Shown here: positions 1 to 64,000 of the stretch, piece after piece
How positions within the stretch are numbered: the first letter of the stretch is position 1
How the letters are laid out: the number at the start of each line of letters is the position of its first letter
Origin: Drancourtella massiliensis
Lineage (GTDB): Bacteria; Bacillota; Clostridia; Lachnospirales; Lachnospiraceae
Direction of reading: 5' to 3'
Length of the DNA stretch: 64,000 nucleotides
Assembly: GCF_016900655.1 (NCBI RefSeq)
Contig: NZ_JACJKH010000007.1
Location: 62,001-126,000, forward strand
The notes under the pieces: model-generated
Databases searched by the model: none
Seen by the model: the letters and a program-made list of their open reading frames with translations, nothing else
What the model was told of the DNA's origin: nothing
Made by a program: the position numbers and the translations under genes

Positions 1-1027
1 ATAACGGAAGAACATTCTCCGTATTCCGCTCCAGAACAACACCTACAGTCCCGGCCCCTGCCGCCTTTTCAAATACAGCATCCATGCCGGCAGGGTCTGT
101 TACGGTCACAAAACTGTCCTCAATTTCGGAAGCCGGAGCCTGAATCTCAAACTTTCCAAGCAGATTTTTAAATTCCAGCTTCTGGAACCACTCATATGCT
201 TCAGCAGTAAAGAGTTCTCCAATCTTTCCTTCTTCCACTTCATACGGAAAATCCGCATGGACATTGATCGTCGCAAGTTCCTTGCTCATCTGTGCCAGAT
301 CGTAATGCTCTTTCAATGCTTTTGCCGCCCTCGGAGGCTTAAGTTCGTCCACATGGGCATATGCATTCTCGATCGTCTGATACTCCACGATAATCTTCGT
401 CGCTGTCTTCTCTCCGATGCTCGGAACGCCCGGAATATTGTCAGAAGTATCTCCCATCAGCGCCTTGACATCGATAAACTCTTTCGGCGTCACCTGGTAC
501 TTTTCTTTTACATCCTCTTCCAGATAATCTTCCACTTCAGTCCGTCCCTGCTTCGTCTTCGGGATACGGATTTTTACTTTCTTTGTGGCAAGCTGAAGAA
601 GATCCCGGTCTCCGGAAAGGACAACGACCTGCATGCCCGCCTCCTCGCAGCGTCTGGAAAGTGTCCCGATCAGGTCGTCCGCCTCGAGTCCTGCCTGTTC
701 AATCAGTCGGATCCCCATCGCTTTCAGAACCTCTTTGATCACCGGAACCTGCTGCCGGAGCTCTTCCGCCATCGGCTTTCTCGTGCCTTTATACTCCTTG
801 TACATCTCATGCCGGAATGTCGGCGCATGAACATCAAAGGCAACCGTCAGATATTCCGGCTTTTCCTCCTCGAGTATTTTAAAAAGAATATTTAAAAATC
901 CATAAACTGCATTCGTATGAAGTCCTTCGGCATTGGTCAGATCCGGAAGTCCGTAAAATGCCCTGTTCAGAATACTGTGTCCGTCAATCAGGACAATTTT
1001 CTGGTCTTGAAATTGTTTTTCATTCAT
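1..1027 (-). CDS. polA: DNA polymerase I, N-terminal part (runs off the window)
   Basis: DNA polymerase I fills gaps and removes RNA primers during replication and excision repair. Translating the minus strand from position 1027 gives a protein starting MNEKQFQDQKIVLIDGHSIL, with the 5'-3' exonuclease signatures DGHSILNRAFYG, EADDLIGTL, LSGDRDLLQL and DTSDNIPGVPSIGEKTA. About 342 residues are present: the flap nuclease domain and the start of the next domain. The polymerase domain lies beyond position 1. An in-frame ATG at 1045 is possible, but a sigma-A-like promoter at 1063-1091 would place transcription start near 1056, and GGGG lies 8 bases before 1027, so 1027 is preferred. It follows mntP on the same strand. 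Confidence 0.95.
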   Translation of the reverse strand, partial: MNEKQFQDQKIVLIDGHSILNRAFYGLPDLTNAEGLHTNAVYGFLNILFKILEEEKPEYLTVAFDVHAPTFRHEMYKEYKGTRKPMAEELRQQVPVIKEVLKAMGIRLIEQAGLEADDLIGTLSRRCEEAGMQVVVLSGDRDLLQLATKKVKIRIPKTKQGRTEVEDYLEEDVKEKYQVTPKEFIDVKALMGDTSDNIPGVPSIGEKTATKIIVEYQTIENAYAHVDELKPPRAAKALKEHYDLAQMSKELATINVHADFPYEVEEGKIGELFTAEAYEWFQKLEFKNLLGKFEIQAPASEIEDSFVTVTDPAGMDAVFEKAAGAGTVGVVLERNTENVLPL

Positions 1028-1062
1028 TGTCAAACCCCGTTCCATGTCAAAATACTTCTTTT

Positions 1063-1091
1063 ATTTTACTTCGTTTTGCCCTCTTTTACAA
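1063..1091 (-). promoter_or_regulatory. Putative sigma-A promoter for polA
   Basis: On the minus strand, TTGTAA (1091-1086) and TAAAAT (1068-1063) are separated by 17 bases. This lies in the gap between the mntP stop and polA, so polA probably has its own promoter. Read by eye, not tested. Confidence 0.5.
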
Positions 1092-1093
1092 TG

Positions 1094-1651
1094 CTAAAAT
1101 ATGCCAAGATGCTCCAGAAGAATTTTGAGTCCGATCAGAATCAGGACAATTCCGCCGAAACATTCCGCTTTATTTCTGTATTTTGTTCCGAATACCGTAC
1201 CGATTTTCAGGCCGGCTGCTGAAATCACAAATGTCAGGCAGCCGATAAACGCTGCTGCCGGGGCAATATTGACATCCAGAAACGCAAATGTCACGCCGAC
1301 TGCCAGAGCATCGATACTGGTCGCCACTGCCAGCGCAGTCATTTCCTTCACGTCAAACCGTGCACCCACGCATTCCTCTTCTCCTCTGGACTCCCGGATC
1401 ATATTTCCTCCGATGATGGCCAGCAGAATAAATGCGATCCAGTGATCCACACTCTGAATAGCTCCCTTAAAATTCACACCTACAAAATATCCAATGGTCG
1501 GCATCAATGCCTGAAATCCTCCGAAATAAAGTCCTACACACAATATGTATTTCGGTTTTGCCACTCCCACAGACAGTCCTTTACAGATGGATACTGCAAA
1601 TGCGTCCATGGCAAGGCCCACTGCTATGAAAAACAGTTCCAAAAATCCCAT
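1094..1651 (-). CDS. mntP: Manganese efflux pump MntP
   Basis: A 185-residue integral membrane protein of the MntP/YebN (DUF204) family, which exports excess Mn(II). It holds two related halves, each with a conserved intramembrane aspartate: [14 protein letters not shown] near the N-terminus and [14 protein letters not shown] in the second half. About six hydrophobic segments are visible. The start at 1651 is chosen because CAGGAGGAAAAAGAA directly precedes it; the longer open frame reaching 1795 runs back through the riboswitch hairpin and is not expected to be translated. The leader carries a yybP-ykoY manganese riboswitch, which fits a gene induced by Mn(II). polA follows downstream. Confidence 0.93.
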
Positions 1652-1715
1652 TTCTTTTTCCTCCTGGTTGTTTTTTCTTCCCTTAAAATCTGCGCAGAAC
1701 TTCCGTAAAAAGAGC

Positions 1716-1840
1716 AAAAAAAATCGAGTCCTACCCATATCATCTTCTGATACAGATAAGTCTCGTTGTTTCATACAAAGCCAGGATCGCTCCAATATGT
1801 TGACTTTGTCACACCGAAAGTGCCAACTACTCCCTTATGC
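1716..1840 (-). ncRNA. yybP-ykoY manganese riboswitch upstream of mntP
   Basis: The minus-strand leader of mntP has the class hallmark GGGAGUAG (1833-1826). It is followed by a GUCAACAUA segment, GGCUUUGUA, and then a long imperfect hairpin built from CGAG, a mismatch, and a 12-pair arm (1765-1725). The hairpin runs into eight U residues (1723-1716). Pairing the final arm makes an intrinsic terminator. The yybP-ykoY class binds Mn(II) and turns on mntP-type exporters, so the placement fits. The exact 5' boundary is approximate. Confidence 0.85.
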
Positions 1841-1887
1841 TCATTCTTTCTTTGTCATTTCCGCGCCAGCGTTCATCGCTGTTTTGT

Positions 1888-1916
1888 ATTATAACCGACA
1901 TTCTGCCTTCTTTCAA
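1888..1916 (-). promoter_or_regulatory. Sigma-A promoter for the riboswitch-mntP transcript
   Basis: TTGAAA (1916-1911) and TATAAT (1893-1888) are separated by 17 bases on the minus strand. Transcription would begin near 1881, giving a leader of about 230 bases that contains the whole riboswitch. Confidence 0.65.
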
Positions 1917-1958
1917 CATTTTTTTCATGATCTGAGCACTTTCTTTCTCACTGCGTCA

Positions 1959-1997
1959 AAAACGGCAGTCCTCCTCACCCGGGTAACTGCCGTTTTT
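1959..1997 (-). terminator. Bidirectional-looking intrinsic terminator
   Basis: ACGGCAGT and ACTGCCGT are separated by a 16-base loop and flanked by A runs on one side and T runs on the other. It lies about 120 bases after the phosphoribosyltransferase-like gene and before the mntP promoter, so it would insulate the two minus-strand units. Confidence 0.7.
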
Positions 1998-2028
1998 TCT
2001 TATTTGACAGAAAACTGTTAAATAAAAA

Positions 2029-2114
2029 TGCTCCGCAGAATGCGCACTCGCGCAAAGCAGAAGTTTGCCGCTAAAGCGACCGCGCCCGGCGCGAGAGTTC
2101 CGCAAGCGGAACTC
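2029..2114. repeat. Hairpin-dense GC-rich intergenic element
   Basis: This block packs several inverted repeats: GAGTTCCG-CAAG-CGGAACTC (2095-2114), CGCGC-CCG-GCGCG (2081-2093) and CTCGCGC (2047-2053) opposite GCGCGAG (2090-2096). None ends in a U tract, so it is not a plain terminator. It is richer in GC than the flanks. It resembles a dispersed REP-like palindromic element, but no second copy was seen in this window. Confidence 0.4.
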
Positions 2115-2118
2115 TTTG

Positions 2119-2757
2119 TTATAATTTGGAATATCCGTAACTGTTTACCAGCGCCTCAACACGCTTTCCTTCCCTGCACATCGGGCAGCTCTGCGGAGTG
2201 TATGCTTTGTAGTCCGGCAGATCCGCGCTAGTAAAAATAGATTTCACTTCCATATCCGCGATCCTGGACACAGCACTGAAAATTCCTGCAACGCCGCACA
2301 CCTTCCCGCCGTAATACAGTACAGACTCCGCTGCCTTTAAGATCGTCTTTCCTGTTGTAATCGAAGCCGCCAGAATCAGTACCTGCTTGTTTTCAATCAT
2401 CCGGATCTTATTATCACGGAACAAAATCTGTCCCATCGTATCAAACTCCGGCGTCACAACAGAAATATTGTTGTCGTGGCTCATGGACATATTTGTCTCG
2501 TCCGCCAGAATCTCTGCCATAAATGTACCGATCACTTCCGTTTCATCCAGGCATACGATCGTGTCAATGTACGTATGCGTGTATTCCCCCGCCAGAACCC
2601 TGGCTGTCTCCCGCGCATTGTGGTGTCTTGTTTTGACTGTGGACATATCGATATAGGTATTGATATGAGAATTACTTGTGGCAAAATGACCTTTCAGAAT
2701 CTTAATCCGCGCCTTCGGATTCTTCCCGGAACGCAGATTGGTTAAACGTTCATCCAT
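2119..2757 (-). CDS. Orotate phosphoribosyltransferase-like protein
   Basis: A 212-residue protein with the layout of a type I phosphoribosyltransferase, probably of the PyrE-like group: an early variable part, a central segment with DTMGQILF, then VLILAASITTGKTILKAAE where the PRPP-binding loop is expected. In typical members that loop begins with two acidic residues after the hydrophobic strand; here they are Ala-Ala. The C-terminus carries SCPMCREGKRVE. The start has GGAGGG nine bases upstream, and an extended -10 element lies before it. It follows the amidohydrolase pair but seems separately transcribed. Whether it uses PRPP is uncertain, so no symbol is given. Confidence 0.6.
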   Translation of the reverse strand: MDERLTNLRSGKNPKARIKILKGHFATSNSHINTYIDMSTVKTRHHNARETARVLAGEYTHTYIDTIVCLDETEVIGTFMAEILADETNMSMSHDNNISVVTPEFDTMGQILFRDNKIRMIENKQVLILAASITTGKTILKAAESVLYYGGKVCGVAGIFSAVSRIADMEVKSIFTSADLPDYKAYTPQSCPMCREGKRVEALVNSYGYSKL

Positions 2758-2813
2758 AGGACTGTCCCTCCTTTTTCATTTCTTTCTGATACGGTAACGG
2801 TTTTGATAAAGTC

Positions 2814-2822
2814 ATTATACCA
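2814..2822 (-). promoter_or_regulatory. Extended -10 promoter for the phosphoribosyltransferase-like gene
   Basis: TGGTATAAT on the minus strand is an extended -10 element (TGn before TATAAT). No good -35 box is visible. It sits within 30 bases of the preceding amidohydrolase stop. Confidence 0.45.
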
Positions 2823-2844
2823 CATTTTCCCTGACAGGAGTATC

Positions 2845-4011
2845 TTATGAAACAGACTGCCAGATGACCTTTCCATCAATCATTGTTTTACACACGCTGG
2901 CATCCGTATCGAGTCCCGGCCTTCCTTTCACCAGGATCAGGTCCGCGTCCTTCCCCTCCCGGAGTGTTCCGACCCGGTCTTCCACTCCAAGGACGTGCGC
3001 CGGATTGATGGTCACCATGCGAAGGGCCCGCAGATACGGTACGCCCTCCCTGACAGCTTCCCCGATATGATGATACAAAGACTCTTCGCTGAGAATCGGC
3101 GAATCGGTGATCAGCGCCACATTCACGCCACGCTCATCCAGCGTTTTGACCGCTTCGATGTCTACTTTCCGCCGCTCTCCTGCCGCCCGGTATGTTCCGA
3201 TCGGCCCGTAGCAGACATCGCATCCGCTTTCCACAATCTCATCGATATAATTGGATGCGCCCCAGGCGTGTTCCAGCGAGAACCGGACTCCATATGCGTT
3301 TGCCACTTCTATGGCGGTCAGCATATCATGCTGGGTACAGTGAATCTTGCATGGAATCTCCCTTTTCAGCGCCGGGATCATCGCCTCCATGTCCGCATCA
3401 TATGCCGGATGATCTCCGGATTCTTTTGCTTCCATGTAATCTTTTGCTTTTCGGAAGGTGTCCCACAGCACCTGAGCCACACCCATCCGGGTCATCGGAA
3501 GCTGGTTTCTCTCTCCATAGGTTCCTTTCGGATTTCCTCCAAGAGCTATTTTTACGGCACACGGAGCCTTAATTGACATGTCAAACACATTATTTCCATA
3601 TGTCTTCAGCGCAAACGGAAGTCCGCAGAACACATTTCCACTTCCAGGAGTCAAAAGCATCGTCGTAATTCCGTGGGAATACGCTGCCTTGAATTCTCTT
3701 GCCTGCGGATTTACGCTGTATCTTGCATCTATGGACAACGTCACCGGATTTGTCATCTCATTTGCGTCATCCACGGAGGATTCTCCGTTAAAATCAAATA
3801 ATCCGATATGAGAATGCGCCTCGATCAGCCCCGGCATGACATTGAGTCCTGCCGCATCGATCACTTCCACATCCCCGGAAAGTTCCTCTTCCGGAATACG
3901 GGTGCCGATCTTCTTGATCTTTCCGTCCTCCACCAGAATCTCACCTGTGAAAACAGTATCTCCATCTTCCATTGTATAAATCGTTCCATTTTGAATCAGA
4001 GTCTGTGCCAT
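2845..4011 (-). CDS. Amidohydrolase, imidazolonepropionase-like (active-looking member of the pair)
   Basis: A 388-residue member of the metal-dependent amidohydrolase superfamily (COG1228-like). The N-terminal beta-sandwich leads to GLIEAHSHIGLF, which keeps the HxH metal motif. Further candidates for metal and catalytic positions are CKIHCTQHD, SLEHAWG and ALITDSP, in the usual order. The C-terminus has the expected NPAHVLGVEDRVGTLREGKDADLILV segment, described here by its start near residue 332. Its ATG overlaps the stop of the upstream paralogue by one base (TGATG), so translation is coupled. The substrate is unknown; a peptide-binding lipoprotein in the same operon suggests an amide or peptide-derived compound. 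Confidence 0.8.
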   Translation of the reverse strand: MAQTLIQNGTIYTMEDGDTVFTGEILVEDGKIKKIGTRIPEEELSGDVEVIDAAGLNVMPGLIEAHSHIGLFDFNGESSVDDANEMTNPVTLSIDARYSVNPQAREFKAAYSHGITTMLLTPGSGNVFCGLPFALKTYGNNVFDMSIKAPCAVKIALGGNPKGTYGERNQLPMTRMGVAQVLWDTFRKAKDYMEAKESGDHPAYDADMEAMIPALKREIPCKIHCTQHDMLTAIEVANAYGVRFSLEHAWGASNYIDEIVESGCDVCYGPIGTYRAAGERRKVDIEAVKTLDERGVNVALITDSPILSEESLYHHIGEAVREGVPYLRALRMVTINPAHVLGVEDRVGTLREGKDADLILVKGRPGLDTDASVCKTMIDGKVIWQSVS

Positions 4012-5117
4012 CAGAATACCACCTCCCCATTGATCATGCTGGTTCTGACTCTTGCCGCATAAGTTTTCACCGGATGTCCGGTATAGATGGAAAGATCCGC
4101 ATCCTTTCCGGTCTCCAGTGTCCCGATTCTGTCAGATACGCCCAGCATTTTTGCCGGATTCAGCGTCATCATCTTCACCACTTCTTCCGCGTCCGCTCCT
4201 GCCCGGTACACTTCAATGGCGGTCCACAGGAACACTTCTCTTCCCTCTGAAAAACCTCCGTTGGAAGCGGTAAACGCAACCAGATTTCCATTCTCATTCA
4301 GATCGCAGATTTTCCCAAGATCCATTCCGTGCTTGGTTACCTGTGAGCAGTCGCTGACATTTCCCAAAATCAGTCCGGCATTCTGCCGCTTGATCTCCTC
4401 CAGCGCCCGGTCAAACTCGTACCCGTCCACCAGGACAAGGGATGTATGTTCCGTTTTCATCATTTCCAGTACACCCTGAATCTCTCCCGCTGTCTGGGCC
4501 GCCACAAAGGCCGGCATGCTGCCCTTTTCAAAGATTTCGCAAATCAGTTTTCCCTTTTCTTGTTCCTCCGGAGCTTTTGCCTTTCTGAGGGCCTCCTGAA
4601 AAATCCAGAATGCTCCCATTCTTGTTTTTGGCATCTGGTTTCGTCCGCCATAGACCGATTTCACCTCGGATGTGACGCTGCACTTGAGTGCCGCCTTTTC
4701 TTTGACAAGCCTGTCTGCCATCTTCATATGGGCAGTTTTGCATACGGCAATCTGTCCACCCATCACATTGGCATTTCCAGGAGTCAGGCCCACTGCCGTG
4801 ATCCCGCTCTTATAAAACTCCTGGGCATCGATCTCATCCGGATCAATGGCATATTTCACATTCAGCTGCGGAGTCAGCGGATCGGTTTTCTCCTGATTGT
4901 CCAGATATCTGGACGGCATCCCCATGGCTCCCACAGAGGAATGAGGATCAATGAATCCAGGGAAAATCTCGCAGCCGGACGCATCGATCACCTCCGCCTC
5001 CTGACAGCAGATGCCAGGCGCGATGTCCCGGATCACCCGCCCTTCCGTCAAAATGTCGCATCCATCCAGGACGGTCCCGTCCCCTACATGGATTCTTCCG
5101 TTTTTTATCAGGTACAT
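4011..5117 (-). CDS. Amidohydrolase-family protein with degenerate metal motif
   Basis: A 368-residue paralogue of the downstream gene. Shared landmarks include YGGRNQMPKTRMG (YGERNQLPMTRMG in the partner) and NPAKMLGVSDRIGTLETGKD. The metal motif HxH is replaced: GFIDPHSSVGAMG reads H-S-S. The regions that carry histidines in the partner (IHCTQH, LEHAWG) instead read LVLVDGYEF and LGNVSDCS, and the usual TDS segment reads TASNGG. It may be a non-catalytic partner of a heteromer, or use a different chemistry. The start at 5117 follows AAGGAGGGACAAC; an upstream ATG at 5156 lacks such a site. It is downstream of oppA and coupled to its paralogue. Confidence 0.75.
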   Translation of the reverse strand: MYLIKNGRIHVGDGTVLDGCDILTEGRVIRDIAPGICCQEAEVIDASGCEIFPGFIDPHSSVGAMGMPSRYLDNQEKTDPLTPQLNVKYAIDPDEIDAQEFYKSGITAVGLTPGNANVMGGQIAVCKTAHMKMADRLVKEKAALKCSVTSEVKSVYGGRNQMPKTRMGAFWIFQEALRKAKAPEEQEKGKLICEIFEKGSMPAFVAAQTAGEIQGVLEMMKTEHTSLVLVDGYEFDRALEEIKRQNAGLILGNVSDCSQVTKHGMDLGKICDLNENGNLVAFTASNGGFSEGREVFLWTAIEVYRAGADAEEVVKMMTLNPAKMLGVSDRIGTLETGKDADLSIYTGHPVKTYAARVRTSMINGEVVF

Positions 5118-5189
5118 GCTGTTGTTGTCCCTCCTTTTCTGAAAAAAGCCGATCACAAAAGCGACCGGCCCTTTTTGCTGACTGGTATT

Positions 5190-6872
5190 CTAATTTTCCA
5201 CGGAAACCTGTGAAAAGTCTACCAGACCGTTTGTTGCTACATAATAATTTTTTACATGGTTTTTCACGTAAGTCGGTGATGCTTCCAGGTACATTGGAGC
5301 AATCAGGGCATTTCCTACCACAAGCTGTTCCGCCTGAAGATAGATCTCCGCCTTTTCCTTGTCATCTACGACATCTTTTGCCTGATTCAGAAGTTCTGTA
5401 AACTTCTGGGAATCTTCATTGTTCCATCCTGTCTTGTCCGCGTTGAAATAACCATTGACCGGTTCAAACAGCTGCAGAAGTGCACTTGGTTCATTATAGT
5501 ACGGTCCCCAGCCTCCGCAGGCAATGTCATAATCTCCGGCATCGATTTTATCCCACATGATGTTCCATTCCATCATATCGATCTGCACATTGATACCAAG
5601 CTTTTCTTCCCATACCTGTTTCATCCACTCACCGATCTTCTTGGAAAGCTCTGATGTTCCGCGGCTTGCGTAGCGGATCGTCATCTGAGACGGATCTGTA
5701 CTCTTTCCAAGCTCTGCAAGACCTTCCTGCAGAAGTGCCTTTGGATCTGTGTATTCTTCCTGCATCTGAGTTACAAAGTAATTCTTTCCGTCTACAAGCT
5801 CTGTATAGGTTTTATCTCCCACCTTCATCGTATCCGGCATCATAGAGTAAATCGGTACAGACATACCATCCCGGAGCGTATCTACCATTTCCTGCCTGTC
5901 AAAAGCAATGGAAAGTGCCTGGCGGATTTTCGTATTGCTCAAATATTCATTTTTCAGATTGAACATAAAGAAATCCGGTGCACTGGACGGAACCGTCATC
6001 TCCTGGGAGTCGCCGGCCGCCGTGATGGTTTTACCCCAGTTGGTGTCCGATGTGCTGACAACATCCAGCTCGCCGTTGATAAACGCCTGCACTGCTGTGG
6101 AAGATTCCTGGATAACCTTGTAATTGACTTTGTCCAGCTGCATGTCTTCCTGTCCCCAGTACTGATCGTTCTTCTCCAGAACCATCTCGGTATTCTGATT
6201 CCAGCTTGTCACTTTTAACGGTCCGTTGTAGACTGTCTTATCCGGAGCAGTTCCATATTCGGATCCATATTCCTCATATTTGGCCTGGTTGACCGGATAT
6301 GCGGAACCTGCTACCAGCTGTAAGAAATAGGACGCCGGGTGTACCAGCTGGATTTCCAGAGTTTCCTCATCCAATGCCTTGACACCGATTTCATCCGGTG
6401 TCTTTCCATTGTTGTACAGTGCCTCTGAGAAATTGACAATGACTCCGTCAAACAGCCATGCATTCGTTGCCGCTGTATTTGGATCTGCCATCTGTTTGAA
6501 CGTAAATTCGAAATCGTTGGCTGTCACCTTGGATCCATCGCTCCACTTTGCGTCCGGATTCATGTGGAATGTGTAGGTCAGTCCATCCTCGCTGACATCC
6601 CAGCTTTCGGCTGCTGCAGGCACAATCTCATCCGTATTGTCCTTTGCGGAACGGTCTCTTATGAGAGGATCATAAATCATGTTGTGGGCGATATTGTCCG
6701 GCGCTGTTGTATTGACCAGTGGATTTAATCCGACTACCACGCTGTTGGTGGAAATGTTCAGCACCTGTTCGGAAGATCCGCCTCCACCTGATTTTTCATC
6801 GCCCCCGCATCCTGCGAGAAGCCCTGCTGTCATGACTGCTGCAAGCAGACATGCAAGTACTCTCTTTTTCAT
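5190..6872 (-). CDS. Peptide ABC transporter substrate-binding lipoprotein (family 5, OppA/DppA type)
   Basis: A 560-residue extracytoplasmic binding protein. It has a lipoprotein signal peptide, a hydrophobic core then LLAGC with Cys near residue 21, followed by a Gly/Ser-rich linker. Family 5 features follow: LNPLVNTTAPDNIAHNMIYDPL, WDVSEDGLTYTFHM (residues ~90-103), the ILSNTKIRQALSIAFDR-type segment with KIRQALSIAFDR, and a late WGPYYNEPS. Such proteins bind oligo- or dipeptides for an OppBCDF-type permease. Only an OppF fragment remains upstream, so the permease genes are missing here. The spacing to the first amidohydrolase is 72 bases and suggests an operon. Confidence 0.9.
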   Translation of the reverse strand: MKKRVLACLLAAVMTAGLLAGCGGDEKSGGGGSSEQVLNISTNSVVVGLNPLVNTTAPDNIAHNMIYDPLIRDRSAKDNTDEIVPAAAESWDVSEDGLTYTFHMNPDAKWSDGSKVTANDFEFTFKQMADPNTAATNAWLFDGVIVNFSEALYNNGKTPDEIGVKALDEETLEIQLVHPASYFLQLVAGSAYPVNQAKYEEYGSEYGTAPDKTVYNGPLKVTSWNQNTEMVLEKNDQYWGQEDMQLDKVNYKVIQESSTAVQAFINGELDVVSTSDTNWGKTITAAGDSQEMTVPSSAPDFFMFNLKNEYLSNTKIRQALSIAFDRQEMVDTLRDGMSVPIYSMMPDTMKVGDKTYTELVDGKNYFVTQMQEEYTDPKALLQEGLAELGKSTDPSQMTIRYASRGTSELSKKIGEWMKQVWEEKLGINVQIDMMEWNIMWDKIDAGDYDIACGGWGPYYNEPSALLQLFEPVNGYFNADKTGWNNEDSQKFTELLNQAKDVVDDKEKAEIYLQAEQLVVGNALIAPMYLEASPTYVKNHVKNYYVATNGLVDFSQVSVEN

Positions 6873-6909
6873 ACTATTCCTCCTTTTTAAAATTTTGTTC
6901 TCTATCCTA

Positions 6910-6929
6910 AATCCATGTATCCATGGATT
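6910..6929 (-). other. Intercistronic stem-loop between oppF remnant and oppA
   Basis: AATCCATG-TATC-CATGGATT is a perfect 8-pair inverted repeat directly after the oppF stop. No U tract follows, so it is more likely an mRNA-stabilising or processing stem than a terminator. This is inference. Confidence 0.4.
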
Positions 6930-6930
6930 G

Positions 6931-7341
6931 TCAGATCTCTTTTACCCTGTGGCATGCTACAAAATGTCCCTTCTCTATCTCCTCAAGCTTTGGCGTCTCG
7001 CTGCGGCAGAGGTCCGTCGCATACCGGCACCGTGCTGCAAACCGGCATCCCGGCTTTGGATTGACCGGACTTGGAATTTCGCCCTCAATCGGGATCCGGG
7101 TCTTTTTCTTTTCCTCTTTCGGATCCGGAATCGGGATCGCCGACATCAATGCCTTCGTGTATGGATGCAGCGGATTGTCATACAGCTCATTGCTGGACGC
7201 GAATTCCACCATGTTTCCGAGATACATAACGCCGACCCGATCGGAGATATGCTTTACCATGGAAAGATCATGGGCGATGAAAAGATAGGTCAGATTCTTT
7301 TTCTTCTGAAGCTCAATCAGAAGGTTGACGATTTCCTTATC
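6931..7341 (-). pseudogene. C-terminal remnant of an oligopeptide/dipeptide ABC transporter ATPase (OppF/DppF)
   Basis: Translation upstream of the first ATG in this frame reads DKEIVNLLIELQKKKNLTY and then LFIAHDLSMVKHIS, the region just after the ABC signature up to the switch histidine. It continues through GVMYLGNMVEFA, NPLHPYTKALMSAIP and the Cys-rich GCRFAARCRYA typical of the OppF/DppF C-terminus. The Walker A, Q-loop, signature and Walker B parts are absent: recognisable homology stops near 7341, and the sequence before it is an unrelated terminator. A normal protein is about 320 residues; roughly 136 codons remain. The reading frame is intact downstream of the junction, so the truncation may be recent. 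Confidence 0.88.
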
Positions 7342-7344
7342 AAA

Positions 7345-7402
7345 TAAAAAAAGAGCCGTTCATCATCCAACGATACGACCGCATTGTTGGAGCAACAGCT
7401 CT
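7345..7402 (-). terminator. Intrinsic terminator at the junction with the oppF remnant
   Basis: A nine-pair outer stem (AGAGCTGTT with AACGGCTCT, one G-U) and an inner CCAAC/GTTGG stem are followed by a run of seven T on the minus strand. It would end transcripts of the DUF3791 module and stop them entering the peptide operon. Confidence 0.8.
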
Positions 7403-7424
7403 GATCTTTCATGTTTCCAAATAT

Positions 7425-7634
7425 TTAATTCTCTTTTTTCATTTCGGCAATATAATCATCAATATCCTTTATGATATACTGCTCTCCCATTGTATGGAGA
7501 GACTCAAAATACTTCATAATATACTCATCCACTTTGCAGCTTTCGAACAGATCTGCAACTTCAGAACCAGAGAGCCCTTTAAAATGACGATATCTCTCCA
7601 TGCAGTAAATCAAAAAACCGGCTTCTTTGCTCAT
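7425..7634 (-). CDS. DUF3791 family protein
   Basis: A 69-residue acidic protein, starting MSKEAGFLIYCMERYRHFKG, with SGSEVADLFESCKVDEYIM and a C-terminal IIKDIDDYIAEMKK. This matches my recollection of the DUF3791 family, common in gut clostridia next to DUF3990 genes. The start at 7634 is preferred over 7661 because GGAGGAGG lies nine bases before it and it then follows the previous gene by 4 bases instead of overlapping. Function is unknown. Pairing with DUF3990, which I recall as resembling ADP-ribosyltransferase folds, suggests an antitoxin-like or regulatory role, but that is inference. Confidence 0.75.
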   Translation of the reverse strand: MSKEAGFLIYCMERYRHFKGLSGSEVADLFESCKVDEYIMKYFESLHTMGEQYIIKDIDDYIAEMKKEN

Positions 7635-7638
7635 CTTC

Positions 7639-7878
7639 TTATGCCTCCTCCGGATAATCATAGGATCCTGTTAAAAGTTCATCCTGGTACATCGTATAAA
7701 GTGTCAGGGGGCTGTAATGCCATAGTTTCGATTGTTCATCAGAAAGTTCCTTGTATAATTTCGATCGATAAAAACATGAAATTGCCGATTTTTCATCTAT
7801 ATTACTATTTTTTACAATTTGATCGATAATAGGCGGTATAATAATAGCCAACATTGCGCTGAACTGATCCTGATTCAT
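7639..7878 (-). CDS. Small protein of a DUF3990/DUF3791-type module, unknown function
   Basis: A 79-residue protein beginning MNQDQFSAMLAIIIPPIIDQ, with a hydrophobic N-terminal third and a C-terminal part containing SKLYKELSDEQSKLWHYSP, LYTMYQDEL and a terminal YPEEA. Its ATG overlaps the TGA of the upstream DUF3990 remnant (ATGA), and GGGAG lies just before it. The three genes thus formed a tightly coupled operon. I recognise the arrangement and the general look of the middle protein from related genomes, but not a named domain. Local base composition is AT-rich: one 60-base line at 7801 has 18 G/C. Confidence 0.65.
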   Translation of the reverse strand: MNQDQFSAMLAIIIPPIIDQIVKNSNIDEKSAISCFYRSKLYKELSDEQSKLWHYSPLTLYTMYQDELLTGSYDYPEEA

Positions 7879-8081
7879 ACAAACTCCCTTCTTTCGAAAT
7901 GAAGATATTGCAATGAATGTTCCGTTGCAAATACCATCTGATTGAATAATTTGCGAATTTTTAGTCCCTCCAGTGTTTGTTCCTTACTTAGCACCCCTGT
8001 CATATAGAGAGTGATCGTACGGTATACATCATCATTTGCCACTGCCCCCAAAAAAGAATCTACCTCTTGCTGCCCTTTCAA
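7875..8081 (-). pseudogene. C-terminal remnant of a DUF3990 family protein
   Basis: The 68 codons contain GAVANDDVYRTITLYMTGVL, KEQTLEGLKIRKLFNQMVF and HSLQYLHFERREFV. This matches the C-terminal third of DUF3990 proteins, in which a G-PVAND segment precedes a helical tail. The N-terminal part expected to carry the enzymatic core is missing: in frame, a TGA occurs a few codons upstream of the only possible start (TTG at 8081), and a tRNA terminator lies directly before it. No promoter is visible. It is best treated as a decayed gene, still coupled by ATGA to the next frame. Confidence 0.72.
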
Positions 8082-8095
8082 ATTTCCAATTATTC

Positions 8096-8135
8096 AAAAA
8101 CAGCGGGAACCCCTTTTCCCTGTGGTTTTCCCGCT
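8096..8135 (-). terminator. Terminator of tRNA-Leu
   Basis: AGCGGGAA and TTCCCGCT pair around an 18-base loop, followed on the minus strand by G and five T. It lies 30 bases after the tRNA 3' end and cuts off the DUF3990 remnant from read-through. Confidence 0.75.
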
Positions 8136-8165
8136 CTTTTCGTATCTCTTTATTTGATAAAGTAC

Positions 8166-8248
8166 TGCCGGCGGCGGGACTTGAACCCGCACATGGTTGC
8201 CCATAACAGATTTTGAGTCTGCCTCGTCTGCCATTCCGACACGCCGGC
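8166..8248 (-). tRNA. tRNA-Leu (anticodon CAA)
   Basis: The minus strand folds as a class II tRNA of 83 bases: acceptor GCCGGCG paired with CGCCGGC, discriminator A, anticodon stem GCAGA/TCTGT with loop CTCAAAA (anticodon CAA), a variable arm with GGGC, and T arm GCGGGTTCAAGTCCCGC. The CCA end is not encoded. The long variable arm and anticodon identify leucine. The truncated DUF3990 module lies directly past the 3' end. Confidence 0.95.
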
Positions 8249-8275
8249 TTTTCCCGGCTGATTAAGCCGAGAATT

Positions 8276-8304
8276 ATTATATCACAGCAACTCTTTGTTT
8301 GCAA
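8276..8304 (-). promoter_or_regulatory. Sigma-A promoter for tRNA-Leu
   Basis: TTGCAA (8304-8299) and TATAAT (8281-8276) are separated by 17 bases. The -10 box lies 28 bases before the mature 5' end. Confidence 0.7.
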
Positions 8305-8308
8305 GGAA

Positions 8309-9601
8309 TTATTTCCAGATTTTTTCTGATTCCGCGATCAGTTCTTTTCCGATCTCAAAGCAGTCGAAGGTTGCAAAGTAGTCTGCCGGAGTCTCGGCGC
8401 GGCGGATCAGCTGTGCTGTTCCATCTTCTTTCAAAAGGACTTCTGCGGATTTGAGTTTTCCGTTGTAATTGTAGCCCATGGAAAATCCGTGTGCTCCGGT
8501 ATCGTGGATCACGAGCACATCTCCCATATCGATCTTCGGAAGCATCCTGTCGATCGCGAATTTATCGTTATTCTCGCAGAGAGATCCGGTGACATCGTAT
8601 TTATGATCACACGGCTCGTTTTCTTTTCCCATTACTGTAATATGATGGTATGCACCATACATGGCCGGGCGCATCAGATTGACCGCGCAGGCATCCACGC
8701 CGATATATTCTTTATGCGTATGTTTTTCATGGATCGCTTTTGTCACAAGACATCCGTACGGTCCCATCATAAATCTTCCAAGTTCCGTGTAGATTGCCAC
8801 ATCCCCCATTTCTGCCGGAACGAGCACTTTTTCGTATACTTTTCGTACGCCTTCTCCGATGACGCGGATATCATTCGGCTCCTGGTCCGGACGGTATGGA
8901 ATTCCGATTCCGCCGGAAAGATTGATAAATTTGATATGAACACCGGTCTCTTCTTTCAGCTTGACCGCTGTTTTGAAAAGCACTTCGGCAAGCATCGGGT
9001 AGTACTCATTCGTCACCGTGTTGCTTGCGAGAAATGCGTGGATTCCGAATTCTTTTGCTCCTTTTGACTTCAGGATTTTAAATGCTTCTGTGATCTGTTC
9101 TGTTGTCATGCCGTATTTGGCATCTCCCGGGTTGTCCATGATGTCATTGGTAATCTGAAAAACTCCACCCGGATTGTAACGGCAGCTGATCGTCTCCGGA
9201 ATGTGTCCGATCGCTTCTTCAAGGAAATCAATATGCGTGATATCATCCAGATTGATGATGGCCCCGAGACGGTCGGCAAGCTGAAAGTCCTCTGCCGGAG
9301 TATCATTGGATGAAAACATGATGTCCTCTCCTTTCATTCCCATTGCCCCGGATAACATCAACTCCGTAAAAGAGGAACAGTCACAGCCGCAGCCATACTC
9401 CTTTAAAATCTGAATCAGGAACGGATTCGGCGTCGCCTTTACTGCAAAATATTCTTTATATCCCGGATTCCATGCAAAGGCCTCCTTTAAAGCTCTTGCG
9501 TTCTCCCGAATTCCCTTTTCATCGTACAGGTGAAACGGGGTCGGAAATTCCTGAATAATTTCATCCAGTTTTTCTTTGGAAACAAATGGTTTCTTTTCCA
9601 T
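8309..9601 (-). CDS. lysA: Diaminopimelate decarboxylase
   Basis: A 430-residue PLP-dependent fold-type III decarboxylase that converts meso-diaminopimelate to lysine. It has the barrel start TPFHLYDEKGI, the PLP lysine in YFAVKATPNP (K55), FINLSGGIGIPY near the glycine-rich phosphate site, ELGRFMMGPYG, and the C-terminal SLCENNDKFA and HDTGAHGFSMGYNYNG, which supplies active-site residues from the partner subunit. Length is usual for the family. The ATG overlaps the stop of the upstream TrmB-type regulator by one base, implying translational coupling and co-transcription from the promoter near 10345. Related group IV decarboxylases for other substrates exist, but the C-terminal motif favours LysA. 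Confidence 0.9.
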   Translation of the reverse strand: MEKKPFVSKEKLDEIIQEFPTPFHLYDEKGIRENARALKEAFAWNPGYKEYFAVKATPNPFLIQILKEYGCGCDCSSFTELMLSGAMGMKGEDIMFSSNDTPAEDFQLADRLGAIINLDDITHIDFLEEAIGHIPETISCRYNPGGVFQITNDIMDNPGDAKYGMTTEQITEAFKILKSKGAKEFGIHAFLASNTVTNEYYPMLAEVLFKTAVKLKEETGVHIKFINLSGGIGIPYRPDQEPNDIRVIGEGVRKVYEKVLVPAEMGDVAIYTELGRFMMGPYGCLVTKAIHEKHTHKEYIGVDACAVNLMRPAMYGAYHHITVMGKENEPCDHKYDVTGSLCENNDKFAIDRMLPKIDMGDVLVIHDTGAHGFSMGYNYNGKLKSAEVLLKEDGTAQLIRRAETPADYFATFDCFEIGKELIAESEKIWK

Positions 9602-10314
9602 CAGTTCTTTTCTCCTTTCGTAAGTTCAATCACTTTTATCTCATTTGCCATCGCCTCTTTGAAAATCTCAACGAAATTGCGCTGGCCTGTATACAGACAG
9701 GTGTTTCCGGACCGCTCTCCATATTCTCCGCTCAGGACAAAGGAGGAATCCACAATCATTCCCACCTGCCCTTTTTTGTCCCCGGCACGGTAAATGGTCC
9801 CTGGTTCTTGTAACTCTTCCCAGTCTGTGATGATGACGACTTTCTTTCCTGCATCGGAAAGAGTCTGCAGATCCGGAAGCACTACTTTCAGGAAAGACTG
9901 TCCGGCTGAAATATAAACTCTTTCTTCTGCTTTTTTCAGAAGACCTCTTGCCTTTGACTCCACTGCCTCCTGTCCGGAAATGGTGATGTAGCCTTCCTCT
10001 TCTTTTTTCTGAACAGGCGCATGGAGAAGCAGCCAGTCCTCCTCATTTTTCAGCTGGTCAATCTTTTCTTCACAGAACTCCTGAACCGGCACTGCAAGAT
10101 ATTTTCTGCCTGTCTCATTTTCTTCCAGATAAGCTGCTCCTTTCTCGCACAGAGAAGCCAGCGAGGCATAGACATTCGAACGGGAAATTCCCGTCAGTTT
10201 TGCCGCCTCATATCCGGTCAGCTTTCCATTCTCAAGAAGGCTCTCATAAAGGGAAGCCTCCTGTCTCGTTAAATCAAATTTCATTAAATGCTCTTTAAAC
10301 TGTTCTGTACCCAT
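9601..10314 (-). CDS. TrmB family transcriptional regulator
   Basis: A 237-residue regulator with an N-terminal winged helix (LTRQEASLYESLLENGKLTG then GISRSNVYASLASLCEKG, residues ~15-58) typical of the TrmB group, a short coiled linker, and a C-terminal ligand-sensing phospholipase-D-like part with VYISAGQSFLKVVLPDLQTL. TrmB proteins were first described as archaeal sugar-responsive repressors; many clostridia have small ones beside metabolic genes. It is translationally coupled to lysA, so it may sense lysine or a precursor. A perfect inverted repeat in its promoter suggests autoregulation. Confidence 0.85.
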   Translation of the reverse strand: MGTEQFKEHLMKFDLTRQEASLYESLLENGKLTGYEAAKLTGISRSNVYASLASLCEKGAAYLEENETGRKYLAVPVQEFCEEKIDQLKNEEDWLLLHAPVQKKEEEGYITISGQEAVESKARGLLKKAEERVYISAGQSFLKVVLPDLQTLSDAGKKVVIITDWEELQEPGTIYRAGDKKGQVGMIVDSSFVLSGEYGERSGNTCLYTGQRNFVEIFKEAMANEIKVIELTKGEKN

Positions 10315-10324
10315 ATTTTCTCCT

Positions 10325-10348
10325 TAGTAGCTCTTTATGGTACTACTA
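10325..10348 (-). promoter_or_regulatory. Candidate operator for the TrmB-type regulator
   Basis: TAGTAG (10325-10330) and CTACTA (10343-10348) form a perfect 6-base inverted repeat with a 12-base spacer. It overlaps the -10 box and extends toward the start codon, a position suited to repression. Confidence 0.55.
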
Positions 10349-10372
10349 TAGCACATTTTCCCGGAAAGTCAA
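10345..10372 (-). promoter_or_regulatory. Sigma-A promoter for the regulator-lysA operon
   Basis: TTGACT (10372-10367) and TATAGT (10350-10345) are separated by 16 bases on the minus strand. The -10 box overlaps one arm of the inverted repeat. Confidence 0.6.
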
Positions 10373-10406
10373 GAAAAATCAGGACAGACAATTCTGTCCG
10401 CCCTGA
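10373..10406 (-). terminator. Terminator downstream of pyk
   Basis: A near-perfect stem built from TCAGG...GGACAG and CTGTCCTGA is followed by TTTTTCTT on the minus strand, 10 bases after the pyk stop. Confidence 0.75.
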
Positions 10407-10415
10407 CTGCATTTT

Positions 10416-11858
10416 TTATTCAATTACCGCAATTCTCATCATATTGCTTCCGCTGTTCCCCGCATAAGAATAAGATCCCATCGGCGCAGGAAGCCCTGCC
10501 GTCAATACAACGATATCCCCCGGTTCCACGTACTGTTTCGCTTTTACCATCTCAAGCGCGTTTTCACAGACATCTTCCATAGACTTCAGCGGAATAGATT
10601 TCAGCGGACGTACGCCCCAGTAAATCTGCATTCTGCGGAGTGTCGCCTCATCCGGACTGACACCGATGACATCTGCTCTCGGTTTGAATTTGGATACCAC
10701 CTTCGCGGTTGCTCCGGACATGGTCGGCGCGACAATACATTTTGCATCCAGGTTGTCTGCTGTTGCTACAGTGGAAAATCCGATAGCACTGGAGATGCTC
10801 TGTCTTCTGTGCTGCTGTGCTTTTTTCAGAAGCACATCATAGTCCAGATGGCTCTCCGTATTTTCTACGATCTGCACCATCATCTTGAGTGCCTCTACCG
10901 GGTATTTACCCTGTGCTGTCTCCCCGGAAAGCATGACAGCATCGGTTCCGTCATATACCGCATTTGCCACGTCGGTTACCTCTGCACGTGTCGGGCGAGG
11001 ATTCCGGATCATGGAGTCAAGCATCTGTGTCGCTGTAATAACCGGTTTGAAGTTGTCATTACATTTCTTAATAATTTCCTTCTGGATATACGGAACTTCC
11101 TGTGCCGGAATTTCCACACCCATATCACCTCTTGCAACCATGACACCGTCCGCGCAGCGGATAATTTCATCGATATTGCGGATTCCTTCCGCATTTTCAA
11201 TTTTTGCTATGATCGGAATATAAGGGGCGTTACATTCTCTTAACCAGCTTCGGATTTCGATAATGCACTCTGCGTTTCTTACAAAGGAAGCTGCGATAAA
11301 ATCGATGCCCTGGCTGACGCCGAATTTAATGTCCTCTCTGTCTTTCTCTGTAATAGCCGGAAGACGTACCGGTACATTCGGTACATTGATCCCCTTCTTC
11401 TCCCCGAGTTCTCCTCCGTTGATTACCTTACAGATAATATCGTTTTCTGTAATTCTGACAACTTCCAGCTCTATAAGTCCATCATCAATCAGGATTTTCC
11501 GTCCAGGCATTACATCTTCGGTCAGCCCGCTGTAAGTGATGGAAACTTTGTGTTCATCTCCGACAATGTCCTCGGAAGTCAATGTGAATTCAGCCCCCTC
11601 CTGTAATATCACTTTCTTTCCGTCTTTCAGGACACCTGTACGAATCTCCGGTCCTTTTGTATCCAGAAGAATTGCAACCGGCAGTTTCTCCTCTTCCCGG
11701 ATCTTCTTGAGCATATCCATACGGAACTTATGCTCTTCATAGTCACCATGTGAAAAATTGAATCTCGCAATATTCATCCCGTTTTTCACAAGATTTCTCA
11801 TCAGATTCTCATCATTTGCATTTGGTCCCATTGTACATACAATCTTCGTCTTCTTCAT
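10416..11858 (-). CDS. pyk: Pyruvate kinase
   Basis: A 480-residue enzyme transferring phosphate from phosphoenolpyruvate to ADP, the last step of glycolysis. Visible signatures are KIVCTMGPNAN, NIARFNFSHG, LLDTKGPEIRTG, the catalytic IIAKIENAEGI with the active-site lysine, MVARGDMGVEIPA, ITATQMLDSMIRNPRPTRAE and AVMLSGETAQGKYP. It ends after the C-terminal allosteric domain and lacks the extra PEP-utiliser-like domain found in many Bacilli. An AAGGAATGG site precedes the start. It lies 43 bases after the rhomboid-like gene, with no terminator between, and is probably co-transcribed with it. Confidence 0.97.
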   Translation of the reverse strand: MKKTKIVCTMGPNANDENLMRNLVKNGMNIARFNFSHGDYEEHKFRMDMLKKIREEEKLPVAILLDTKGPEIRTGVLKDGKKVILQEGAEFTLTSEDIVGDEHKVSITYSGLTEDVMPGRKILIDDGLIELEVVRITENDIICKVINGGELGEKKGINVPNVPVRLPAITEKDREDIKFGVSQGIDFIAASFVRNAECIIEIRSWLRECNAPYIPIIAKIENAEGIRNIDEIIRCADGVMVARGDMGVEIPAQEVPYIQKEIIKKCNDNFKPVITATQMLDSMIRNPRPTRAEVTDVANAVYDGTDAVMLSGETAQGKYPVEALKMMVQIVENTESHLDYDVLLKKAQQHRRQSISSAIGFSTVATADNLDAKCIVAPTMSGATAKVVSKFKPRADVIGVSPDEATLRRMQIYWGVRPLKSIPLKSMEDVCENALEMVKAKQYVEPGDIVVLTAGLPAPMGSYSYAGNSGSNMMRIAVIE

Positions 11859-11901
11859 TTTCTTCCATTCCTTTCTGGTCGTAACCTCTTGATGTGCCTT
11901 T

Positions 11902-12774
11902 CTATTTTACATGTTCATGTGTAAACAGATGATCCTGACAGTATTCATAATTTCCATTGCATTTTGAGCAGTAGCGGAATTCCAGTTCCGGATGGTCCAG
12001 CTCCGTCCGCCCGCAGACTGCACACCGGTGCTTCGGCACTCTGCCGTCAGGCTGCGCGGAATAATGATTCTGCGGCCTTGCTTTCATCTGTTTTTTGAAT
12101 TCTCTTCTGCGCTTCTGCTGCTTTGGAGAAAATTGTGCGTAGTTTCTCGTTGAAACATAAAAAATCACAAAATTCAGAATCGAAATTGCCGCCGCAAAAG
12201 CACTTGCCCGGTAGCTGGTGTATGTTCCGCCGTATGACGGAAGAAAACCCTGAATGATCGTCCAGATGAAAAATGCCCCGTCGATCCATGCCAGCCATTT
12301 TGCCTTGACAGGCAGAATATAAAACAGAAGGAACTCCATGTCCGGATATACCGCTGCAAAAGCAAAGAACAGGGAAAGGTTCAGATAGGACGTACCCAGC
12401 ATGTAGACCTGACCTGTAACCAGATAGATCAAAAGGGCGGCAATCACGTGGAACAGCACACCGGTAAAAAAATAAAGGTTGAACCGGAATGATCCCCACG
12501 TTTGCTCCAGCGTTCTTCCAATCATATAATAAAAATAAAGAGCAATGATCAGAAAGATCAGGTTGTTTGACGGCGGCTGAATCAAAAATGTAACGATTCT
12601 CCAAATTTGTCCGTGCAGAATTTCAGCTGCGTTCAATGACAGATACTGGATATAAAAATACGGATTGATGTAGTCCAGCACAAATCCGATTCCATACAGA
12701 ATAATAATAAAATACATCAGATTCGGAATCGCATATCTGCCGAATTTACGCTCTAAACGTGAAATCCAATTCAT
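11902..12774 (-). CDS. Rhomboid-like membrane protein with C-terminal zinc ribbon
   Basis: A 290-residue protein with about six hydrophobic segments in a rhomboid-like order. The region after TM2 reads WGSFRFNLYFFTGVLFHV. Where active rhomboids carry a GxSG serine, this protein has LGTSYLNLSLFF, and no clear catalytic histidine follows, so it looks like a non-proteolytic relative. The hydrophilic C-terminus has basic PKQQKRRREFKKQMKA, then a ribbon: CAVCGRTELDHPELEFRYCS, KCNGNYEYC and QDH. The start at 12774 follows AAAGGAG and lies about 20 bases after the predicted transcription start. Function is unknown. Confidence 0.65.
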   Translation of the reverse strand: MNWISRLERKFGRYAIPNLMYFIIILYGIGFVLDYINPYFYIQYLSLNAAEILHGQIWRIVTFLIQPPSNNLIFLIIALYFYYMIGRTLEQTWGSFRFNLYFFTGVLFHVIAALLIYLVTGQVYMLGTSYLNLSLFFAFAAVYPDMEFLLFYILPVKAKWLAWIDGAFFIWTIIQGFLPSYGGTYTSYRASAFAAAISILNFVIFYVSTRNYAQFSPKQQKRRREFKKQMKARPQNHYSAQPDGRVPKHRCAVCGRTELDHPELEFRYCSKCNGNYEYCQDHLFTHEHVK

Positions 12775-12802
12775 CTTTTTTCTCCTTTCATACTCGTTTT
12801 TC

Positions 12803-12831
12803 ATTTTATCCTCTCCCTGTTTTTTTGTCAA
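12803..12831 (-). promoter_or_regulatory. Sigma-A promoter for the rhomboid-like gene and pyk
   Basis: Consensus TTGACA (12831-12826) and TAAAAT (12808-12803) are separated by 17 bases on the minus strand. It rules out translation from the upstream in-frame ATG at 12831. Confidence 0.75.
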
Positions 12832-12842
12832 TCGGCTTCACA

Positions 12843-12877
12843 GACTTTACAGGAATTCTTCCCGGACTTTACAGGAA
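12843..12877. repeat. Direct repeat upstream of the activase gene
   Basis: GACTTTACAGGAA occurs twice, at 12843-12855 and 12865-12877. The copies are offset by 22 bases, two helical turns, so they present the same DNA face. They lie just upstream of the plus-strand promoter at 12904 and could be an activator site. Confidence 0.5.
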
Positions 12878-12903
12878 ATTCATTTTTCCTTAGGAAGATT
12901 TTA

Positions 12904-12932
12904 TTGTATCTTGCTCCTTTTTGTCGTATAAT
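12904..12932 (+). promoter_or_regulatory. Promoter for the activase/dehydratase fusion gene
   Basis: TTGTAT (12904-12909) and TATAAT (12927-12932) are separated by 17 bases, leaving a leader of about 70 bases before the start at 13010. Confidence 0.6.
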
Positions 12933-13009
12933 AAACGATGTTGCAAAAATATATTAATCATAAGAAGAAATACATCTGCACATATAAGATAGAAAAGGAG
13001 TAACACAAT

Positions 13010-16000
13010 ATGAGCCAAAGGGATATTTTCACTCTGGGAATTGACATCGGTTCTACCACTGTCAAGATTGCGGTTCTTGATGAAAAGAACGAGATGATAT
13101 TCTCAGATTACGAACGACATTTTGCCAACATTCAGGAAACCCTTTCTGACTTGCTTGGAAGAGCTGTCCACCAGCTCGGGGCCATTCATGTATCTCCGGT
13201 CATTACCGGAAGCGGCGGCCTTACCCTGGCAAAGCACCTCGGTGTTCCTTTTGTCCAGGAAGTAATTGCTGTGTCCACTGCCTTACAGGATTATGCTCCT
13301 CAGACCGATGTCGCCATCGAACTTGGCGGCGAAGACGCAAAGATTATCTATTTTGAAAACGGAAATGTGGAACAGAGAATGAACGGAATCTGTGCCGGAG
13401 GTACCGGTTCCTTTATCGACCAGATGGCCTCTCTTCTTCAAACGGATGCCACAGGTTTGAATGAATATGCAAAAAATTATAATGCCTTATATGATATTGC
13501 CGCACGCTGCGGTGTGTTTGCCAAGACAGATATCCAGCCTCTGATCAATGACGGTGCCGCAAAGGAGGACCTGGCAGCCTCTATTTTCCAGGCGGTAGTC
13601 AATCAGACAATCAGCGGTCTGGCATGCGGAAAGCCGATCCGCGGACATGTTGCATTCCTCGGCGGTCCGTTGCATTTCCTCTCCGAGCTGAGAGCGGCAT
13701 TTATCCGGACACTGGAGCTGGATGACGAACATACGATTGCTCCGAAGAACTCCCACCTGTTTGCTGCTGTTGGATCCGCACTGAATTCCAAAAAAGATCT
13801 GGATGTTCCGATTATTGAGCTGCAGAAACGTCTGGCAAATCATATCCAGATGGATTTCGAAGTGGAGCGTCTTGACCCTCTCTTCGCTTCCGAGGAGGAG
13901 TTCCGTGAATTTAAGGAACGTCATGACAGGCATCAGGTCCCTGTCAAGGATCTTTCCACCTACAAAGGGAATGTTTATCTTGGAATCGATGCCGGTTCCA
14001 CTACGACAAAAGCTGCGCTTGTAGGCGAAGATGGTACACTTCTTTATTCCTTTTACCACGGAAATGACGGAGATCCGCTTGCCACAACGATCACCGCGCT
14101 GAAAGATATTTATTCCAGGCTTCCGGAAGACGCACGGATTGCCTACTCCTGCTCCACCGGATACGGAGAGGCGCTGATGAAAGCTGCGTTCCTTCTGGAT
14201 GAGGGAGAAGTCGAGACGATCTCGCATTATTATGCGGCCTCTTTCTTCGAACCGGATGTGGACTGTATTCTCGACATCGGCGGCCAGGATATGAAATGTA
14301 TCAAAATCAAAAATCATACCGTAGATTCCGTACAGCTCAATGAAGCCTGCTCCTCCGGATGCGGTTCTTTCATTGAAACATTCGCCAAATCACTGAATTA
14401 CTCTGTGGAGGATTTTGCTGACGAAGCGCTTTACGCAAAACATCCGATTGACCTTGGAACACGATGTACGGTATTTATGAACTCAAAAGTAAAGCAGGCC
14501 CAGAAAGAAGGCGCTTCTGTTGCCGATATTTCCGCCGGTCTTGCCTACTCTGTTATCAAGAATGCACTGTTCAAGGTAATCAAGGTTTCCGACGCATCAG
14601 AACTTGGGAGGAACATTGTTGTCCAGGGCGGTACCTTCTATAACAATGCCGTACTGCGCAGTTTTGAAAAAATCGCAGGCTGCGAGGCTGTCCGCCCGGA
14701 TATCGCCGGAATCATGGGAGCATTTGGAGCAGCACTGATTGCCCGTGAACGGTACCATACATATGACTGCAAAGAGACAACCATGCTCTCTATCGAAGAT
14801 ATTGAAAATCTGACATACGAAACATCCATGGCAAAATGTCAGAGATGTGCCAACCACTGCCGTCTGACAATCAACAAGTTTACCGGCGGAAGACGTTTCA
14901 TCACCGGAAACCGTTGTGAGCGAGGTCTTGGAAAGGAAAAGACCAACACCGATATTCCAAACCTCTTCTCCTATAAAAATGAACGGTATTTTGGCTACAA
15001 GCCGCTTCCAAAGGAAGAGGCTCCTCACGGAACGATCGGACTTCCAAGAGTACTGAACATGTACGAAGATTACCCTCTGTGGTTTACCTTCTTTACAGAA
15101 CTGGGATTTTCCGTTGTTCTTTCTCCTTCTTCTTCGAGAAAGATCTATGAGATGGGAATCGAATCCATCCCAAGCGAGTCCGAGTGCTATCCGGCAAAGC
15201 TTGCCCACGGCCATGTGGAGTGGCTGATCCGTCAGAATGTGGACCGGATCTTCTACCCTTGCATTCCATACGAACGGAATGAATTTCCGGATGCGAACAA
15301 CCACTACAACTGCCCGATCGTTACCTCCTATGCGGAAAATATCAAAAACAATATGGACGAGATCGTACAGGGAAAGGTTGATTTCATGAATCCGTTCCTT
15401 GCACTGACAAGCGAAGAGATCATGGCGGACCGCCTGGTCGAAATCTTCTCTGAAAAATTCCGGATTCCGGAGGAAAAAATCCGGGATGCTGCCCACAAAG
15501 GATGGGTAGAACTGGAAAACTGCCGGGACGATATCCGTAAAAAAGGCGAGGAGACCCTCGCTTATCTGGATAAAACCGGCCGCCATGGAATTGTGCTGGC
15601 AGGTCGTCCGTACCATTATGACCCGGAAGTCAACCACGGTATTCCGGAACTGATTACTTCTTATGGAATTGCCGTGCTGACAGAGGATTCCATCTCTCAC
15701 TTAAATCCGGTGGAACGGCCGCTTAATGTCATGGACCAGTGGATGTATCATTCCCGTCTTTACGCGGCTGCAAACTATGTCAAGACAACAGAGAACCTTG
15801 ATCTGATCCAGCTTAACTCTTTCGGGTGTGGACTTGATGCGGTAACCACCGATGAGGTGGCAGATATTCTGACCGGTTCCGGAAAGATTTATACCTCGCT
15901 GAAAATCGATGAGGTCAACAATCTGGGCGCAGCCAGAATCCGTATCCGTTCTCTTCTTGCGGCTATCCGCGCAAGAGATGTAAAAAAAGAAAAACGTGAA

Positions 16001-17275
16001 GTTCGAAGTGCTGCAATTGAAAAAATTCCGTTTACAAAAGAGATGAAGGAAACGTATACCATCCTTTGTCCGCAGATGTCACCGATCCACTTCGATCTGA
16101 TTGAGCCTGCATTCCGGGCTTCCGGCTACAAGATTGAAGTGCTTCCAAATGATAACCGGGATGCGGTCAATGTCGGCCTGAAATATGTCAACAATGACGC
16201 CTGCTATCCGTCTCTGATGGTTGTAGGCCAGATCATGGATGCGATCCTTTCCGGAAAATATGATACCGATCATCTTGCGGTGATTATTTCCCAGACGGGA
16301 GGCGGCTGCCGTGCTTCAAACTACATCGGATTTATCCGCCGGGCGCTGAAAAAAGCGGGATATGCCCATATCCCGGTTATTTCCATCAACCTGAGCGGAC
16401 TGGAAAAGAATCCTGGATTCAAGATTACGCCGATGCTGGCGCTGCGCGGTGTGTATGCCGCAGTCCTTGGAGATGTCTTTATGCGGTGTCTCTACCGGAT
16501 CCGTCCGTATGAGGCTGAAAAAGGATCTGCCAATGCGCTCTATGAAAAATGGGCTGCTGTCTGCCGGAAATTTGTCTCTGAAGGATATCCTTCCAGACGC
16601 CGGTTCAAAAAACTTTGCCGGCAGATCATTCATGACTTTGATACTCTGCCGATCACGGATGAGAAAAAGCCCCGTGTAGGAGTTGTAGGAGAAATCCTTG
16701 TCAAATTCCTTCCGGCGGCAAACAATTATCTGGTTGATCTTCTGGAGCATGAAGGCGCAGAGGCGGTTGTGCCGGATCTTGTAGACTTTCTGCTGTACTG
16801 CTTCTACAACTCCAACTTCAAGCATACCCATCTGGGAATGAAGAAGTCTTCCGCCCGGCTTGCAAATCTTGGTATCAAGGTGATCGAATGGTTCCGGAAG
16901 CCGGCTGTGGACGCATATAAGAAAAGCAAGCGTTTTACTCCGCCGTCCAGAATTGAACATCTTGCATCCATGGCAAGCGAAGTGGTTCAGCTTGGCAATC
17001 AGACCGGTGAGGGATGGTTCCTGACCGGCGAGATGCTGGAGCTGATCGAAACCGGTGCAAAGAATATCGTCTGCACGCAGCCATTTGCCTGCCTTCCAAA
17101 CCATGTGGTCGGAAAAGGTGTTATCAAAGAACTTAGACGGCTTCACCCGGAATCCAATATTGTTGCGATCGACTACGATCCGGGTGCCAGCGAGGTAAAT
17201 CAGCTGAACCGTATCAAGCTGATGCTCTCTACCGCAAATAAAAATCTCGAAAAAGAACAGCAGGCATCCATTTGA
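13010..17275 (+). CDS. 2-hydroxyacyl-CoA dehydratase activase fusion (double ASKHA ATPase, DUF2229, HgdB-like)
   Basis: A 1421-residue cytoplasmic protein. Residues ~8-260 and ~323-580 are two BadF/HgdC-type ASKHA ATPase domains, opening with [14 protein letters not shown] and [14 protein letters not shown]. Each carries two cysteines that in HgdC bridge a 4Fe-4S cluster: [10 protein letters not shown] and AARCGVF in the first, [10 protein letters not shown] and [10 protein letters not shown] in the second. From ~677 a DUF2229-type region begins ([19 protein letters not shown]), and from ~1015 an HgdB-like region ([17 protein letters not shown]). HgdC-type activases drive an ATP-dependent one-electron transfer to the dehydratase. 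This long single-chain version is widespread in clostridia, but its substrate is not established. AAAGGAG precedes the start. No hgdA/hgdB pair is nearby. Confidence 0.85.
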
Positions 17276-17336
17276 TGCCTGCCGGATCATCATTTAACAA
17301 TACGAATACATTCTGCTTCAATGAGCAAACAGCTTT

Positions 17337-17371
17337 GGCTCTCGTTTCCTGATAAACGAGAGCCATTTTTT
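17337..17371 (+). terminator. Terminator of the activase gene
   Basis: GGCTCTCGTTT (17337-17347) and AAACGAGAGCC (17354-17364) form a perfect 11-pair stem followed by ATTTTTT. Confidence 0.9.
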
Positions 17372-17392
17372 AACCTTCTGTTTTATCCGAAC

Positions 17393-17581
17393 TTATTCGA
17401 AACTCTGCATAGGCATATTCTTTACTTCGATTTGTGAGCTTGAAGAAGGAATTCCTTTTTCGTCCGAACAAAGTTCTAATAATACTGCCGGGGTCGTTTC
17501 GCTATTGCCGATATGCTCTTTTTTCGACGCACACCCATTGCATCCTAACAGAATCACAGCTATTAAAATTAATATCTTCAT
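17393..17581 (-). CDS. Small putative lipoprotein
   Basis: A 62-residue frame starting MKILILIAVILLGCNGCASK. The hydrophobic N-terminus with LLGC or NGC resembles a lipoprotein signal with Cys at 14 or 17. The mature part is short, polar and Ser-rich. A GGCGGGG stretch lies about ten bases before the ATG. No homologue is recognised. The surrounding 350 bases are AT-rich relative to neighbours. It could be a real small secreted protein or a chance frame. Confidence 0.4.
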   Translation of the reverse strand: MKILILIAVILLGCNGCASKKEHIGNSETTPAVLLELCSDEKGIPSSSSQIEVKNMPMQSFE

Positions 17582-17675
17582 ATATTCTGATCCCCGCCTT
17601 TCTTTTTTTATATGTTATATTCATCATACCTGTCATCATTTGCTTTGTCAATTTTATATAATCGCGCACAACGCA

Positions 17676-17720
17676 AAATACTGTATGCCAGATACACCTG
17701 GTATCCTGCATACAGTATTT
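17676..17720. repeat. 45-base interrupted palindrome
   Basis: AAATACTGTATGC (17676-17688) and GCATACAGTATTT (17708-17720) are perfect complements. Inside them GATAC and GTATC also pair around ACCTG. Neither side has a proper U tract, so it is not an obvious terminator. It lies between the small lipoprotein frame and the 3' end of the aminotransferase gene. Confidence 0.6.
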
Positions 17721-17759
17721 CGCATAGGGCATATATAATAATTTTAAGAAGGGGCCTGA

Positions 17760-19049
17760 TTATTCAGCCTTTGCAAGAAGTTTGTCAATACTTACCAGTT
17801 TGACGCTCAGTGTGAATACTTCCATTGCCAGTTTGATCTCATCCAGTGTCGGATAAGACGGTGCAATTCGGATATTGCTGTCGTGCGGATCTTTTCCATA
17901 CGGATAGGTCGCTCCGGCATTTGTCATCACAAGACCTGCTTCCTTTGCCTTTGCGACGATCGCCTTCGCGCATCCGTCCATGGAGTCAAAGGAGATGAAA
18001 TATCCTCCTCTTGGAGCAAGCCAGCTTCCGATCTCCAGTCCGCCCAGCTCCTTTTCCAGAGAGGCAAGAACTGTATCGAATTTCGGTCTCATAATGTCCG
18101 CGTGTTTCTTCATGTGCTTCACCATGCCGTGAATATCCTTAAAGAATCTTGCGTGGCGGAGCTGATTCAGCTTGTCGTGTCCGATTGTCTGAATCTTCAT
18201 CTGCTCACGAATCTCTTTTAAGTTGGCATCAGAAGCGGCAATCGCTGCGATACCGGATCCCGGAAAACTGATCTTGGATGTGGAAGAAAACTTGTAGACC
18301 ATATCCGGATGGCCTTCTTTCTTACACTCCATCAGAATCTCAATCAGGTAGTCCTGCTTATCTTCATAGAGGTGATGGATTCCGTAAGCATTATCCCAGT
18401 AGATTCGGAAATCTTCTGCTGCCGGATTCAGCTTCGCAAAACGGTGTACCGTCTCGTCAGAATAGGTAATTCCCTGCGGATTGGAGTATTTCGGCACGCA
18501 CCAGATCCCTTTCACTGCCGGATCTGTGCTTACAAGCTCTTCTACCATATCCATATCCGGTCCGGTCGGAGTCATTGGGATATTGATCATCTCGATTCCA
18601 AAATGCTCTGTAATCGCAAAATGTCGGTCATATCCCGGAACCGGACATAAGAATTTCACCTTGTCAAGTTTACACCATGGCGTACTTCCCATAACACCGT
18701 GAATCATGGAACGCGCTACCGTATCGTACATTACATTCAGACTGGAGTTTCCAAAAATAACGATATTGTCCTTCGGAACTTCCATCATATCTGCCAGAAG
18801 CTGCTTTGCCTCTTTAATCCCGTCTAATACTCCGTAGTTTCTGCAGTCAACGCCCTCTTCGCATACGAGGTCGGAACTGCTGGTCAGAACATCCATCATT
18901 CCCATAGAAAGATTCAGCTGCTCTGTAGAAGGCTTTCCACGGGACATATCAAGTTTCAGTCCCTTCGCCTTTACATCCTCAAACTTTTTAGTAAGCTCTT
19001 TTTTCAGAGCTTTCAGCTCATTTTTGCTCAGATCTTTATATGCTGTCAT
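17760..19049 (-). CDS. Aspartate aminotransferase-like protein, subclass Ic (MocR-type aminotransferase fold)
   Basis: A 429-residue PLP enzyme of fold type I. Landmarks are LDMSRGKPSTEQLNLSMGMM at the N-terminus, NYGVLDGIKEAKQLLADMM, FGNSSLNVMYD, PVPGYDRHFAI, VPKYSNPQGITYS, YWDNAYGIHHLY and the PLP-lysine segment KFSSTSKISFPGSG. This pattern belongs to the aminotransferase group of PF12897, characterised as aspartate aminotransferase subclass Ic. It would interconvert aspartate and oxaloacetate with 2-oxoglutarate/glutamate. The start at 19049 follows AAGAAGGGCGG; an ATG nine codons earlier is possible. It seems monocistronic. Confidence 0.85.
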   Translation of the reverse strand: MTAYKDLSKNELKALKKELTKKFEDVKAKGLKLDMSRGKPSTEQLNLSMGMMDVLTSSSDLVCEEGVDCRNYGVLDGIKEAKQLLADMMEVPKDNIVIFGNSSLNVMYDTVARSMIHGVMGSTPWCKLDKVKFLCPVPGYDRHFAITEHFGIEMINIPMTPTGPDMDMVEELVSTDPAVKGIWCVPKYSNPQGITYSDETVHRFAKLNPAAEDFRIYWDNAYGIHHLYEDKQDYLIEILMECKKEGHPDMVYKFSSTSKISFPGSGIAAIAASDANLKEIREQMKIQTIGHDKLNQLRHARFFKDIHGMVKHMKKHADIMRPKFDTVLASLEKELGGLEIGSWLAPRGGYFISFDSMDGCAKAIVAKAKEAGLVMTNAGATYPYGKDPHDSNIRIAPSYPTLDEIKLAMEVFTLSVKLVSIDKLLAKAE

Positions 19050-19237
19050 GGTTCTACCGCCCTTCTTCATTTTCACTGGTTTCTATTGTATCGGGCTTTT
19101 GACTTTTCGTCAACTGTTTCTTGCAATTTTCTCTTTATTTTTCTAATTTTCACGGGAAATCAGGTTGAAAATGAATTTTTTATGTTGATTTTATTCATTT
19201 TTCAGCCCATCCTGCAAGATCCGGTTGTGAACAGATT

Positions 19238-19270
19238 GAAAAAAAGCGGAACAGCCGAAGCCGCCCCGCT
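19238..19270 (-). terminator. Terminator of gpmI
   Basis: An 11-pair stem (some G-U) closed by a UUCG-type tetraloop is followed by seven T on the minus strand, 18 bases after the gpmI stop. Confidence 0.85.
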
Positions 19271-19288
19271 CATTTTGACATTCAATTT

Positions 19289-20830
19289 CTATTTACGTAC
19301 AAGAAGGGATGTTCCTGTCATCTCTTCCGGCTGTTTCATTCCCATCATCTCGATCAGAGTCGGTGCGATGTCTGCCAGACATCCTCCTTCTCTCAGTCCG
19401 TATGCCGGATCTGCGTTGACGATAATGAACGGCACCTGGTTGGTTGTGTGGGCCGTAAACGGCTCGCCTGTCGTCTCATCGATGAGCTGCTCTGCATTTC
19501 CGTGGTCTGCGCAGATAAACATCTGTCCGTCCACTTCTTTGATGGCATCTACCGCTTTTCCTACGCACTCATCGACCGCTTCGATCGCTTTAATGGCAGC
19601 TGCTTCTACTCCCGTGTGGCCTACCATATCCGGGTTTGCGAAGTTGATAATGATGACATCGTATTTCTGTGAACGGATTGCTTCAACCAGCTTGTCACAC
19701 ACTTCGTACGCACTCATTTCCGGTTTCAGGTCATAGGTCGCAACTTTCGGTGATTTTACAAGAATACGGTCTTCTCCCGGATTCGGCTCTTCCACACCGC
19801 CATTGAAGAAGAATGTAACGTGCGCGTATTTCTCTGTCTCGGCGATTCTTGCCTGTGTCATATTGTTTGCGGCAAGGAATTCTCCGAACGTATTTGTGAT
19901 CTCTGTCTTATGGAACGCGATCAGCTTATTCGGGATTGTCACGTCATATTCTGTAAAGCATACATAGGTTGTGCAGATGCGGTCTCCTCTGTCAAATCCG
20001 TCAAATTCATCCGCACAGAACACTCTTGTGATCTCTCTTGCACGGTCCGGGCGGAAGTTGAAGAAGATGATGGAATCGTTGTTCTTGATTGTTGCAACCG
20101 GTTTTCCGTCTTTTGTAATGACAGCCGGGATGACAAATTCATCCGTCTTTCCGTCATCGTAGGATTTCTGTACTGCTTCTACAGCATCTTCGCATGTATT
20201 TCCTTCGCCTTTTACAAGGGCATTGTATGCGAGTTCTACACGATCCCAGCGGTTATCTCTGTCCATTGCGTAGTAGCGTCCCATCACGGAAGCAATCTCA
20301 CCGACGCCGATCTCCTTCATCTTGTCAGAAAGTTCCTGCACATAATCTTTTCCGGATTCCGGCGGTGTGTCACGTCCGTCCAGGAAGCAGTGAACATAGA
20401 CTTTGGAGATTCCCTGACGTTTCGCAAGTTCCAGAAGTCCGTAGATATGTGTATTGTGGCTGTGTACACCTCCGTCAGAGACAAGTCCGTACATGTGCAG
20501 TGCACTGTCATTCTTCTTTACATTTTCACATGCTGCAAGCAGTGCTTCATTTTCAAAGAAATCTCCATCCTGAATGGATTTTGTGATCTTTGTCAGATCC
20601 TGATATACGATCCGGCCTGCACCCATGTTCAGGTGTCCGACCTCTGAATTTCCCATCTGTCCGTCCGGCAGTCCTACCGCCATGCCGCTTGCATTTCCGC
20701 GGACAAACGGACACTCTGCCATTAATTTATCCATAACAGGAGTTTTGGCCTCTGCAACCGCATTCCCGTTGGTCTTCTCGCTCAGCCCATAACCATCCAA
20801 GATCATCAATACTGTTGGTTTCTTACTCAT
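19289..20830 (-). CDS. gpmI: 2,3-bisphosphoglycerate-independent phosphoglycerate mutase
   Basis: A 513-residue Mn-dependent enzyme of the alkaline phosphatase superfamily that interconverts 3- and 2-phosphoglycerate. It shows [10 protein letters not shown] with the first metal aspartate, [19 protein letters not shown] containing the phosphoserine, [60 protein letters not shown] and the metal-binding ADHGNAEQ near the C-terminus. Length is standard. It has its own promoter (20866-20894) and terminator, and it joins tpiA, pgk and gapA in a glycolytic neighbourhood. Confidence 0.97.
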
Positions 20831-20865
20831 TGTTTTCTCTCCTTTTTACTTTTTTCCACTCTGCT

Positions 20866-20894
20866 ATTTTACATGATTTTCCCGCCGCTTTCAA
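20866..20894 (-). promoter_or_regulatory. Sigma-A promoter for gpmI
   Basis: TTGAAA (20894-20889) and TAAAAT (20871-20866) are separated by 17 bases, about 36 bases before the start codon. Confidence 0.65.
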
Positions 20895-20929
20895 GCAGTG
20901 CCAGAAAACCTGCCGCGTTTCCGGGCAGT

Positions 20930-21967
20930 TTATACATAAATTTCTTTGACCGTTTCCCGCTCCATGAGCCGGACCGTAATCCGGATATCTACCTTTTTAT
21001 CTTCCTTTTCTTCCAGTGCCTGAAACAGCAGTTCTGCGGCTTTGCGCCCTTTTTCCGCCGCGCCCTGTCTGACTGTCGTCAGTCTTGGATATGCAAATTT
21101 TGACATGCCAAGATCGTCAAATCCAATGATCGAAATATCTTTCGGAATCCAGATCCCGTGATGCCGGAAATAATCCATGGCTTCCAGAGCATAATAATCT
21201 CTGCTGAAAATGACTGCTGTATAATCAAAAATATGCCCCGCCAGAGACTGCAGCATGGCAAGCTGCCTGTCCTCATGGATACTTCCCATATAAATGTGCT
21301 CCTGCGCAAACGGAAGGTGTGCCTCCTTGAGAGCCCGCTTATACCCGGCCAGACGTCTTTCAGACACATCGCCCGGTGTTCCGTCCGGATCGTATGGCCC
21401 GTCTGCAACATAGGCAATTCTCCGGTGCCCCTTCCCGATCAGATAAGAGGCTGCCTGATAAGCTCCCTCTTCATCCTCGGTTCCAACATTTCTGAAGATT
21501 TCATCCTCCCGGAAATAGCAGTCGGTAAAAACTGCCGGCATTTTCATGTCCTTTCCAAGTTCTCTGCAGATTTCTGTCGGAATACCGATCGTCAGCAGAC
21601 CGTCTACATTCCACGTATGTATCAGATCCCGGATTTCTCTCTCGGTAGATGCGGCGTACAGCATCATATAGTATCCACGCGACCGCACTTCCTTTTCAAT
21701 CTCTACAATCATTTCAGCGGCAAGAGGATGATACAGTGTCTCACGTTCGGAACCTGCCGGAACGTTGGAAATCACTCCGATAATTCTGGATTGATTCTGG
21801 ACAAGCATGCGCGCTCCCATATTCGGGACGTACTGCATCTCTTCCATAATCCGTTCGATCCGCTCTTTCGTCTCTTTGGAGACCTTTTTGGTTCTTCCGT
21901 GTATAACATTGGACACTGTCATGGCGCTGACATTCGCTGCCTGTGCGATATCTTTAATCGTAACCAT
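20930..21967 (-). CDS. LacI family transcriptional regulator
   Basis: A 345-residue regulator. The N-terminal helix-turn-helix reads MVTIKDIAQAANVSAMTVSN followed by VIHGRTKKVSKETKERIERI, then a hinge and a periplasmic-binding-protein-like sensor with IIGVISNV, DGLLTIGIPTE, VFTDCYF, YVADGPYDPDG and the dimer-interface-like IIGFDDLGMSKFAYPRLTTV. The start at 21967 follows GGGAAG; an upstream ATG ten codons earlier has no such site. It lies between tpiA and gpmI but has its own promoter. It probably controls carbohydrate genes, perhaps elsewhere; there are no sugar-specific neighbours. Confidence 0.92.
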   Translation of the reverse strand: MVTIKDIAQAANVSAMTVSNVIHGRTKKVSKETKERIERIMEEMQYVPNMGARMLVQNQSRIIGVISNVPAGSERETLYHPLAAEMIVEIEKEVRSRGYYMMLYAASTEREIRDLIHTWNVDGLLTIGIPTEICRELGKDMKMPAVFTDCYFREDEIFRNVGTEDEEGAYQAASYLIGKGHRRIAYVADGPYDPDGTPGDVSERRLAGYKRALKEAHLPFAQEHIYMGSIHEDRQLAMLQSLAGHIFDYTAVIFSRDYYALEAMDYFRHHGIWIPKDISIIGFDDLGMSKFAYPRLTTVRQGAAEKGRKAAELLFQALEEKEDKKVDIRITVRLMERETVKEIYV

Positions 21968-22026
21968 TCTACTTCCCTTCCCGCATTTATGTTTCACGCT
22001 TCTCAGATCTTCTTCTGACTTTTTCT

Positions 22027-22055
22027 ATTGTACTATTTTCAGCTGCATTTTGCAA
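22027..22055 (-). promoter_or_regulatory. Sigma-A promoter for the LacI-type regulator
   Basis: TTGCAA (22055-22050) and TACAAT (22032-22027) are separated by 17 bases on the minus strand. Confidence 0.6.
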
Positions 22056-22084
22056 TATTTTCAGGGAAAGTGCCGGGTAACAGC

Positions 22085-22116
22085 AAAACCCTGCGGACAT
22101 TTGAATCCGCAGGGTT
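22085..22116 (-). terminator. Terminator of the pgk-tpiA unit
   Basis: AAACCCTGCGGA and TCCGCAGGGTTTT pair perfectly around a short loop, directly after the tpiA stop. Confidence 0.85.
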
Positions 22117-22124
22117 TCTCTTCC

Positions 22125-22874
22125 TTATTTCCAGTTTACGATTTTACCAAAATCAGCTTTGAGAGAAGCTCCTCCAACAAGTCCTCCGTCGATATCCGGC
22201 TGTGCGAATAATTCCGGAGCTGTTGCCGGATTTACAGAGCCGCCGTACTGGATCCGGATTGCTTCCGCAGTTGCTTCATCATAGATTTCTGCAATGCATG
22301 CACGGATGCCTGCGCATACTTCCTGTGCCTGCTCTGTTGTTGCTGTTTTTCCTGTTCCGATTGCCCAGATCGGTTCATAAGCGATCACTGCTGTCTTTGC
22401 CTGATCTGCTGTCACGTTCTGGAAAGCAATCTTGATCTGCATACGAACGAAATCCATTGTCACGCCCTGTTCTCTCTGTGCAAGAGTTTCTCCGCAGCAG
22501 ATGATCGGTGTGATGCCGTGTTCAAATGCTTTCAGTACTTTCTTATTAACATCTTCGTCTGACTCTCCAAAATACTCTCTTCTTTCGGAATGTCCGATGA
22601 TGACATATTTCACTCCCGCATCTGTCAGCATTTCCGGAGCGATTTCTCCTGTATATGCACCCTTTTCTTCAAAGTACATGTTCTCGGCACCAATTACGAT
22701 ATTGCTGCCTTTTGCTGCTTCCATAGCCGGAATAATATCAATTGCCGGTACACAGAATACAACATCTGCTTCCTCTGTTGCTACGAGAGGCTTTAACTCG
22801 TTTACCAGAGCAACTGCCTGGGACGGAGTCATGTTCATTTTCCAGTTTCCGGCGATAATTTTCTTTCTTGCCAT
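22125..22874 (-). CDS. tpiA: Triosephosphate isomerase
   Basis: A 249-residue TIM-barrel enzyme that interconverts dihydroxyacetone phosphate and glyceraldehyde 3-phosphate. It carries [13 protein letters not shown] with the catalytic lysine, [13 protein letters not shown] with the catalytic histidine, [15 protein letters not shown] with the catalytic glutamate and flexible loop, and [13 protein letters not shown]. It starts 24 bases after pgk and is co-transcribed with it. A strong terminator follows. Confidence 0.98.
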
Positions 22875-22898
22875 TTTGTTTACCCTCTTTTCTGTGTT

Positions 22899-24092
22899 CT
22901 ACTTATCGTTCGCTGCTGCTACGCCCGGTAATTCTTTTCCTTCAAGGAATTCCAGAGATGCACCGCCGCCTGTAGAGATATGTGTCATCTTATCTCCGTA
23001 TCCAAGCTGGTTGACAGCTGCTGCGGAGTCTCCTCCTCCGATGATTGTTACAGCTTCTGTATTTGCAAGTGCTTCTGCCACTGCCTTTGTTCCATGAGCA
23101 AATTTCGGCATTTCAAAACATCCCATCGGTCCGTTCCATACAACTGTCTTCGCATCTTTTACAGCCTCGGCAAAAATTTTCTCAGTCTCAGGTCCGATGT
23201 CCATTCCTTCCCATCCGTCCGGAATTTCTCCAGTTTTTACAATCTGGGTGTTTGCATCATTTGAGAACTGATCACCAATAATATTATCAATCGGAAGAAG
23301 AAGCTTGACACCTTTTTCTTCTGCTTTTTTGATCATGTTTGCCGCATACTCCAGATAATCATCCTCGCAGAGGGAAATTCCGATCTTTCCACCCTGGGAT
23401 TTTGCAAATGTATAAGCCATTCCGCCTCCGATGATCAGAGTATCAACTTTGTCAAGAAGTCTCTCGATTACGGAAATCTTGCTGGATACTTTCGCTCCGC
23501 CAAGGATGGCAACAAACGGTCTCTCCGGATTTTCCACTGCGTTTCCGAGGAAATCGATTTCTTTCTGCATCAGATATCCTACAACAGCTGTATCTACATA
23601 TTTTGTCACACCTACATTGGAGCAGTGCGCTCTGTGAGCAGTACCGAACGCATCGTTTACGAATACGTCGCAGAGAGAAGCAAGCTCCTGGCTGAATTTA
23701 TCTTCATTCTTTGTCTCTTCTGCGCGGTAACGTGTATTTTCAAGAAGAATTACATCTCCGTCATTCATTGCTTCTACTGCAGCCTTTGCGTTTGGTCCTA
23801 CTACTTCCGGATCTGCTGCAAATTTCACTTCCTGTCCAAGTAATTCAGAAAGTCTTACAGCAACCGGTGCCAGAGATAATTCCGGTTTCGGTTCTCCTTT
23901 CGGTTTTCCAAGGTGGGAGCAGAGAATCACTTTTCCGCCGTCGGCGATGAGCTTTTTAATGGTCGGAAGTGCTGCAACAAGACGGTTTTCATCTGTAATT
24001 TTGCCGTCGATCAACGGTACGTTGAAATCGCATCTTACAAGGACTCTTTTCCCTTTTACATTGATATCATCTACGGATTTTTTGTTAAGCAT
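22899..24092 (-). CDS. pgk: Phosphoglycerate kinase
   Basis: A 397-residue two-domain kinase that makes ATP from 1,3-bisphosphoglycerate. It shows [92 protein letters not shown] and the ATP-site [12 protein letters not shown]. Length is standard. A TATTATAAGGAGGC-like site precedes the ATG. The gapA terminator stands between gapA and pgk, so pgk-tpiA probably has its own start or depends on read-through. Confidence 0.98.
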
Positions 24093-24117
24093 TGTTTTTT
24101 GCCTCCTTATTATTCTG

Positions 24118-24152
24118 ACAAAAAGGGTCCGGTCCCATAAAAGACCGGACCC
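24118..24152 (-). terminator. Terminator of gapA
   Basis: GGGTCCGGTC and GACCGGACCC form a perfect 10-pair stem followed by TTTTTGT on the minus strand, between gapA and pgk. Confidence 0.85.
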
Positions 24153-24212
24153 TGCGTTGAGTCTTATTCCGGCAGGATAGCCTGCCCCGCTTATGATTCG
24201 GAATATCAGAAA

Positions 24213-25226
24213 TTATAATAATGTTCCGAAATGTTTGATTGTTCTTACCATCTGGCTTGTGTAAGAATTTTCGTTGTCATACCAGGAAACAACCTGAACT
24301 TCTGTTGTTCCGTTGTCTAATGGTAATACCATTGTCTGAGTAGCATCGAATAAGGAACCATATGTCATTCCTACGATATCGCTGGATACGATTTCGTCTT
24401 CGTTGTATCCGTAAGATTCGTTGGATGCTGCTTTCATAGCTTCGTTGATCTGTTCTTTTGTAACATTTCCTTCAACAACAGCTGTTAAGATTGTTGTAGA
24501 TCCTGTAGGTGTTGGTACACGCTGAGCGGATCCGATTAATTTACCGTTCAATTCAGGAATAACTAATCCAATGGCTTTTGCTGCTCCTGTAGAGTTTGGT
24601 ACGATGTTGCATGCTGCTGCACGGGATCTTCTTAAGTCACCTTTTCTCTGCGGTCCGTCAAGTGTCATCTGGTCGCCTGTGTAAGCGTGGATTGTGCACA
24701 TGATACCGGATTTGATCGGTGCAAGATCGTTCAGTGCTTTAGCCATAGGAGCCAAGCAGTTTGTTGTACAGGATGCTGCGGAGATGATGTTGTCATCCTT
24801 TGTAAGTTTGTCGTGGTTTACATTGTAAACGATGGTAGGAAGATCATTTCCTGCCGGTGCGGAAATAACAACTTTCTTAGCACCTGCCTTGATGTGAGCG
24901 GAAGCTTTTTCTTTGGATGTATAGAAACCTGTACATTCAAGAACTACATCTACTCCGATCTCTCCCCATGGAAGTTCTTCAGCGTTAGCTTTTGCATAGA
25001 TTTTGATTTCCTGTCCGTCAACTGTGATGGAATCTTCGCCTGCTGTAACCTTATCTGCTAATGCGTATTTTCCCTGTGTTGAGTCATATTTTAATAAGTG
25101 AGCAAGCATTTTCGGAGATGTGAGGTCGTTGATTGCAACAATCTCATATCCTTCTGCTCCGAACATTTGTCTGAATGCAAGACGTCCGATACGTCCAAAA
25201 CCATTAATCGCTACTTTTACTGCCAT
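24213..25226 (-). CDS. gapA: Glyceraldehyde-3-phosphate dehydrogenase
   Basis: A 337-residue NAD-dependent dehydrogenase that makes 1,3-bisphosphoglycerate. It has the Rossmann start [17 protein letters not shown], the catalytic [18 protein letters not shown] with nucleophilic cysteine, HAYTGDQ with the catalytic histidine, [20 protein letters not shown], and [13 protein letters not shown] at the C-terminus. AGGAGG lies before the start. Its codon choice is more uniform (many ACA, GTT, GCT) than in the neighbours, as in highly expressed genes. Its own promoter and terminator make it monocistronic. Confidence 0.98.
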
Positions 25227-25315
25227 GATTAATTCCTCCTAAAGTTTAATTTAGTTTCTGTTCTGCATGATGCAGATGGTGATTCTTCCTTGTTAAAGAT
25301 TCATCAACCATACTG

Positions 25316-25344
25316 ATTGTACTAAAAAAAAGACAGGAATTCAA
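25316..25344 (-). promoter_or_regulatory. Sigma-A promoter for gapA
   Basis: TTGAAT (25344-25339) and TACAAT (25321-25316) are separated by 17 bases, giving an 80-base leader that includes a small CTGCA-TCA-TGCAG stem. Nothing else is evident in the 208-base gap. Confidence 0.55.
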
Positions 25345-25434
25345 GTATCTTTACATATTTTTATCCAAGTTTTTGCCATTTCTCTTATATCGATTCCTGC
25401 CCTGCAAGAATTTTGTTTATATTCAATAGACATT

Positions 25435-26241
25435 TTAAATGATTTTCAAAAATTTCGGCTTTCTGTCTATAAATATTGTATAATACCGGAATCCGCATTC
25501 CTCCAGAATCCTTCCGGCATCCTCGTACTGGTATGCGATGTGATCCGGCTGATGGGCATCAGATCCCACTGTGATGATCTCTCCGCCAAGCTCTCTGTAA
25601 CGCCTGATAATCTCCGGGTACGGATGACAGAATCCAAGTTTGTACTTAAAGCCTGCCATGTTCATCTCGATTCCCTTTCCGTGTTCAATCAGCCATCGCA
25701 GGATTTCATCAATCAGGTCTGAATAGTTTTTCCAGTTGTAATCTCTTGCCTGGTTTCTGCCGTACCGCACGATATAGTCCATATGGCCGAGCACATCGAA
25801 ATCCTGTATGATCCGGATGTTTTCCCATGTCTCTACAAATGATTTTTCATATACTTCCGCGTCTGAACGGGTTGCGAACAGTACCCGGTTATACGGATCT
25901 CTCCCCTCCACAACATGTGTGCTTCCGATCACAAAGTCAAAGGGATAGGAGGCTGTAAAATTCCGATAGTATTCTCCCAGATGCTGCTGAAATCCGATTT
26001 CCACCCCAAGTCCGACGGAAATCTGATCTTTGAATTTCTCTTTTAACTCCTGGATTGCCGGTATATAGCGGTCCATGTCAATCCGGAACTGCTGGTCGTC
26101 TTCCGGATAATCCCAGTCCTGATGGTCTGTAATACAGATCTGTTTTAATCCTTTTCTGACTGCGCCAAGCGCCATCGATTCCGGAGATGCGTCCGAATCC
26201 GATGAAAAATTCGTGTGCATGTGATAATCTGCTGTGATCAT
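25435..26241 (-). CDS. hisK: Histidinol-phosphatase, PHP family
   Basis: A 268-residue PHP-domain phosphoesterase resembling the HisK/HisJ group that hydrolyses histidinol phosphate in histidine synthesis. Metal ligands are visible in order: DYHMHTNFSSDS (HxH), ICITDHQDWDYPED, GVEIGFQQH, VIGSTHVVEG, DVLGHMDYIVRYG and a C-terminal VGSDAHQPDHI. Length and order match the family. It lies 17 bases after mnmA and is probably the last gene of the isc operon. No other histidine gene is present, so another phosphoester substrate is possible. Confidence 0.75.
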   Translation of the reverse strand: MITADYHMHTNFSSDSDASPESMALGAVRKGLKQICITDHQDWDYPEDDQQFRIDMDRYIPAIQELKEKFKDQISVGLGVEIGFQQHLGEYYRNFTASYPFDFVIGSTHVVEGRDPYNRVLFATRSDAEVYEKSFVETWENIRIIQDFDVLGHMDYIVRYGRNQARDYNWKNYSDLIDEILRWLIEHGKGIEMNMAGFKYKLGFCHPYPEIIRRYRELGGEIITVGSDAHQPDHIAYQYEDAGRILEECGFRYYTIFIDRKPKFLKII

Positions 26242-26258
26242 ACTTTCTCCTTCCCGTA

Positions 26259-27311
26259 TCAGATGATACGTCCTCCGCCAAGAATATAGCCGTCACTGTA
26301 GAGAACCAGTGCCTGTCCCGGTGTCACCGCCCGCTGAGGTTCTTCAAATGTACAGGTAATTTCGTCATCCCCTGTCTTCTGGAGCGTACACCAGCCACCC
26401 CGGTGGTTGTAACGGATTTTGGCGAAGATCCTCTTTCCTTCCAGTTCCTTAAAGTCTGCCGCTCCCATTGGATTGAGCAGGCGTGCCTTCACTTCCCGTT
26501 TCAGTGACTCTTCATCATTTCCAAGTACCACTTCGTTTGTCTCCGGACGGATCGCAAGGACAAAAACCGGATAACCAAGGGCCACTCCAAGTCCTTTTCT
26601 CTGTCCTACCGTGTAATGGATAATTCCTTTGTGCTTCCCGAGAATGTTGCCGTTTACATCGACAAAATTTCCCTCTTTTGGTTCCTGCCCGGTATGGCTT
26701 TTGATAAAGGATGCATAGTCTCCATCCGGAATGAAGCAGATATCCTGGCTGTCCGCTTTCTGTGCCACGGAAATTCCTGCTTTTGCCGCAATTTCACGGA
26801 TCGTATCCTTTTCATACTTTCCGACCGGCATCCGGGTGTGTGCCAGCTGCTCCTGTGTCAGGTTGTAAAGCGCATACGTCTGGTCTTTTCTGGAAACGTC
26901 CGCATTTGCCACTGCGTAACGTCCGTTTGGAAGCTTCACAATATTCGCATAATGCCCGGTGGCAATCAGGTCTGCCCCGATTTCTTTCGCCCATCCGAGA
27001 AGGGCCTCCCACTTCACAAACCGGTTGCAGACAACACACGGATTCGGCGTCCGGCCTTCCAGATATTCTCTACAGAAATAGTCCATGACATTGGACTTGA
27101 ACTGATTCCTGAAGTCCACCGTGTAATGCGGAATCCCGATCTCGTCTGCTACCTTTTTGGCATCTTTGGACGGATCCTGTCCGCACTGCGCTTCATCGCA
27201 CGTGATCATTGTCACGCCGGTTACATCGTATCCTTCCTCTTTCAGCAGATATGCCGCTGCGGAAGAATCGACTCCCCCGGACATGCCGATGACGATTTTT
27301 TCTTTTTTCAT
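26259..27311 (-). CDS. mnmA: tRNA-specific 2-thiouridylase MnmA
   Basis: A 350-residue enzyme that installs the 2-thio group on wobble uridine 34 of tRNA-Lys, -Glu and -Gln. It shows the PP-loop GMSGGVDSSAAAYLL, the catalytic cysteine segment NPCVVCNRFVKW, GHYANIV, KDQTYALYNLTQEQL, the second catalytic cysteine in DSQDICFIPDGDY, HTVGQRKGLGV-type IHYTVGQRKGLGVAL, and a C-terminal beta-barrel. It lies directly after iscU and iscS, which supply sulfur, so the operon links cysteine desulfuration to tRNA thiolation. Confidence 0.97.
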   Translation of the reverse strand: MKKEKIVIGMSGGVDSSAAAYLLKEEGYDVTGVTMITCDEAQCGQDPSKDAKKVADEIGIPHYTVDFRNQFKSNVMDYFCREYLEGRTPNPCVVCNRFVKWEALLGWAKEIGADLIATGHYANIVKLPNGRYAVANADVSRKDQTYALYNLTQEQLAHTRMPVGKYEKDTIREIAAKAGISVAQKADSQDICFIPDGDYASFIKSHTGQEPKEGNFVDVNGNILGKHKGIIHYTVGQRKGLGVALGYPVFVLAIRPETNEVVLGNDEESLKREVKARLLNPMGAADFKELEGKRIFAKIRYNHRGGWCTLQKTGDDEITCTFEEPQRAVTPGQALVLYSDGYILGGGRII

Positions 27312-27332
27312 GCTTTCTTCCTCAAATCTGTT

Positions 27333-27776
27333 TTAATATTCCTCTTCTTCCTCTTCTTCACCTTCATGAATATCGGACTTTGGCTTTTCGAGACCTTCGA
27401 TCTCAATACCGTTTTTCTGTGCGTAATCCCACAGTGCTGCGTGGATCGCTTCCTCCGCCAGAAGGGAGCAGTGCACTTTAACCGGCGGCAGTCCGTTCAG
27501 AGCCTCCATCACGGCTTTGTTTGTCACCTGCATTGCTTCCTGAATGTTTTTCCCTTTTACAAGTTCCGTTGCCATGCTGCTTGTCGCGACAGCCGCGCCG
27601 CATCCAAAAGTCTTAAATTTCACGTCCCGGATGATCTGGTTTTCATCGATGTCCAGATAGATTCTCATGATATCCCCGCATTTTGCGTTTCCGACTGTTC
27701 CGACGCCGCTTGCCCCTTCAATTTCTCCCATGTTTCTTGGATGCTGAAAATGATCCATTACTTTTTCTGAATACAT
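27333..27776 (-). CDS. iscU: Fe-S cluster assembly scaffold IscU/NifU N-terminal type
   Basis: A 147-residue scaffold protein on which 2Fe-2S clusters form. The three ligand cysteines lie in GNAKCGDIMRIYL, KFKTFGCGAAVATSS and PVKVHCSLLAEEAIH. The N-terminus MYSEKVMDHFQHPRNMGEI is typical. The C-terminal tail is very acidic (a run of glutamates). It lies between iscS and mnmA with gaps of about 21-31 bases and is co-transcribed. Confidence 0.96.
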   Translation of the reverse strand: MYSEKVMDHFQHPRNMGEIEGASGVGTVGNAKCGDIMRIYLDIDENQIIRDVKFKTFGCGAAVATSSMATELVKGKNIQEAMQVTNKAVMEALNGLPPVKVHCSLLAEEAIHAALWDYAQKNGIEIEGLEKPKSDIHEGEEEEEEEY

Positions 27777-27807
27777 ATGTTTCCTCCTAAGTTCAATCCG
27801 TTCTTTT

Positions 27808-28992
27808 TTATTTTGCCTGTTTCTTTATAAAATCTTCGTAAAGCGGAGACATGTTTCTGAGATTTTCAATGATCTGTTTCAGATTCTCCACCACGTAGTC
27901 TATGTCTTCTTTTGTAATTTCCTCGTTTAATGTCAGTCTCAGTGAACCGTGCGCAATCTCGTGCGGAAGTCCGATGGCGAGCAGCACATGGGACGGGTCC
28001 AGAGAGCCGGATGTGCACGCAGAACCGCTGGAGCCGCAGATACCTGCCATATCAAGGCTTAACAGCATGGACTCGCCTTCGATAAAGCGGAAGCTGAAGT
28101 TTGCATTGTTTGGAAGCCGGTCTGCCGGATGTCCGTTTAACTTCGTATACGGAATTTCTTTGAGTACACGGTCAATCAGATAATCCCGGACTTCTTTCTC
28201 TTTGGATGTTCTCTCTTCCATCGTACGGACAGCCCGCTCCACTGCAGTTCCAAGTCCGACAATCCCGGGAACATTTTCGGTTCCGGCACGGCGTTTTCTC
28301 TCCTGTGCTCCGCCATGGATGAAGTTTTTCAGACGGAGTCCTTTACGGATATATAAAAATCCGATCCCTTTCGGTCCATTGAGCTTGTGTCCGCTTGCGC
28401 TTAACATGTCGATATTCAGGTCGTCTACCTGTATCGGAATCTGTCCAAACGCCTGCACTGCATCGGTATGGAATAAAATTCCGTGTTCCTTTGCAATCGC
28501 TCCGATCTCTCTGACCGGTTCGATCGTTCCGATCTCATTGTTCGCAAACATGATGGAGATCAGAATCGTATCCGGACGGATGGCTTTTTTCAGCTCTTCC
28601 AGATCTACCACTCCGTTTTCATCCACGTTCAGGTATGTCACTTCAAATCCATGCTTTTCCAGATATTCACATGTATGAAGCACTGCATGATGCTCAATTT
28701 TGGATGTGATAATATGCTTTCCTTTTGACTCATATGCCTCTGCCGCAGCCTTGATTGCCCAGTTGTCGCTCTCTGTTCCGCCGGCTGTAAAGTAGATCTC
28801 ATTTGCCTTGGCTCCAATGGCATCCGCAATGATCTCTCTCTGCTTTGTCACTGCCTCTTTACTCTTTGCCGCAAAACTGTATACGCTGGACGGGTTTCCG
28901 TAATATTCTGAAAAATACGGGAGCATTGCTTCCACAACTTCCGGCGCCGTCTTTGTCGTCGCCGCATTATCTAAATAGATCAATTTACTCAT
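27808..28992 (-). CDS. iscS: Cysteine desulfurase
   Basis: A 394-residue PLP enzyme that takes sulfur from cysteine as a persulfide for Fe-S clusters and tRNA thiolation. Signatures are YLDNAATTKTAPEVVEAML, FTAGGTESDNWAIKAAA, HTDAVQAFGQIPI, SASGHKLNGPKGIGFLYIRKG with the PLP lysine, RAGTENVPGIVGLG and the persulfide loop SGSACTSGSLDPSHVLLA. Its start overlaps the end of iscR by 8 bases, so the two are translationally coupled. Confidence 0.97.
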   Translation of the reverse strand: MSKLIYLDNAATTKTAPEVVEAMLPYFSEYYGNPSSVYSFAAKSKEAVTKQREIIADAIGAKANEIYFTAGGTESDNWAIKAAAEAYESKGKHIITSKIEHHAVLHTCEYLEKHGFEVTYLNVDENGVVDLEELKKAIRPDTILISIMFANNEIGTIEPVREIGAIAKEHGILFHTDAVQAFGQIPIQVDDLNIDMLSASGHKLNGPKGIGFLYIRKGLRLKNFIHGGAQERKRRAGTENVPGIVGLGTAVERAVRTMEERTSKEKEVRDYLIDRVLKEIPYTKLNGHPADRLPNNANFSFRFIEGESMLLSLDMAGICGSSGSACTSGSLDPSHVLLAIGLPHEIAHGSLRLTLNEEITKEDIDYVVENLKQIIENLRNMSPLYEDFIKKQAK

Positions 28993-29488
28993 TGTCTTCT
29001 TCCTTTCTCTTCTCTTTTCTGGAACTTCCGCACAGTGCCTCCGGCTGAATCTCCTTCCGGCAACGGGCTTTATTTTTTCTGCTTTCTTCTACAAGCTGAT
29101 CCAGATAAATGCCGTCTACTGTCGTGCGGATGCTTTCGTTGATCTTCTGCCAGACATATTTTGTGGCACAGATATCCTGAGCCTGGCAGGACTCGTCCGC
29201 ATGAAAAGCGGCGCAGGTCACTGCCTCAAGGCTTCCCTCCAGCGCCCGCAGAATGTCTCCAACCGAGATCTTTCCGGCATCTCCATGGATGATATATCCT
29301 CCTCCGGCGCCCCGGATGCTCTCCACAAGCCCCGCTTTTTTCAGCTTTGCCATCAACTGTTCCAGATATCGTTCTGAAATTCCCTGACGCTGTGAAATAC
29401 TGGCGATCGAGACAGGCTCCGCCTCTGAAAATTCTGCAAGATCGATCATCGCCCGCAGCCCATATCTTCCCTTAGTTGATAATTTCAC
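28985..29488 (-). CDS. iscR: Rrf2 family regulator, IscR-like
   Basis: A 167-residue winged-helix regulator starting from GTG (KLSTKGRYGLRAMIDLAEF) with the HTH in VSIASISQRQGISERYLEQL. Three cysteines, in VTCAAFHADESCQAQDICAT, are placed to bind a 2Fe-2S cluster, although the first spacing (eight residues) is longer than in E. coli IscR. The wing has GAGGGYIIHGDAG. It heads the iscR-iscS-iscU-mnmA-hisK operon. A partial palindrome just downstream of the -10 box suggests autorepression by cluster status. Confidence 0.9.
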   Translation of the reverse strand: MKLSTKGRYGLRAMIDLAEFSEAEPVSIASISQRQGISERYLEQLMAKLKKAGLVESIRGAGGGYIIHGDAGKISVGDILRALEGSLEAVTCAAFHADESCQAQDICATKYVWQKINESIRTTVDGIYLDQLVEESRKNKARCRKEIQPEALCGSSRKEKRKEEDNE

Positions 29489-29502
29489 ACTGTCACCTCT
29501 TT

Positions 29503-29526
29503 TAATCCTACTTTTTTACTAGGGTT
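29503..29526 (-). promoter_or_regulatory. Candidate IscR/Rrf2 operator
   Basis: AATCCTACT and ACTAGGGTT form an imperfect palindrome (7 of 9 match) around TTTTT. A larger ATCCTAC (29505-29511) / GTAGGAT (29534-29540) inverted repeat overlaps it and the -10 box. The motif resembles clostridial Rrf2/IscR sites with CCTACT half-sites, from memory. Confidence 0.5.
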
Positions 29527-29535
29527 TCCTTTTGT

Positions 29536-29564
29536 AGGATAGCATCCGGATCTGGTTCTGTCAA
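29536..29564 (-). promoter_or_regulatory. Sigma-A promoter of the isc operon
   Basis: TTGACA (29564-29559) and TATCCT (29541-29536) are separated by 17 bases on the minus strand. Confidence 0.65.
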
Positions 29565-29611
29565 CCCATATTCCGGAATATCATACTAGTAAAAACAAAG
29601 TCAGGTATCTT

Positions 29612-30946
29612 ATGCATCTTTCCACCCGAAAAAAAATCTTTTTAAAAGGAGCCTTTGTGCTGACTTTTGTCGGTCTGGTCACGCGTGTGATCGGATTTTT
29701 CTTCCGTATTTTTTTAAGCCGTGCGTTTGGCACAGAAGGAATCGGTATCTATCATCTGATTTTTCCTGTCTTTGCACTTTGTATCTCTTTATCGGCCGCC
29801 GGAATCGAAACCTCCCTCTCCCGTCTGACCGCCCGGTACACTTCTCTTGGCAGACCGGAACTTGCAAAGGTATCCTTCCAGATGGCTCTTCTTCTGTCTG
29901 CCGGCATGTCTTTGATCTGTACTGCGCTCATCCAGATTTTCGCGCATGATATTGCAGTTTCGGCTTTAGGCGATGTACGCTGTGAACCGCTTTTAAAAGT
30001 CATGTCCTACGCGCTCCCTTTTGCCAGTGTCCATTCCTGCATCTGCGGATACTCCCTCGGGCTCAAGCAGACACGGATTCCCGGCATTTCACAGCTCGCT
30101 GAACAATGCACCCGTGTCCTCGGCGTCTACCTCCTCTATACCGCCGCCATACAGGAATCCGGGCAGGCCGGAATCATCCTTGCCGTCTGCGGACTGGTCA
30201 TTGGAGAAATTGCAGGTGCCTTCTACAGCATTTTTGCCGTCCGGCGGATTCTTTATACAAAAAAGGCAACACAGAAATGCAGCTTTTCCTGCTATGCCGG
30301 GTGTCTTGGCGATATTTTAAAACATGCCGTACCTATCACGGCCAACCGGATTTCTTTGAATATTCTGCAGAGCATCGAGGTCATTTCCATTCCAAAGTGC
30401 CTCATGCTTTACGGCTTCTCCCGCTCCGCCGCCCTGAGCCATTACGGAATCCTGAACGGGATCGCCATGCCCTGTATTTTATTTCCGTCTGCCATCACCA
30501 ATTCCATCTCCATGATGATGCTCCCCACTGTGGCCGAGATTCAGGCAGCAAGCCAGAGCCGGACTCTGAGGCAGCTGATCCGGAAGGTAAGTATCTCCTG
30601 CCTTCTGCTTGGCTTTTTCTGTACCTGCGGCTTTCTTCTGACCGCGGACTTTCTCGGCTCCTTTGTCTTTCAAAGTCCGGAGGCCGCCTCCTACATACGG
30701 GTGCTGGCTTTTATCTGCCCGTTTCTCTATACAACTTCGACCTACATCAGTATGCTGAACGGGCTGGGACATACCGGTCTGGCCTTTCTGATTAATTTTA
30801 CCGGCCTGTGCATCCGGATTGCCGGTGTCTTCTTTCTGATCCCACAGACCGGAATCAGCGGATATCTGACCGGTCTCCTCTCAAGCCAGATTTTCGTATT
30901 CCTGGCATCTGTCCGGGTACTCTTCCGTACCGTACAGTGCACATGA
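29612..30946 (+). CDS. SpoVB-like polysaccharide flippase (MOP superfamily)
   Basis: A 444-residue integral membrane protein with about 12-14 hydrophobic segments. The N-terminus (FLKGAFVLTFVGLVTRVIGF then FFRIFLSRAFGTEGIGIYHL) is typical of stage V sporulation protein B and related MurJ/Wzx flippases, which move lipid-linked precursors across the membrane. SpoVB is required for spore cortex synthesis. It is divergent from iscR, and its ribosome-binding site is weak (AGG eight bases upstream). It converges on spoIIM with a shared terminator. Several SpoVB paralogues usually exist, so the spore role is likely, not certain. Confidence 0.85.
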   Translation: MHLSTRKKIFLKGAFVLTFVGLVTRVIGFFFRIFLSRAFGTEGIGIYHLIFPVFALCISLSAAGIETSLSRLTARYTSLGRPELAKVSFQMALLLSAGMSLICTALIQIFAHDIAVSALGDVRCEPLLKVMSYALPFASVHSCICGYSLGLKQTRIPGISQLAEQCTRVLGVYLLYTAAIQESGQAGIILAVCGLVIGEIAGAFYSIFAVRRILYTKKATQKCSFSCYAGCLGDILKHAVPITANRISLNILQSIEVISIPKCLMLYGFSRSAALSHYGILNGIAMPCILFPSAITNSISMMMLPTVAEIQAASQSRTLRQLIRKVSISCLLLGFFCTCGFLLTADFLGSFVFQSPEAASYIRVLAFICPFLYTTSTYISMLNGLGHTGLAFLINFTGLCIRIAGVFFLIPQTGISGYLTGLLSSQIFVFLASVRVLFRTVQCT

Positions 30947-30976
30947 ACCGGCAGGTAAAATAATTTTGTACATCAA

Positions 30977-31020
30977 AAAGACAGCTTAAATTCCTTTTCC
31001 CGGGAACTTAAGCTGTCTTC
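30977..31020. terminator. Bidirectional terminator between the spoVB-like gene and spoIIM
   Basis: AAGACAGCTTAA and TTAAGCTGTCTT pair, with additional TTCC/GGAA inside, and have A/T runs on both sides. It serves two convergent genes. Confidence 0.85.
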
Positions 31021-31040
31021 TTTATTTTTCTTCTGTCTTT

Positions 31041-31580
31041 TTACAATGTATCCAGAAACATCTGCATCAAAATCGGATTGACATACGCTTCCGTAATCAG
31101 TCCTGCCGTCATAAAAACAAGTACCGCGAAGGTCTTTCCCATATTCCATCTGGCCTGCGGAAAAATGAAAAAATGCCACAGAACAATCAGATAGGCCAGT
31201 GCGTAAAAAAGGAACTGCGGCACCATCGCAATCATCCAGAACACAATACCCTGAATTCCCATATTCAGAATCCCCGCACACACAATTGTTCCGGTCGAAA
31301 AACCGGCCCAGACAAATACTGCAACGGTGGCAATCCTTCTGACCCTGGTCTGTCCCAAAAACACGATCAGAAGCAGCGGGATAAGGCGGATACCACACAA
31401 GTACAAGATATATTCTCCTGCTTCAATTTCCGATTGCGCATACTGTTTTAGAAAATACGGGTTGAAGATACCTGATGTGGTCACGTAATCTTTCACTGTC
31501 AGATTGGCAAATAAGATTCCTCCGATAAACCCTGCCATAAATGCTGCTGCAAAATACTGCTTTGCTCTTTCTATTCTCAC
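31041..31580 (-). CDS. spoIIM: Stage II sporulation protein M
   Basis: A 179-residue membrane protein with about five hydrophobic segments, from FAAAFMAGFIGGILFANL to a C-terminal ALITEAYVNPILMQMF-like end (GLITEAYVNP). The pattern and length match SpoIIM, part of the DMP complex that drives septal peptidoglycan hydrolysis and engulfment in the mother cell. GTG is the start, with AGGAGG eight bases upstream. No clear sigma-E promoter could be assigned. Confidence 0.82.
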   Translation of the reverse strand: MRIERAKQYFAAAFMAGFIGGILFANLTVKDYVTTSGIFNPYFLKQYAQSEIEAGEYILYLCGIRLIPLLLIVFLGQTRVRRIATVAVFVWAGFSTGTIVCAGILNMGIQGIVFWMIAMVPQFLFYALAYLIVLWHFFIFPQARWNMGKTFAVLVFMTAGLITEAYVNPILMQMFLDTL

Positions 31581-31694
31581 AAGACAAGCCTCCTCATCAA
31601 ACAGATACTAATACATATTCGGCTGTCCCTTTCTGTATTCACAAATTCGTTCGAATCCGATTCCTGTCAGAAGTCAGATTTTGCACGAAGAATT

Positions 31695-32237
31695 TTAACG
31701 GCAGTATTTGGCATCGTAGGCCAGAATCGACGCAATTGTCTTGGAGTCCTCGATCTCGCCTCTAAAAATCTTTTCTTTCAGTTCTTCCACTGTATATGTT
31801 TCCAGTTCAATATATTCGTCTTCATCAAGGTGCTGGTGGGACGGAATCAGATTCCGGGCGACAAATACTTCGATCTTCTCGTTGCAGAATGCGACCGTTG
31901 TGCGGATATTGATCAGCCACTCCAGGCTGTCGCACCGATATCCGGTCTCTTCCTCCAGTTCTCTTCCCGCGCAGACAATTCCCGGCTCTTCCGCATAGTC
32001 CAGTGCCCCCGCCGGAATTTCCAGCGTATAGCGGTCCAGTGCATTCCGGTACTGCCGCACCATGACCAGTTTCCCGTCCTCTGTAACCGGAACAACTGCG
32101 GCAGCCCCTTTGTGCTTGATGAAATCCCACTCTGCCGTATTTCCATTTGCAAATTCCATATGATCGGTATATACATCCAGAATTGCTCCTTTATATTTCA
32201 GTTCTCTTCCCACACGTCTGATATTCTCACTCATCAT
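31695..32237 (-). CDS. nudF: Nudix hydrolase, ADP-ribose pyrophosphatase type
   Basis: A 180-residue hydrolase with the Nudix box GALDYAEEPGIVCAGRELEE followed by ETGY (G-x5-E-x7-RELEEETGY pattern, residues ~77-103). The N-terminus has the ADP-ribose pyrophosphatase-like RQYRNALDRYTLEIPAGALD. It would cleave ADP-ribose to AMP and ribose 5-phosphate. Two adjacent ATGs exist; GGAGGCGG fits either. It lies downstream of the rny terminator. Confidence 0.88.
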   Translation of the reverse strand: MMSENIRRVGRELKYKGAILDVYTDHMEFANGNTAEWDFIKHKGAAAVVPVTEDGKLVMVRQYRNALDRYTLEIPAGALDYAEEPGIVCAGRELEEETGYRCDSLEWLINIRTTVAFCNEKIEVFVARNLIPSHQHLDEDEYIELETYTVEELKEKIFRGEIEDSKTIASILAYDAKYCR

Positions 32238-32255
32238 TACCGCCTCCTCATGATA

Positions 32256-32295
32256 AAAGAATCCCTGACCTACTTTTCAGTAAATCAGGGATTCT
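32256..32295 (-). terminator. Terminator of rny
   Basis: AATCCCTGA and TCAGGGATT form a perfect 9-pair stem with TAC/GTA inside. The T stretch on the minus strand is short (CTTTTA), so it may be leaky into the Nudix gene. Confidence 0.65.
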
Positions 32296-32321
32296 TACGT
32301 TTACATTATCGACTCTAATAT

Positions 32322-33875
32322 CTATTTTGCATAATCCGTGACTCTTGACTCCCGGATTACATTTACCTTAATCTGGCCCGGATATTCCAGTTCGAACTCA
32401 ATCTGTTTTGAAATCTCTCTCGCCAGTAATACCATATCATCGTCTGATATTTGTTCTGGAACTACCATAACGCGAATCTCTCTTCCCGCCTGAATAGCAA
32501 AAGATTTATCGACACCTTTAAACTGGTTTGCGATATCTTCCAACTGTTTTAACCTGTTTGTATATGTTTCCAATGTTTCACGTCTTGCACCCGGACGGGC
32601 TGCTGAAATCGTGTCAGCCGCCTGTACAACACATGCAACCAGTGACTGCGGTTCCACATCTCCGTGATGTGCCTCTACCGCATTGATAACAACTGCTGAT
32701 TCTTTATATTTTCTGCACAGATCCACACCGATCTGAATATGTGATCCTTCCACATCGTGATCGATAGACTTTCCAATGTCATGCAGAAGTCCGGCTCTCT
32801 TTGCCACACGGACATCCAGTCCGATTTCTCCTGCAAGAAGTCCTGCAAGCTGTGCCACTTCGATAGAGTGTTTCAGCGCATTCTGTCCATAGCTTGTACG
32901 GAATTTCATACGTCCAAGCAGACGGATCAGTTCCGGATGGATACCGTGTACGCCGACTTCCAGCGCAGCAGCTTCTCCTTCTTCCCGGATCATGGACTCC
33001 ACTTCTTTCTGTGCCTTTTCAACCATCTCTTCAATTCTGGCCGGATGAATCCGTCCGTCTACAATCAGCTTTTCCAGTGCAATCCTTGCGACTTCACGCC
33101 GGATCGGATCGAAGCCGGAAAGTACGACTGCTTCCGGTGTATCATCGATAATCAGTTCGACACCAGTCAGTGTCTCAAGTGTACGAATATTTCTTCCCTC
33201 TCGTCCAATGATACGTCCCTTCATTTCATCACTCGGAAGCTGGACTACCGAAATCGTCGTCTCTGCCACGTGATCCGCAGCGCACCGCTGAATCGCATTG
33301 ACTACGTACTCTTTCGCTTTCTTTCCTGCTTCTTCCTTGGCCTGATTTTCCAGCTCTTTGATCATTCTGGCTGAATCATGCTTCACATCGTCTTCAACAG
33401 TTTTTAACAGATATTCTTTTGCCTGTTCGGAGGTTAGTCCTGAGATTCTTTCCAGTTCCTGTACTCTTTGTCTGTTTAACTCGTCCGCTTTCGCTTCACG
33501 CTCTTTGATCTGCTCTTCCTTCGCTGCAAGATTCATTTCCCGATGTTCGACCGCGTCAGAACGCTTGTCTACCGCTTCTTCCTTTGCAAGGACGCGTTTT
33601 TCATAACGCTGAAGCTCTGCCCTGCGTTCCTTTGTCTCTTTTTCCAGTTCGTTTTTGGTCTTGATCGATTCCTCTTTCACTTCCAGAAGGGCTTCCTTTT
33701 TCGTCGTCTCAGCTTTTTTCAGTGCATCATCTATGATTTCTCTGGCTTTACTCTCTGCATTTCCAATTTTGGATTCCGCATTTTTTTTCAAGTTCGAAAC
33801 CGTCACATTGTAAGTAACTGCTGCTGTTACGACAAGCGTAATCACTACTGCAACGATAATATAGAAAATTTGCAC
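32322..33875 (-). CDS. rny: Ribonuclease Y
   Basis: A 517-residue membrane-anchored endoribonuclease that starts mRNA decay. An N-terminal membrane helix ([20 protein letters not shown]) is followed by a long charged coiled coil (residues ~28-175), a KH domain with [15 protein letters not shown], and an HD domain with [17 protein letters not shown]. Start is GTG with AAGGAGGTG upstream. Length is standard. It has its own promoter. Confidence 0.97.
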
Positions 33876-33922
33876 AGGAGCACCTCCTTATTTAATTTTC
33901 ATTGTACAATTACAACACTTAA

Positions 33923-33951
33923 ATTTTATACTGTTTTAACAAATATGTCAA
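33923..33951 (-). promoter_or_regulatory. Sigma-A promoter for rny
   Basis: TTGACA (33951-33946) and TAAAAT (33928-33923) are separated by 17 bases on the minus strand. Confidence 0.7.
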
Positions 33952-34026
33952 GCACAGACTCTTTCCTTTCGTTGAAATCGCGGAATTCCGCACCGGAAAA
34001 TCTTTCGGCTTTTCCGGCATTCCCGG

Positions 34027-34641
34027 CTAATCTTCCGGAAATTCCAGATTCAGCGCTTTTTTAATCTCTCCGTAGGAAAATCCTTTTCTTGCAAGATAAG
34101 CATACAGTTTCTGTTTTTCCTCCACAGAGGCGCGGGAAGGGTCATAATGTTTTTTTCTCAGAAGGTGGCGGAGCGCCTCGCCGGAATCGCTCTCCTCATA
34201 GCACCTCTCCATCATTTCGTCTACAATCTCTCCATCTATTTTCTTTCCGGAAAGCTCTGCATAGATTTCCCGTCTGCTTTTGCGTCCTTTTCTGGAAAGA
34301 ATAAAACTCTCCGCATATCTTCTGTCATCCACATAGCCGAATGACTTTACATAGCGGACAACCTGATCCACTGTTTCCTCTGGAAAATCCTGGCGCAGAA
34401 GACGGTCCCGCAGTTCGCTCTCGGTCCTGTCCATACTTTGAAGAAGAGACATTGCCTTGCGCTTTGCCCTCTTCAGTACAATCTCCGATAATATCGTTTC
34501 TATCTGATCCTCTGTCACAGCTTCCCCGTCTTTCAGATGGCAGGAGGACAGTTCGCTTTTGTATAATACAAAAGCGAACTGTCCGTCCAGATAAATCCGA
34601 AATTTTGTCTTTGTAACCGGCTCAATCCCAACCTGTCTCAT
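34027..34641 (-). CDS. recX: RecA regulator RecX
   Basis: A 204-residue, highly charged all-helical protein with the repeated three-helix modules of RecX: RAKRKAMSLLQSMDRTESEL, VVRYVKSFGYVDDRRYAESF and KLYAYLARKGFSYGEIKKAL. RecX modulates RecA filaments. It begins 3 bases after the recA stop and is clearly co-transcribed with it. Confidence 0.93.
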   Translation of the reverse strand: MRQVGIEPVTKTKFRIYLDGQFAFVLYKSELSSCHLKDGEAVTEDQIETILSEIVLKRAKRKAMSLLQSMDRTESELRDRLLRQDFPEETVDQVVRYVKSFGYVDDRRYAESFILSRKGRKSRREIYAELSGKKIDGEIVDEMMERCYEESDSGEALRHLLRKKHYDPSRASVEEKQKLYAYLARKGFSYGEIKKALNLEFPED

Positions 34642-34644
34642 CGC

Positions 34645-35706
34645 TTATTCTTCGCTTTCGGCCTCTTTGCTGCCGTTATCCGCAGTTTCCTGCCCCTGTC
34701 CTGCACTGCCGTCCAGTCCATAATGAGCGCGTACTTTCGCTTCAATCTCATCCATCACTTCCGGATGCTCTCTTAAATAGCCCTTCGCATTCTCACGGCC
34801 CTGACCGATCTTGTTTCCCTCATATGCATACCATGCTCCGCTCTTATTGACGATATCCAGGCCTGCTGCCAGATCCAGCACATCTCCCTCTCTGGAAATG
34901 CCTTTTCCGAACATGATATCGAACTCCGCCTCTTTAAACGGAGGCGCAATCTTATTCTTTACAACTTTGACTCTGACATGGTTTCCGACCATCTCTCCTC
35001 CCTGCTTGAGGGTCTCTGTCCGTCTGATGTCGAGACGGATCGAGGAATAGAATTTCAGAGCACGTCCTCCTGTAGTCGTCTCCGGGTTGCCGAACATGAC
35101 ACCGACCTTCTCACGGAGCTGATTGATGAAAATCACAACGCAGTTTGACTTGCTGATGACAGGAGTAAGTTTTCTGAGCGCCTGGGACATCAGTCGTGCC
35201 TGAAGTCCGACATGGCTGTCTCCCATATCTCCCTCGATCTCCTGCTTTGGAACAAGAGCCGCTACCGAGTCAATGACAACAATATCCATTGCTCCGGATC
35301 TGACCATCGTCTCCGTAATCTCAAGCGCCTGGTCTCCGCTGTCCGGCTGGGAAATGTAAAGCTCATTGATATCCACGCCGATATTCCCCGCATAAACCGG
35401 ATCCAACGCATGCTCCGCATCGATAAATCCTGCAATTCCCCCTCTTTTCTGCACCTCTGCAATCATGTGAAGGGCAACTGTCGTCTTACCGCTTGACTCC
35501 GGTCCGTAAATCTCTACAATACGCCCCTTTGGAACGCCGCCGAGTCCAAGGGCGATATCCAGACTCAGCGCTCCTGTCGGAACGGTCTCAACTGCCACCT
35601 GTGCCTTCGGATCTCCGAGACGCATCACCGTTCCTTTTCCAAAATCCTTTTCCAGTTTGGCTATCGCGGCCTCAAGGGCCTTCTTTTTATCTTCATTATT
35701 TGTCAT
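34645..35706 (-). CDS. recA: Recombinase RecA
   Basis: A 353-residue ATP-dependent strand-exchange protein and SOS co-protease. It has Walker A GPESSGKT (residues ~68-75), [53 protein letters not shown] (L2 loop) and [15 protein letters not shown]. The acidic C-terminal tail is usual. The start at 35706 follows AAAGGAGATCAG; the upstream ATG at 35736 overlaps the LexA box and is rejected. A LexA box lies just upstream. Confidence 0.98.
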
Positions 35707-35730
35707 ACTCTGATCTCCTTTTTTGAATCC

Positions 35731-35742
35731 GAACAAATGTTC
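35731..35742 (-). promoter_or_regulatory. LexA (SOS) box of recA
   Basis: GAACATTTGTTC is a perfect GAAC-N4-GTTC palindrome, the Gram-positive LexA/DinR consensus. It lies just downstream of the promoter, where LexA would block transcription. Confidence 0.9.
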
Positions 35743-35755
35743 GCCTGTGATTTTA

Positions 35756-35784
35756 ATAGTAACCGATTCTTATTTTGTTGTCAA
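35756..35784 (-). promoter_or_regulatory. Sigma-A promoter of recA-recX
   Basis: TTGACA (35784-35779) and TACTAT (35761-35756) are separated by 17 bases, directly before the LexA box. Confidence 0.7.
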
Positions 35785-35886
35785 GCTGATTTTTGAGTTT
35801 TGGCAGAAATGCCCGGACCGGAAACAAGACAGAATGCCCGCCACAGTCCGGCTGCGGCAGGCCTTTCATAAAAACAGATCATATTC

Positions 35887-36360
35887 CTATTTCATCTGTC
35901 TGACTCTCTCCTCTACTTCCGCGGAGAAATTCAGAACTTTTCTGGAGTATGTTTGATTCATATACCGGGATGTAAGCATGAAATCCGCAGTAGCAAGATT
36001 ATTGGCTACCGGAATATCATATACGACCGCAATTCGAAGAAGCGCCTTGACATCCGGATCATGCGGCTGTGCTTCCAGCGGATCCCATAAAAAGATCATA
36101 AAGTCAATGCCACCTTCTACGATCTTTGCTCCAATCTGCTGATCCCCTCCGAGGGGACCGCTGTTGTACGCGCGCACCGGAAGCCCCGTTTTTTCCGCAA
36201 TCAGTCTGGCTGTCGTCCCGGTACCGCAAAGAAAGTGATTTTTCAGAATATCTTTATTCTTATCGCACCAGTCCACCATTTCTTTTTTCTTTCCATCATG
36301 CGCCACCAGTGCGATATGTTTCTGCTTTCCAATTTCAAAATCTACATACTGCTTTCCCAT
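35887..36360 (-). CDS. mgsA: Methylglyoxal synthase
   Basis: A 157-residue enzyme that converts dihydroxyacetone phosphate to methylglyoxal and phosphate, a bypass of lower glycolysis. Motifs are IALVAHDGKKKEMVDWC, LCGTGTTARLIAEKTGL (phosphate site), SGPLGGDQQIGAKI with the catalytic aspartate nearby, and FLWDPLEAQPHDPDVKALLR. The start at 36360 follows AAGGAGACG; an ATG ten codons upstream is less likely. Length is standard, with a slightly longer C-terminus. Confidence 0.95.
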   Translation of the reverse strand: MGKQYVDFEIGKQKHIALVAHDGKKKEMVDWCDKNKDILKNHFLCGTGTTARLIAEKTGLPVRAYNSGPLGGDQQIGAKIVEGGIDFMIFLWDPLEAQPHDPDVKALLRIAVVYDIPVANNLATADFMLTSRYMNQTYSRKVLNFSAEVEERVRQMK

Positions 36361-36470
36361 TGTGTTTCGTCTCCTTTCCCGATCCGTCATTCCTTCTTTG
36401 TCCCGTCAACGAATTTCTCTTTTATTATACAATATTTCTCCGGATTCTCACAGTAAAATTTCACAGGTTA

Positions 36471-37136
36471 CTACTGTTTTTCTACAACTTCGCCCTGTTT
36501 TTTGTAAATACTTCCGGCCGGCACATAACCCCGCACCATGGAAAGCGGGTAAATATTTGTATTTCTTCCTACAACCGTCCCCGGATTCAGGACACTGCCG
36601 CATCCTACCTCCACATTGTCTCCGAGCATGGCACCGAACTTTTTCAGTCCGGTCTCGATTTTACCCTCCGGTGTACTGACTGTTGCAAGTGTCTTGTCAG
36701 ATTTCACATTGGATGTGATGGAGCCGGCACCCATATGGGACTTGAATCCAAGGACAGAGTCGCCGACATAATTGTAATGAGGCACCTGAACCTTGTTGAA
36801 TAACACAACATTTTTCAGTTCTGTAGAATTCCCGACTACTGCACCTTCTCCTACCAGCGCGTTTCCACGGATAAATGCACAGTGCCGGATCTCAGCGTCT
36901 TTGCCGATGATTGCCGGACCGTTAATGTATGCACTTGGAGCCACCTTTGCAGACTTTGCAATCCAGATGTTCTCGCCTTTCTTTTCATACTCGTCCTCCG
37001 GCAGTGTGTTTCCAAGTTTTACAATAAATTCCCCGATTTTCGGAAGGATTTCCCACGGATAGGTCACTCCCTCAAAAAGTTCTCCTGCGATCGTCTCGTT
37101 GAGATCATAAAGCTCCTGTACTGTTAATTCTTTCAT
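36471..37136 (-). CDS. Left-handed beta-helix acyltransferase-like protein (GlmU C-terminal type)
   Basis: A 221-residue protein with hexapeptide-repeat rhythm: AKVAPSAYINGPAIIGKDAE, IRHCAFIRGNALVGEGAVVG, GAGSITSNVK and CGSVLNPGTVVGRNTNIYP. This is a left-handed beta-helix as in the C-terminal half of GlmU. There is no nucleotidyltransferase domain (no GxGTRM), so annotation as a full UDP-GlcNAc pyrophosphorylase would overstate it. GGAGG precedes the ATG. It is the third gene of ppk-topB-this gene, 13 bases after topB. Confidence 0.75.
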   Translation of the reverse strand: MKELTVQELYDLNETIAGELFEGVTYPWEILPKIGEFIVKLGNTLPEDEYEKKGENIWIAKSAKVAPSAYINGPAIIGKDAEIRHCAFIRGNALVGEGAVVGNSTELKNVVLFNKVQVPHYNYVGDSVLGFKSHMGAGSITSNVKSDKTLATVSTPEGKIETGLKKFGAMLGDNVEVGCGSVLNPGTVVGRNTNIYPLSMVRGYVPAGSIYKKQGEVVEKQ

Positions 37137-37149
37137 AGTGTTCCTCCTT

Positions 37150-39150
37150 CTATGACTTTTTCATTGATTTATAATAAGGGGACACCTTATCGTAGCAGGC
37201 TTTCAGCTGGTACTGATTGTTCAGTCCGACTACGCCGTTCGTCCTGACCGCGATAAAATGTTCCAGTTTCTGCATATATTCTTCTGAGGTGATCTGCCCT
37301 TCAGCCACCAGGGTCAGTCCCTTTTCCCAGCTGGCCGTCAGCTCCGGATTCAAAAGGGAGCGGATCGAATGCTCCACCGCATCGTAAATCAGCTCTCCCA
37401 TCAGCGTCGGAGTGATCACCTGGGTCTTTTTATTAAGAGATAAGTATTTGATATGAATCAGCTTCTTGAGTATTTCCGCCCGCGTCGCACTCGTTCCAAT
37501 ACCGCTTCCTTTGATCTGGGCCCTGAGCTCTTCATCCTCAATGAGCTGTCCGGCATTTTCCATGGCAAGAATCATGGAACCGGAGTTGTACCGCTTTGGC
37601 GGCGATGTCTCGCCTTCTTTGATTTCAAATCCCTTCACCGGGATCCGGTCTCCCTTCTTCAGCTTCTGAATCCGGGCAAACAGCTCCGCATCCGGAACCG
37701 TCTCCTCGTCCTCCTCTGACTTTCCTTTCTTATTACCCGGAATGCCCGTCACTTTATAAAATCCTTCCTCCGTCAGAATCTTAAAGCCAGAGAAGAAATG
37801 CTCGCCTTCCAGCACCATCTCCAGTGATAGTTTCTGATACACTGCCGGCGGGTAGAAAATCGAAAGGAAACGCCTCACAATCAGATCATATACCTTCGCA
37901 CCGGTTGCAGATACGGACTTCAGCGCCGGAAGTCCCTGCCCGGTCGGAATGATGGCATAGTGATCCGTGATCTGGCTGTCATTTACATATCTCGTCTTTT
38001 CCAGTCCTTTGTGCGTCCGTTCCCTTGCGATAAACCCAAGCAGTTCTGCCGTAGGTTCATATTTCGCAAGCCCGTTCAGATTTTTGTGAATCTCTTTTGC
38101 CACCGCTGTGGAAAGGACTCTCGCGTCGGTACGAGGATAGGTGACCAGCTTCTTTTCATACAGCTCCTGCACAATCCGAAGGGTTTCATCCGGACTGATC
38201 TTGAACCGTTTCGAGCATTCATTCTGCAGTTCCGCCAGGTTGAATAACAACGGCGGATTTTTCTTTTCTTTCTTTTTTTCCACGGAAACAAGCGCGCCCA
38301 TCCGGTCGCTGTCCATCAGCTCATCGATCAGCTCCTGTGCTGTTTCCCGGTCTTTGAACCCGTTTTCCCGGTACAGCTTCGGAGACATCTCATAACGGGA
38401 CCCTTTGACTGCTTTCCATTCTCCCTGGAATGCGGCCCCGTCCGCGTCCATATTCGCAAGCACACGGTAAAACGGGGTTTTGACGAACTCCCGGATCTCC
38501 CGTTCTCTTCTTACCACCATCCCAAGCACACAGGTCATGACCCGGCCCGCCGAGAGCACCACAAAGTTTTTATGTAAAAATCCGGCAATGCTGTTCCCGT
38601 ATTTCAATGTCAGAATTCTGGAAAAATTAATTCCCATCAGATAGTCTTCCTTGGCCCGCAGGTAAGCGGAAGCGGAAAGATTATCGTAGGCTGACAGATC
38701 TTTTGCCTCCCGAATTCCCCGCAGGATCTCTTCCTCTGTCTGGGAATCAATCCAGACACGCTTTCTCGTTTTCCCTTTTACTTTTGCCATCTGCTCCACC
38801 AGGCGGTAAATATACTCCCCTTCCCGCCCGGAGTCTGTACAGACATAGATCGTATCTACATCCTTTCGGTTGAGAAGTCCGCTTACGATGTCAAACTGTT
38901 TCTTCACATTCGGAATCACCTCATACTTGAATTCCTTTGGAAGAAACGGGAGGGTGCTTAGACTCCATTTTTTATATTTCGGATCATAGGCCTCAGGATA
39001 GCTCATTGTCACCAGATGCCCCACGCACCATGTAACAATGCTCTCATCGGATTCCAGCCATCCGTCCCTCCGCTTCATATTCTGTTTCAGCGCCTTTGCA
39101 AACTCCTGCGCCACACTCGGCTTCTCTGCTATGTAGAGAGATTTCCCCAT
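37150..39150 (-). CDS. topB: DNA topoisomerase III
   Basis: A 666-residue type IA topoisomerase that decatenates DNA. The Toprim domain starts LYIAEKPSVAQEFAKAL and has the acidic VCTDSGREGEYIYRLVE (DxxxRE pattern; the family usually has DxDxEGE). The active-site tyrosine is in KLVTYPRTDARVLS (Y338). SAGRVMTCVLGMVVRRE and PPKRYNSGSMILAMENAG follow family order. No C-terminal zinc fingers are present, as usual for TopB. It is between ppk and the beta-helix protein in one operon. Confidence 0.93.
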   Translation of the reverse strand: MGKSLYIAEKPSVAQEFAKALKQNMKRRDGWLESDESIVTWCVGHLVTMSYPEAYDPKYKKWSLSTLPFLPKEFKYEVIPNVKKQFDIVSGLLNRKDVDTIYVCTDSGREGEYIYRLVEQMAKVKGKTRKRVWIDSQTEEEILRGIREAKDLSAYDNLSASAYLRAKEDYLMGINFSRILTLKYGNSIAGFLHKNFVVLSAGRVMTCVLGMVVRREREIREFVKTPFYRVLANMDADGAAFQGEWKAVKGSRYEMSPKLYRENGFKDRETAQELIDELMDSDRMGALVSVEKKKEKKNPPLLFNLAELQNECSKRFKISPDETLRIVQELYEKKLVTYPRTDARVLSTAVAKEIHKNLNGLAKYEPTAELLGFIARERTHKGLEKTRYVNDSQITDHYAIIPTGQGLPALKSVSATGAKVYDLIVRRFLSIFYPPAVYQKLSLEMVLEGEHFFSGFKILTEEGFYKVTGIPGNKKGKSEEDEETVPDAELFARIQKLKKGDRIPVKGFEIKEGETSPPKRYNSGSMILAMENAGQLIEDEELRAQIKGSGIGTSATRAEILKKLIHIKYLSLNKKTQVITPTLMGELIYDAVEHSIRSLLNPELTASWEKGLTLVAEGQITSEEYMQKLEHFIAVRTNGVVGLNNQYQLKACYDKVSPYYKSMKKS

Positions 39151-39168
39151 ATTTACAATCTCCTTCTT

Positions 39169-41277
39169 TTACCTGCGGAAGATACGAAGCAGAAAATCAA
39201 GAAACGGCCTTTTTGTCTGTTTTTTCACCCTTGCCGCCTCCTGCACTGCTTCCTGCATGAACACTTCCTGGGCATCAACCGGCTGTCCCGTCTGTTCTTT
39301 CTTCCGGTAGTTGCCGGATGAATCCAGAGCCCTCGCCTTTACATTATCCTCAAGCATAACCTGAATCATATGATTCAGCCTCTCCCTCACTTCAGGATCG
39401 TAAACAGGACATGCAACTTCCACACGCTTTTCTGTATTTCTTGTCATCATATCGGCCGAACCGATATACATTTTTTCTGAACTTCCCCTTCCAAAAATGA
39501 AAATTCTTGGATGCTCCAGAAAGCGGCCGACAATACTTGTCACACGCACATGGTCCGTGTACCCCTTTATCCCCGGAAGGATACAGCAGATTCCACGCAC
39601 AAGCAGGTCGACCTCCACCCCGGCACGGCTGGCCATGGAAATCTTTTCAATAAATTCCACATCCGTCACTGAATTCATCTTCATGATAATCCGGCCGTTT
39701 GTACCTTTCTTTGTCTCTTCCTCAATCAATTCCAGAACCTTTTTCTTCAACGTATTCGGCGAGACAATCAGATGCCGGTAGGTGCCTCTTAAATTTCCCA
39801 TGGACATATTCTGGAAAAAGGCCGCCGCATCCTGCCCGATCTCCTGGTCTGCTGTCATCAGGCACACATCCGTATACATGGCCGCTGTCTTTTCGTTGTA
39901 ATTTCCGGTTCCGACCTGAGTGATATACTGATACCCGTTTCGTGTCTTACAGGTAATCAGGCAGATTTTGGAATGAACCTTGTAGTTTTCAAACCCGTAA
40001 ATCACCCGGCATCCTGCCTCTTCCAGCCGTTCGGACCACTCAATGTTATTCTGCTCGTCAAACCGGGCTCTCAGCTCAATCAGAACCGTAACCTCTTTTC
40101 CGTTTTCCGCCGCAGCGCACAGATACTCCACAAGTCTTGCTTTCTTTGCAAGCCGGTAGATAGTAATTTTGATCGTCACGACAGACGGATCCGACCCCGC
40201 CTCCTTCAGAAGCTTTAAAAACGGCTCCATGGATTCGTACGGATAAGAAAGGAGAATGTCCTTTCTTCTGATCTGCTTCATGATGGAAGTCTCATCCTCC
40301 ACCATAGCTGCCTTCTGTGGGGAAAACGGCTCATATACCAGTGTTCTCCTCAGGTGTTCCGGCACCTTTTCCGCTACGGAGAAAATATAGGACAGCTTCA
40401 GCGGCATCTTCGTCCGGAAAATCTGTTTCGGTGTAATGTGGAACTTCTCACAAAAATAGGTTTCCATGCTCTCCGGAAGCGGATTTGCCGTCTCAAGCCG
40501 GACAACCGCCATCCTTCTCCGCTTGCTCAACGTCTTTTTCATCAGGACGCGGAAATCATCGTTGATATCCAGTGATTCGTCATCCGGTGAAATATCCGCA
40601 TTCCTCGTCACGCAAATATAATTCTTGTCGGATACTTCATATTTATCAAAAATAACCTCCAGATATTCCATCAGGATCTTTTCCATCCGGATATACCGGA
40701 TATCGTGTCCGGGCAGAAAAAGGATCTCTGAAATATACTGCGGCACCGGAACAATTCCCATCATTTTTTTATTATCCTGTTTCAGACTTGCAACGACATA
40801 GATCTCCTTATTGAGAAGATGCGGAAACGGATGGTTCGCATCTACAATCTGAGGGGAAAGAACCGGAAGAATCTGATCCTTAAAATACTTCTTTACATAT
40901 TTCTTTTCCGGGTCCTGAAGCTCCTTAAAAGAAAGCCCGCAGATTCCATAGGGATTCAGTTTCTTTTTGATCTCCGCATAAGTTTTATCCCGCTCTTTGT
41001 AAAGCGGAGCCACCGCCTCATAAATCCGGTCCAGCTGCTGCTGTGCTGTCATGCCTGACCTTTTGTCCGTCGTCTGTACTTTCATGGAAGCCATATCGTA
41101 AAGACTTCCCACCCGGATCATGAAAAACTCATCCAGATTACTTGTAAAAATCGCTACAAATTTCATCCGCTCCATCAGAGGCACATCCGGATCTTTCGCT
41201 TCCTCCAATACTCTTTTATTAAATTTCAACCATGAAAGTTCCCGATTCTGCGTATATTTCAGAAGTTCCCCGTCCAT
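39169..41277 (-). CDS. ppk: Polyphosphate kinase 1
   Basis: A 702-residue enzyme that polymerises the gamma-phosphate of ATP into polyphosphate. It shows NRELSWLKFNKRVLEEAKD at the N-terminus, the catalytic region VTIKITIYRLAKKARLVEYL, the phospholipase-D-like histidine segments YKVHSKICLIT (phosphorylated His) and a later partner motif, and VGTGNYNEKTAAMYTD. Length is standard for PPK1. It starts the ppk-topB operon; a GGAGCG site lies upstream. Confidence 0.96.
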   Translation of the reverse strand: MDGELLKYTQNRELSWLKFNKRVLEEAKDPDVPLMERMKFVAIFTSNLDEFFMIRVGSLYDMASMKVQTTDKRSGMTAQQQLDRIYEAVAPLYKERDKTYAEIKKKLNPYGICGLSFKELQDPEKKYVKKYFKDQILPVLSPQIVDANHPFPHLLNKEIYVVASLKQDNKKMMGIVPVPQYISEILFLPGHDIRYIRMEKILMEYLEVIFDKYEVSDKNYICVTRNADISPDDESLDINDDFRVLMKKTLSKRRRMAVVRLETANPLPESMETYFCEKFHITPKQIFRTKMPLKLSYIFSVAEKVPEHLRRTLVYEPFSPQKAAMVEDETSIMKQIRRKDILLSYPYESMEPFLKLLKEAGSDPSVVTIKITIYRLAKKARLVEYLCAAAENGKEVTVLIELRARFDEQNNIEWSERLEEAGCRVIYGFENYKVHSKICLITCKTRNGYQYITQVGTGNYNEKTAAMYTDVCLMTADQEIGQDAAAFFQNMSMGNLRGTYRHLIVSPNTLKKKVLELIEEETKKGTNGRIIMKMNSVTDVEFIEKISMASRAGVEVDLLVRGICCILPGIKGYTDHVRVTSIVGRFLEHPRIFIFGRGSSEKMYIGSADMMTRNTEKRVEVACPVYDPEVRERLNHMIQVMLEDNVKARALDSSGNYRKKEQTGQPVDAQEVFMQEAVQEAARVKKQTKRPFLDFLLRIFRR

Positions 41278-41361
41278 TTTTCGCTCCTTTATTCTATATT
41301 TTGAAATCAGTTTGTCAGTCTGTCGTCCTTTCTATTTTACATGGTTCTCTACAAACGTGCA

Positions 41362-41392
41362 ATCAGGGACGGGTAAAATTTCCCGTCCCTGA
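41362..41392 (-). terminator. Strong stem-loop downstream of asd
   Basis: ATCAGGGACGGG and CCCGTCCCTGAT form a 12-pair stem. The U tract is poor on either strand, so it could be an inefficient terminator or an mRNA 3' stabiliser. It lies 28 bases after asd. Confidence 0.6.
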
Positions 41393-41419
41393 TGAAAAAT
41401 TCCATTCCAAGGCTTTCTG

Positions 41420-42505
41420 CTATTTTGCCTGAATATATTTCTGTGCAGCCAGCGTCTCCGCACAGAGGATGGCGCCTCCTGCAGCCCCTCTTACCGTATT
41501 ATGAGAAAGTCCGATAAATTTAAAGTCGTACAGGCTGTCCTCTCTCAGACGTCCTACCGAAATGCCCATGCCGTTTTCATAGTCCACATCCAGAGCAACC
41601 TGCGGGCGGTTATCCTCCTCAAGATACTGGATAAACTGCTTCGGTGCGCTTGGAAGCTCCAGTTCCTGCGGAAGTCCGCGGTAATTTACCAGTTTCTCGA
41701 TAAGCTGCTCTTTCGTCGGCTTTTTCTTAAAGTTGACAAATACTGCCGCCGTATGTCCGTCCAGCACCGGCACACGGATACACTGAGTCGTGATTACCGG
41801 AGCGGATGCCTTTTCGATTTTTCCATCACACACTTTTCCCCAGATCCGAAGCGGTTCCTGCTCGCTCTTTTCCTCTTCGCCTCCGATGTACGGAATGATG
41901 TTTTCCACCATCTCCGGCCAGTCCTTAAATGTCTTTCCGGCACCGGAAATAGCCTGATATGTCGTTGCCACCACTTCTGTCGGTTCAAACTCCATCCATG
42001 CAGTCAGAACAGGGGCGTAGCTCTGAATGGAGCAGTTCGGTTTTACAGCTACAAATCCGCGTGTCGTTCCGAGACGTTTCTTCTGCGCCTCAATCACTTC
42101 AAAATGCTCCGGATTTACCTCCGGAATGACCATCGGTACGTCCGGCGTCCAGCGGTGTGCACTGTTATTGGAAACAACCGGTGTCTCCGTCTTTGCGTAA
42201 GCATCCTCGATCGCGCGGATCTCCTCTTTGCTCATATCAACCGCGCTGAATACAAAGTCTACCGTGGAAGCAACTTCTTCCACTTCATTTACATTATGTA
42301 CAATCAGCTTTTTGACTCCTTCCGGCATCGGTTTTTTCATTTTCCAGCGGTCTCCTACCGCTTCCTCATATGTTTTACCGGCTGATCTTGGAGATGCAGC
42401 CACCGTCACAACTTCAAACCACGGATGGCCTTCCAGAAGAGAGATAAATCTCTGTCCTACCATCCCTGTTGCTCCTAATATTCCAACACGTAATTTCTTT
42501 TCCAT
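41420..42505 (-). CDS. asd: Aspartate-semialdehyde dehydrogenase
   Basis: A 361-residue NADPH-dependent enzyme that reduces aspartyl phosphate to aspartate semialdehyde, feeding lysine, threonine, methionine and diaminopimelate. It has GILGATGMVGQRFISLLEGH, the catalytic cysteine in VAVKPNCSIQSYAPVL, YQAISGAGKTF and IRVPVLDGHTAAVFVNF with the catalytic histidine region. The insertions and length match the archaeal/fungal-type Asd more than the E. coli type. It lies 12 bases after argH and is probably co-transcribed. Confidence 0.95.
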   Translation of the reverse strand: MEKKLRVGILGATGMVGQRFISLLEGHPWFEVVTVAASPRSAGKTYEEAVGDRWKMKKPMPEGVKKLIVHNVNEVEEVASTVDFVFSAVDMSKEEIRAIEDAYAKTETPVVSNNSAHRWTPDVPMVIPEVNPEHFEVIEAQKKRLGTTRGFVAVKPNCSIQSYAPVLTAWMEFEPTEVVATTYQAISGAGKTFKDWPEMVENIIPYIGGEEEKSEQEPLRIWGKVCDGKIEKASAPVITTQCIRVPVLDGHTAAVFVNFKKKPTKEQLIEKLVNYRGLPQELELPSAPKQFIQYLEEDNRPQVALDVDYENGMGISVGRLREDSLYDFKFIGLSHNTVRGAAGGAILCAETLAAQKYIQAK

Positions 42506-42517
42506 TGTATGGTCCTC

Positions 42518-43897
42518 CTACTCTGTTTCCAGTTCCTGCTTATAAACCTGAATTGCCTCCAGCATGGCACCTTTTCCCGGCGCTCCCTTTGTCAGACGTT
42601 TCTCAACGCATGTCTTCATGCTGATTGCGTCGTAAATATCTTCTTCAAATACCGGACTGACCGCCTTGTATTCGGAAAGTGGCAGATCATCCAGTGCACA
42701 CTCCTTCTCAATGCACGTCAGCACAAGCTGGCCGATAATTCCGTGGGCATCCCGGAACGGCACGCCATGGTTCACCAGATAGTCTGCAGCATCCGTAGCA
42801 TTGGTAAATCCTCTCCGGGCGCTTCTCTCCATTACATTCTTTCTGAACTTCATTGTTGCCAGCATGCCGGTAAAAAGCGGAAGGCAGCTGTTGACCGTAT
42901 CCATCGCGTCAAAGGCCATCTCCTTATCTTCCTGCATATCTTTGTTGTATGCCAGTGGAATCCCTTTCATCGTTGTCAGCATCGACATCAGTGCCCCGTA
43001 AACCCGTCCGGTCTTTCCTCTTACAAGCTCCGCAATGTCCGGATTTTTCTTCTGCGGCATGATGCTGCTTCCGGTGCTGTACGCATCGTCGATCTCCACA
43101 AACTGATATTCATTGGAATTCCAGATAATGATTTCCTCCGAAAACCGGCTCAGGTGCATCATAATCGTTGAAAGTGCCGACAGATATTCAATCACATAGT
43201 CCCGGTCGGATACAGAATCCATGCTGTTCAGTGTAGCTCCGGAAAATCCAAGAATACTTGCCGTATATTCCCGGTCAAGCGGGTAGGTCGTTCCCGCAAG
43301 TGCGCCGCTTCCAAGCGGGCAGACATTCATTCTTTTATAAATATCCGAAAGACGGCTTCTGTCTCTCCGGAACATCTCGTAATATGCCCCCATATGATGC
43401 GTAAGGGTAATCGGCTGTGCTTTCTGAAGATGGGTAAATCCCGGCATAATGGTATCAAGATTATCCTCCATGATATGCAGAATCACCGTCAGAAGATCTT
43501 TCAGCAGCGCGTCTGTCTTCTGAACTTCTTCCCTTACATAAAGCTTCATGTCAAGGGCTACCTGGTCATTCCGGCTGCGGCCGGTATGCAGCTTCTTCCC
43601 TGCATCCCCGATCCGGTCAATCAGATTTGCCTCTACAAAGCTGTGAATATCCTCATATTCTTTCGTAATCAGAAGCGTGCCGTCTTCCACATCTTTTAAA
43701 ATTCCGGCCAGGCCTTCCAGAATCTGATCCCGCTCCTGTTCTGTCAGGATCTGCTGCTTTGCCAGCATTTTGACGTGTGCCATGCTTCCCTCTATATCCT
43801 GTCTGTACAGACGCTTGTCAAATCCGATGGAGGCATTAAAATCATATACCATCTGATCGGTCTCTTTCGTAAAGCGTCCTCCCCATAACTGTGCCAT
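42518..43897 (-). CDS. argH: Argininosuccinate lyase
   Basis: A 459-residue fumarase/aspartase-superfamily enzyme that splits argininosuccinate into arginine and fumarate. Motifs are LWGGRFTKETDQMVYDFNAS, HTGRSRNDQVALDMKLY with the catalytic histidine region, TIMPGFTHLQKAQPITLTHH, and the superfamily signature GSSIMPQKKNPDIAELVRGK. Length is standard. argG is not adjacent. It is followed by asd. Confidence 0.97.
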   Translation of the reverse strand: MAQLWGGRFTKETDQMVYDFNASIGFDKRLYRQDIEGSMAHVKMLAKQQILTEQERDQILEGLAGILKDVEDGTLLITKEYEDIHSFVEANLIDRIGDAGKKLHTGRSRNDQVALDMKLYVREEVQKTDALLKDLLTVILHIMEDNLDTIMPGFTHLQKAQPITLTHHMGAYYEMFRRDRSRLSDIYKRMNVCPLGSGALAGTTYPLDREYTASILGFSGATLNSMDSVSDRDYVIEYLSALSTIMMHLSRFSEEIIIWNSNEYQFVEIDDAYSTGSSIMPQKKNPDIAELVRGKTGRVYGALMSMLTTMKGIPLAYNKDMQEDKEMAFDAMDTVNSCLPLFTGMLATMKFRKNVMERSARRGFTNATDAADYLVNHGVPFRDAHGIIGQLVLTCIEKECALDDLPLSEYKAVSPVFEEDIYDAISMKTCVEKRLTKGAPGKGAMLEAIQVYKQELETE

Positions 43898-43960
43898 CTG
43901 CGTTCCCCGTTTCTTTCTTATTTTAGTGAGTTAAACTATTAAAACATAATTTACCAAATT

Positions 43961-44608
43961 TTATTCTGTTTGTAAAGAATTATTTCTGTCTCTTTTTGAA
44001 AAGACACACCCGCAGTAATCCTGGCGGTAGAGTCCGTATTCCCCGGAAAGTTCCACGGAGCGCTTATATCCATTCTTCTTTTTGAAATCAGAAAACAGGT
44101 AAGAAACCCCGTATTCTTCCTGCAGCTTCTGTCCGATTTCGTTGAGTTTCTGCGCATTCTTCATCGGACTGATGGAAAGAGTCGTCGTAAAGAAATCCAT
44201 CTTCCTTTTCTTTGCCTCTTCGGCCGTCCGGCGAAGCCGCATCTCATAGCAGCGAAAACAGCGCTCTCCTCCTTCCGGAAGCTGTTCCATTCCCTTTGCC
44301 ATGTCAAAAAAAACATGCGCATCATAGTCTCCTTCAAGAAAAGAAACCGGATACTTCAGTTTCTCATTCATCCGCTCAATCAGATGTCTCTGCTCTTCTG
44401 CCCGTTTCCGGTATTCCGCTTCCTCTGTGATATTCGGGTTAAAGTAAAAAACCGCGATCCGGAAATAATCTGAAAGATACTCCATCACATAACTGCTGCA
44501 CGGCCCGCAGCAGCTGTGAAGCAAAAGGGTCGGAACCTGCTCTTCCTTCCCGATTTTTTCCAGTATTTTTTCCAGTTCTTTTTGATAGTTTTTCTTCTGC
44601 TCCTGCAT
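43961..44608 (-). CDS. queH: Epoxyqueuosine reductase QueH
   Basis: A 215-residue protein of the DUF208/QueH family, which performs the last step of queuosine synthesis for tRNA wobble G34. Cysteine pairs that bind the Fe-S cluster and a metal are visible: LLHSCCGPCSSYVMEYL near residue 32, RCFRCYEMRLRRTA in the middle and YRQDYCGCVFSKRD near the C-terminus. STTLSISPMKN-like TTTLSISPMKNAQKL and SDFKKKNGYKRSVELS are also family features. It stands alone without other queuosine genes, which suggests salvage or scattered genes. Confidence 0.93.
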   Translation of the reverse strand: MQEQKKNYQKELEKILEKIGKEEQVPTLLLHSCCGPCSSYVMEYLSDYFRIAVFYFNPNITEEAEYRKRAEEQRHLIERMNEKLKYPVSFLEGDYDAHVFFDMAKGMEQLPEGGERCFRCYEMRLRRTAEEAKKRKMDFFTTTLSISPMKNAQKLNEIGQKLQEEYGVSYLFSDFKKKNGYKRSVELSGEYGLYRQDYCGCVFSKRDRNNSLQTE

Positions 44609-44706
44609 GGTTTCTCCTTTTCGGCTTTTATTCTACTGATAGTTATAATTCACATCTTTTTCTCTGTCAACATACATTATGATATAAATAGAAGGAGGTC
44701 AGCAAT

Positions 44707-45495
44707 ATGGATACCATCCTGAGCATCAATCATATCAGCCATTCCTATCATACATTAAAAGGGGAGACTCCTGCTCTTTACGATATCTCTTTTTCCGTAA
44801 ACCAGGGTGAATTTCTTGCTGTTGTCGGGCCCTCCGGATGCGGCAAGTCCACCCTTCTCTCTCTTATTTCCGGTCTGTTACAGCCTGAAAAGGGGGAAAT
44901 TCTCCTGCACGGAAAGCCGATTGAGGAACAAAAGGATAAAATCGGATATATGCTTCAGAGAGATGAGCTGCTTGAATGGCGCAGCATTTACCGGAATGTG
45001 CTCCTCGGTCCCGAAATTCAGCATTCCCTGAATCCGGAAGTAAAAAAAAGGGCCCATGAACTTCTGGATGCTTATGGTCTGGGACAGTTTCAGTCTTCCC
45101 GCCCTTCCGAGCTTTCCGGCGGGATGCGGCAGAGAGCCGCACTTGTCCGCACGCTGATATTAAATCCGGAAGTTCTCCTGCTAGATGAGCCGTTTTCCGC
45201 TCTCGACTACCAGACGCGGCTCAATGTCAGTGACGACATCGGCCAGATCATCCGCCGCGAAGGAAAGACCGCCCTTTTGGTAACCCATGATCTTTCCGAA
45301 GCCATCAGTCTGGCAGACCGCATCCTTGTACTTTCCAGCCGCCCTGCTTCTCTGAAAACCACAGTCAGCTTACATTTCGGTTTTCCAAAACCTGCAGACG
45401 ATACCCCGCTGAACCGGCGGAACGCACCGGAGTTTAAAACCTATTTTAATCTGATCTGGAAGGAGCTGAATCAACATGAAAACCAAACAGACTGA
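44707..45495 (+). CDS. ABC transporter ATP-binding protein (nitrate/sulfonate/taurine type)
   Basis: A 262-residue importer ATPase. It shows Walker A GPSGCGKST (residues ~40-48), Q-loop YMLQRDELLEWRSIYRNV, signature LSGGMRQRAALVRTL, Walker B VLLLDEPFSALD and the switch histidine in LLVTHDLSEAISLADRI. The Q-loop sequence and partner permease place it in the SsuB/TauB/ThiZ-like group. GGAGG precedes the start. It overlaps the permease gene by 20 bases. The substrate cannot be read; pyrimidine precursors, sulfonates and polyamines are all possible. Confidence 0.9.
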   Translation: MDTILSINHISHSYHTLKGETPALYDISFSVNQGEFLAVVGPSGCGKSTLLSLISGLLQPEKGEILLHGKPIEEQKDKIGYMLQRDELLEWRSIYRNVLLGPEIQHSLNPEVKKRAHELLDAYGLGQFQSSRPSELSGGMRQRAALVRTLILNPEVLLLDEPFSALDYQTRLNVSDDIGQIIRREGKTALLVTHDLSEAISLADRILVLSSRPASLKTTVSLHFGFPKPADDTPLNRRNAPEFKTYFNLIWKELNQHENQTD

Positions 45496-46285
45496 TCTTT
45501 CTGCTTCCCAGTCATCTTATCTTGCCGCCCGAAAAAAAGAACGGCGCCTTGTCCTGTTTTTCCGCATCGCCGTTCTGGTCCTCTTTCTTGTTCTCTGGGA
45601 ATGGACTGCAGGCGAGGGAATCATCGATTCTTTTATTTTCAGCAGCCCATCCAAAATTCTAACCTGTTTCTTATCTATGGCAGCGGATAAGAGTATTTTC
45701 CCGCATCTTTCGGTCACGCTGTATGAAACGATCGTCAGTTTTCTTCTTGTCACCGGCATCAGCATCCTTGCTGCTGTCCTGCTCTGGTTTTCCAGAAAAC
45801 TTTCCGCGGTTCTGGAGCCTTATCTGGTCGTTTTAAACAGTCTTCCAAAGTCTGCTCTTGCACCGCTTCTCATTGTATGGCTTGGCGCAGACCGGACAAC
45901 AATTATTGTGGCCGGAATGTCTGTGGCTGTCTTTGGAAGCATTATGACACTTTACACCTGCTTTACAGGGACGGATAAAAATAAACTCAAGCTGATCTAC
46001 ACCCTCCATGGTACATCCTTGCATGCCCTTACCAAAGTCGTGCTGCCGTCTGCCGTACCTGCCATTATCAGCAACATGAAGGTAAACATTGGTCTCTGCC
46101 TTGTCGGTGTCATCATCGGTGAATTTCTGGCAGCCAGAGAAGGGCTTGGATATCTGATCATCTACTCCAGCCAGGTATTTAAAATGGATTGGCTGTTAAT
46201 GTCTATCATCCTTCTTTGTATCATGGCGATGGTCCTGTATGCGGTCATCGGGCTTCTGGAACGTCTCTGCCGGAAAGTCCTGTGA
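45476..46285 (+). CDS. ABC transporter permease (SsuC/TauC type)
   Basis: A 269-residue membrane protein with six hydrophobic segments. It carries the family's cytoplasmic coupling motif in TLHGTSLHALTKVVLPSAVP (EAA-like loop, residues ~180-199), VVLNSLPKSALAPLLIVWLG, and IGEFLAAREGLGYLIIYSSQ. It pairs with the upstream ATPase. A solute-binding protein gene is usual beside such pairs, but none is upstream or downstream here. A strong bidirectional terminator follows. Confidence 0.9.
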   Translation: MKTKQTDLSASQSSYLAARKKERRLVLFFRIAVLVLFLVLWEWTAGEGIIDSFIFSSPSKILTCFLSMAADKSIFPHLSVTLYETIVSFLLVTGISILAAVLLWFSRKLSAVLEPYLVVLNSLPKSALAPLLIVWLGADRTTIIVAGMSVAVFGSIMTLYTCFTGTDKNKLKLIYTLHGTSLHALTKVVLPSAVPAIISNMKVNIGLCLVGVIIGEFLAAREGLGYLIIYSSQVFKMDWLLMSIILLCIMAMVLYAVIGLLERLCRKVL

Positions 46286-46299
46286 AGAACTCCTGCAGA

Positions 46300-46337
46300 A
46301 AGGGCAGGATCCTTCTCTTGTGATCCTGCCCTTTTCT
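46300..46337. terminator. Bidirectional terminator between the permease and lysozyme genes
   Basis: AAGGGCAGGATC (46300-46311) and GATCCTGCCCTT (46322-46333) form a perfect 12-pair stem with T-rich flanks on both strands, serving the two convergent genes. Confidence 0.9.
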
Positions 46338-46345
46338 TTATCCAT

Positions 46346-48958
46346 TTATTTTGTACGGAATGCAGTTCCGCCGCCTGTCGGACCTGTTTTTCCTTTTTCT
46401 ACAAGCTGAATCTGAATTCCTTCCATCCGCCTGTTTAGTCCTTCCGTGCCGGCCTTTGCTCCGTTTTTCGTCCAGCCAAGCCAGCCATAATCCTGTACAT
46501 GCACCCGGTAATAGATGTCATATTTCTTTGCCATTTCACCGGTCAGCTGAATCTGAACCGCTTCCATCCGAAGTTTCTTCCCTTCTGTTCCGGAAACAGC
46601 TCCATTGCTCTTCCAGCTCTGCCAGCCGATATTCTGGACATGTGCCCGGTACTGGATTCCACCGGTGTATGCTGTATTTTCAAGGCTGATTTTCAAAGCT
46701 TCCATCCGCTTTGCAACGCCGGTAACACCGCCGGTTGAACCGTTAAATGCAGTTGTATACCAGCCATAATCCTGCATATGAGCCTGGTATACTACGTTCT
46801 GAATCGTAGTTCTGTCTTTGAATGCCCCGGAGGTGCTTCCAGGAGCTGCTGCTCCTTTTGCCACAAGCTTGATCTGAATTCCTTCAATCCGTCTGCTGTA
46901 TCCGGACGATCCTGCACCTGCTCCGTTTTTCGCCCAGCCAAGCCAGCCGAAGTCCTGTGTATGTACGCGATAGTAAATATCATATTTCTTTGCCATCTCG
47001 CCGGTTAAACGGATCTGAACCGCCTCCATGCGGAGTCCCTGTCCAGAAGTTCCGCTCATTGTACCGTTTTTCACCCAGCCAAGCCAGCCTTTGTTCTGCA
47101 CATAGGATCTGTATTCGACATCTCCGCTGTACTGCGGGTACAGAAGATCTACCTTGAAGGCTTCCATTCGTTTGGACTCGCCAACGACACCGCCTGTTGC
47201 ACCGTTAAGCGTCATCGCTCTCCAGCCGTATGTCTGCATGTGAGTCTCATAACCGACTCCTCCGGTTACCGCCTTCTCTTTGTAGACATTGGAAGTAGAT
47301 CCCGGCGCAGCGGATCCTTTTGGAACTACTGCAATCTGAAGAGCCTCCATCCGTTTCTCATAGCCGGTTGTTCCCGCTGCGGCACCGTTTTTTGCCCAGC
47401 CAAGCCAGCCATAGTCCTGTACATGGGCACGATAATAAATATCATAATTTTTTGCCTGCGTTCCGGTCAGCTCAATCTTCACTGCCTGAACGGCTCTGTT
47501 CTGTCCTGTCGTACCGGATACCTGTCCCGCATTTCCGTTCTGTCCGCCAGTGACATAATTCTGCCAGCCCTTGTCTTCCACGAAAGAAGCATACCTTATA
47601 CCCAGATCTCCGTAGCCGCTTCCAATGCTGATCCTGAATGCTTCCATCCGTTTTGACTCTCCGGTCACTCCGATCTGGTAGCCATTCTTTTTGGCAGCCA
47701 TCCAGCCATAGTCCTGCACATGGGCACTGCCTGAGATGAGATTTCTGTCAGCTACGTTTACTGAGTTTTCATCCAAAGAAGAATTTTCCATAAGGAAATT
47801 AATATCTACAACGGCTGCCTGCCCAGTTGCATTATAAATACCATTAACACTTCCCTCAGAGCTACACTGCCAGATATCATAATCTCCCCGATATGTGCAA
47901 GAGGTATTATATTGCGCCACCCACTTCAACCATTTCTCGTTCTTAAAAACAGAAGAAGTCAGTCGTGTTTCCCACCAGTTCTTGTTAGCATAAATTCCTA
48001 CTTTATAGCCTGCTGCTGACACTTGATCACAAAACGTTTTTGCCATCTGTCCAATCGTTGTGTTACTTGCCGATGCCGTCGTATCATCCTCCAAATCATA
48101 ATACACTCCATATGTTGGATTATGTCCTTTCAACAGACGCAGGGCATGGGCAGCCTCGCTTCTAGCATCCGCTACAGTGCTAGCATAAGAATAGAGATAT
48201 ACCCCATATGGAATTCCTAAGCGTTCACATTCGGAAACATTGTATAACCATTGTTTATCATCTTGATAAGTGTAATTACCACCGTAACCACATCGAATAA
48301 TGGCAAAATCAATTCCATCGTTTTTCACTTTCTGCCAATCAACACGTTGATGGTGGCTGACGTCGATTCCCTTCTTTGTTGCTCCTTCAATCACCTGTCC
48401 GATGCTGTTCATATATTTTCCATTTACTTTCTCCCATGCATACGGATAGGCTGCCGCTCTGGAATAAACCTGCGGCTGATGAATCAGTTCACCGTTCTGA
48501 TAACGGAAGCTGTTTTCCTTTAATTCTTCCGGCTCTGTCTCCTGCACCTCTGCAGCTTCTGACTCGGCTGTTTCTGCCGTAACTGCTTCTTCGGTTACCG
48601 CCTCCGGTACAGTCGTCTCTGTGCTTTCGCTCCCTGTCGTTTCTTCTGCTGCCTGAGCAGTTTCCTGTTCCCCTGCACTGTCCGGCCCGGTCTCCTCCTG
48701 CCCGGAACCCCCGTTCTCCTCTACATCCGTATTGGTTTCTTCATTCTGTGCAGTCTGTGCCTCAGATTGTGCAGTTTCTTCCTGTGCGGTCTGTGTCCCC
48801 TCTGATGTATCTAAAGTCACAATCTCGTCCCGGGCAGTATCTTCCGCATATCCTGTTAATGCCGGGCCAAAAGCTCCTCCCAAAACCAGGCATAAACTAA
48901 GGCCGATCCCCAATAACTTATGCACTCTCCTCCTCATCGGTACTTTCATTCCTTTCAT
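46346..48958 (-). CDS. Secreted GH25 lysozyme with nine ChW repeats
   Basis: An 870-residue exported muramidase. An N-terminal signal peptide (hydrophobic core LLGIGLSLCLVLGGAF, likely cleavage near GYA-ED, residue 38) leads to a disordered Glu/Thr/Ala-rich linker (~40-150). The GH25 domain spans ~197-390, with KGIDVSHHQRVDW and catalytic acids in YYDLED (288-290). Nine clostridial hydrophobic (ChW) repeats with Y/F-G/K-GW cores fill 412-870; they fall into three triplets of about 145 residues. ChW repeats are thought to bind the cell wall or surface. No ribosome-binding site clearly chooses between Met1, Met4 and Met8. The GH25-coding part is markedly more AT-rich than both flanks. Confidence 0.92.
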   Translation of the reverse strand: MKGMKVPMRRRVHKLLGIGLSLCLVLGGAFGPALTGYAEDTARDEIVTLDTSEGTQTAQEETAQSEAQTAQNEETNTDVEENGGSGQEETGPDSAGEQETAQAAEETTGSESTETTVPEAVTEEAVTAETAESEAAEVQETEPEELKENSFRYQNGELIHQPQVYSRAAAYPYAWEKVNGKYMNSIGQVIEGATKKGIDVSHHQRVDWQKVKNDGIDFAIIRCGYGGNYTYQDDKQWLYNVSECERLGIPYGVYLYSYASTVADARSEAAHALRLLKGHNPTYGVYYDLEDDTTASASNTTIGQMAKTFCDQVSAAGYKVGIYANKNWWETRLTSSVFKNEKWLKWVAQYNTSCTYRGDYDIWQCSSEGSVNGIYNATGQAAVVDINFLMENSSLDENSVNVADRNLISGSAHVQDYGWMAAKKNGYQIGVTGESKRMEAFRISIGSGYGDLGIRYASFVEDKGWQNYVTGGQNGNAGQVSGTTGQNRAVQAVKIELTGTQAKNYDIYYRAHVQDYGWLGWAKNGAAAGTTGYEKRMEALQIAVVPKGSAAPGSTSNVYKEKAVTGGVGYETHMQTYGWRAMTLNGATGGVVGESKRMEAFKVDLLYPQYSGDVEYRSYVQNKGWLGWVKNGTMSGTSGQGLRMEAVQIRLTGEMAKKYDIYYRVHTQDFGWLGWAKNGAGAGSSGYSRRIEGIQIKLVAKGAAAPGSTSGAFKDRTTIQNVVYQAHMQDYGWYTTAFNGSTGGVTGVAKRMEALKISLENTAYTGGIQYRAHVQNIGWQSWKSNGAVSGTEGKKLRMEAVQIQLTGEMAKKYDIYYRVHVQDYGWLGWTKNGAKAGTEGLNRRMEGIQIQLVEKGKTGPTGGGTAFRTK

Positions 48959-48982
48959 AATACATTTTAAGCTACGTTCACT

Positions 48983-49011
48983 ATCTTAGCACACCTTCTA
49001 TCTGCTGTCAA
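48983..49011 (-). promoter_or_regulatory. Sigma-A promoter of the GH25 lysozyme gene
   Basis: TTGACA (49011-49006) and TAAGAT (48988-48983) are separated by 17 bases, close to the start codon region. Confidence 0.65.
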
Positions 49012-49066
49012 AATACATTGGAAACACGCAGGATTTCTTGCGCATCCCCGTTTCCGGCTGTGTCTC

Positions 49067-49297
49067 CTATTCCGGAAATTCCATTGTTACATAATATCCC
49101 CGGTCTGTTTCTTTGATTTCTTTTACGGTTCCTTTTCTTGCTTTCAGGCGGTCCCAGCTTTTATACAGACCGCTCATTGCTACAGACGGTTCGATCAGAT
49201 AACTGTAGCCTCCAAGCGCCTGCAGTTCCGTAATTTCTGCTTCCTGTCCTTCTTCGATCAGCCCCGGACGCTCCATTTTAAATTCCATTGTTCTCAT
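49067..49297 (-). CDS. Conserved small protein of unknown function
   Basis: A 76-residue protein starting MRTMEFKMERPGLIEEGQEA, with LGGYSYLIEPSVAMSGLYKS and a C-terminal ETDRGYYVTMEFPE. The pattern of short beta strands suggests a small beta-barrel or SH3-like fold, but no family is recognised. GAGGAACG precedes the ATG at good spacing, and the codon use matches neighbours, so it is probably real. It lies just downstream of the tRNA-Thr terminator. Confidence 0.65.
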   Translation of the reverse strand: MRTMEFKMERPGLIEEGQEAEITELQALGGYSYLIEPSVAMSGLYKSWDRLKARKGTVKEIKETDRGYYVTMEFPE

Positions 49298-49337
49298 TTT
49301 CGTTCCTCTTTTCTATATTAACTTTTCCTCTTATAGC

Positions 49338-49390
49338 AAAAAAGAACCGTAACTTCCGGAATCCTGTGAATCTCCTGAAATTACGACTCT
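49338..49390 (-). terminator. Terminator of tRNA-Thr
   Basis: GAGTCGTAATTTC pairs imperfectly with GGAAGTTACGGTTC and is followed by six T on the minus strand. Confidence 0.7.
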
Positions 49391-49401
49391 TTTCTTCTGT
49401 A

Positions 49402-49474
49402 AGCCGGAAATCGGACTTGAACCGACGACCCCTTCATTACGAGTGAAGTGCTCTACCGACTGAGCTATTCCGGC
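49402..49474 (-). tRNA. tRNA-Thr (anticodon CGT)
   Basis: A 73-base cloverleaf on the minus strand: acceptor GCCGGAA with TTCCGGC, discriminator T, D arm AGCTCAGTCGGTAGAGC, anticodon stem CTTCA/TGAAG with loop CTCGTAA (anticodon CGT), and T arm TCGGTTCAAGTCCGA. The CCA end is not encoded. It reads ACG codons. Confidence 0.95.
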
Positions 49475-49525
49475 CTGTCCTGCACGATGTCTTACCATGA
49501 TGTCTCTCCAACAGGCACAAATATT

Positions 49526-49553
49526 ATTATATACATTTTTTCAAAATATGCAA
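49526..49553 (-). promoter_or_regulatory. Sigma-A promoter for tRNA-Thr
   Basis: TTGCAT (49553-49548) and TATAAT (49531-49526) are separated by 16 bases, giving a leader of about 45 bases before the mature tRNA. Confidence 0.55.
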
Positions 49554-49641
49554 CTACTTTTTTTCGTTTTGATACATTTTTTCTGGTACATCGATACTTT
49601 TCAAAAAAATAGCGGATATGGCGGAAATTATACATCCCAGG

Positions 49642-49690
49642 AAAAAAGGCATCCTTCCTTTCCGTTTTGGGAAGCAGGGATGCCTTTTTC
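49642..49690 (-). terminator. Terminator of the SASP gene
   Basis: AAAAAGGCATCC and GGATGCCTTTTT pair with additional TTCC/GGAA inside; A/T runs flank both sides, so it may work in both directions. Confidence 0.85.
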
Positions 49691-49719
49691 ACATGTCACA
49701 TTCTTTTGTTCAGAAAGAG

Positions 49720-49926
49720 TTATTTACCAGCCATCTGTCTTTCCTGTTCTTCGATCATCTTCTTGACCATATAACCGCCGACAGATCCGTTCTGTCTGGA
49801 AGTAAGGTCTCCGTTGTATCCGTCTGTTAACGGAACACCGAGTTCGTTTGCCACCTCATATTTGAATTTGTCTAAAGCACCTTTTGCTTCTGGTACGGCT
49901 GCTTTATTAGATGAACGATTTGTCAT
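49720..49926 (-). CDS. Alpha/beta-type small acid-soluble spore protein
   Basis: A 68-residue DNA-binding spore protein. It has the conserved KFKYEVANELGVPL (germination protease site region) and GYNGDLTSRQNGSVGGYMVK, the two hallmark segments of alpha/beta SASPs that coat and protect spore DNA. The start at 49926 follows AGGAGGACATT; an ATG eight codons earlier lacks this. The gene is monocistronic. A forespore sigma-G promoter is expected but could not be defined with confidence. Confidence 0.95.
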   Translation of the reverse strand: MTNRSSNKAAVPEAKGALDKFKYEVANELGVPLTDGYNGDLTSRQNGSVGGYMVKKMIEEQERQMAGK

Positions 49927-50047
49927 GATAATGTCCTCCTTTATCGTCATGTGTTTTTTTGTAACTTTTTGTTACATTCATAGTATATGAACATTTTTGT
50001 GAAATACTCTGGTAAAAACAGGAAAAACAATTTGTTCCCGAAATGTA

Positions 50048-50075
50048 TTGCATTTTCCTCCCGATCTACTATTAT
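50048..50075 (+). promoter_or_regulatory. Sigma-A promoter for the HicB-like gene
   Basis: TTGCAT (50048-50053) and TATTAT (50070-50075) are separated by 16 bases, about 33 bases before the start codon. Confidence 0.5.
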
Positions 50076-50107
50076 ATAAATATGTTGAAAAAAGGAGGAC
50101 AACTATC

Positions 50108-50386
50108 ATGATATTTATATACCCTGCGGTTTTCCGTAAAAAAGAAGATGGACGCTATCATGCGTTTTTTCCGGATCTGGAGTGCTGCGAAGCATCCGGA
50201 GATACTCTGGACGATGCCGTTGACAATGCCAACGAAGCTGCCAGAACGTGGATCAGCGTAGAGCTGGAGGAGAACGATCCTGTTTTGCCGCCGATTACCG
50301 ATCCGGAAGATATCAAGACACAGGATGGAGATATCGTCCGGAATATCGCTGTCAATATACGTTTTTACGAGGGCTGGGATGAATAA
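50108..50386 (+). CDS. HicB-like antitoxin-family protein (no HicA partner)
   Basis: A 92-residue protein with the HicB partial RNase-H-like fold: YPAVFRKKEDGRYHAFFPDL, ECCEASGDTLDDAVDNANEA and a C-terminal ISVELEENDPVLPPITDPED. In toxin-antitoxin loci HicB neutralises the mRNA interferase HicA, usually encoded directly next to it. Here no HicA-sized frame lies on either side: a SASP gene is upstream and recG is convergent. There is no C-terminal ribbon-helix-helix DNA-binding domain. AAAGGAGGACAAC precedes the start at 50108. Confidence 0.82.
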   Translation: MIFIYPAVFRKKEDGRYHAFFPDLECCEASGDTLDDAVDNANEAARTWISVELEENDPVLPPITDPEDIKTQDGDIVRNIAVNIRFYEGWDE

Positions 50387-50404
50387 CCGTATGTAAATCA
50401 GAAA

Positions 50405-50426
50405 AAGACGGCCTTTTTGGCCGTCT
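50405..50426 (-). terminator. Terminator between the HicB-like gene and recG
   Basis: GACGGCC-TTTTT-GGCCGTC is a perfect 7-pair stem, with an A run that gives TTTTTC on the minus strand. It abuts the recG stop and would end recG; it may also act on the plus strand. Confidence 0.75.
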
Positions 50427-52447
50427 TACAGTACATGAATATTATCCCGGTCTGCCCTTCCATATACAGGAAATTCCCTGATTTCTTCCGATGACGCGGC
50501 TTCTGCCGCCATCTGAAGAATCCCTGCATCCTGAAAGATATCTCCCAGTTTAAATTCCATCAGTCCGCTCTGTCGGATTCCGAACAGGTCTCCCGGGCCT
50601 CTCAGCTTTAAATCTTCCCCCGCGATATAAAATCCGTCATTGGAATGATTGAGGATATCCAGCCGTTTTTTCGTCTCTTTCGCCCTGGATGCCGTCATAA
50701 AAATGCAGTAGGACTGAAACGCCCCACGGCCAACGCGTCCGCGCAGCTGGTGAAGCTGTGCCAGGCCGAAACGCTCCGCATTCTCCACCATCATCACCGT
50801 GGCATTCGGTACATTGATCCCCACTTCCACAACTGTCGTAGAGACAAGAATCTGAATCTGGTTTTGGGCAAACTTCTCCATGATTTCATCTTTCTGCGTC
50901 TGTTTCATCTTCCCGTGAAGATAACCTACCGTCACTTCCGGCCCCATCCGTTCGGACAGCATCGTGGAGTAATCAATGACATTTTCCGCCTCCATGGCTT
51001 CGCTTTCTTCCACCATCGGACAGATGACGTAGCACTGTCTTCCCTCTTCCACCTGCTTTTTCATAAAGCGGTAGGCCGTCTCCCGGTATCCGGTATCCAC
51101 CACACAGTTTTTGATTGGCAGACGGTCTTTCGGAAGCTCATCGATGACAGAAAGATCCAGATCTCCATAGATGATAATCGCAAGTGTTCTCGGAATCGGA
51201 GTGGCACTCATAACCAGAATGTGCGGCATGTTTCCCTTCTTTGCCAGAGCCTCCCGTTGTCTGACTCCAAACCGGTGCTGCTCATCCGTAATGACAAGTC
51301 CCAGATTGCGGTAATTTACTTTCTCCTGAATCAGGGCATGGGTACCGATAATAATCTGTGATTCTCCTGTTTCAATCCGCTCGTACGCCTCCCGGCGCTC
51401 TTTTGCCTTCATGGAACCGGTCAGAAGCTCCGTGCGAAACGGAATTCCATATTGCTCAAACATTTCGCAGATGGACTGGTAATGCTGCCTTGCAAGCACT
51501 TCCGTCGGAGCCATCATCGCTCCCTGATACCCGTTGCAGGCCGCTTCCAGAAGCGCAAGCACGGCCACGATCGTCTTACCGGATCCTACGTCGCCCTGTA
51601 CAAGACGGGACATGGTGTAATCCCCCTGCATATCCTTCCGTATTTCCTTCCAGACTTTTTTCTGCGCATTTGTCAGTTCAAACGGAAGCTGTGACAGAAA
51701 ATCGTCCACTTCCTGCTTTTTTTCCATCCGACAGCCATTCACACTCATCTCTTTTTCTTCTTTCATCTGGCGGATGGCCAGAAGGAATTCCAGAAATTCT
51801 TCAAAGACAAGCCGTTTTCTCGCATACATGTACATCGTTTTATCTGCCGGAAAATGGATGCCCCTGAGAGCGTAATTGTACTCGCACAGATGGTATCTCT
51901 GCCTGATGCTTTCGGGAATCGTTTCCCGCTGCAGATGAATATGTTCCAGCGCTTCCCGGACCGCCTTCATGACCGTCAGATTGGAAAGCCCTGCAGTCAG
52001 CGGATACACCGGCTGCATCGTATTGAGCTTTTCCTGATATTTCTCCACAGGCTGAAAGATTTCCGGATGCTCCATCACGAGTCCGCCCCGTTTATTCACC
52101 ACCCTGCCTCTGACAATAATCCGGCTTCCGGACCGGAGCGTATTGCGCAGAAACGGCATCCGGAACCAGAGGACTTTCAAAGTTCCCGTCAGATCCCGGA
52201 TCAGGGCGCTTACAGTCTGGAGCTTCCTGTTCGGTGAAACCTGGACACTCCCAAAAACACAGCCTTCCACGGCAGCAACTGTCCCTTCCTCCAGTTCACT
52301 CACCGGAACCGGGGCCTCATAAATGTCATAGGTTCTCGGATAATAGCGTAGAAGATCTCCTGCTGTATAAACTCCCATCTTCTGAAACAGCTTTTCTGTT
52401 TTTTCTCCGATCCCTTTGATTTCTCTGACTGGAGAATGCTCATTCAT
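50426..52447 (-). CDS. recG: ATP-dependent DNA helicase RecG
   Basis: A 673-residue branch-migration helicase that remodels stalled forks. It has an N-terminal wedge/OB domain (LLRYYPRTYDIYEAPVPVSE, IRDLTGTLKVLWFRMPFLRN), then helicase motifs: LVQGDVGSGKTIVAVLALLE (Walker A), MMAPTEVLARQHY, IIGTHALIQEKVNYRNL, ITDEQHRFGVRQR (DEQH box), VMSATPIPRTLA, and LVSTTVVEVGINVPNATVM, LHQLRGRVGRG. Length is standard. It is separated from the upstream fakA-like gene by a terminator. Confidence 0.97.
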   Translation of the reverse strand: MNEHSPVREIKGIGEKTEKLFQKMGVYTAGDLLRYYPRTYDIYEAPVPVSELEEGTVAAVEGCVFGSVQVSPNRKLQTVSALIRDLTGTLKVLWFRMPFLRNTLRSGSRIIVRGRVVNKRGGLVMEHPEIFQPVEKYQEKLNTMQPVYPLTAGLSNLTVMKAVREALEHIHLQRETIPESIRQRYHLCEYNYALRGIHFPADKTMYMYARKRLVFEEFLEFLLAIRQMKEEKEMSVNGCRMEKKQEVDDFLSQLPFELTNAQKKVWKEIRKDMQGDYTMSRLVQGDVGSGKTIVAVLALLEAACNGYQGAMMAPTEVLARQHYQSICEMFEQYGIPFRTELLTGSMKAKERREAYERIETGESQIIIGTHALIQEKVNYRNLGLVITDEQHRFGVRQREALAKKGNMPHILVMSATPIPRTLAIIIYGDLDLSVIDELPKDRLPIKNCVVDTGYRETAYRFMKKQVEEGRQCYVICPMVEESEAMEAENVIDYSTMLSERMGPEVTVGYLHGKMKQTQKDEIMEKFAQNQIQILVSTTVVEVGINVPNATVMMVENAERFGLAQLHQLRGRVGRGAFQSYCIFMTASRAKETKKRLDILNHSNDGFYIAGEDLKLRGPGDLFGIRQSGLMEFKLGDIFQDAGILQMAAEAASSEEIREFPVYGRADRDNIHVL

Positions 52448-52469
52448 GTATTTCTCTCCTTTATACAGG

Positions 52470-52498
52470 AAAAGGATACTTTTTCGAAGTATCCTTTT
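52470..52498 (-). terminator. Terminator after the DAK2-domain gene
   Basis: AAAAGGATACT and AGTATCCTTTT form a perfect 11-pair stem with a small loop, on the minus strand followed by CCTG after the T run within the stem. It lies between the fakA-like gene and recG. Confidence 0.7.
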
Positions 52499-52522
52499 CT
52501 GTTTCTTCTATTTTATCTTTAC

Positions 52523-54193
52523 TTATTCGACCGACATCACATAGTAATAAATCGGCTGTCCGCCACGGTGTGCATCGACATCGAGATCCGGATACGCTTC
52601 CTCAACTTCAGAAACAAAACGCTCCGCTTCTTCCTCGGAAATGTCTTCACCGTAATAAATACTGATGAGTTCCGAATCTTCTGTCACCAGTTTCTCCAGA
52701 AGTTCTTTGGATGTTTCGGAGATAGAAGAACCTACGGAGAGAATTCCCTCATCGCCAATTCCCATAATATCTCCTTCATGGATCTCCTTTTCTCCGATTC
52801 TGGTGTCACGCACTGCATAGGTCACCTGACCTGTCTTTACAGTCTGGATAGCCTCAAGCATCATCTGCTCATTCGTATCCACGTCTTCTTCCGGCGAAAA
52901 GCTGATCACTGCTGTAATTCCCTGAGGTACTGTCCTGGTCGGAATCACAATGATATCTTTATCTCTTGTGAGATCTCTTGCCTGATTTGCGGCAAGTACA
53001 ATATTTTTATTATTCGGCAGGATAAAGATCGTGTCGGCATTCACTTCATCAATCGCCTGAAGCATATCATCGGTACTCGGATTCATGGTCTGTCCGCCCT
53101 CAATGATATAATCCACTCCGATTTCTCTGAAAATCTCATTCATGCCCTCGCCAATGGAGACCGCGATAAAACCGGTTTTCTTTCTCTCTTTTTTCTCCTG
53201 CTTTTTCACTTTTTCCTGCGCTGCAAGCTTTTCCGCTTCCTGAATGACTCTCTCATGATGCTCCTCGCGCATATTGTCGATCTTCATCCGTGTCAGCTGT
53301 CCGTAAGTCAGCGCTTTCTGAATGGCAAGTCCCGGATCGTTTGTGTGTACATGCACTTTTACAACTTCGTCATCTGCCACACAGACAATCGAGTCACCGA
53401 TGGACTCCAGATATGCCTTGAAGTCCTGCTCCTCCTGTTCAGAAAACTCCCGTCCTGTCAAGATAATAAACTCTGTGCAGTAGCCGAATTTGATATCCGT
53501 CTCCTCCATCGGCGCTTTACGCACAGCAGACGCTGACGGCGCCGCAGACGGCTCAATCGATGAATAGTCAATTTCTTTCCCAAGAAATGCGTCATACGCT
53601 CCTCTTAAGACTTCCAGAAGTCCCTGTCCGCCGGAATCCACAACTCCCGCCTCTTTTAATACCGGGAGCATTTCCGGAGTCTGATTCAGTACTTCCTGTG
53701 CATGATCCAGAATCTTCGGGAAGATTTCCGCAAGATCATCGGTCTCAAAAGCAAGTTCCTCCGCTTTTTCCGCAATTCCTCTTGCCACGGTAAGGATCGT
53801 ACCCTCTTTTGGTTTCATAACCGCCTTGTATGCGGTCTCTTTTGCACGGATGCATGCAGCTGCAATCCCCGCAGCATCAATCTCCGTCTCATCCTGGATG
53901 GACTTGGTAAATCCACGAAGAAGCTGAGAGAGAATAACCCCTGAATTTCCTCTGGCACCGCGCAGCGAACCGCCTGAAATCGCCTTTGACAGCTCCTTCA
54001 TTCCCGGATTGTCCAGCGCCCGTACTTCCTTTGCCGCCGACATGATGGTCATGGACATGTTCGTACCGGTATCCCCGTCCGGAACAGGGAATACATTCAG
54101 CTCATTGATGTACTCTTTTTTTGCCTCAATATTCTGTGCGCCTGCCAAGAACATCTTCGCAAGCATGTCTGCATTTATCGTTTTAATTTCCAC
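52523..54193 (-). CDS. DAK2/DhaL-domain kinase, fatty acid kinase FakA-like (YloV)
   Basis: A 556-residue protein. The N-terminal DhaL domain binds ATP-Mg: NVFPVPDGDTGTNMSMTIMS with three conserved aspartates, then SGGSLRGARGNSGVILSQLL and DSGGQGLLEVLRGAYDAF. A middle DAK1-like part (GYCTEFIIL, DSIVCVADDEVVKVHVHTND) and a C-terminal EDV-like domain follow, as in FakA, which phosphorylates fatty acids held by FakB. No fakB is in the window. It is 18 bases after the Gls24/Asp23 gene, the conserved yloU-yloV pairing near recG. Confidence 0.9.
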   Translation of the reverse strand: MEIKTINADMLAKMFLAGAQNIEAKKEYINELNVFPVPDGDTGTNMSMTIMSAAKEVRALDNPGMKELSKAISGGSLRGARGNSGVILSQLLRGFTKSIQDETEIDAAGIAAACIRAKETAYKAVMKPKEGTILTVARGIAEKAEELAFETDDLAEIFPKILDHAQEVLNQTPEMLPVLKEAGVVDSGGQGLLEVLRGAYDAFLGKEIDYSSIEPSAAPSASAVRKAPMEETDIKFGYCTEFIILTGREFSEQEEQDFKAYLESIGDSIVCVADDEVVKVHVHTNDPGLAIQKALTYGQLTRMKIDNMREEHHERVIQEAEKLAAQEKVKKQEKKERKKTGFIAVSIGEGMNEIFREIGVDYIIEGGQTMNPSTDDMLQAIDEVNADTIFILPNNKNIVLAANQARDLTRDKDIIVIPTRTVPQGITAVISFSPEEDVDTNEQMMLEAIQTVKTGQVTYAVRDTRIGEKEIHEGDIMGIGDEGILSVGSSISETSKELLEKLVTEDSELISIYYGEDISEEEAERFVSEVEEAYPDLDVDAHRGGQPIYYYVMSVE

Positions 54194-54211
54194 CTCAAAG
54201 TTCCTCCCACA

Positions 54212-54571
54212 TTAATCGATTACCCGTACGCCTTCAATATAGACATTGATCTTGTCAACCGGCATATTGGAAAATTCTTCGACTTTATATTTTACATTGC
54301 TGATCAGGTTATCCGTAACAGCCGAAATACTGACCCCGTATGCAACAATAACATGGAAATCAAGGCGGATTCTGTTATCTTCCGTAAGCTCTACCTGGAT
54401 ACCGTGTGTAAGGCTGTCTTTTTTCAGCAGTCTTACAAGTCCGTCTTTCATGTTGACTGCCGCCATCCCCACGATTCCAAAGCACTCTACTGCGACAGAG
54501 CCTGCATATTTGGCGATCACTTCCGGTGAAATGGTGATGATTCCCAGTTCCGTACTCATGCTGCCTTTCAT
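54212..54571 (-). CDS. Asp23/Gls24 family protein (YloU)
   Basis: A 119-residue protein of the Asp23/Gls24 envelope stress family. It shows MSTELGIITISPEVIAKYAG, SVAVECFGIVGMAAVNMKDG, VELTEDNRIRLDFHVIVAYG and a C-terminal VDKINVYIEGVRVID. The function of YloU is uncertain, but it is nearly always upstream of the fakA-like gene. The start at 54571 follows GGAGGTATC; a longer frame to 54619 lacks a site. The promoter is at 54635-54663. Confidence 0.93.
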   Translation of the reverse strand: MKGSMSTELGIITISPEVIAKYAGSVAVECFGIVGMAAVNMKDGLVRLLKKDSLTHGIQVELTEDNRIRLDFHVIVAYGVSISAVTDNLISNVKYKVEEFSNMPVDKINVYIEGVRVID

Positions 54572-54634
54572 ACTAAGATACCTCCAATTCTTATCTATAC
54601 TTTTTTCAGTTCTTTCCATGAAGTATTCTGCTTT

Positions 54635-54663
54635 ATTATACCTTGTTTACACACATTTTACAA
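54635..54663 (-). promoter_or_regulatory. Sigma-A promoter for the Gls24-fakA-like operon
   Basis: TTGTAA (54663-54658) and TATAAT (54640-54635) are separated by 17 bases on the minus strand. Confidence 0.65.
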
Positions 54664-54725
54664 CATCATCTCTTCATGTTATCTGTAAAACAGTGAAAAA
54701 ATTATGATTTCCGGGAAATAAACTC

Positions 54726-54754
54726 TTGCATTTCCGGTATATATCTGATATCAT
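54726..54754 (+). promoter_or_regulatory. Sigma-A promoter for rpmB
   Basis: TTGCAT (54726-54731) and TATCAT (54749-54754) are separated by 17 bases. Transcription would begin near 54761. Confidence 0.55.
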
Positions 54755-54767
54755 AGTTAGTGTTGTG

Positions 54768-54786
54768 AGTCCTCAATTTGAGGACT
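54768..54786 (+). promoter_or_regulatory. Stem-loop in the rpmB leader
   Basis: AGTCCTC-AATTT-GAGGACT is a perfect 7-pair hairpin near the predicted transcript 5' end and 26 bases before the rpmB start. It has no U tract, and could stabilise the mRNA or bind a regulator. Confidence 0.5.
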
Positions 54787-54811
54787 AGTAAGAGCGTTAG
54801 GAGGTGTAATC

Positions 54812-54997
54812 ATGGCGAAATGTGCTATTTGCGAAAAAGGGGCTCATTTTGGAAACAATGTCAGCCACTCTCATAGAAAAACACCAAAAATGTGGAAATC
54901 TAATGTAAAATCTGTTCGTGTTAAAACAGAAGGCGGAGCAAAGAGAATGTACGTATGTACATCCTGCTTAAAATCCGGAAAAGTAGAAAGAGCATAA
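54812..54997 (+). CDS. rpmB: 50S ribosomal protein L28
   Basis: A 61-residue ribosomal protein: MAKCAICEKGAHFGNNVSHS, then RKTPKMWKSNVKSVRVKTEG and KRMYVCTSCLKSGKVERA. Two CxxC pairs (CAIC, CTSC) show the zinc-binding form rather than the zinc-free paralogue. AGGAGG lies before the start. It is monocistronic, with a strong terminator. Confidence 0.98.
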   Translation: MAKCAICEKGAHFGNNVSHSHRKTPKMWKSNVKSVRVKTEGGAKRMYVCTSCLKSGKVERA

Positions 54998-55012
54998 GTT
55001 CTGCATACAAAA

Positions 55013-55044
55013 AAAACCAGGAATCTTGTCATCCTGGTTTTTTT
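55013..55044 (+). terminator. Terminator of rpmB
   Basis: AAAACCAGGA and TCCTGGTTTT pair around ATCTTGTCA and run into TTTT. Confidence 0.9.
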
Positions 55045-55059
55045 GTTTCTTAATTTTTA

Positions 55060-55197
55060 TCAGCAGCAGAAAAAAACATAGCCCAGTACGAGAAATACTG
55101 CCGTTATGCAGATATCCCAAACCAGACCCGGCAGGAACATCGAAAGAATCAGTCCTGCCGCGATCATAAAGCATGCAAATCCAATCACTCTTTTCAT
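55060..55197 (-). CDS. 45-residue membrane peptide
   Basis: A short frame translating as MKRVIGFACFMIAAGLILSM, followed by FLPGLVWDICITAVFLVLGY and ending VFFCC. It has two hydrophobic segments joined by a short Pro-Gly turn, basic residues at the N-terminus and a double cysteine at the end. A CAGGGAT stretch lies before the ATG. It resembles small uncharacterised two-helix proteins seen in related bacteria. It lies between rpmB and gerW; whether it belongs to the spore cluster is unknown. Confidence 0.55.
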   Translation of the reverse strand: MKRVIGFACFMIAAGLILSMFLPGLVWDICITAVFLVLGYVFFCC

Positions 55198-55251
55198 TCG
55201 ATATCCCTGCCGTTTTGTTTCTTGATTTTATATATGCAGTTTTTCAGCCTT

Positions 55252-55650
55252 TTATTCGTTTTCTTTTTTCCCTTCGTCCAGAATCTCGTTGACTTCTTCT
55301 TCTGTTACCTTATTCTCGTCTCTTGTCCGGAAACGCTCCACGAGATCCGGTACCATGTCCAGAATCTTTGTGATCGTATCCTGATTTTTAATATTAACCA
55401 GTCTTGTCGTCCCGTTCTGAATCACAAGCACTGCGCAAGGAGTCATCTTGCCTCCCAGTCCACCGGCTCCCTTTTCATTCTTATCTGCGGTAAAAGAACC
55501 TGCCCCTACAGAAAAGGACACGTCCACAAGCGGGAGGATGATCGTATCTTTTACATGGATCGCCTCACCGACCACCGTCTTGGATGAAATCACATTATCC
55601 ATTCCGTGGAACAATGCTTCCATCGTTGATTTGAAATTACTCTCTGCCAT
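55252..55650 (-). CDS. gerW: Spore protein GerW family (YtfJ)
   Basis: A 132-residue protein with FKSTMEALFHGMDNVISSKT, VVGEAIHVKDTIILPLVDVS, FSVGAGSFTADKNEKGAGGLGG-type glycine-rich segment and ITKILDMVPDLVERF. This matches YtfJ/GerW, a sporulation protein needed for normal germination in Bacillus subtilis. It begins directly at the end of the DUF2953 gene (ytfI in B. subtilis), a conserved pairing. The C-terminus is acidic. Confidence 0.93.
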   Translation of the reverse strand: MAESNFKSTMEALFHGMDNVISSKTVVGEAIHVKDTIILPLVDVSFSVGAGSFTADKNEKGAGGLGGKMTPCAVLVIQNGTTRLVNIKNQDTITKILDMVPDLVERFRTRDENKVTEEEVNEILDEGKKENE

Positions 55651-56631
55651 TTATGATTCCTCCTTCTTCTGGCGTTTTAACAGATGCAGTACTTCTTTTG
55701 CGGTACTGCGGATATTCTTATCTGCCACAAGCCTGACAGCCGCTGCTGCCAGATGGTTCATCCGAAGATGTCCCTTGATAAATATACTGCCATTTAATGC
55801 AGGTTTTTCAAAATCAGGTGCAATCTGAAGCCATTTCCCGAAGAACGGGTAGAAAAGCGCAAGCCAGGAAAGCAGTTTCCCGGTATAATACGGATCGTCA
55901 AACCCATACTCCACATACCCTCGCGCTTCTTTTGGCATCCATGTCTTTATGAAATGAATCAGAACTATCTTCCCCTTTTTGAAGGCAGCCTGATGTACTT
56001 CATCTTTGATAAACTTTTCTATCCTGTCTTTTGTTTTGGACAGCGTCTTTATCTTATCACAGATTCTTTGAAATGTATACTTGATTTTCCCGGAAATCCG
56101 CTGCCATCCGGATTCCTTTTTCTCGCCTTTCCGGCTTTGCGGCTTTTCTTTTGCGCTCTTTTCTTCCTGCTTCTTCTCCGGATCCGGCTTTTCTTTTTTT
56201 ACAGCTTCCCGCTTCCGGGAATCATTCTCTTTTCCTCTGCCTTCCTGCTCTTCCGGTTCTCTTGTACCGTCCTCAGGTCTTCCAGGGACTTTTTTATCCT
56301 CTTTGTACTTTTCAGGAGTCTCTTTTTCCTGAATTTCTTCCTCCGGCTCCTCGTTCTTATCCTGCCCGATCTTTTTCCATGCAATTCCCGCCATCCAGTG
56401 AAATTTCTGATTTTCGTAGGCTGCCTGAAAACGGATCAGTCGGAAAAAATACCGGATGGAAATCTTTCCTGTAATCTTTTCCGGCTCCTCAATGTCTCCG
56501 GACGCGCTCAGTTCATACCGGACCGGCACAAACAGAACCGTCAGAATTCCAAGCAGAAGGAGTCCCAGAACAAGAAGAAGTAAAATCCCTGCTATCTTTA
56601 GAATCCACAGTAAAATATGTACGATTATCAT
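55651..56631 (-). CDS. DUF2953 family protein (YtfI-like)
   Basis: A 326-residue protein with an N-terminal transmembrane segment (LLWILKIAGILLLLVLGLLL), a DUF2953-type beta region (LFVPVRYELSASGDIEEPEK), a very long charged low-complexity stretch (residues ~90-175, Glu/Lys/Arg), and a C-terminal YVEYGFDDPYYTGKLLSWLA with HLRMNHLAAAAVRLVADKNI. The charged insert is longer than I would expect for B. subtilis YtfI. It directly abuts gerW. Function is unknown, but a sporulation link comes from the partner. Confidence 0.85.
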   Translation of the reverse strand: MIIVHILLWILKIAGILLLLVLGLLLLGILTVLFVPVRYELSASGDIEEPEKITGKISIRYFFRLIRFQAAYENQKFHWMAGIAWKKIGQDKNEEPEEEIQEKETPEKYKEDKKVPGRPEDGTREPEEQEGRGKENDSRKREAVKKEKPDPEKKQEEKSAKEKPQSRKGEKKESGWQRISGKIKYTFQRICDKIKTLSKTKDRIEKFIKDEVHQAAFKKGKIVLIHFIKTWMPKEARGYVEYGFDDPYYTGKLLSWLALFYPFFGKWLQIAPDFEKPALNGSIFIKGHLRMNHLAAAAVRLVADKNIRSTAKEVLHLLKRQKKEES

Positions 56632-56632
56632 T

Positions 56633-56953
56633 CTAATTTCCCTGCCGCTTCAAAATATACTGCCGGATATCCGCATCCCCTGTCTTGTCCACTGTCTCTT
56701 CGGCAATCTTCCGGACAAGCTCCAGCGCCTGCAGATATCCCTTTGCCAGGCCTACCACAAACACATCCTTATCCCGGTACCATTCCTGATTCAGCATCCC
56801 GCTGTGATAGATTTCCAGCTGATTTTTCTCATTTTCCGGCAGGGCAATCAGGTAGACCCGGAACTGAAATTCTTTCTTTTCCAGATGTTCCATTATCTCC
56901 TCTTCCCTGCCTTTTAATTCTTCACTTACATACAGATCTTTCAAATACCGCAT
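56633..56953 (-). CDS. Conserved protein of unknown function in the spore/division cluster
   Basis: A 106-residue soluble protein: MRYLKDLYVSEELKGREEEI, FRVYLIALPENEKNQLEIYH, then AKGYLQALELVRKIAEETVD. The mix of a beta region and amphipathic helices gives no recognisable domain. It has an AGAGGTG site and lies 12 bases after the penicillin-binding protein gene and 1 base from the DUF2953 gene, so it is part of the ftsW-pbp-ytfI-gerW operon. Confidence 0.75.
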   Translation of the reverse strand: MRYLKDLYVSEELKGREEEIMEHLEKKEFQFRVYLIALPENEKNQLEIYHSGMLNQEWYRDKDVFVVGLAKGYLQALELVRKIAEETVDKTGDADIRQYILKRQGN

Positions 56954-56965
56954 TGTAAAGCACCT

Positions 56966-58621
56966 CTATTCCGCATAGAATGCCTCGAAGACGTCTCCCG
57001 CAACATCCGTCGCAACATCACCGGTACTGTCGGAGTTTTCGATCACAACAGCCAGTGCAAGATCCGGATTGTCCACGTTGGAAAATCCGATAAACCAGGA
57101 GTGTGTTTTCTCTTTATCATCACTGTACTCACTTGTTCCTGTCTTCCCTGCGATGGAAACCCCAAGAGAATTCAGGGAACGGGCTGTTCCGTATTCCACA
57201 ACTCCCTGCATATATTCTGTCAGCTGAGCTGCCTCCTCGGAGGTCATCAGCTCTTTGTAAGACTCCGGAACGTATTTCTCTACCGTCTCGCCCTCTGCAC
57301 TTGTAATCTGATCTACCAGATACGGCTGCATCAGAATTCCATTATTGGCGATGGCAGATGTAATCAACGCCATATGGTACGGACTCACCTGAAGTTTTCC
57401 CTGTCCAAAAGCCGTCATGGCGATGGCAGCGTCTCCATCATCGTCCTGCAGATTGAATTTGCTTTCATTATAGACAAGCGGACACGGAAGCTCTGAATCA
57501 AACAGAAGATCCTCTGCCGTATTGCGGAACTCATCGATATCCAGGCTGAGTCCGATGTTGGAGAACGATGTGTTGCAGGAATATGCCAGGGAATCTGCCA
57601 GATCGACCGTTCCATGCACATCATTTCCAAAACAGTGAATTTCATTTTTCCCTGCTGTGATTTCTCCTGTACAGCGGTAGGTATAATCCTGATAATTTGC
57701 ATTCTGGCGCATATACGCAAGAGTTGTCACTACCTTGAATGTAGATCCCGGAGCATACTGTCCCTGCGTCGCACGGTTGACAAGAATTCCTTCCGTGTTT
57801 GCGTTTAAGCTTTCCCAGTCCTCCACGATGGTATTCGGATTGTAGGACGGTTTGGAAACCATCGCAAGGATCTTTCCCGTACTAGGCTCAATCGCCACGA
57901 CTGCTCCCCGGTTGTTTCCGAGCGCATCGTAAGCCGCCTGCTGGAGATCCGTATCGAGTGTCGTGGTAATATTGTTTCCTGCGCTTTTCCGCCCTCTGAA
58001 TTCATTCAGAAGCTTTGTCCGGAACGAAACATTTGAAGTCTGAAGCTGGAAATTCTGCGAGGACTCCAGACCGGACTTTCCTTTGTCCGAATATCCGACG
58101 ACATGGGCAAAAAGCTCTTCGTACGGATAGGTTCTCGTCTGGGTGCCGTCTTCATTTTCCACAGACTCGGCAAGGACATTTCCATCCTTGTCCAGAATCG
58201 AGCCCCGGAGCACCTGGTTTTCATACAGATCCATCCTTGGATTTCTGGAATCATTGATAATTTCTCTTCCCTGTACCACGTTGAAATAGGAAAAATAGCC
58301 GATCATTCCCACAAAAAGAAGAACAAAAAAGTAAGTTACAAAAACATACTGGCGGTTCGCCTTTTTCTTCTTTTTGGCACGTCGCCTTTCTTCCTGCTGT
58401 TCTTTCTTCTTTTCTGCCTTTCCGGGCTTCCTTGGAGCCGGCTTACGGTCTCCGTACACGCTGTGAGTTCCGGTTCTTAGAGTTTCTTCTTCGATCTCCC
58501 GACGGAGCTCCCGCTGAAGGCCTCGTTCCATTTGATCGAGGTCTTCCGGTCTGCTGTGCCTGCCGTCTTCTCTTCGCCCGTAATTGTCTCTCTCTTTGTC
58601 GTTCAATATCCTCTTCCTCAT
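56966..58621 (-). CDS. Penicillin-binding protein 2-type transpeptidase
   Basis: A class B penicillin-binding protein of up to 551 residues. A charged cytoplasmic N-terminus (~1-90, KKKKKANRQ) precedes one membrane helix (YVFVTYFFVLLFVGMIGYFS). The transpeptidase domain has SxxK in APGSTFKVVTTLAYM, SxN in YSCNTSFSN and KTGTSEYSDD. It crosslinks peptidoglycan stem peptides and pairs with the SEDS polymerase encoded directly upstream. The start is uncertain: ATG 58621 overlaps the ftsW-type gene by 179 bases and has a poor ribosome site (AAGAGAAG adjoining the ATG); ATG 58531 and GTG within the overlap are alternatives. Confidence 0.9.
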   Translation of the reverse strand: MRKRILNDKERDNYGRREDGRHSRPEDLDQMERGLQRELRREIEEETLRTGTHSVYGDRKPAPRKPGKAEKKKEQQEERRRAKKKKKANRQYVFVTYFFVLLFVGMIGYFSYFNVVQGREIINDSRNPRMDLYENQVLRGSILDKDGNVLAESVENEDGTQTRTYPYEELFAHVVGYSDKGKSGLESSQNFQLQTSNVSFRTKLLNEFRGRKSAGNNITTTLDTDLQQAAYDALGNNRGAVVAIEPSTGKILAMVSKPSYNPNTIVEDWESLNANTEGILVNRATQGQYAPGSTFKVVTTLAYMRQNANYQDYTYRCTGEITAGKNEIHCFGNDVHGTVDLADSLAYSCNTSFSNIGLSLDIDEFRNTAEDLLFDSELPCPLVYNESKFNLQDDDGDAAIAMTAFGQGKLQVSPYHMALITSAIANNGILMQPYLVDQITSAEGETVEKYVPESYKELMTSEEAAQLTEYMQGVVEYGTARSLNSLGVSIAGKTGTSEYSDDKEKTHSWFIGFSNVDNPDLALAVVIENSDSTGDVATDVAGDVFEAFYAE

Positions 58622-59915
58622 CTTCTCTTAAAATATACAGCCCCTGGATGATCGCAAACATGATCATCGTGCTTAAAAGGGAACTTCCTCCATAGCTCAC
58701 AAGCGGCAGGGTCACACCCGTAGACGGGATAAATTTGATTACTCCGCCGATCGCAAGAAATACCTGGAAGATATAACAGGTTCCAAGTCCCAGCGCTACC
58801 AGTTTATAAAAGCTGTCTCTTAACTGCATCGCAATATTCAGAAACATAATGTAGCAGCTGACACAGATCAGAATGATGCAGATCGCAAAGACAGCTCCCA
58901 GTTCCTCCGCAATCGCGGAGAAAATAAAGTCTGTCGTAACAACCGGAATCTTGTCCGGAAGTCCCTGGCAGAGTCCAAGGCCGAACCATCCTCCTGTGCC
59001 GATCGCAAACAGCGACTGCGCCACCTGATATCCCCCTTCATTATAGACCGCGAACGGGTCTCTCCAAACCGTTACCCTCGTCCTCACATGAGAAAACAGA
59101 AAATATGCGGCTACCGAAGCAACACTTCCGGCTCCCACGCCTGCCGCAATATAGAGCGGCTGCCGTGTGGCCACATACAGCATCACAAGGTACACTACAA
59201 AAACAATCAGTGCCGCTCCCAGGTCTGTAGAAGCGACCAGAATCAGAACATGCAGCGCCGCCACGATCGTTGTGATAACTACATTTCTGAAATCCTTTGC
59301 CCTGTAGAGACTGGATGCCACAAAAAATACAAATACAATCTTCACGAGTTCTGACGGCTGCACACTGATTCCCGCCACTTCAAATCCAAGCATGGCTCCG
59401 TTTGATACCCGTCCTACAACAATAACCGCGGCAAGTGCCGCAACACCGACCACTGCATAGACCAGTTTCAGTCTGCTTAAAAATCTGGCTTTCCGGATAA
59501 TGACCGGAACAAACAGCGAAATGACACCGGATGCCGCTACAATAATTACCTGCTTAACCGCATTGTTATATGAAAGCCTTGTCAGCATGATAAATCCTAC
59601 CGCAAGAAGCATACACATATTGTTGACAACCAGTCTGGACACTTTCGGGTACAGAAAACCATAAAGCAGAATAATTGATCCCAAAAGCGCTACCTGTATG
59701 ACATAAAACACGAGAATTCTGGCCTCCTGCATACGCAGAAACAGGGTCAGAAATGCCAGGAAGTGGATCATGAAGATCCAGATGCTCTGCCTCCTTAAAA
59801 TCCACATCTTCGTATAAGCATCGTGATATCCGAACACGCTGAAACACTCAAAAGTATAGATTACCATCATCAGCAGAATCAGATATTTTGAAATTTCCAT
59901 TATAATATTAAACAA
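58443..59915 (-). CDS. FtsW/RodA/SpoVE family glycosyltransferase
   Basis: A 490-residue SEDS-family peptidoglycan polymerase with about ten membrane segments. Typical parts are GISVQPSELVKIVFVFFVAS, STDLGAALIVFVVYLVMLYV, TGGWFGLGLCQGLPDKIPVV, FIFSAIAEELGAVFAI and the C-terminal STGVTLPLVSYGGSSLLSTM. The tail (~430-490) is strongly basic and Asn/Arg-rich. The start is probably TTG at 59915, with AGGTGG upstream; ATG at 59900 has no site. Whether it acts in division, elongation or sporulation cannot be told. The 3' end overlaps the penicillin-binding protein gene. Confidence 0.92.
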   Translation of the reverse strand: MFNIIMEISKYLILLMMVIYTFECFSVFGYHDAYTKMWILRRQSIWIFMIHFLAFLTLFLRMQEARILVFYVIQVALLGSIILLYGFLYPKVSRLVVNNMCMLLAVGFIMLTRLSYNNAVKQVIIVAASGVISLFVPVIIRKARFLSRLKLVYAVVGVAALAAVIVVGRVSNGAMLGFEVAGISVQPSELVKIVFVFFVASSLYRAKDFRNVVITTIVAALHVLILVASTDLGAALIVFVVYLVMLYVATRQPLYIAAGVGAGSVASVAAYFLFSHVRTRVTVWRDPFAVYNEGGYQVAQSLFAIGTGGWFGLGLCQGLPDKIPVVTTDFIFSAIAEELGAVFAICIILICVSCYIMFLNIAMQLRDSFYKLVALGLGTCYIFQVFLAIGGVIKFIPSTGVTLPLVSYGGSSLLSTMIMFAIIQGLYILREDEEEDIERQRERQLRAKRRRQAQQTGRPRSNGTRPSAGAPSGDRRRNSKNRNSQRVRRP

Positions 59916-59923
59916 ATTGCCAC

Positions 59924-62323
59924 CTACTTTATTCCCCTTTTAAAATGTCCACGCGTAAAATCATCAAACTGCTCTGCTGCCTGCGGATACCCTCCGTCTC
60001 TCAGGAAGCCGTCCCCGTAAAGCCTGATTACTCTCCTTGTCTCATCGGCGTCCTCCAGCGAAAATTCCAGCCGGACATTGTCAATCCCGATCCGTTCGAT
60101 CTCCGGAAGCAGATCCAGCAGCACAAGCGGCGCCGTATTATAGATAATATTATAACATGTATCACAATAATTTTTTACATAAAATGTCTTCTGATACCGG
60201 TCCTTCAGTTTTGTGACAGCTGCTTTTCCATCGCAGTGTCCCGTAGATTTTTTTACGCATCCCGCGCTGATCATCATCGGAGCATATCCATATACGACCA
60301 TCTCTTCTTCTCCGGAAACGGTTTCACGAATCTCCTGGCTGTTCAGCTCTAATGATACTGTTGTACCATTTATCCCTGCATTTTTCAAGAATTCTACAGC
60401 TTTTTTGTTCAATGTATACAAATGATGGTCCGCCTGAACCTTGTTTTTCCATACTTTTTTTTGCAGATATGACAAAGATTCCAGATTTCTCACGAGCGCA
60501 CCATTCCACGGGAACGCTTCCAGATCTCCCCAGATTCTGTCGTAGAGCCGTTCGGCCTGTTCTCTGAAAATGTGAGGAAATACAAGATACCATTCGGCTT
60601 TCCTTGTTTCAAAAAGTGCCCGGATCTCCGCTCTTCCCGATCCGGACGCAAACAGGTCGGCCGCCAGATGGCTTTCCACGTAGATACGGCCTGCATCTTC
60701 CTCCTGTACCGCTGCAGCTAACTGTTCTCTTGTCTGCACAAGAACAGAAAGCATCCTCGCATGCGGATCCCGGACAGTTGTACCGGTCTCCTTTTTCTCC
60801 GGTATCTCCGGACAGGATCTTTCATACTGTCCCAGAATGGCATCTTCCAGCTTCTGTGCCGCCTGTCTGCGAAGCTCATTGACAACCTGCATCGGGAAGA
60901 AAATCCCTTCGTCCATCTCAACAGCCATCTTCTCTGTCCGGAACGGAGTATTCCCCATCTTGCCAAGCTGCTTTTCCACTCTCGCCCGGTCCAGCGGCTG
61001 CTTTTTCGCCTCTTCCGGAACCATGCCCTCGGCGCTGACCTCGATGCTTCCCATCCTGAGAGTCAGCCTGGACGGCTCTCCGGCACGGAACACTGCCTCC
61101 GCCTGCACCGGACGCCGGATATCAGCGGTTTTCAGATGATCCCGGATCTCCCCGATCAGGCTTTCATTCCGGACTCTTGACAGAATCGTTCTCGGCTTCA
61201 CTGCCGTTCCCTTTGCCACGAGAATCTGGAACTGGCCGCCCTTTTTTACGTCCTGTCCAAGTGTAACATTTTCTTTGGCGGAGATTTCCAGAACATCGCC
61301 TTTCTGTACCGCTGCGAGTGCTTTTAACAGAAGGCTCCTTCCCTTCTGCCGCTCCACACAGGCTGCCGGAATCCCGGCGTGATTCGGCCTGTCAGGCGAA
61401 ATCATCTCCGGGCCGTTCTGCATATGGTAGTAGCCCCTGCAGCTGCCGCCGCGGTTATACAGATCCATCAGTCTCATTTTGTCCTCTTCTGACACCCGGT
61501 ATCCCTCTCTTCCCTTCTCAAGGAAAAGGTCTGCGTATTTCCGGTACATCCGCGCGGTCTCAGATACATACTCCGGCTTTTTCATCCGTCCTTCAATTTT
61601 AAAAGAGTCCACTCCGGCCTCAATCAGATCCGGGATGTCATCCAGAGCCATGATATCCTTCAGGCTCAGAATGCAGGATGGCTTCTTCATTCCTTCCACC
61701 TGATATTTCAGACGGCACGGCTGCGCGCACTGTCCCCGGTTGCCGCTCCGCCCACCGAGCATGCTGCTGAACAGGCACTGTCCGGAATAAGAATAGCAGA
61801 GCGCGCCGTGGACAAAGCACTCGATCTCCAGCCCGGTCTCCTCTTTCATCTTCCGGATCTCCGAAAGGGAAAGCTCCCTTGCCGGAACAATCCGCTCCAC
61901 ACCGTATTTCTTTAAAAATCCTGCTCCGGAAGCCCCTGCCACAGACATCTGGGTGCTCGCATGAAGCGCAAGATCCGGGAAATGCTCCCGGATAAAGGAA
62001 AGCGCTCCCAGATCCTGTACCAGAACCGCATCCAGACCGTTTTCATAAAACGGCTTCAAAAACGAAAAGAGACGTTCTTCCATCTCCCGCTCTTTGATCA
62101 GTGTGTTGACGGTCAGATACAGCTTCTTTCCGTAAAGGTGTGCCTCTCGGATAGCCCGGATCAATGTCTCCCGGTCAAAATTCCCGGCATACGCTCTGGC
62201 TCCAAACAGGTCCCCTCCTGCATAGACTGCATCCGCTCCGGAACGGATCGCCGCCTGAAAGGCTTCATAAGTGCCCGCGGGTGCGAGAATTTCCACTTCT
62301 TTATTCTGTTTCTTATTATTCAT
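59924..62323 (-). CDS. U32 family peptidase-like protein with DUF3656 (RlhA/TrhP type)
   Basis: A 799-residue protein. The N-terminal U32 domain has ILAPAGTYEAFQAAIRSGAD, YAGGDLFGARAYAGNFD, the U32 signature ECFVHGALCYSYSGQCLFSS with cysteines, and GGRSGNRGQCAQPCRLKY; these cysteines probably bind an Fe-S cluster. A DUF3656-type middle (residues ~390-510) and a C-terminal domain with YCDTCYNIIYNT follow. Relatives RlhA and TrhP hydroxylate cytidine of 23S rRNA and uridine of tRNA using prephenate, despite the peptidase name. Length matches RlhA-like proteins with the extra domain. It is downstream of zapA, after a terminator. Confidence 0.9.
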   Translation of the reverse strand: MNNKKQNKEVEILAPAGTYEAFQAAIRSGADAVYAGGDLFGARAYAGNFDRETLIRAIREAHLYGKKLYLTVNTLIKEREMEERLFSFLKPFYENGLDAVLVQDLGALSFIREHFPDLALHASTQMSVAGASGAGFLKKYGVERIVPARELSLSEIRKMKEETGLEIECFVHGALCYSYSGQCLFSSMLGGRSGNRGQCAQPCRLKYQVEGMKKPSCILSLKDIMALDDIPDLIEAGVDSFKIEGRMKKPEYVSETARMYRKYADLFLEKGREGYRVSEEDKMRLMDLYNRGGSCRGYYHMQNGPEMISPDRPNHAGIPAACVERQKGRSLLLKALAAVQKGDVLEISAKENVTLGQDVKKGGQFQILVAKGTAVKPRTILSRVRNESLIGEIRDHLKTADIRRPVQAEAVFRAGEPSRLTLRMGSIEVSAEGMVPEEAKKQPLDRARVEKQLGKMGNTPFRTEKMAVEMDEGIFFPMQVVNELRRQAAQKLEDAILGQYERSCPEIPEKKETGTTVRDPHARMLSVLVQTREQLAAAVQEEDAGRIYVESHLAADLFASGSGRAEIRALFETRKAEWYLVFPHIFREQAERLYDRIWGDLEAFPWNGALVRNLESLSYLQKKVWKNKVQADHHLYTLNKKAVEFLKNAGINGTTVSLELNSQEIRETVSGEEEMVVYGYAPMMISAGCVKKSTGHCDGKAAVTKLKDRYQKTFYVKNYCDTCYNIIYNTAPLVLLDLLPEIERIGIDNVRLEFSLEDADETRRVIRLYGDGFLRDGGYPQAAEQFDDFTRGHFKRGIK

Positions 62324-62350
62324 CTCTTTCTATTCCTGCCTTACTTCGAA

Positions 62351-62372
62351 AAAAGGCTGTCCTTCGACAGCC
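62351..62372 (-). terminator. Terminator of zapA
   Basis: GGCTGTC-CTTC-GACAGCC is a 7-pair stem directly after the zapA stop, followed by TTTTTT on the minus strand. Confidence 0.8.
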
Positions 62373-62786
62373 CTAATTCTTTCGGTGATTTTTCATTTCT
62401 GTTTCCAACTGCACAATCTTCATCTGCAGCTCCTGATTTTCTTCCTTCAGCTTATCCATTGCCCTGTCCGCATTTTCCAGCTTGATCTGCGCAGAGATCA
62501 ATTCGTGCTTTAAGTCATACATCTCTTTATCTTTCGATTCCATATCAATTTCAAGAGACGAGCCCTGCTCCTTTGCTTTAAAATAATCGTCCGCAATGTT
62601 CAGTGCAAGAAGGATGCTTTTTGTGTCGCTGCTCTGCTTTTTGTAGCTTTCATTCTCACTGCATTCTGCAATCTTGTGATTCAGATAATTTGATACTTTC
62701 TGAAGATACTCCTCGCTCTCAAAGCCGCTCAGCGTAAATACCCTGCCATCAATGATAACTTCGGTATAATTTCTTGATGCTGCCAT
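62373..62786 (-). CDS. zapA: Cell division protein ZapA
   Basis: A 137-residue ZapA-type protein that bundles FtsZ. The N-terminus YTEVIIDGRVFTLSGFESEE and LQKVSNYLNHKIAECSENES match the globular ZapA head; SILLALNIADDYFKAKEQGS continues the domain. A long C-terminal coiled coil (residues ~72-137, DKEMYDLKHELISAQIKLEN onward) gives length above E. coli ZapA, as in other clostridia. It has its own promoter. Confidence 0.9.
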   Translation of the reverse strand: MAASRNYTEVIIDGRVFTLSGFESEEYLQKVSNYLNHKIAECSENESYKKQSSDTKSILLALNIADDYFKAKEQGSSLEIDMESKDKEMYDLKHELISAQIKLENADRAMDKLKEENQELQMKIVQLETEMKNHRKN

Positions 62787-62826
62787 AGCCGGTGCTTCCT
62801 CCTCCTATATGAAGTCTCTGATATTC

Positions 62827-62855
62827 ATTATAAACGATCTGGTTGGAAAAACCAA
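62827..62855 (-). promoter_or_regulatory. Sigma-A promoter of zapA overlapping an inverted repeat
   Basis: TTGGTT (62855-62850) and TATAAT (62832-62827) are separated by 17 bases. The -35 box sits within the perfect inverted repeat GGTTGG-AAAAA-CCAACC (62841-62857). Confidence 0.5.
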
Positions 62856-62889
62856 CCTTTTTCTTTGATATTCTCCGTGGAAGGGAATT

Positions 62890-63894
62890 TTACTCTTCCT
62901 TTCCCATGGAAAATCCAAGATGCTGATATGCAAAAGCCGTAGCCGTCCTCCCTTTCGGAGTCCTCTGAATAAAGCCGTTTTTCAGGAGAAAAGGCTCATA
63001 TACATCCTCCAGCGTACCGGAATCCTCGCCGATGGCAGCTGCAAGTGTATCCAGTCCTACCGGCCCGCCTCCGAATTTTTCGATCATGGTCGTCAGAATC
63101 GTCCGGTCCGCATAATCCAGACCGAACCGGTCCACTTCCAGAAGATCCAGCGCAAAAACTGCTACTTCCTCGGTAATCACACCATTATATTTAACCTGCG
63201 CAAAATCCCGCACCCGTTTTAAAAGGCGGTTGGCCAGACGCGGCGTCCCTCTGGAACGTCTCGCAATCTCAAGCGCTCCTTTCGGGTCAATCTCAACTCC
63301 GAGCACCTGGGCGGAACGCAGGACAATCGTCTGCAAATCCTCAGCCGTATAAAACTCCAGCCGGTTCACCACACCAAACCGGTCCCGAAGCGGCGCCGTC
63401 AGCATTCCTGCTCTCGTCGTCGCCCCCACAAGCGTAAACTTCGGGAGATCCAGACGGATGGATCTTGCCCCTGCTCCTTTTCCGATCACAATATCGATGG
63501 CAAAATCCTCCATGGCCGGATACAGCACCTCTTCCACTTGCCGGTTAAGTCTGTGGATCTCATCCACAAACAGCACATCCCGCTCCTGCAGGTTATTCAA
63601 AATCGCAGCCATCTCCCCAGGCTTTTCGATCGCCGGACCGGAGGTCACTTTCATATTGACTCCCATCTCATTGGCAATGATCCCGGCAAGAGTCGTCTTT
63701 CCCAGCCCCGGAGGTCCGTAAAAGAGCACATGGTCCAGTGCTTCCCCTCTTGCCTTTGCCGCTTCTATATAAATCTTTAACGTTTCTTTCGCCTTTGTCT
63801 GTCCGATATAATCTTCCAGATACTGAGGCCGGAGGCTGCCTTCAATCTTCTGGTCTTCCTCCAGTGTTTCTGTCGTAATAATTCGTTTCTTCAT
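62890..63894 (-). CDS. ruvB: Holliday junction branch migration helicase RuvB
   Basis: A 334-residue AAA+ motor that drives Holliday junction migration with RuvA. It has [20 protein letters not shown], Walker [21 protein letters not shown], Walker [21 protein letters not shown], sensor 1 [20 protein letters not shown] and the winged-helix C-terminus with [20 protein letters not shown]. It follows ruvA by 62 bases on the same strand. Confidence 0.98.
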
Positions 63895-63956
63895 GCTTCT
63901 CTGCCTTCCGGATAGTTATTTGAATGAACCGCGCCCTTTTGCCCGGCCCTCCTCCA

Positions 63957-64000
63957 TTAAAACAGTGCCATCTGCCGCAGGGCCTGTTTCAGCACATCTT
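63957..64000 (-). CDS. ruvA: RuvA, last codons only (runs off the window)
   Basis: The minus strand reads DVLKQALRQMALF and stop, matching the C-terminal domain III end of RuvA in form, directly upstream of ruvB as in the usual ruvAB operon. Only about 14 codons are in the window; identity rests on context and this short tail. Confidence 0.75.
   Translation of the reverse strand, partial: DVLKQALRQMALF

Follow-up and report, generated by a model that had tools for sequence, protein, structure and literature searches.

The window, the whole 64,000-nt stretch of Drancourtella massiliensis DNA that was analysed, carries a module of three components (PADLOC candidate PDC-M13) that is rather likely toxin-antitoxin-like, with a predicted toxin of ADP-ribosyltransferase (ART)/NADase fold and a predicted pair of antitoxins, and that has recently lost most of the toxin gene. 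This reading builds on the identities of the genes, the shortening of DUF3990 compared with the corresponding locus of a sister species, the intact partners, the recency of the loss, the predicted ART-type fold of a relative, gene fusions and a recurrent loss of the toxin side; toxicity, its neutralisation, the NAD+ chemistry and a protective role of the leftover genes are what we infer. In an intact copy, DUF3990 would be a small ART/NADase-fold toxin that degrades NAD+ or modifies a target in the cell with it, and a 79-aa protein and DUF3791, distantly homologous helical proteins, would jointly bind DUF3990 and hold it inactive. In the window, a deletion of ~329 bp has taken the start of the predicted toxin and most of its conserved residues and left the predicted antitoxin pair intact.

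Organization of the module in the window

The module lies on the minus strand at positions 7425–8081, between tRNA-Leu(CAA) and the tail of an oppF-like gene (Table 1). As the sequence-only reading had described, it consists of three tightly coupled frames: the DUF3990 frame (7875–8081) and the 79-aa frame (7639–7878) share an ATGA overlap, and the likely ATG of DUF3791, preceded by GGAGG in a frame open from 7425 to 7661, follows 4 bases past the stop of the 79-aa gene. The order DUF3990, small protein, DUF3791, which that reading had likened to an arrangement in gut clostridia, was recovered by Pfam and PADLOC profile searches. DUF3791 matched PF12668 (4.4e-17, 62.3 bits at a cut-off of 25) over profile positions 2–59 of 60, the DUF3990 frame matched PF13151 (5.1e-14, 52.7 bits at a cut-off of 32.2) only over positions 94–152 of 152, and the 79-aa protein had no match in the Pfam profile search. 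All three genes matched PDC-M13 models, with best values of 2.5e-31 (DUF3791), 3.2e-27 (79-aa protein) and 7.4e-22 (DUF3990, covering only positions 95–157 of 159 of PDC-M13A). The PDC-M13B and PDC-M13C components are adjacent and their genes coupled; a complete three-gene PDC-M13 is not present in the window, where DUF3990 lacks profile positions 1–93. Searches of the module proteins against NCBIfam and PHROGs gave weak matches only (best E 0.043 and 0.013).

Table 1 Features at the module locus (window coordinates)
Feature	Position	Strand	Remarks
tRNA-Leu (CAA)	8166..8248	-	directly upstream of the module; module just 3′ of tRNA-Leu here and in G002
Terminator-like element: inverted repeat, then T run	8092..8145	-	between tRNA-Leu and the module
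Deletion junction	8050..8053		4-base overlap of the two G002-aligned segments; ~329 bp of G002 missing
DUF3990 C-terminal remnant	7875..8053	-	without conserved H5, G26, Y30, T32, W81, R89
79-aa predicted antitoxin component, intact	7639..7878	-	PADLOC PDC-M13B; four-helix AF2 model, pLDDT 91.6
DUF3791 predicted antitoxin component, intact, 69 aa	7425..7634	-	PDC-M13C; likely ATG 7634
OppF-like ATPase, C-terminal part	6931..7329	-	oligo_HPY match; remainder of oppF missing, as is the oppBCD-gntR block of G001

Truncation of DUF3990 and its age

In a genome of the same genus (G002), this tRNA-Leu also precedes the module, but there DUF3990 is full length (160 codons counted from an ATG behind AGGAG, or 178 counted from a TTG; PDC-M13A, 1.4e-73). 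The G002 contig ends inside DUF3791, and the module is complete up to that point. BLAST aligned positions 1–583 of this locus (L028) to window 7471–8053 with 96% identity and positions 909–2387 to window 8050–9528 with 86% identity. About 329 bp of G002 are absent from the window, and the start codon and ribosome-binding site of DUF3990 are gone. Lost as well are 18 of the 26 positions conserved in ≥90% of 65 homologues; at a nineteenth, D99, the apparent match in the window is supplied by the joined leader. The partial profile match and this alignment agree with the earlier claim that only DUF3990 is decayed and its partners are intact. The further claim that frame 7875–8081 holds the DUF3990 C-terminus stands for 7875–8053, while the residues encoded at ~8054–8081 derive from leader sequence that once lay upstream and that the deletion has fused in frame.

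We consider it very improbable that the resulting 68-codon frame encodes a functional short protein and not a remnant. The frame is open, with a 10:1 synonymous bias against G002, but the G002 orthologue is full length, the start codon and ribosome-binding site have gone, the first residues are former leader, and the bias most likely predates the deletion. The frame begins with a TTG, with no ribosome-binding site recognisable by eye. Intact homologues are mostly ~155–180 aa and are thus not consistently as short as 68 codons, which the sequence-only reading had named as grounds for refutation.

The DUF3990 remnant differs from G002 by ten synonymous codons and one nonsynonymous codon over 58 codons, the 79-aa gene by nine and one over 80 codons, and DUF3791 by one and none over the 63 codons before the G002 contig ends. 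Since free drift of DUF3990 for most of the divergence would predict mostly nonsynonymous changes, the observed 10:1 indicates that the loss is recent. Therefore, the intact small genes say nothing yet about selection, and with so few changes after so recent a deletion a test for purifying selection on them is not meaningful.

Surroundings of the module at tRNA-Leu

In a second genome of the genus (G001), the tRNA-Leu is followed by a dinB-like gene, gntR, oppB, oppC, oppD, oppF and oppA (names given by eye from the frames). Compared with G001, the window lacks all that lies between the tRNA and mid-oppF and has the module in its place; homology to oppF starts at 7329. What remains is a truncated oppF (6931–7329) with oppA downstream, and gntR, oppB, oppC and oppD are missing. 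In 60-base bins, identity to G002 is mostly 93–100% across the module and the tRNA (two bins reach 53/60 and 55/60), and mostly 78–90% in the next gene beyond the tRNA, which suggests lateral spread or recombination of the module at tRNA-Leu. Insertion via direct repeats of the tRNA 3′ end was considered and rejected, as a repeat search of the two ends turned up nothing convincingly att-like. Near both edges of the module lies a 12-nt perfect inverted repeat (7337–7348 / 8149–8160), with one copy at the oppF break. Elsewhere, G001 carries a PDC-M10A-type DUF3990 gene without partner (L241 5172–5693); at that place the genome of the window has a short spacer (44527–44647) between a queH-like and an ABC-transporter gene, which allows an empty-site comparison.

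Recurrent loss of DUF3990 and occurrence without partners

The host genome has three antitoxin-like loci and no intact DUF3990; all three of its DUF3990 matches are partial. At C1:190594-191234, DUF3990 is split, DUF3791 is frameshifted and the 79-aa homologue is open. On C2, a fused 156-aa protein with DUF3791 and the 79-aa-type partner (PDC-M10B, 1.4e-67) has no detected DUF3990 and lies directly before a recQ-like gene. At this locus (L114 1639–2110; G000:C2 from ~189138), the fused gene stops at 2109 and the recQ-like ATG is at 2110. From this arrangement, the fused protein is possibly an orphan antitoxin in the recQ transcript.

Using the 79-aa profile and DUF3990 as queries, we examined 150 genomes of the family and fetched doubtful loci, a co-occurrence survey of the kind that the sequence-only reading had proposed. 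Among 71 matches to the 79-aa family, 40 lie beside an intact DUF3990, 17 beside remnants or broken frames (including the window and a second locus of the same genome) and 9 beside none; 5 were set aside, two at a contig start (G102:C13, G082:C38), one with a broken 79-aa homologue (G097:C3) and two as partial or weak (G104:C1, G097:C1). DUF3990 has thus been lost recurrently with its partners kept, in 26 of 71 matches. The remnants range from 28 N-terminal profile positions between two intact partners (L279) and 25 C-terminal positions (L284) to nothing at all between two partner domains ~60 bp apart (L276).

Against the toxin-antitoxin reading stands the existence of intact DUF3990 genes without recognised partner. 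We fetched 20 loci whose intact DUF3990 initially appeared partnerless. All 19 from the family, which were high-scoring, have a partner frame of 151–181 aa, with both domains seen in 15 and the DUF3791 part alone in 4 (L292, L296, L301, L302), whose frames have the length of the fused form. A partner is likewise present at L029, L030, L034, L036, L055 and L144, six further such loci. The twentieth (L311 in G025, outside the family) has no detected partner. This genome belongs to another family of the order, and its partnerless DUF3990 gene lies inside a BREX operon (2119–9835), flanked by brxC and pglX; genes for an OLD-like ATPase and a UvrD-like protein (by eye) are next in line. The lower-scoring loci with a DUF3990 of ~180–220 aa gave a different picture: among 13, ten are partnerless, two have an M42B-like and one an M13-type partner. 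All six fetched loci with a long DUF3990 (229–306 aa) have a PDC-M42B-like partner. Broken DUF3990 without partner was found at L350 and, as fragments, at L116, L117 and L125.

Together with L045, L147 and L146, the ten lower-scoring ones make 13 solitary intact DUF3990 genes. In a tree of 93 tips, nine of these 13 (L339, L340, L341, L342, L343, L344, L346, L045 and L147; ~180 aa) form a pure clade with a support of 0.97, apart from the M10/M13 genes, and this clade may have another role or another antitoxin. The solitary L337 falls among genes with fused partners, and L347, L349 and L146 fall among M13 genes. Just downstream of DUF3990, L146 (2016–2243) and L349 (2546–2773; both reverse-strand coordinates) share a 75-aa gene that matches no partner profile and might represent a third partner type. 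The neighbours of L347 are larger and unfamiliar. Partnerless, too, is L043 (G001:C7), which keeps the core residues and departs at Q37 and A106. Partner-side absences among the DUF3990 matches listed therefore number five in the M10/M13 part of the tree (L337, L347, L349, L146, L043), plus the separate clade of nine.

Among these listed matches, 26 toxin-side losses compare with 5 partner-side ones for the M10/M13 genes of the tree, or with 14 if the solitary clade is included by locus (one-sided binomial, 1e-4 and 0.04). The test is approximate: it treats loci as independent, a single event could account for the clade of nine, and each side was counted in a search of its own. The DUF3990 matches of the family were listed to E 1.8e-11, and most long loci (>225 aa) among them were left out of the fetch. 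The pattern favours a toxin that must not outlive its antitoxin.

It bears on the idea that DUF3990 is a regulator or housekeeping enzyme with the small proteins as its cofactors, and the truncation a random decay of a dispensable operon. The clade of nine and the five scattered partnerless genes would agree with this, as would the DUF3990 fragments without partners (L116, L117, L125, L350). Random decay, however, predicts about equal loss of the ~480-bp DUF3990 and the ~450-bp partner genes, against the 26 to 5 (26 to 14 with the solitary clade) observed, and the predicted DUF3990 fold resembles toxins of toxin-antitoxin systems; we regard this explanation as quite unlikely.

The same pattern has two sides for the earlier proposal that the surviving antitoxin-like pair is a functional relic. 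An antitoxin-like pair is what the recurrent DUF3990 loss with partners kept would suggest, partnerless DUF3990 genes being fewer or in a separate clade. A function as a relic is not borne out: the deletion is too recent, and the scan between the terminator-like repeat and the 79-aa gene found no promoter-like site. Selection may have kept the pair as an orphan antitoxin (anti-addiction) against DUF3990 toxins arriving on plasmids or phages, and the three antitoxin-like loci of a host with no intact DUF3990, the frequency of toxin-less loci with intact partners and the plasmids and viral contigs on which DUF3990 relatives ride would all fit. We nevertheless hold it to be unlikely for the window, because after so recent a loss the small genes would be intact even without selection, because the toxin is expected to go first wherever losing the antitoxin first does harm, even if nothing is gained later, and because the scan showed no promoter-like site for the leftover.

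Architecture of related modules

The architecture was surveyed in 61 genomes (the host's own and 60 relatives) and in the fetched loci. Gene orders are DUF3791-DUF3990-79aa or, as in the window, DUF3990-79aa-DUF3791; in another form, DUF3990 is followed by one protein of ~150 aa with both small domains in either order. Fused small genes occur, e.g., in L029, L030, L032, L034-L036, L055, L135 and L144. At L137, L138 and L149, DUF3791 is fused to the N-terminus of DUF3990 in one frame of 237–239 codons, followed by a 79-aa homologue; by domain content, these are predicted antitoxin-toxin fusions. Several DUF3990/DUF3791/79aa sets stand in tandem on one contig at L156 (4868–8081). We also took the best 80 of at least 564 named loci chosen by the DUF3990 motif: all 80 have an adjacent partner (L154 and L173 end at contig ends), and DUF3990 is in two frames at L171, L216 and L224.

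Aligned with hhalign, the 79-aa and DUF3791 profiles scored 26.4 (probability 61%), compared with at most 15.0 for 40 column shuffles and 10.6 for the reversed control, so the two proteins are probably distant homologues. In the partner of the longer, PDC-M42A-type DUF3990, a match to the 79-aa profile (33.8, 73%; shuffles at most 15.6) precedes one to DUF3791 (27.8, 41%; shuffles at most 21.0, reversed 17.4). In L042, the M42-type partner also matches helix-turn-helix (HTH) models, and alignment shows a comparable extension in the partners of L048 and L136. PDC-M42B thus seems to be a remote version with two domains, sometimes extended by an HTH-like part. Because PDC-M10B matches the fused 79aa/DUF3791-type protein and PDC-M42B aligns to both small profiles, the three PADLOC candidates M10, M13 and M42 appear to be variant forms of a single system, with M42 included on weak profile similarity.

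Predicted fold and activity of DUF3990

A PDB chain search by sequence returned nothing significant for DUF3990 (best E 0.95), the 79-aa protein (0.26) or DUF3791 (0.1). We therefore modelled DUF3990 with AF2 from an alignment of 65 sequences with the relative L153 in the first row (pLDDT 92.7). In Foldseek, the only PDB rows below 1e-3 were two RES-Xre chains (E 3.4e-4 and 3.9e-4), with moderate TM scores of 0.45–0.49 and an rmsd of about 6. VIA-align placed ParT first (Z 8.4, 128 aligned, rmsd 4.0, 7% identity), followed by other ADP-ribosylating toxins and an MbcT-MbcA entry (Z 7.4), although a Z near 8 may reflect a common fold only and not relation. DUF3990, as modelled for this relative, has an ART-type predicted fold nearest to the RES-Xre and ParST toxins, in line with the earlier supposition that it may be the enzymatic or toxic part. 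The four-helix AF2 model of the 79-aa protein found no match in a fold search of the PDB (best E 4.5), small helical models being uninformative.

Invariant in the 65 homologues are H5, Y30, T32, W81, R89, D99, D108 and Q139, and judged by sequence they would be compatible with an H-Y type ART motif. Published work places DUF3990 in the Pfam ART clan (PMC7955679) and, in Serratia, at the C-terminus of an Rhs protein as its last domain (PMC4524185). Because of the fold matches, the clan and the Rhs C-terminal position, an NAD+-using toxin is the likeliest role predicted for DUF3990.

Mobility and defence neighbourhood

Relatives of DUF3990 occur on 70 plasmid records (Bacteroides 42, Phocaeicola 8, Parabacteroides 8, Moraxella 5, Lactobacillus 2 and five names once), of which 28 are conjugative, 8 mobilizable and 34 neither. 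On pBF9343, where the plasmid partners were examined, DUF3990 comes after a DUF3791 gene of 149 codons, and one small gene separates it from a zeta toxin gene further on; most listed plasmid rows name DUF3791 under their match. Twenty-four viral contigs carry a DUF3990 relative, 15 with a recognised partner and 9 without one within 1.5 kb, and six unannotated phage records also match.

We further compared the neighbouring ORFs (110–750 aa) of the best 80 of at least 564 named loci, leaving out one of 128 nearest neighbours, L189:5253-5672, which belongs to a second module. Among the nearest neighbours, where the 25 commonest of 199 families were listed, type I methyltransferases made up 5/127 for their commonest families and specificity subunits 4/127; more than 3 kb away, specificity subunits made up 1/105 and no type I methyltransferase was among the 25 of 113 families listed. 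This points to a modest neighbourhood signal of type I restriction-modification, and at L031 a copy of the module adjoins a type I methyltransferase gene. A possible defence locus is L126 (29–2124), where an orphan pair of 79aa and DUF3791 without DUF3990 follows an AbiLi/AriA-like ATPase gene and a second gene.

An anti-phage function would draw on the PADLOC 'candidate' label and this modest signal. That the module serves phage defence by abortive infection and not addiction, with the defence lost in the window copy, seems to us possible but doubtful. All three components match PADLOC PDC-M13, type I methyltransferases and specificity subunits are commoner among nearest neighbours than more than 3 kb away, and L031 lies beside a methyltransferase gene and the partnerless L311 inside a BREX operon; yet PDC entries are unvalidated candidates, the signal is modest and the neighbours read in the window (opp, tRNA, a decarboxylase-like gene) are not defence genes. 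Phage defence and the toxin-antitoxin reading are not exclusive of each other.

Discussion

On its own, the window is an ordinary decayed copy; the interest lies in the pattern across the family and in an assignment that can be tested. DUF3990 and DUF3791 are families of 'unknown function', and the profiles of these two and of the 79-aa protein have no significant match to a PDB chain. The module family is widespread and probably toxin-antitoxin-like; for PDC-M13, 3,324 loci have been reported from rumen genomes (PMC13356809). Our search of the open-access literature, subscription papers and preprints excluded, found no description of the DUF3990/DUF3791 module as a toxin-antitoxin system. If true, the assignment as toxin and split antitoxin would supply a mechanism for a candidate defence system that is widespread and would unite three PADLOC candidates, and naturally toxin-deleted copies could serve as controls for it. 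A less likely reading is that DUF3990 with 79-aa/DUF3791 is one large ART-toxin system with a split two-domain antitoxin (fused in M10, separate in M13, HTH-bearing in M42), and that many gut Clostridia, as in the host genome, have turned it into antitoxins standing alone, which would counter this toxin when plasmids or phages bring it in.

Among known systems, the nearest by name is the PADLOC candidate PDC-M13, all three models of which are matched by the window genes, with the toxin component incomplete. Foldseek matched the DUF3990 model best to RES-Xre chains, and in RES-Xre and MbcTA a small antitoxin gene is adjacent to the toxin. Unlike RES-Xre, the M13 and M10 forms have no Xre protein, and their antitoxin would be split into two small helical proteins. 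MbcTA, whose MbcT-MbcA chain reached Z 7.4 to the model, is likewise an NAD+-acting toxin-antitoxin system. ParT of ParST is the best VIA-align match, yet with 7% identity, and resembles DUF3990 in predicted toxin fold. DarTG and CmdTAC, the latter with three components, also have ART-fold toxins in toxin-antitoxin or defence systems; their antitoxin components appear to differ from 79-aa/DUF3791.
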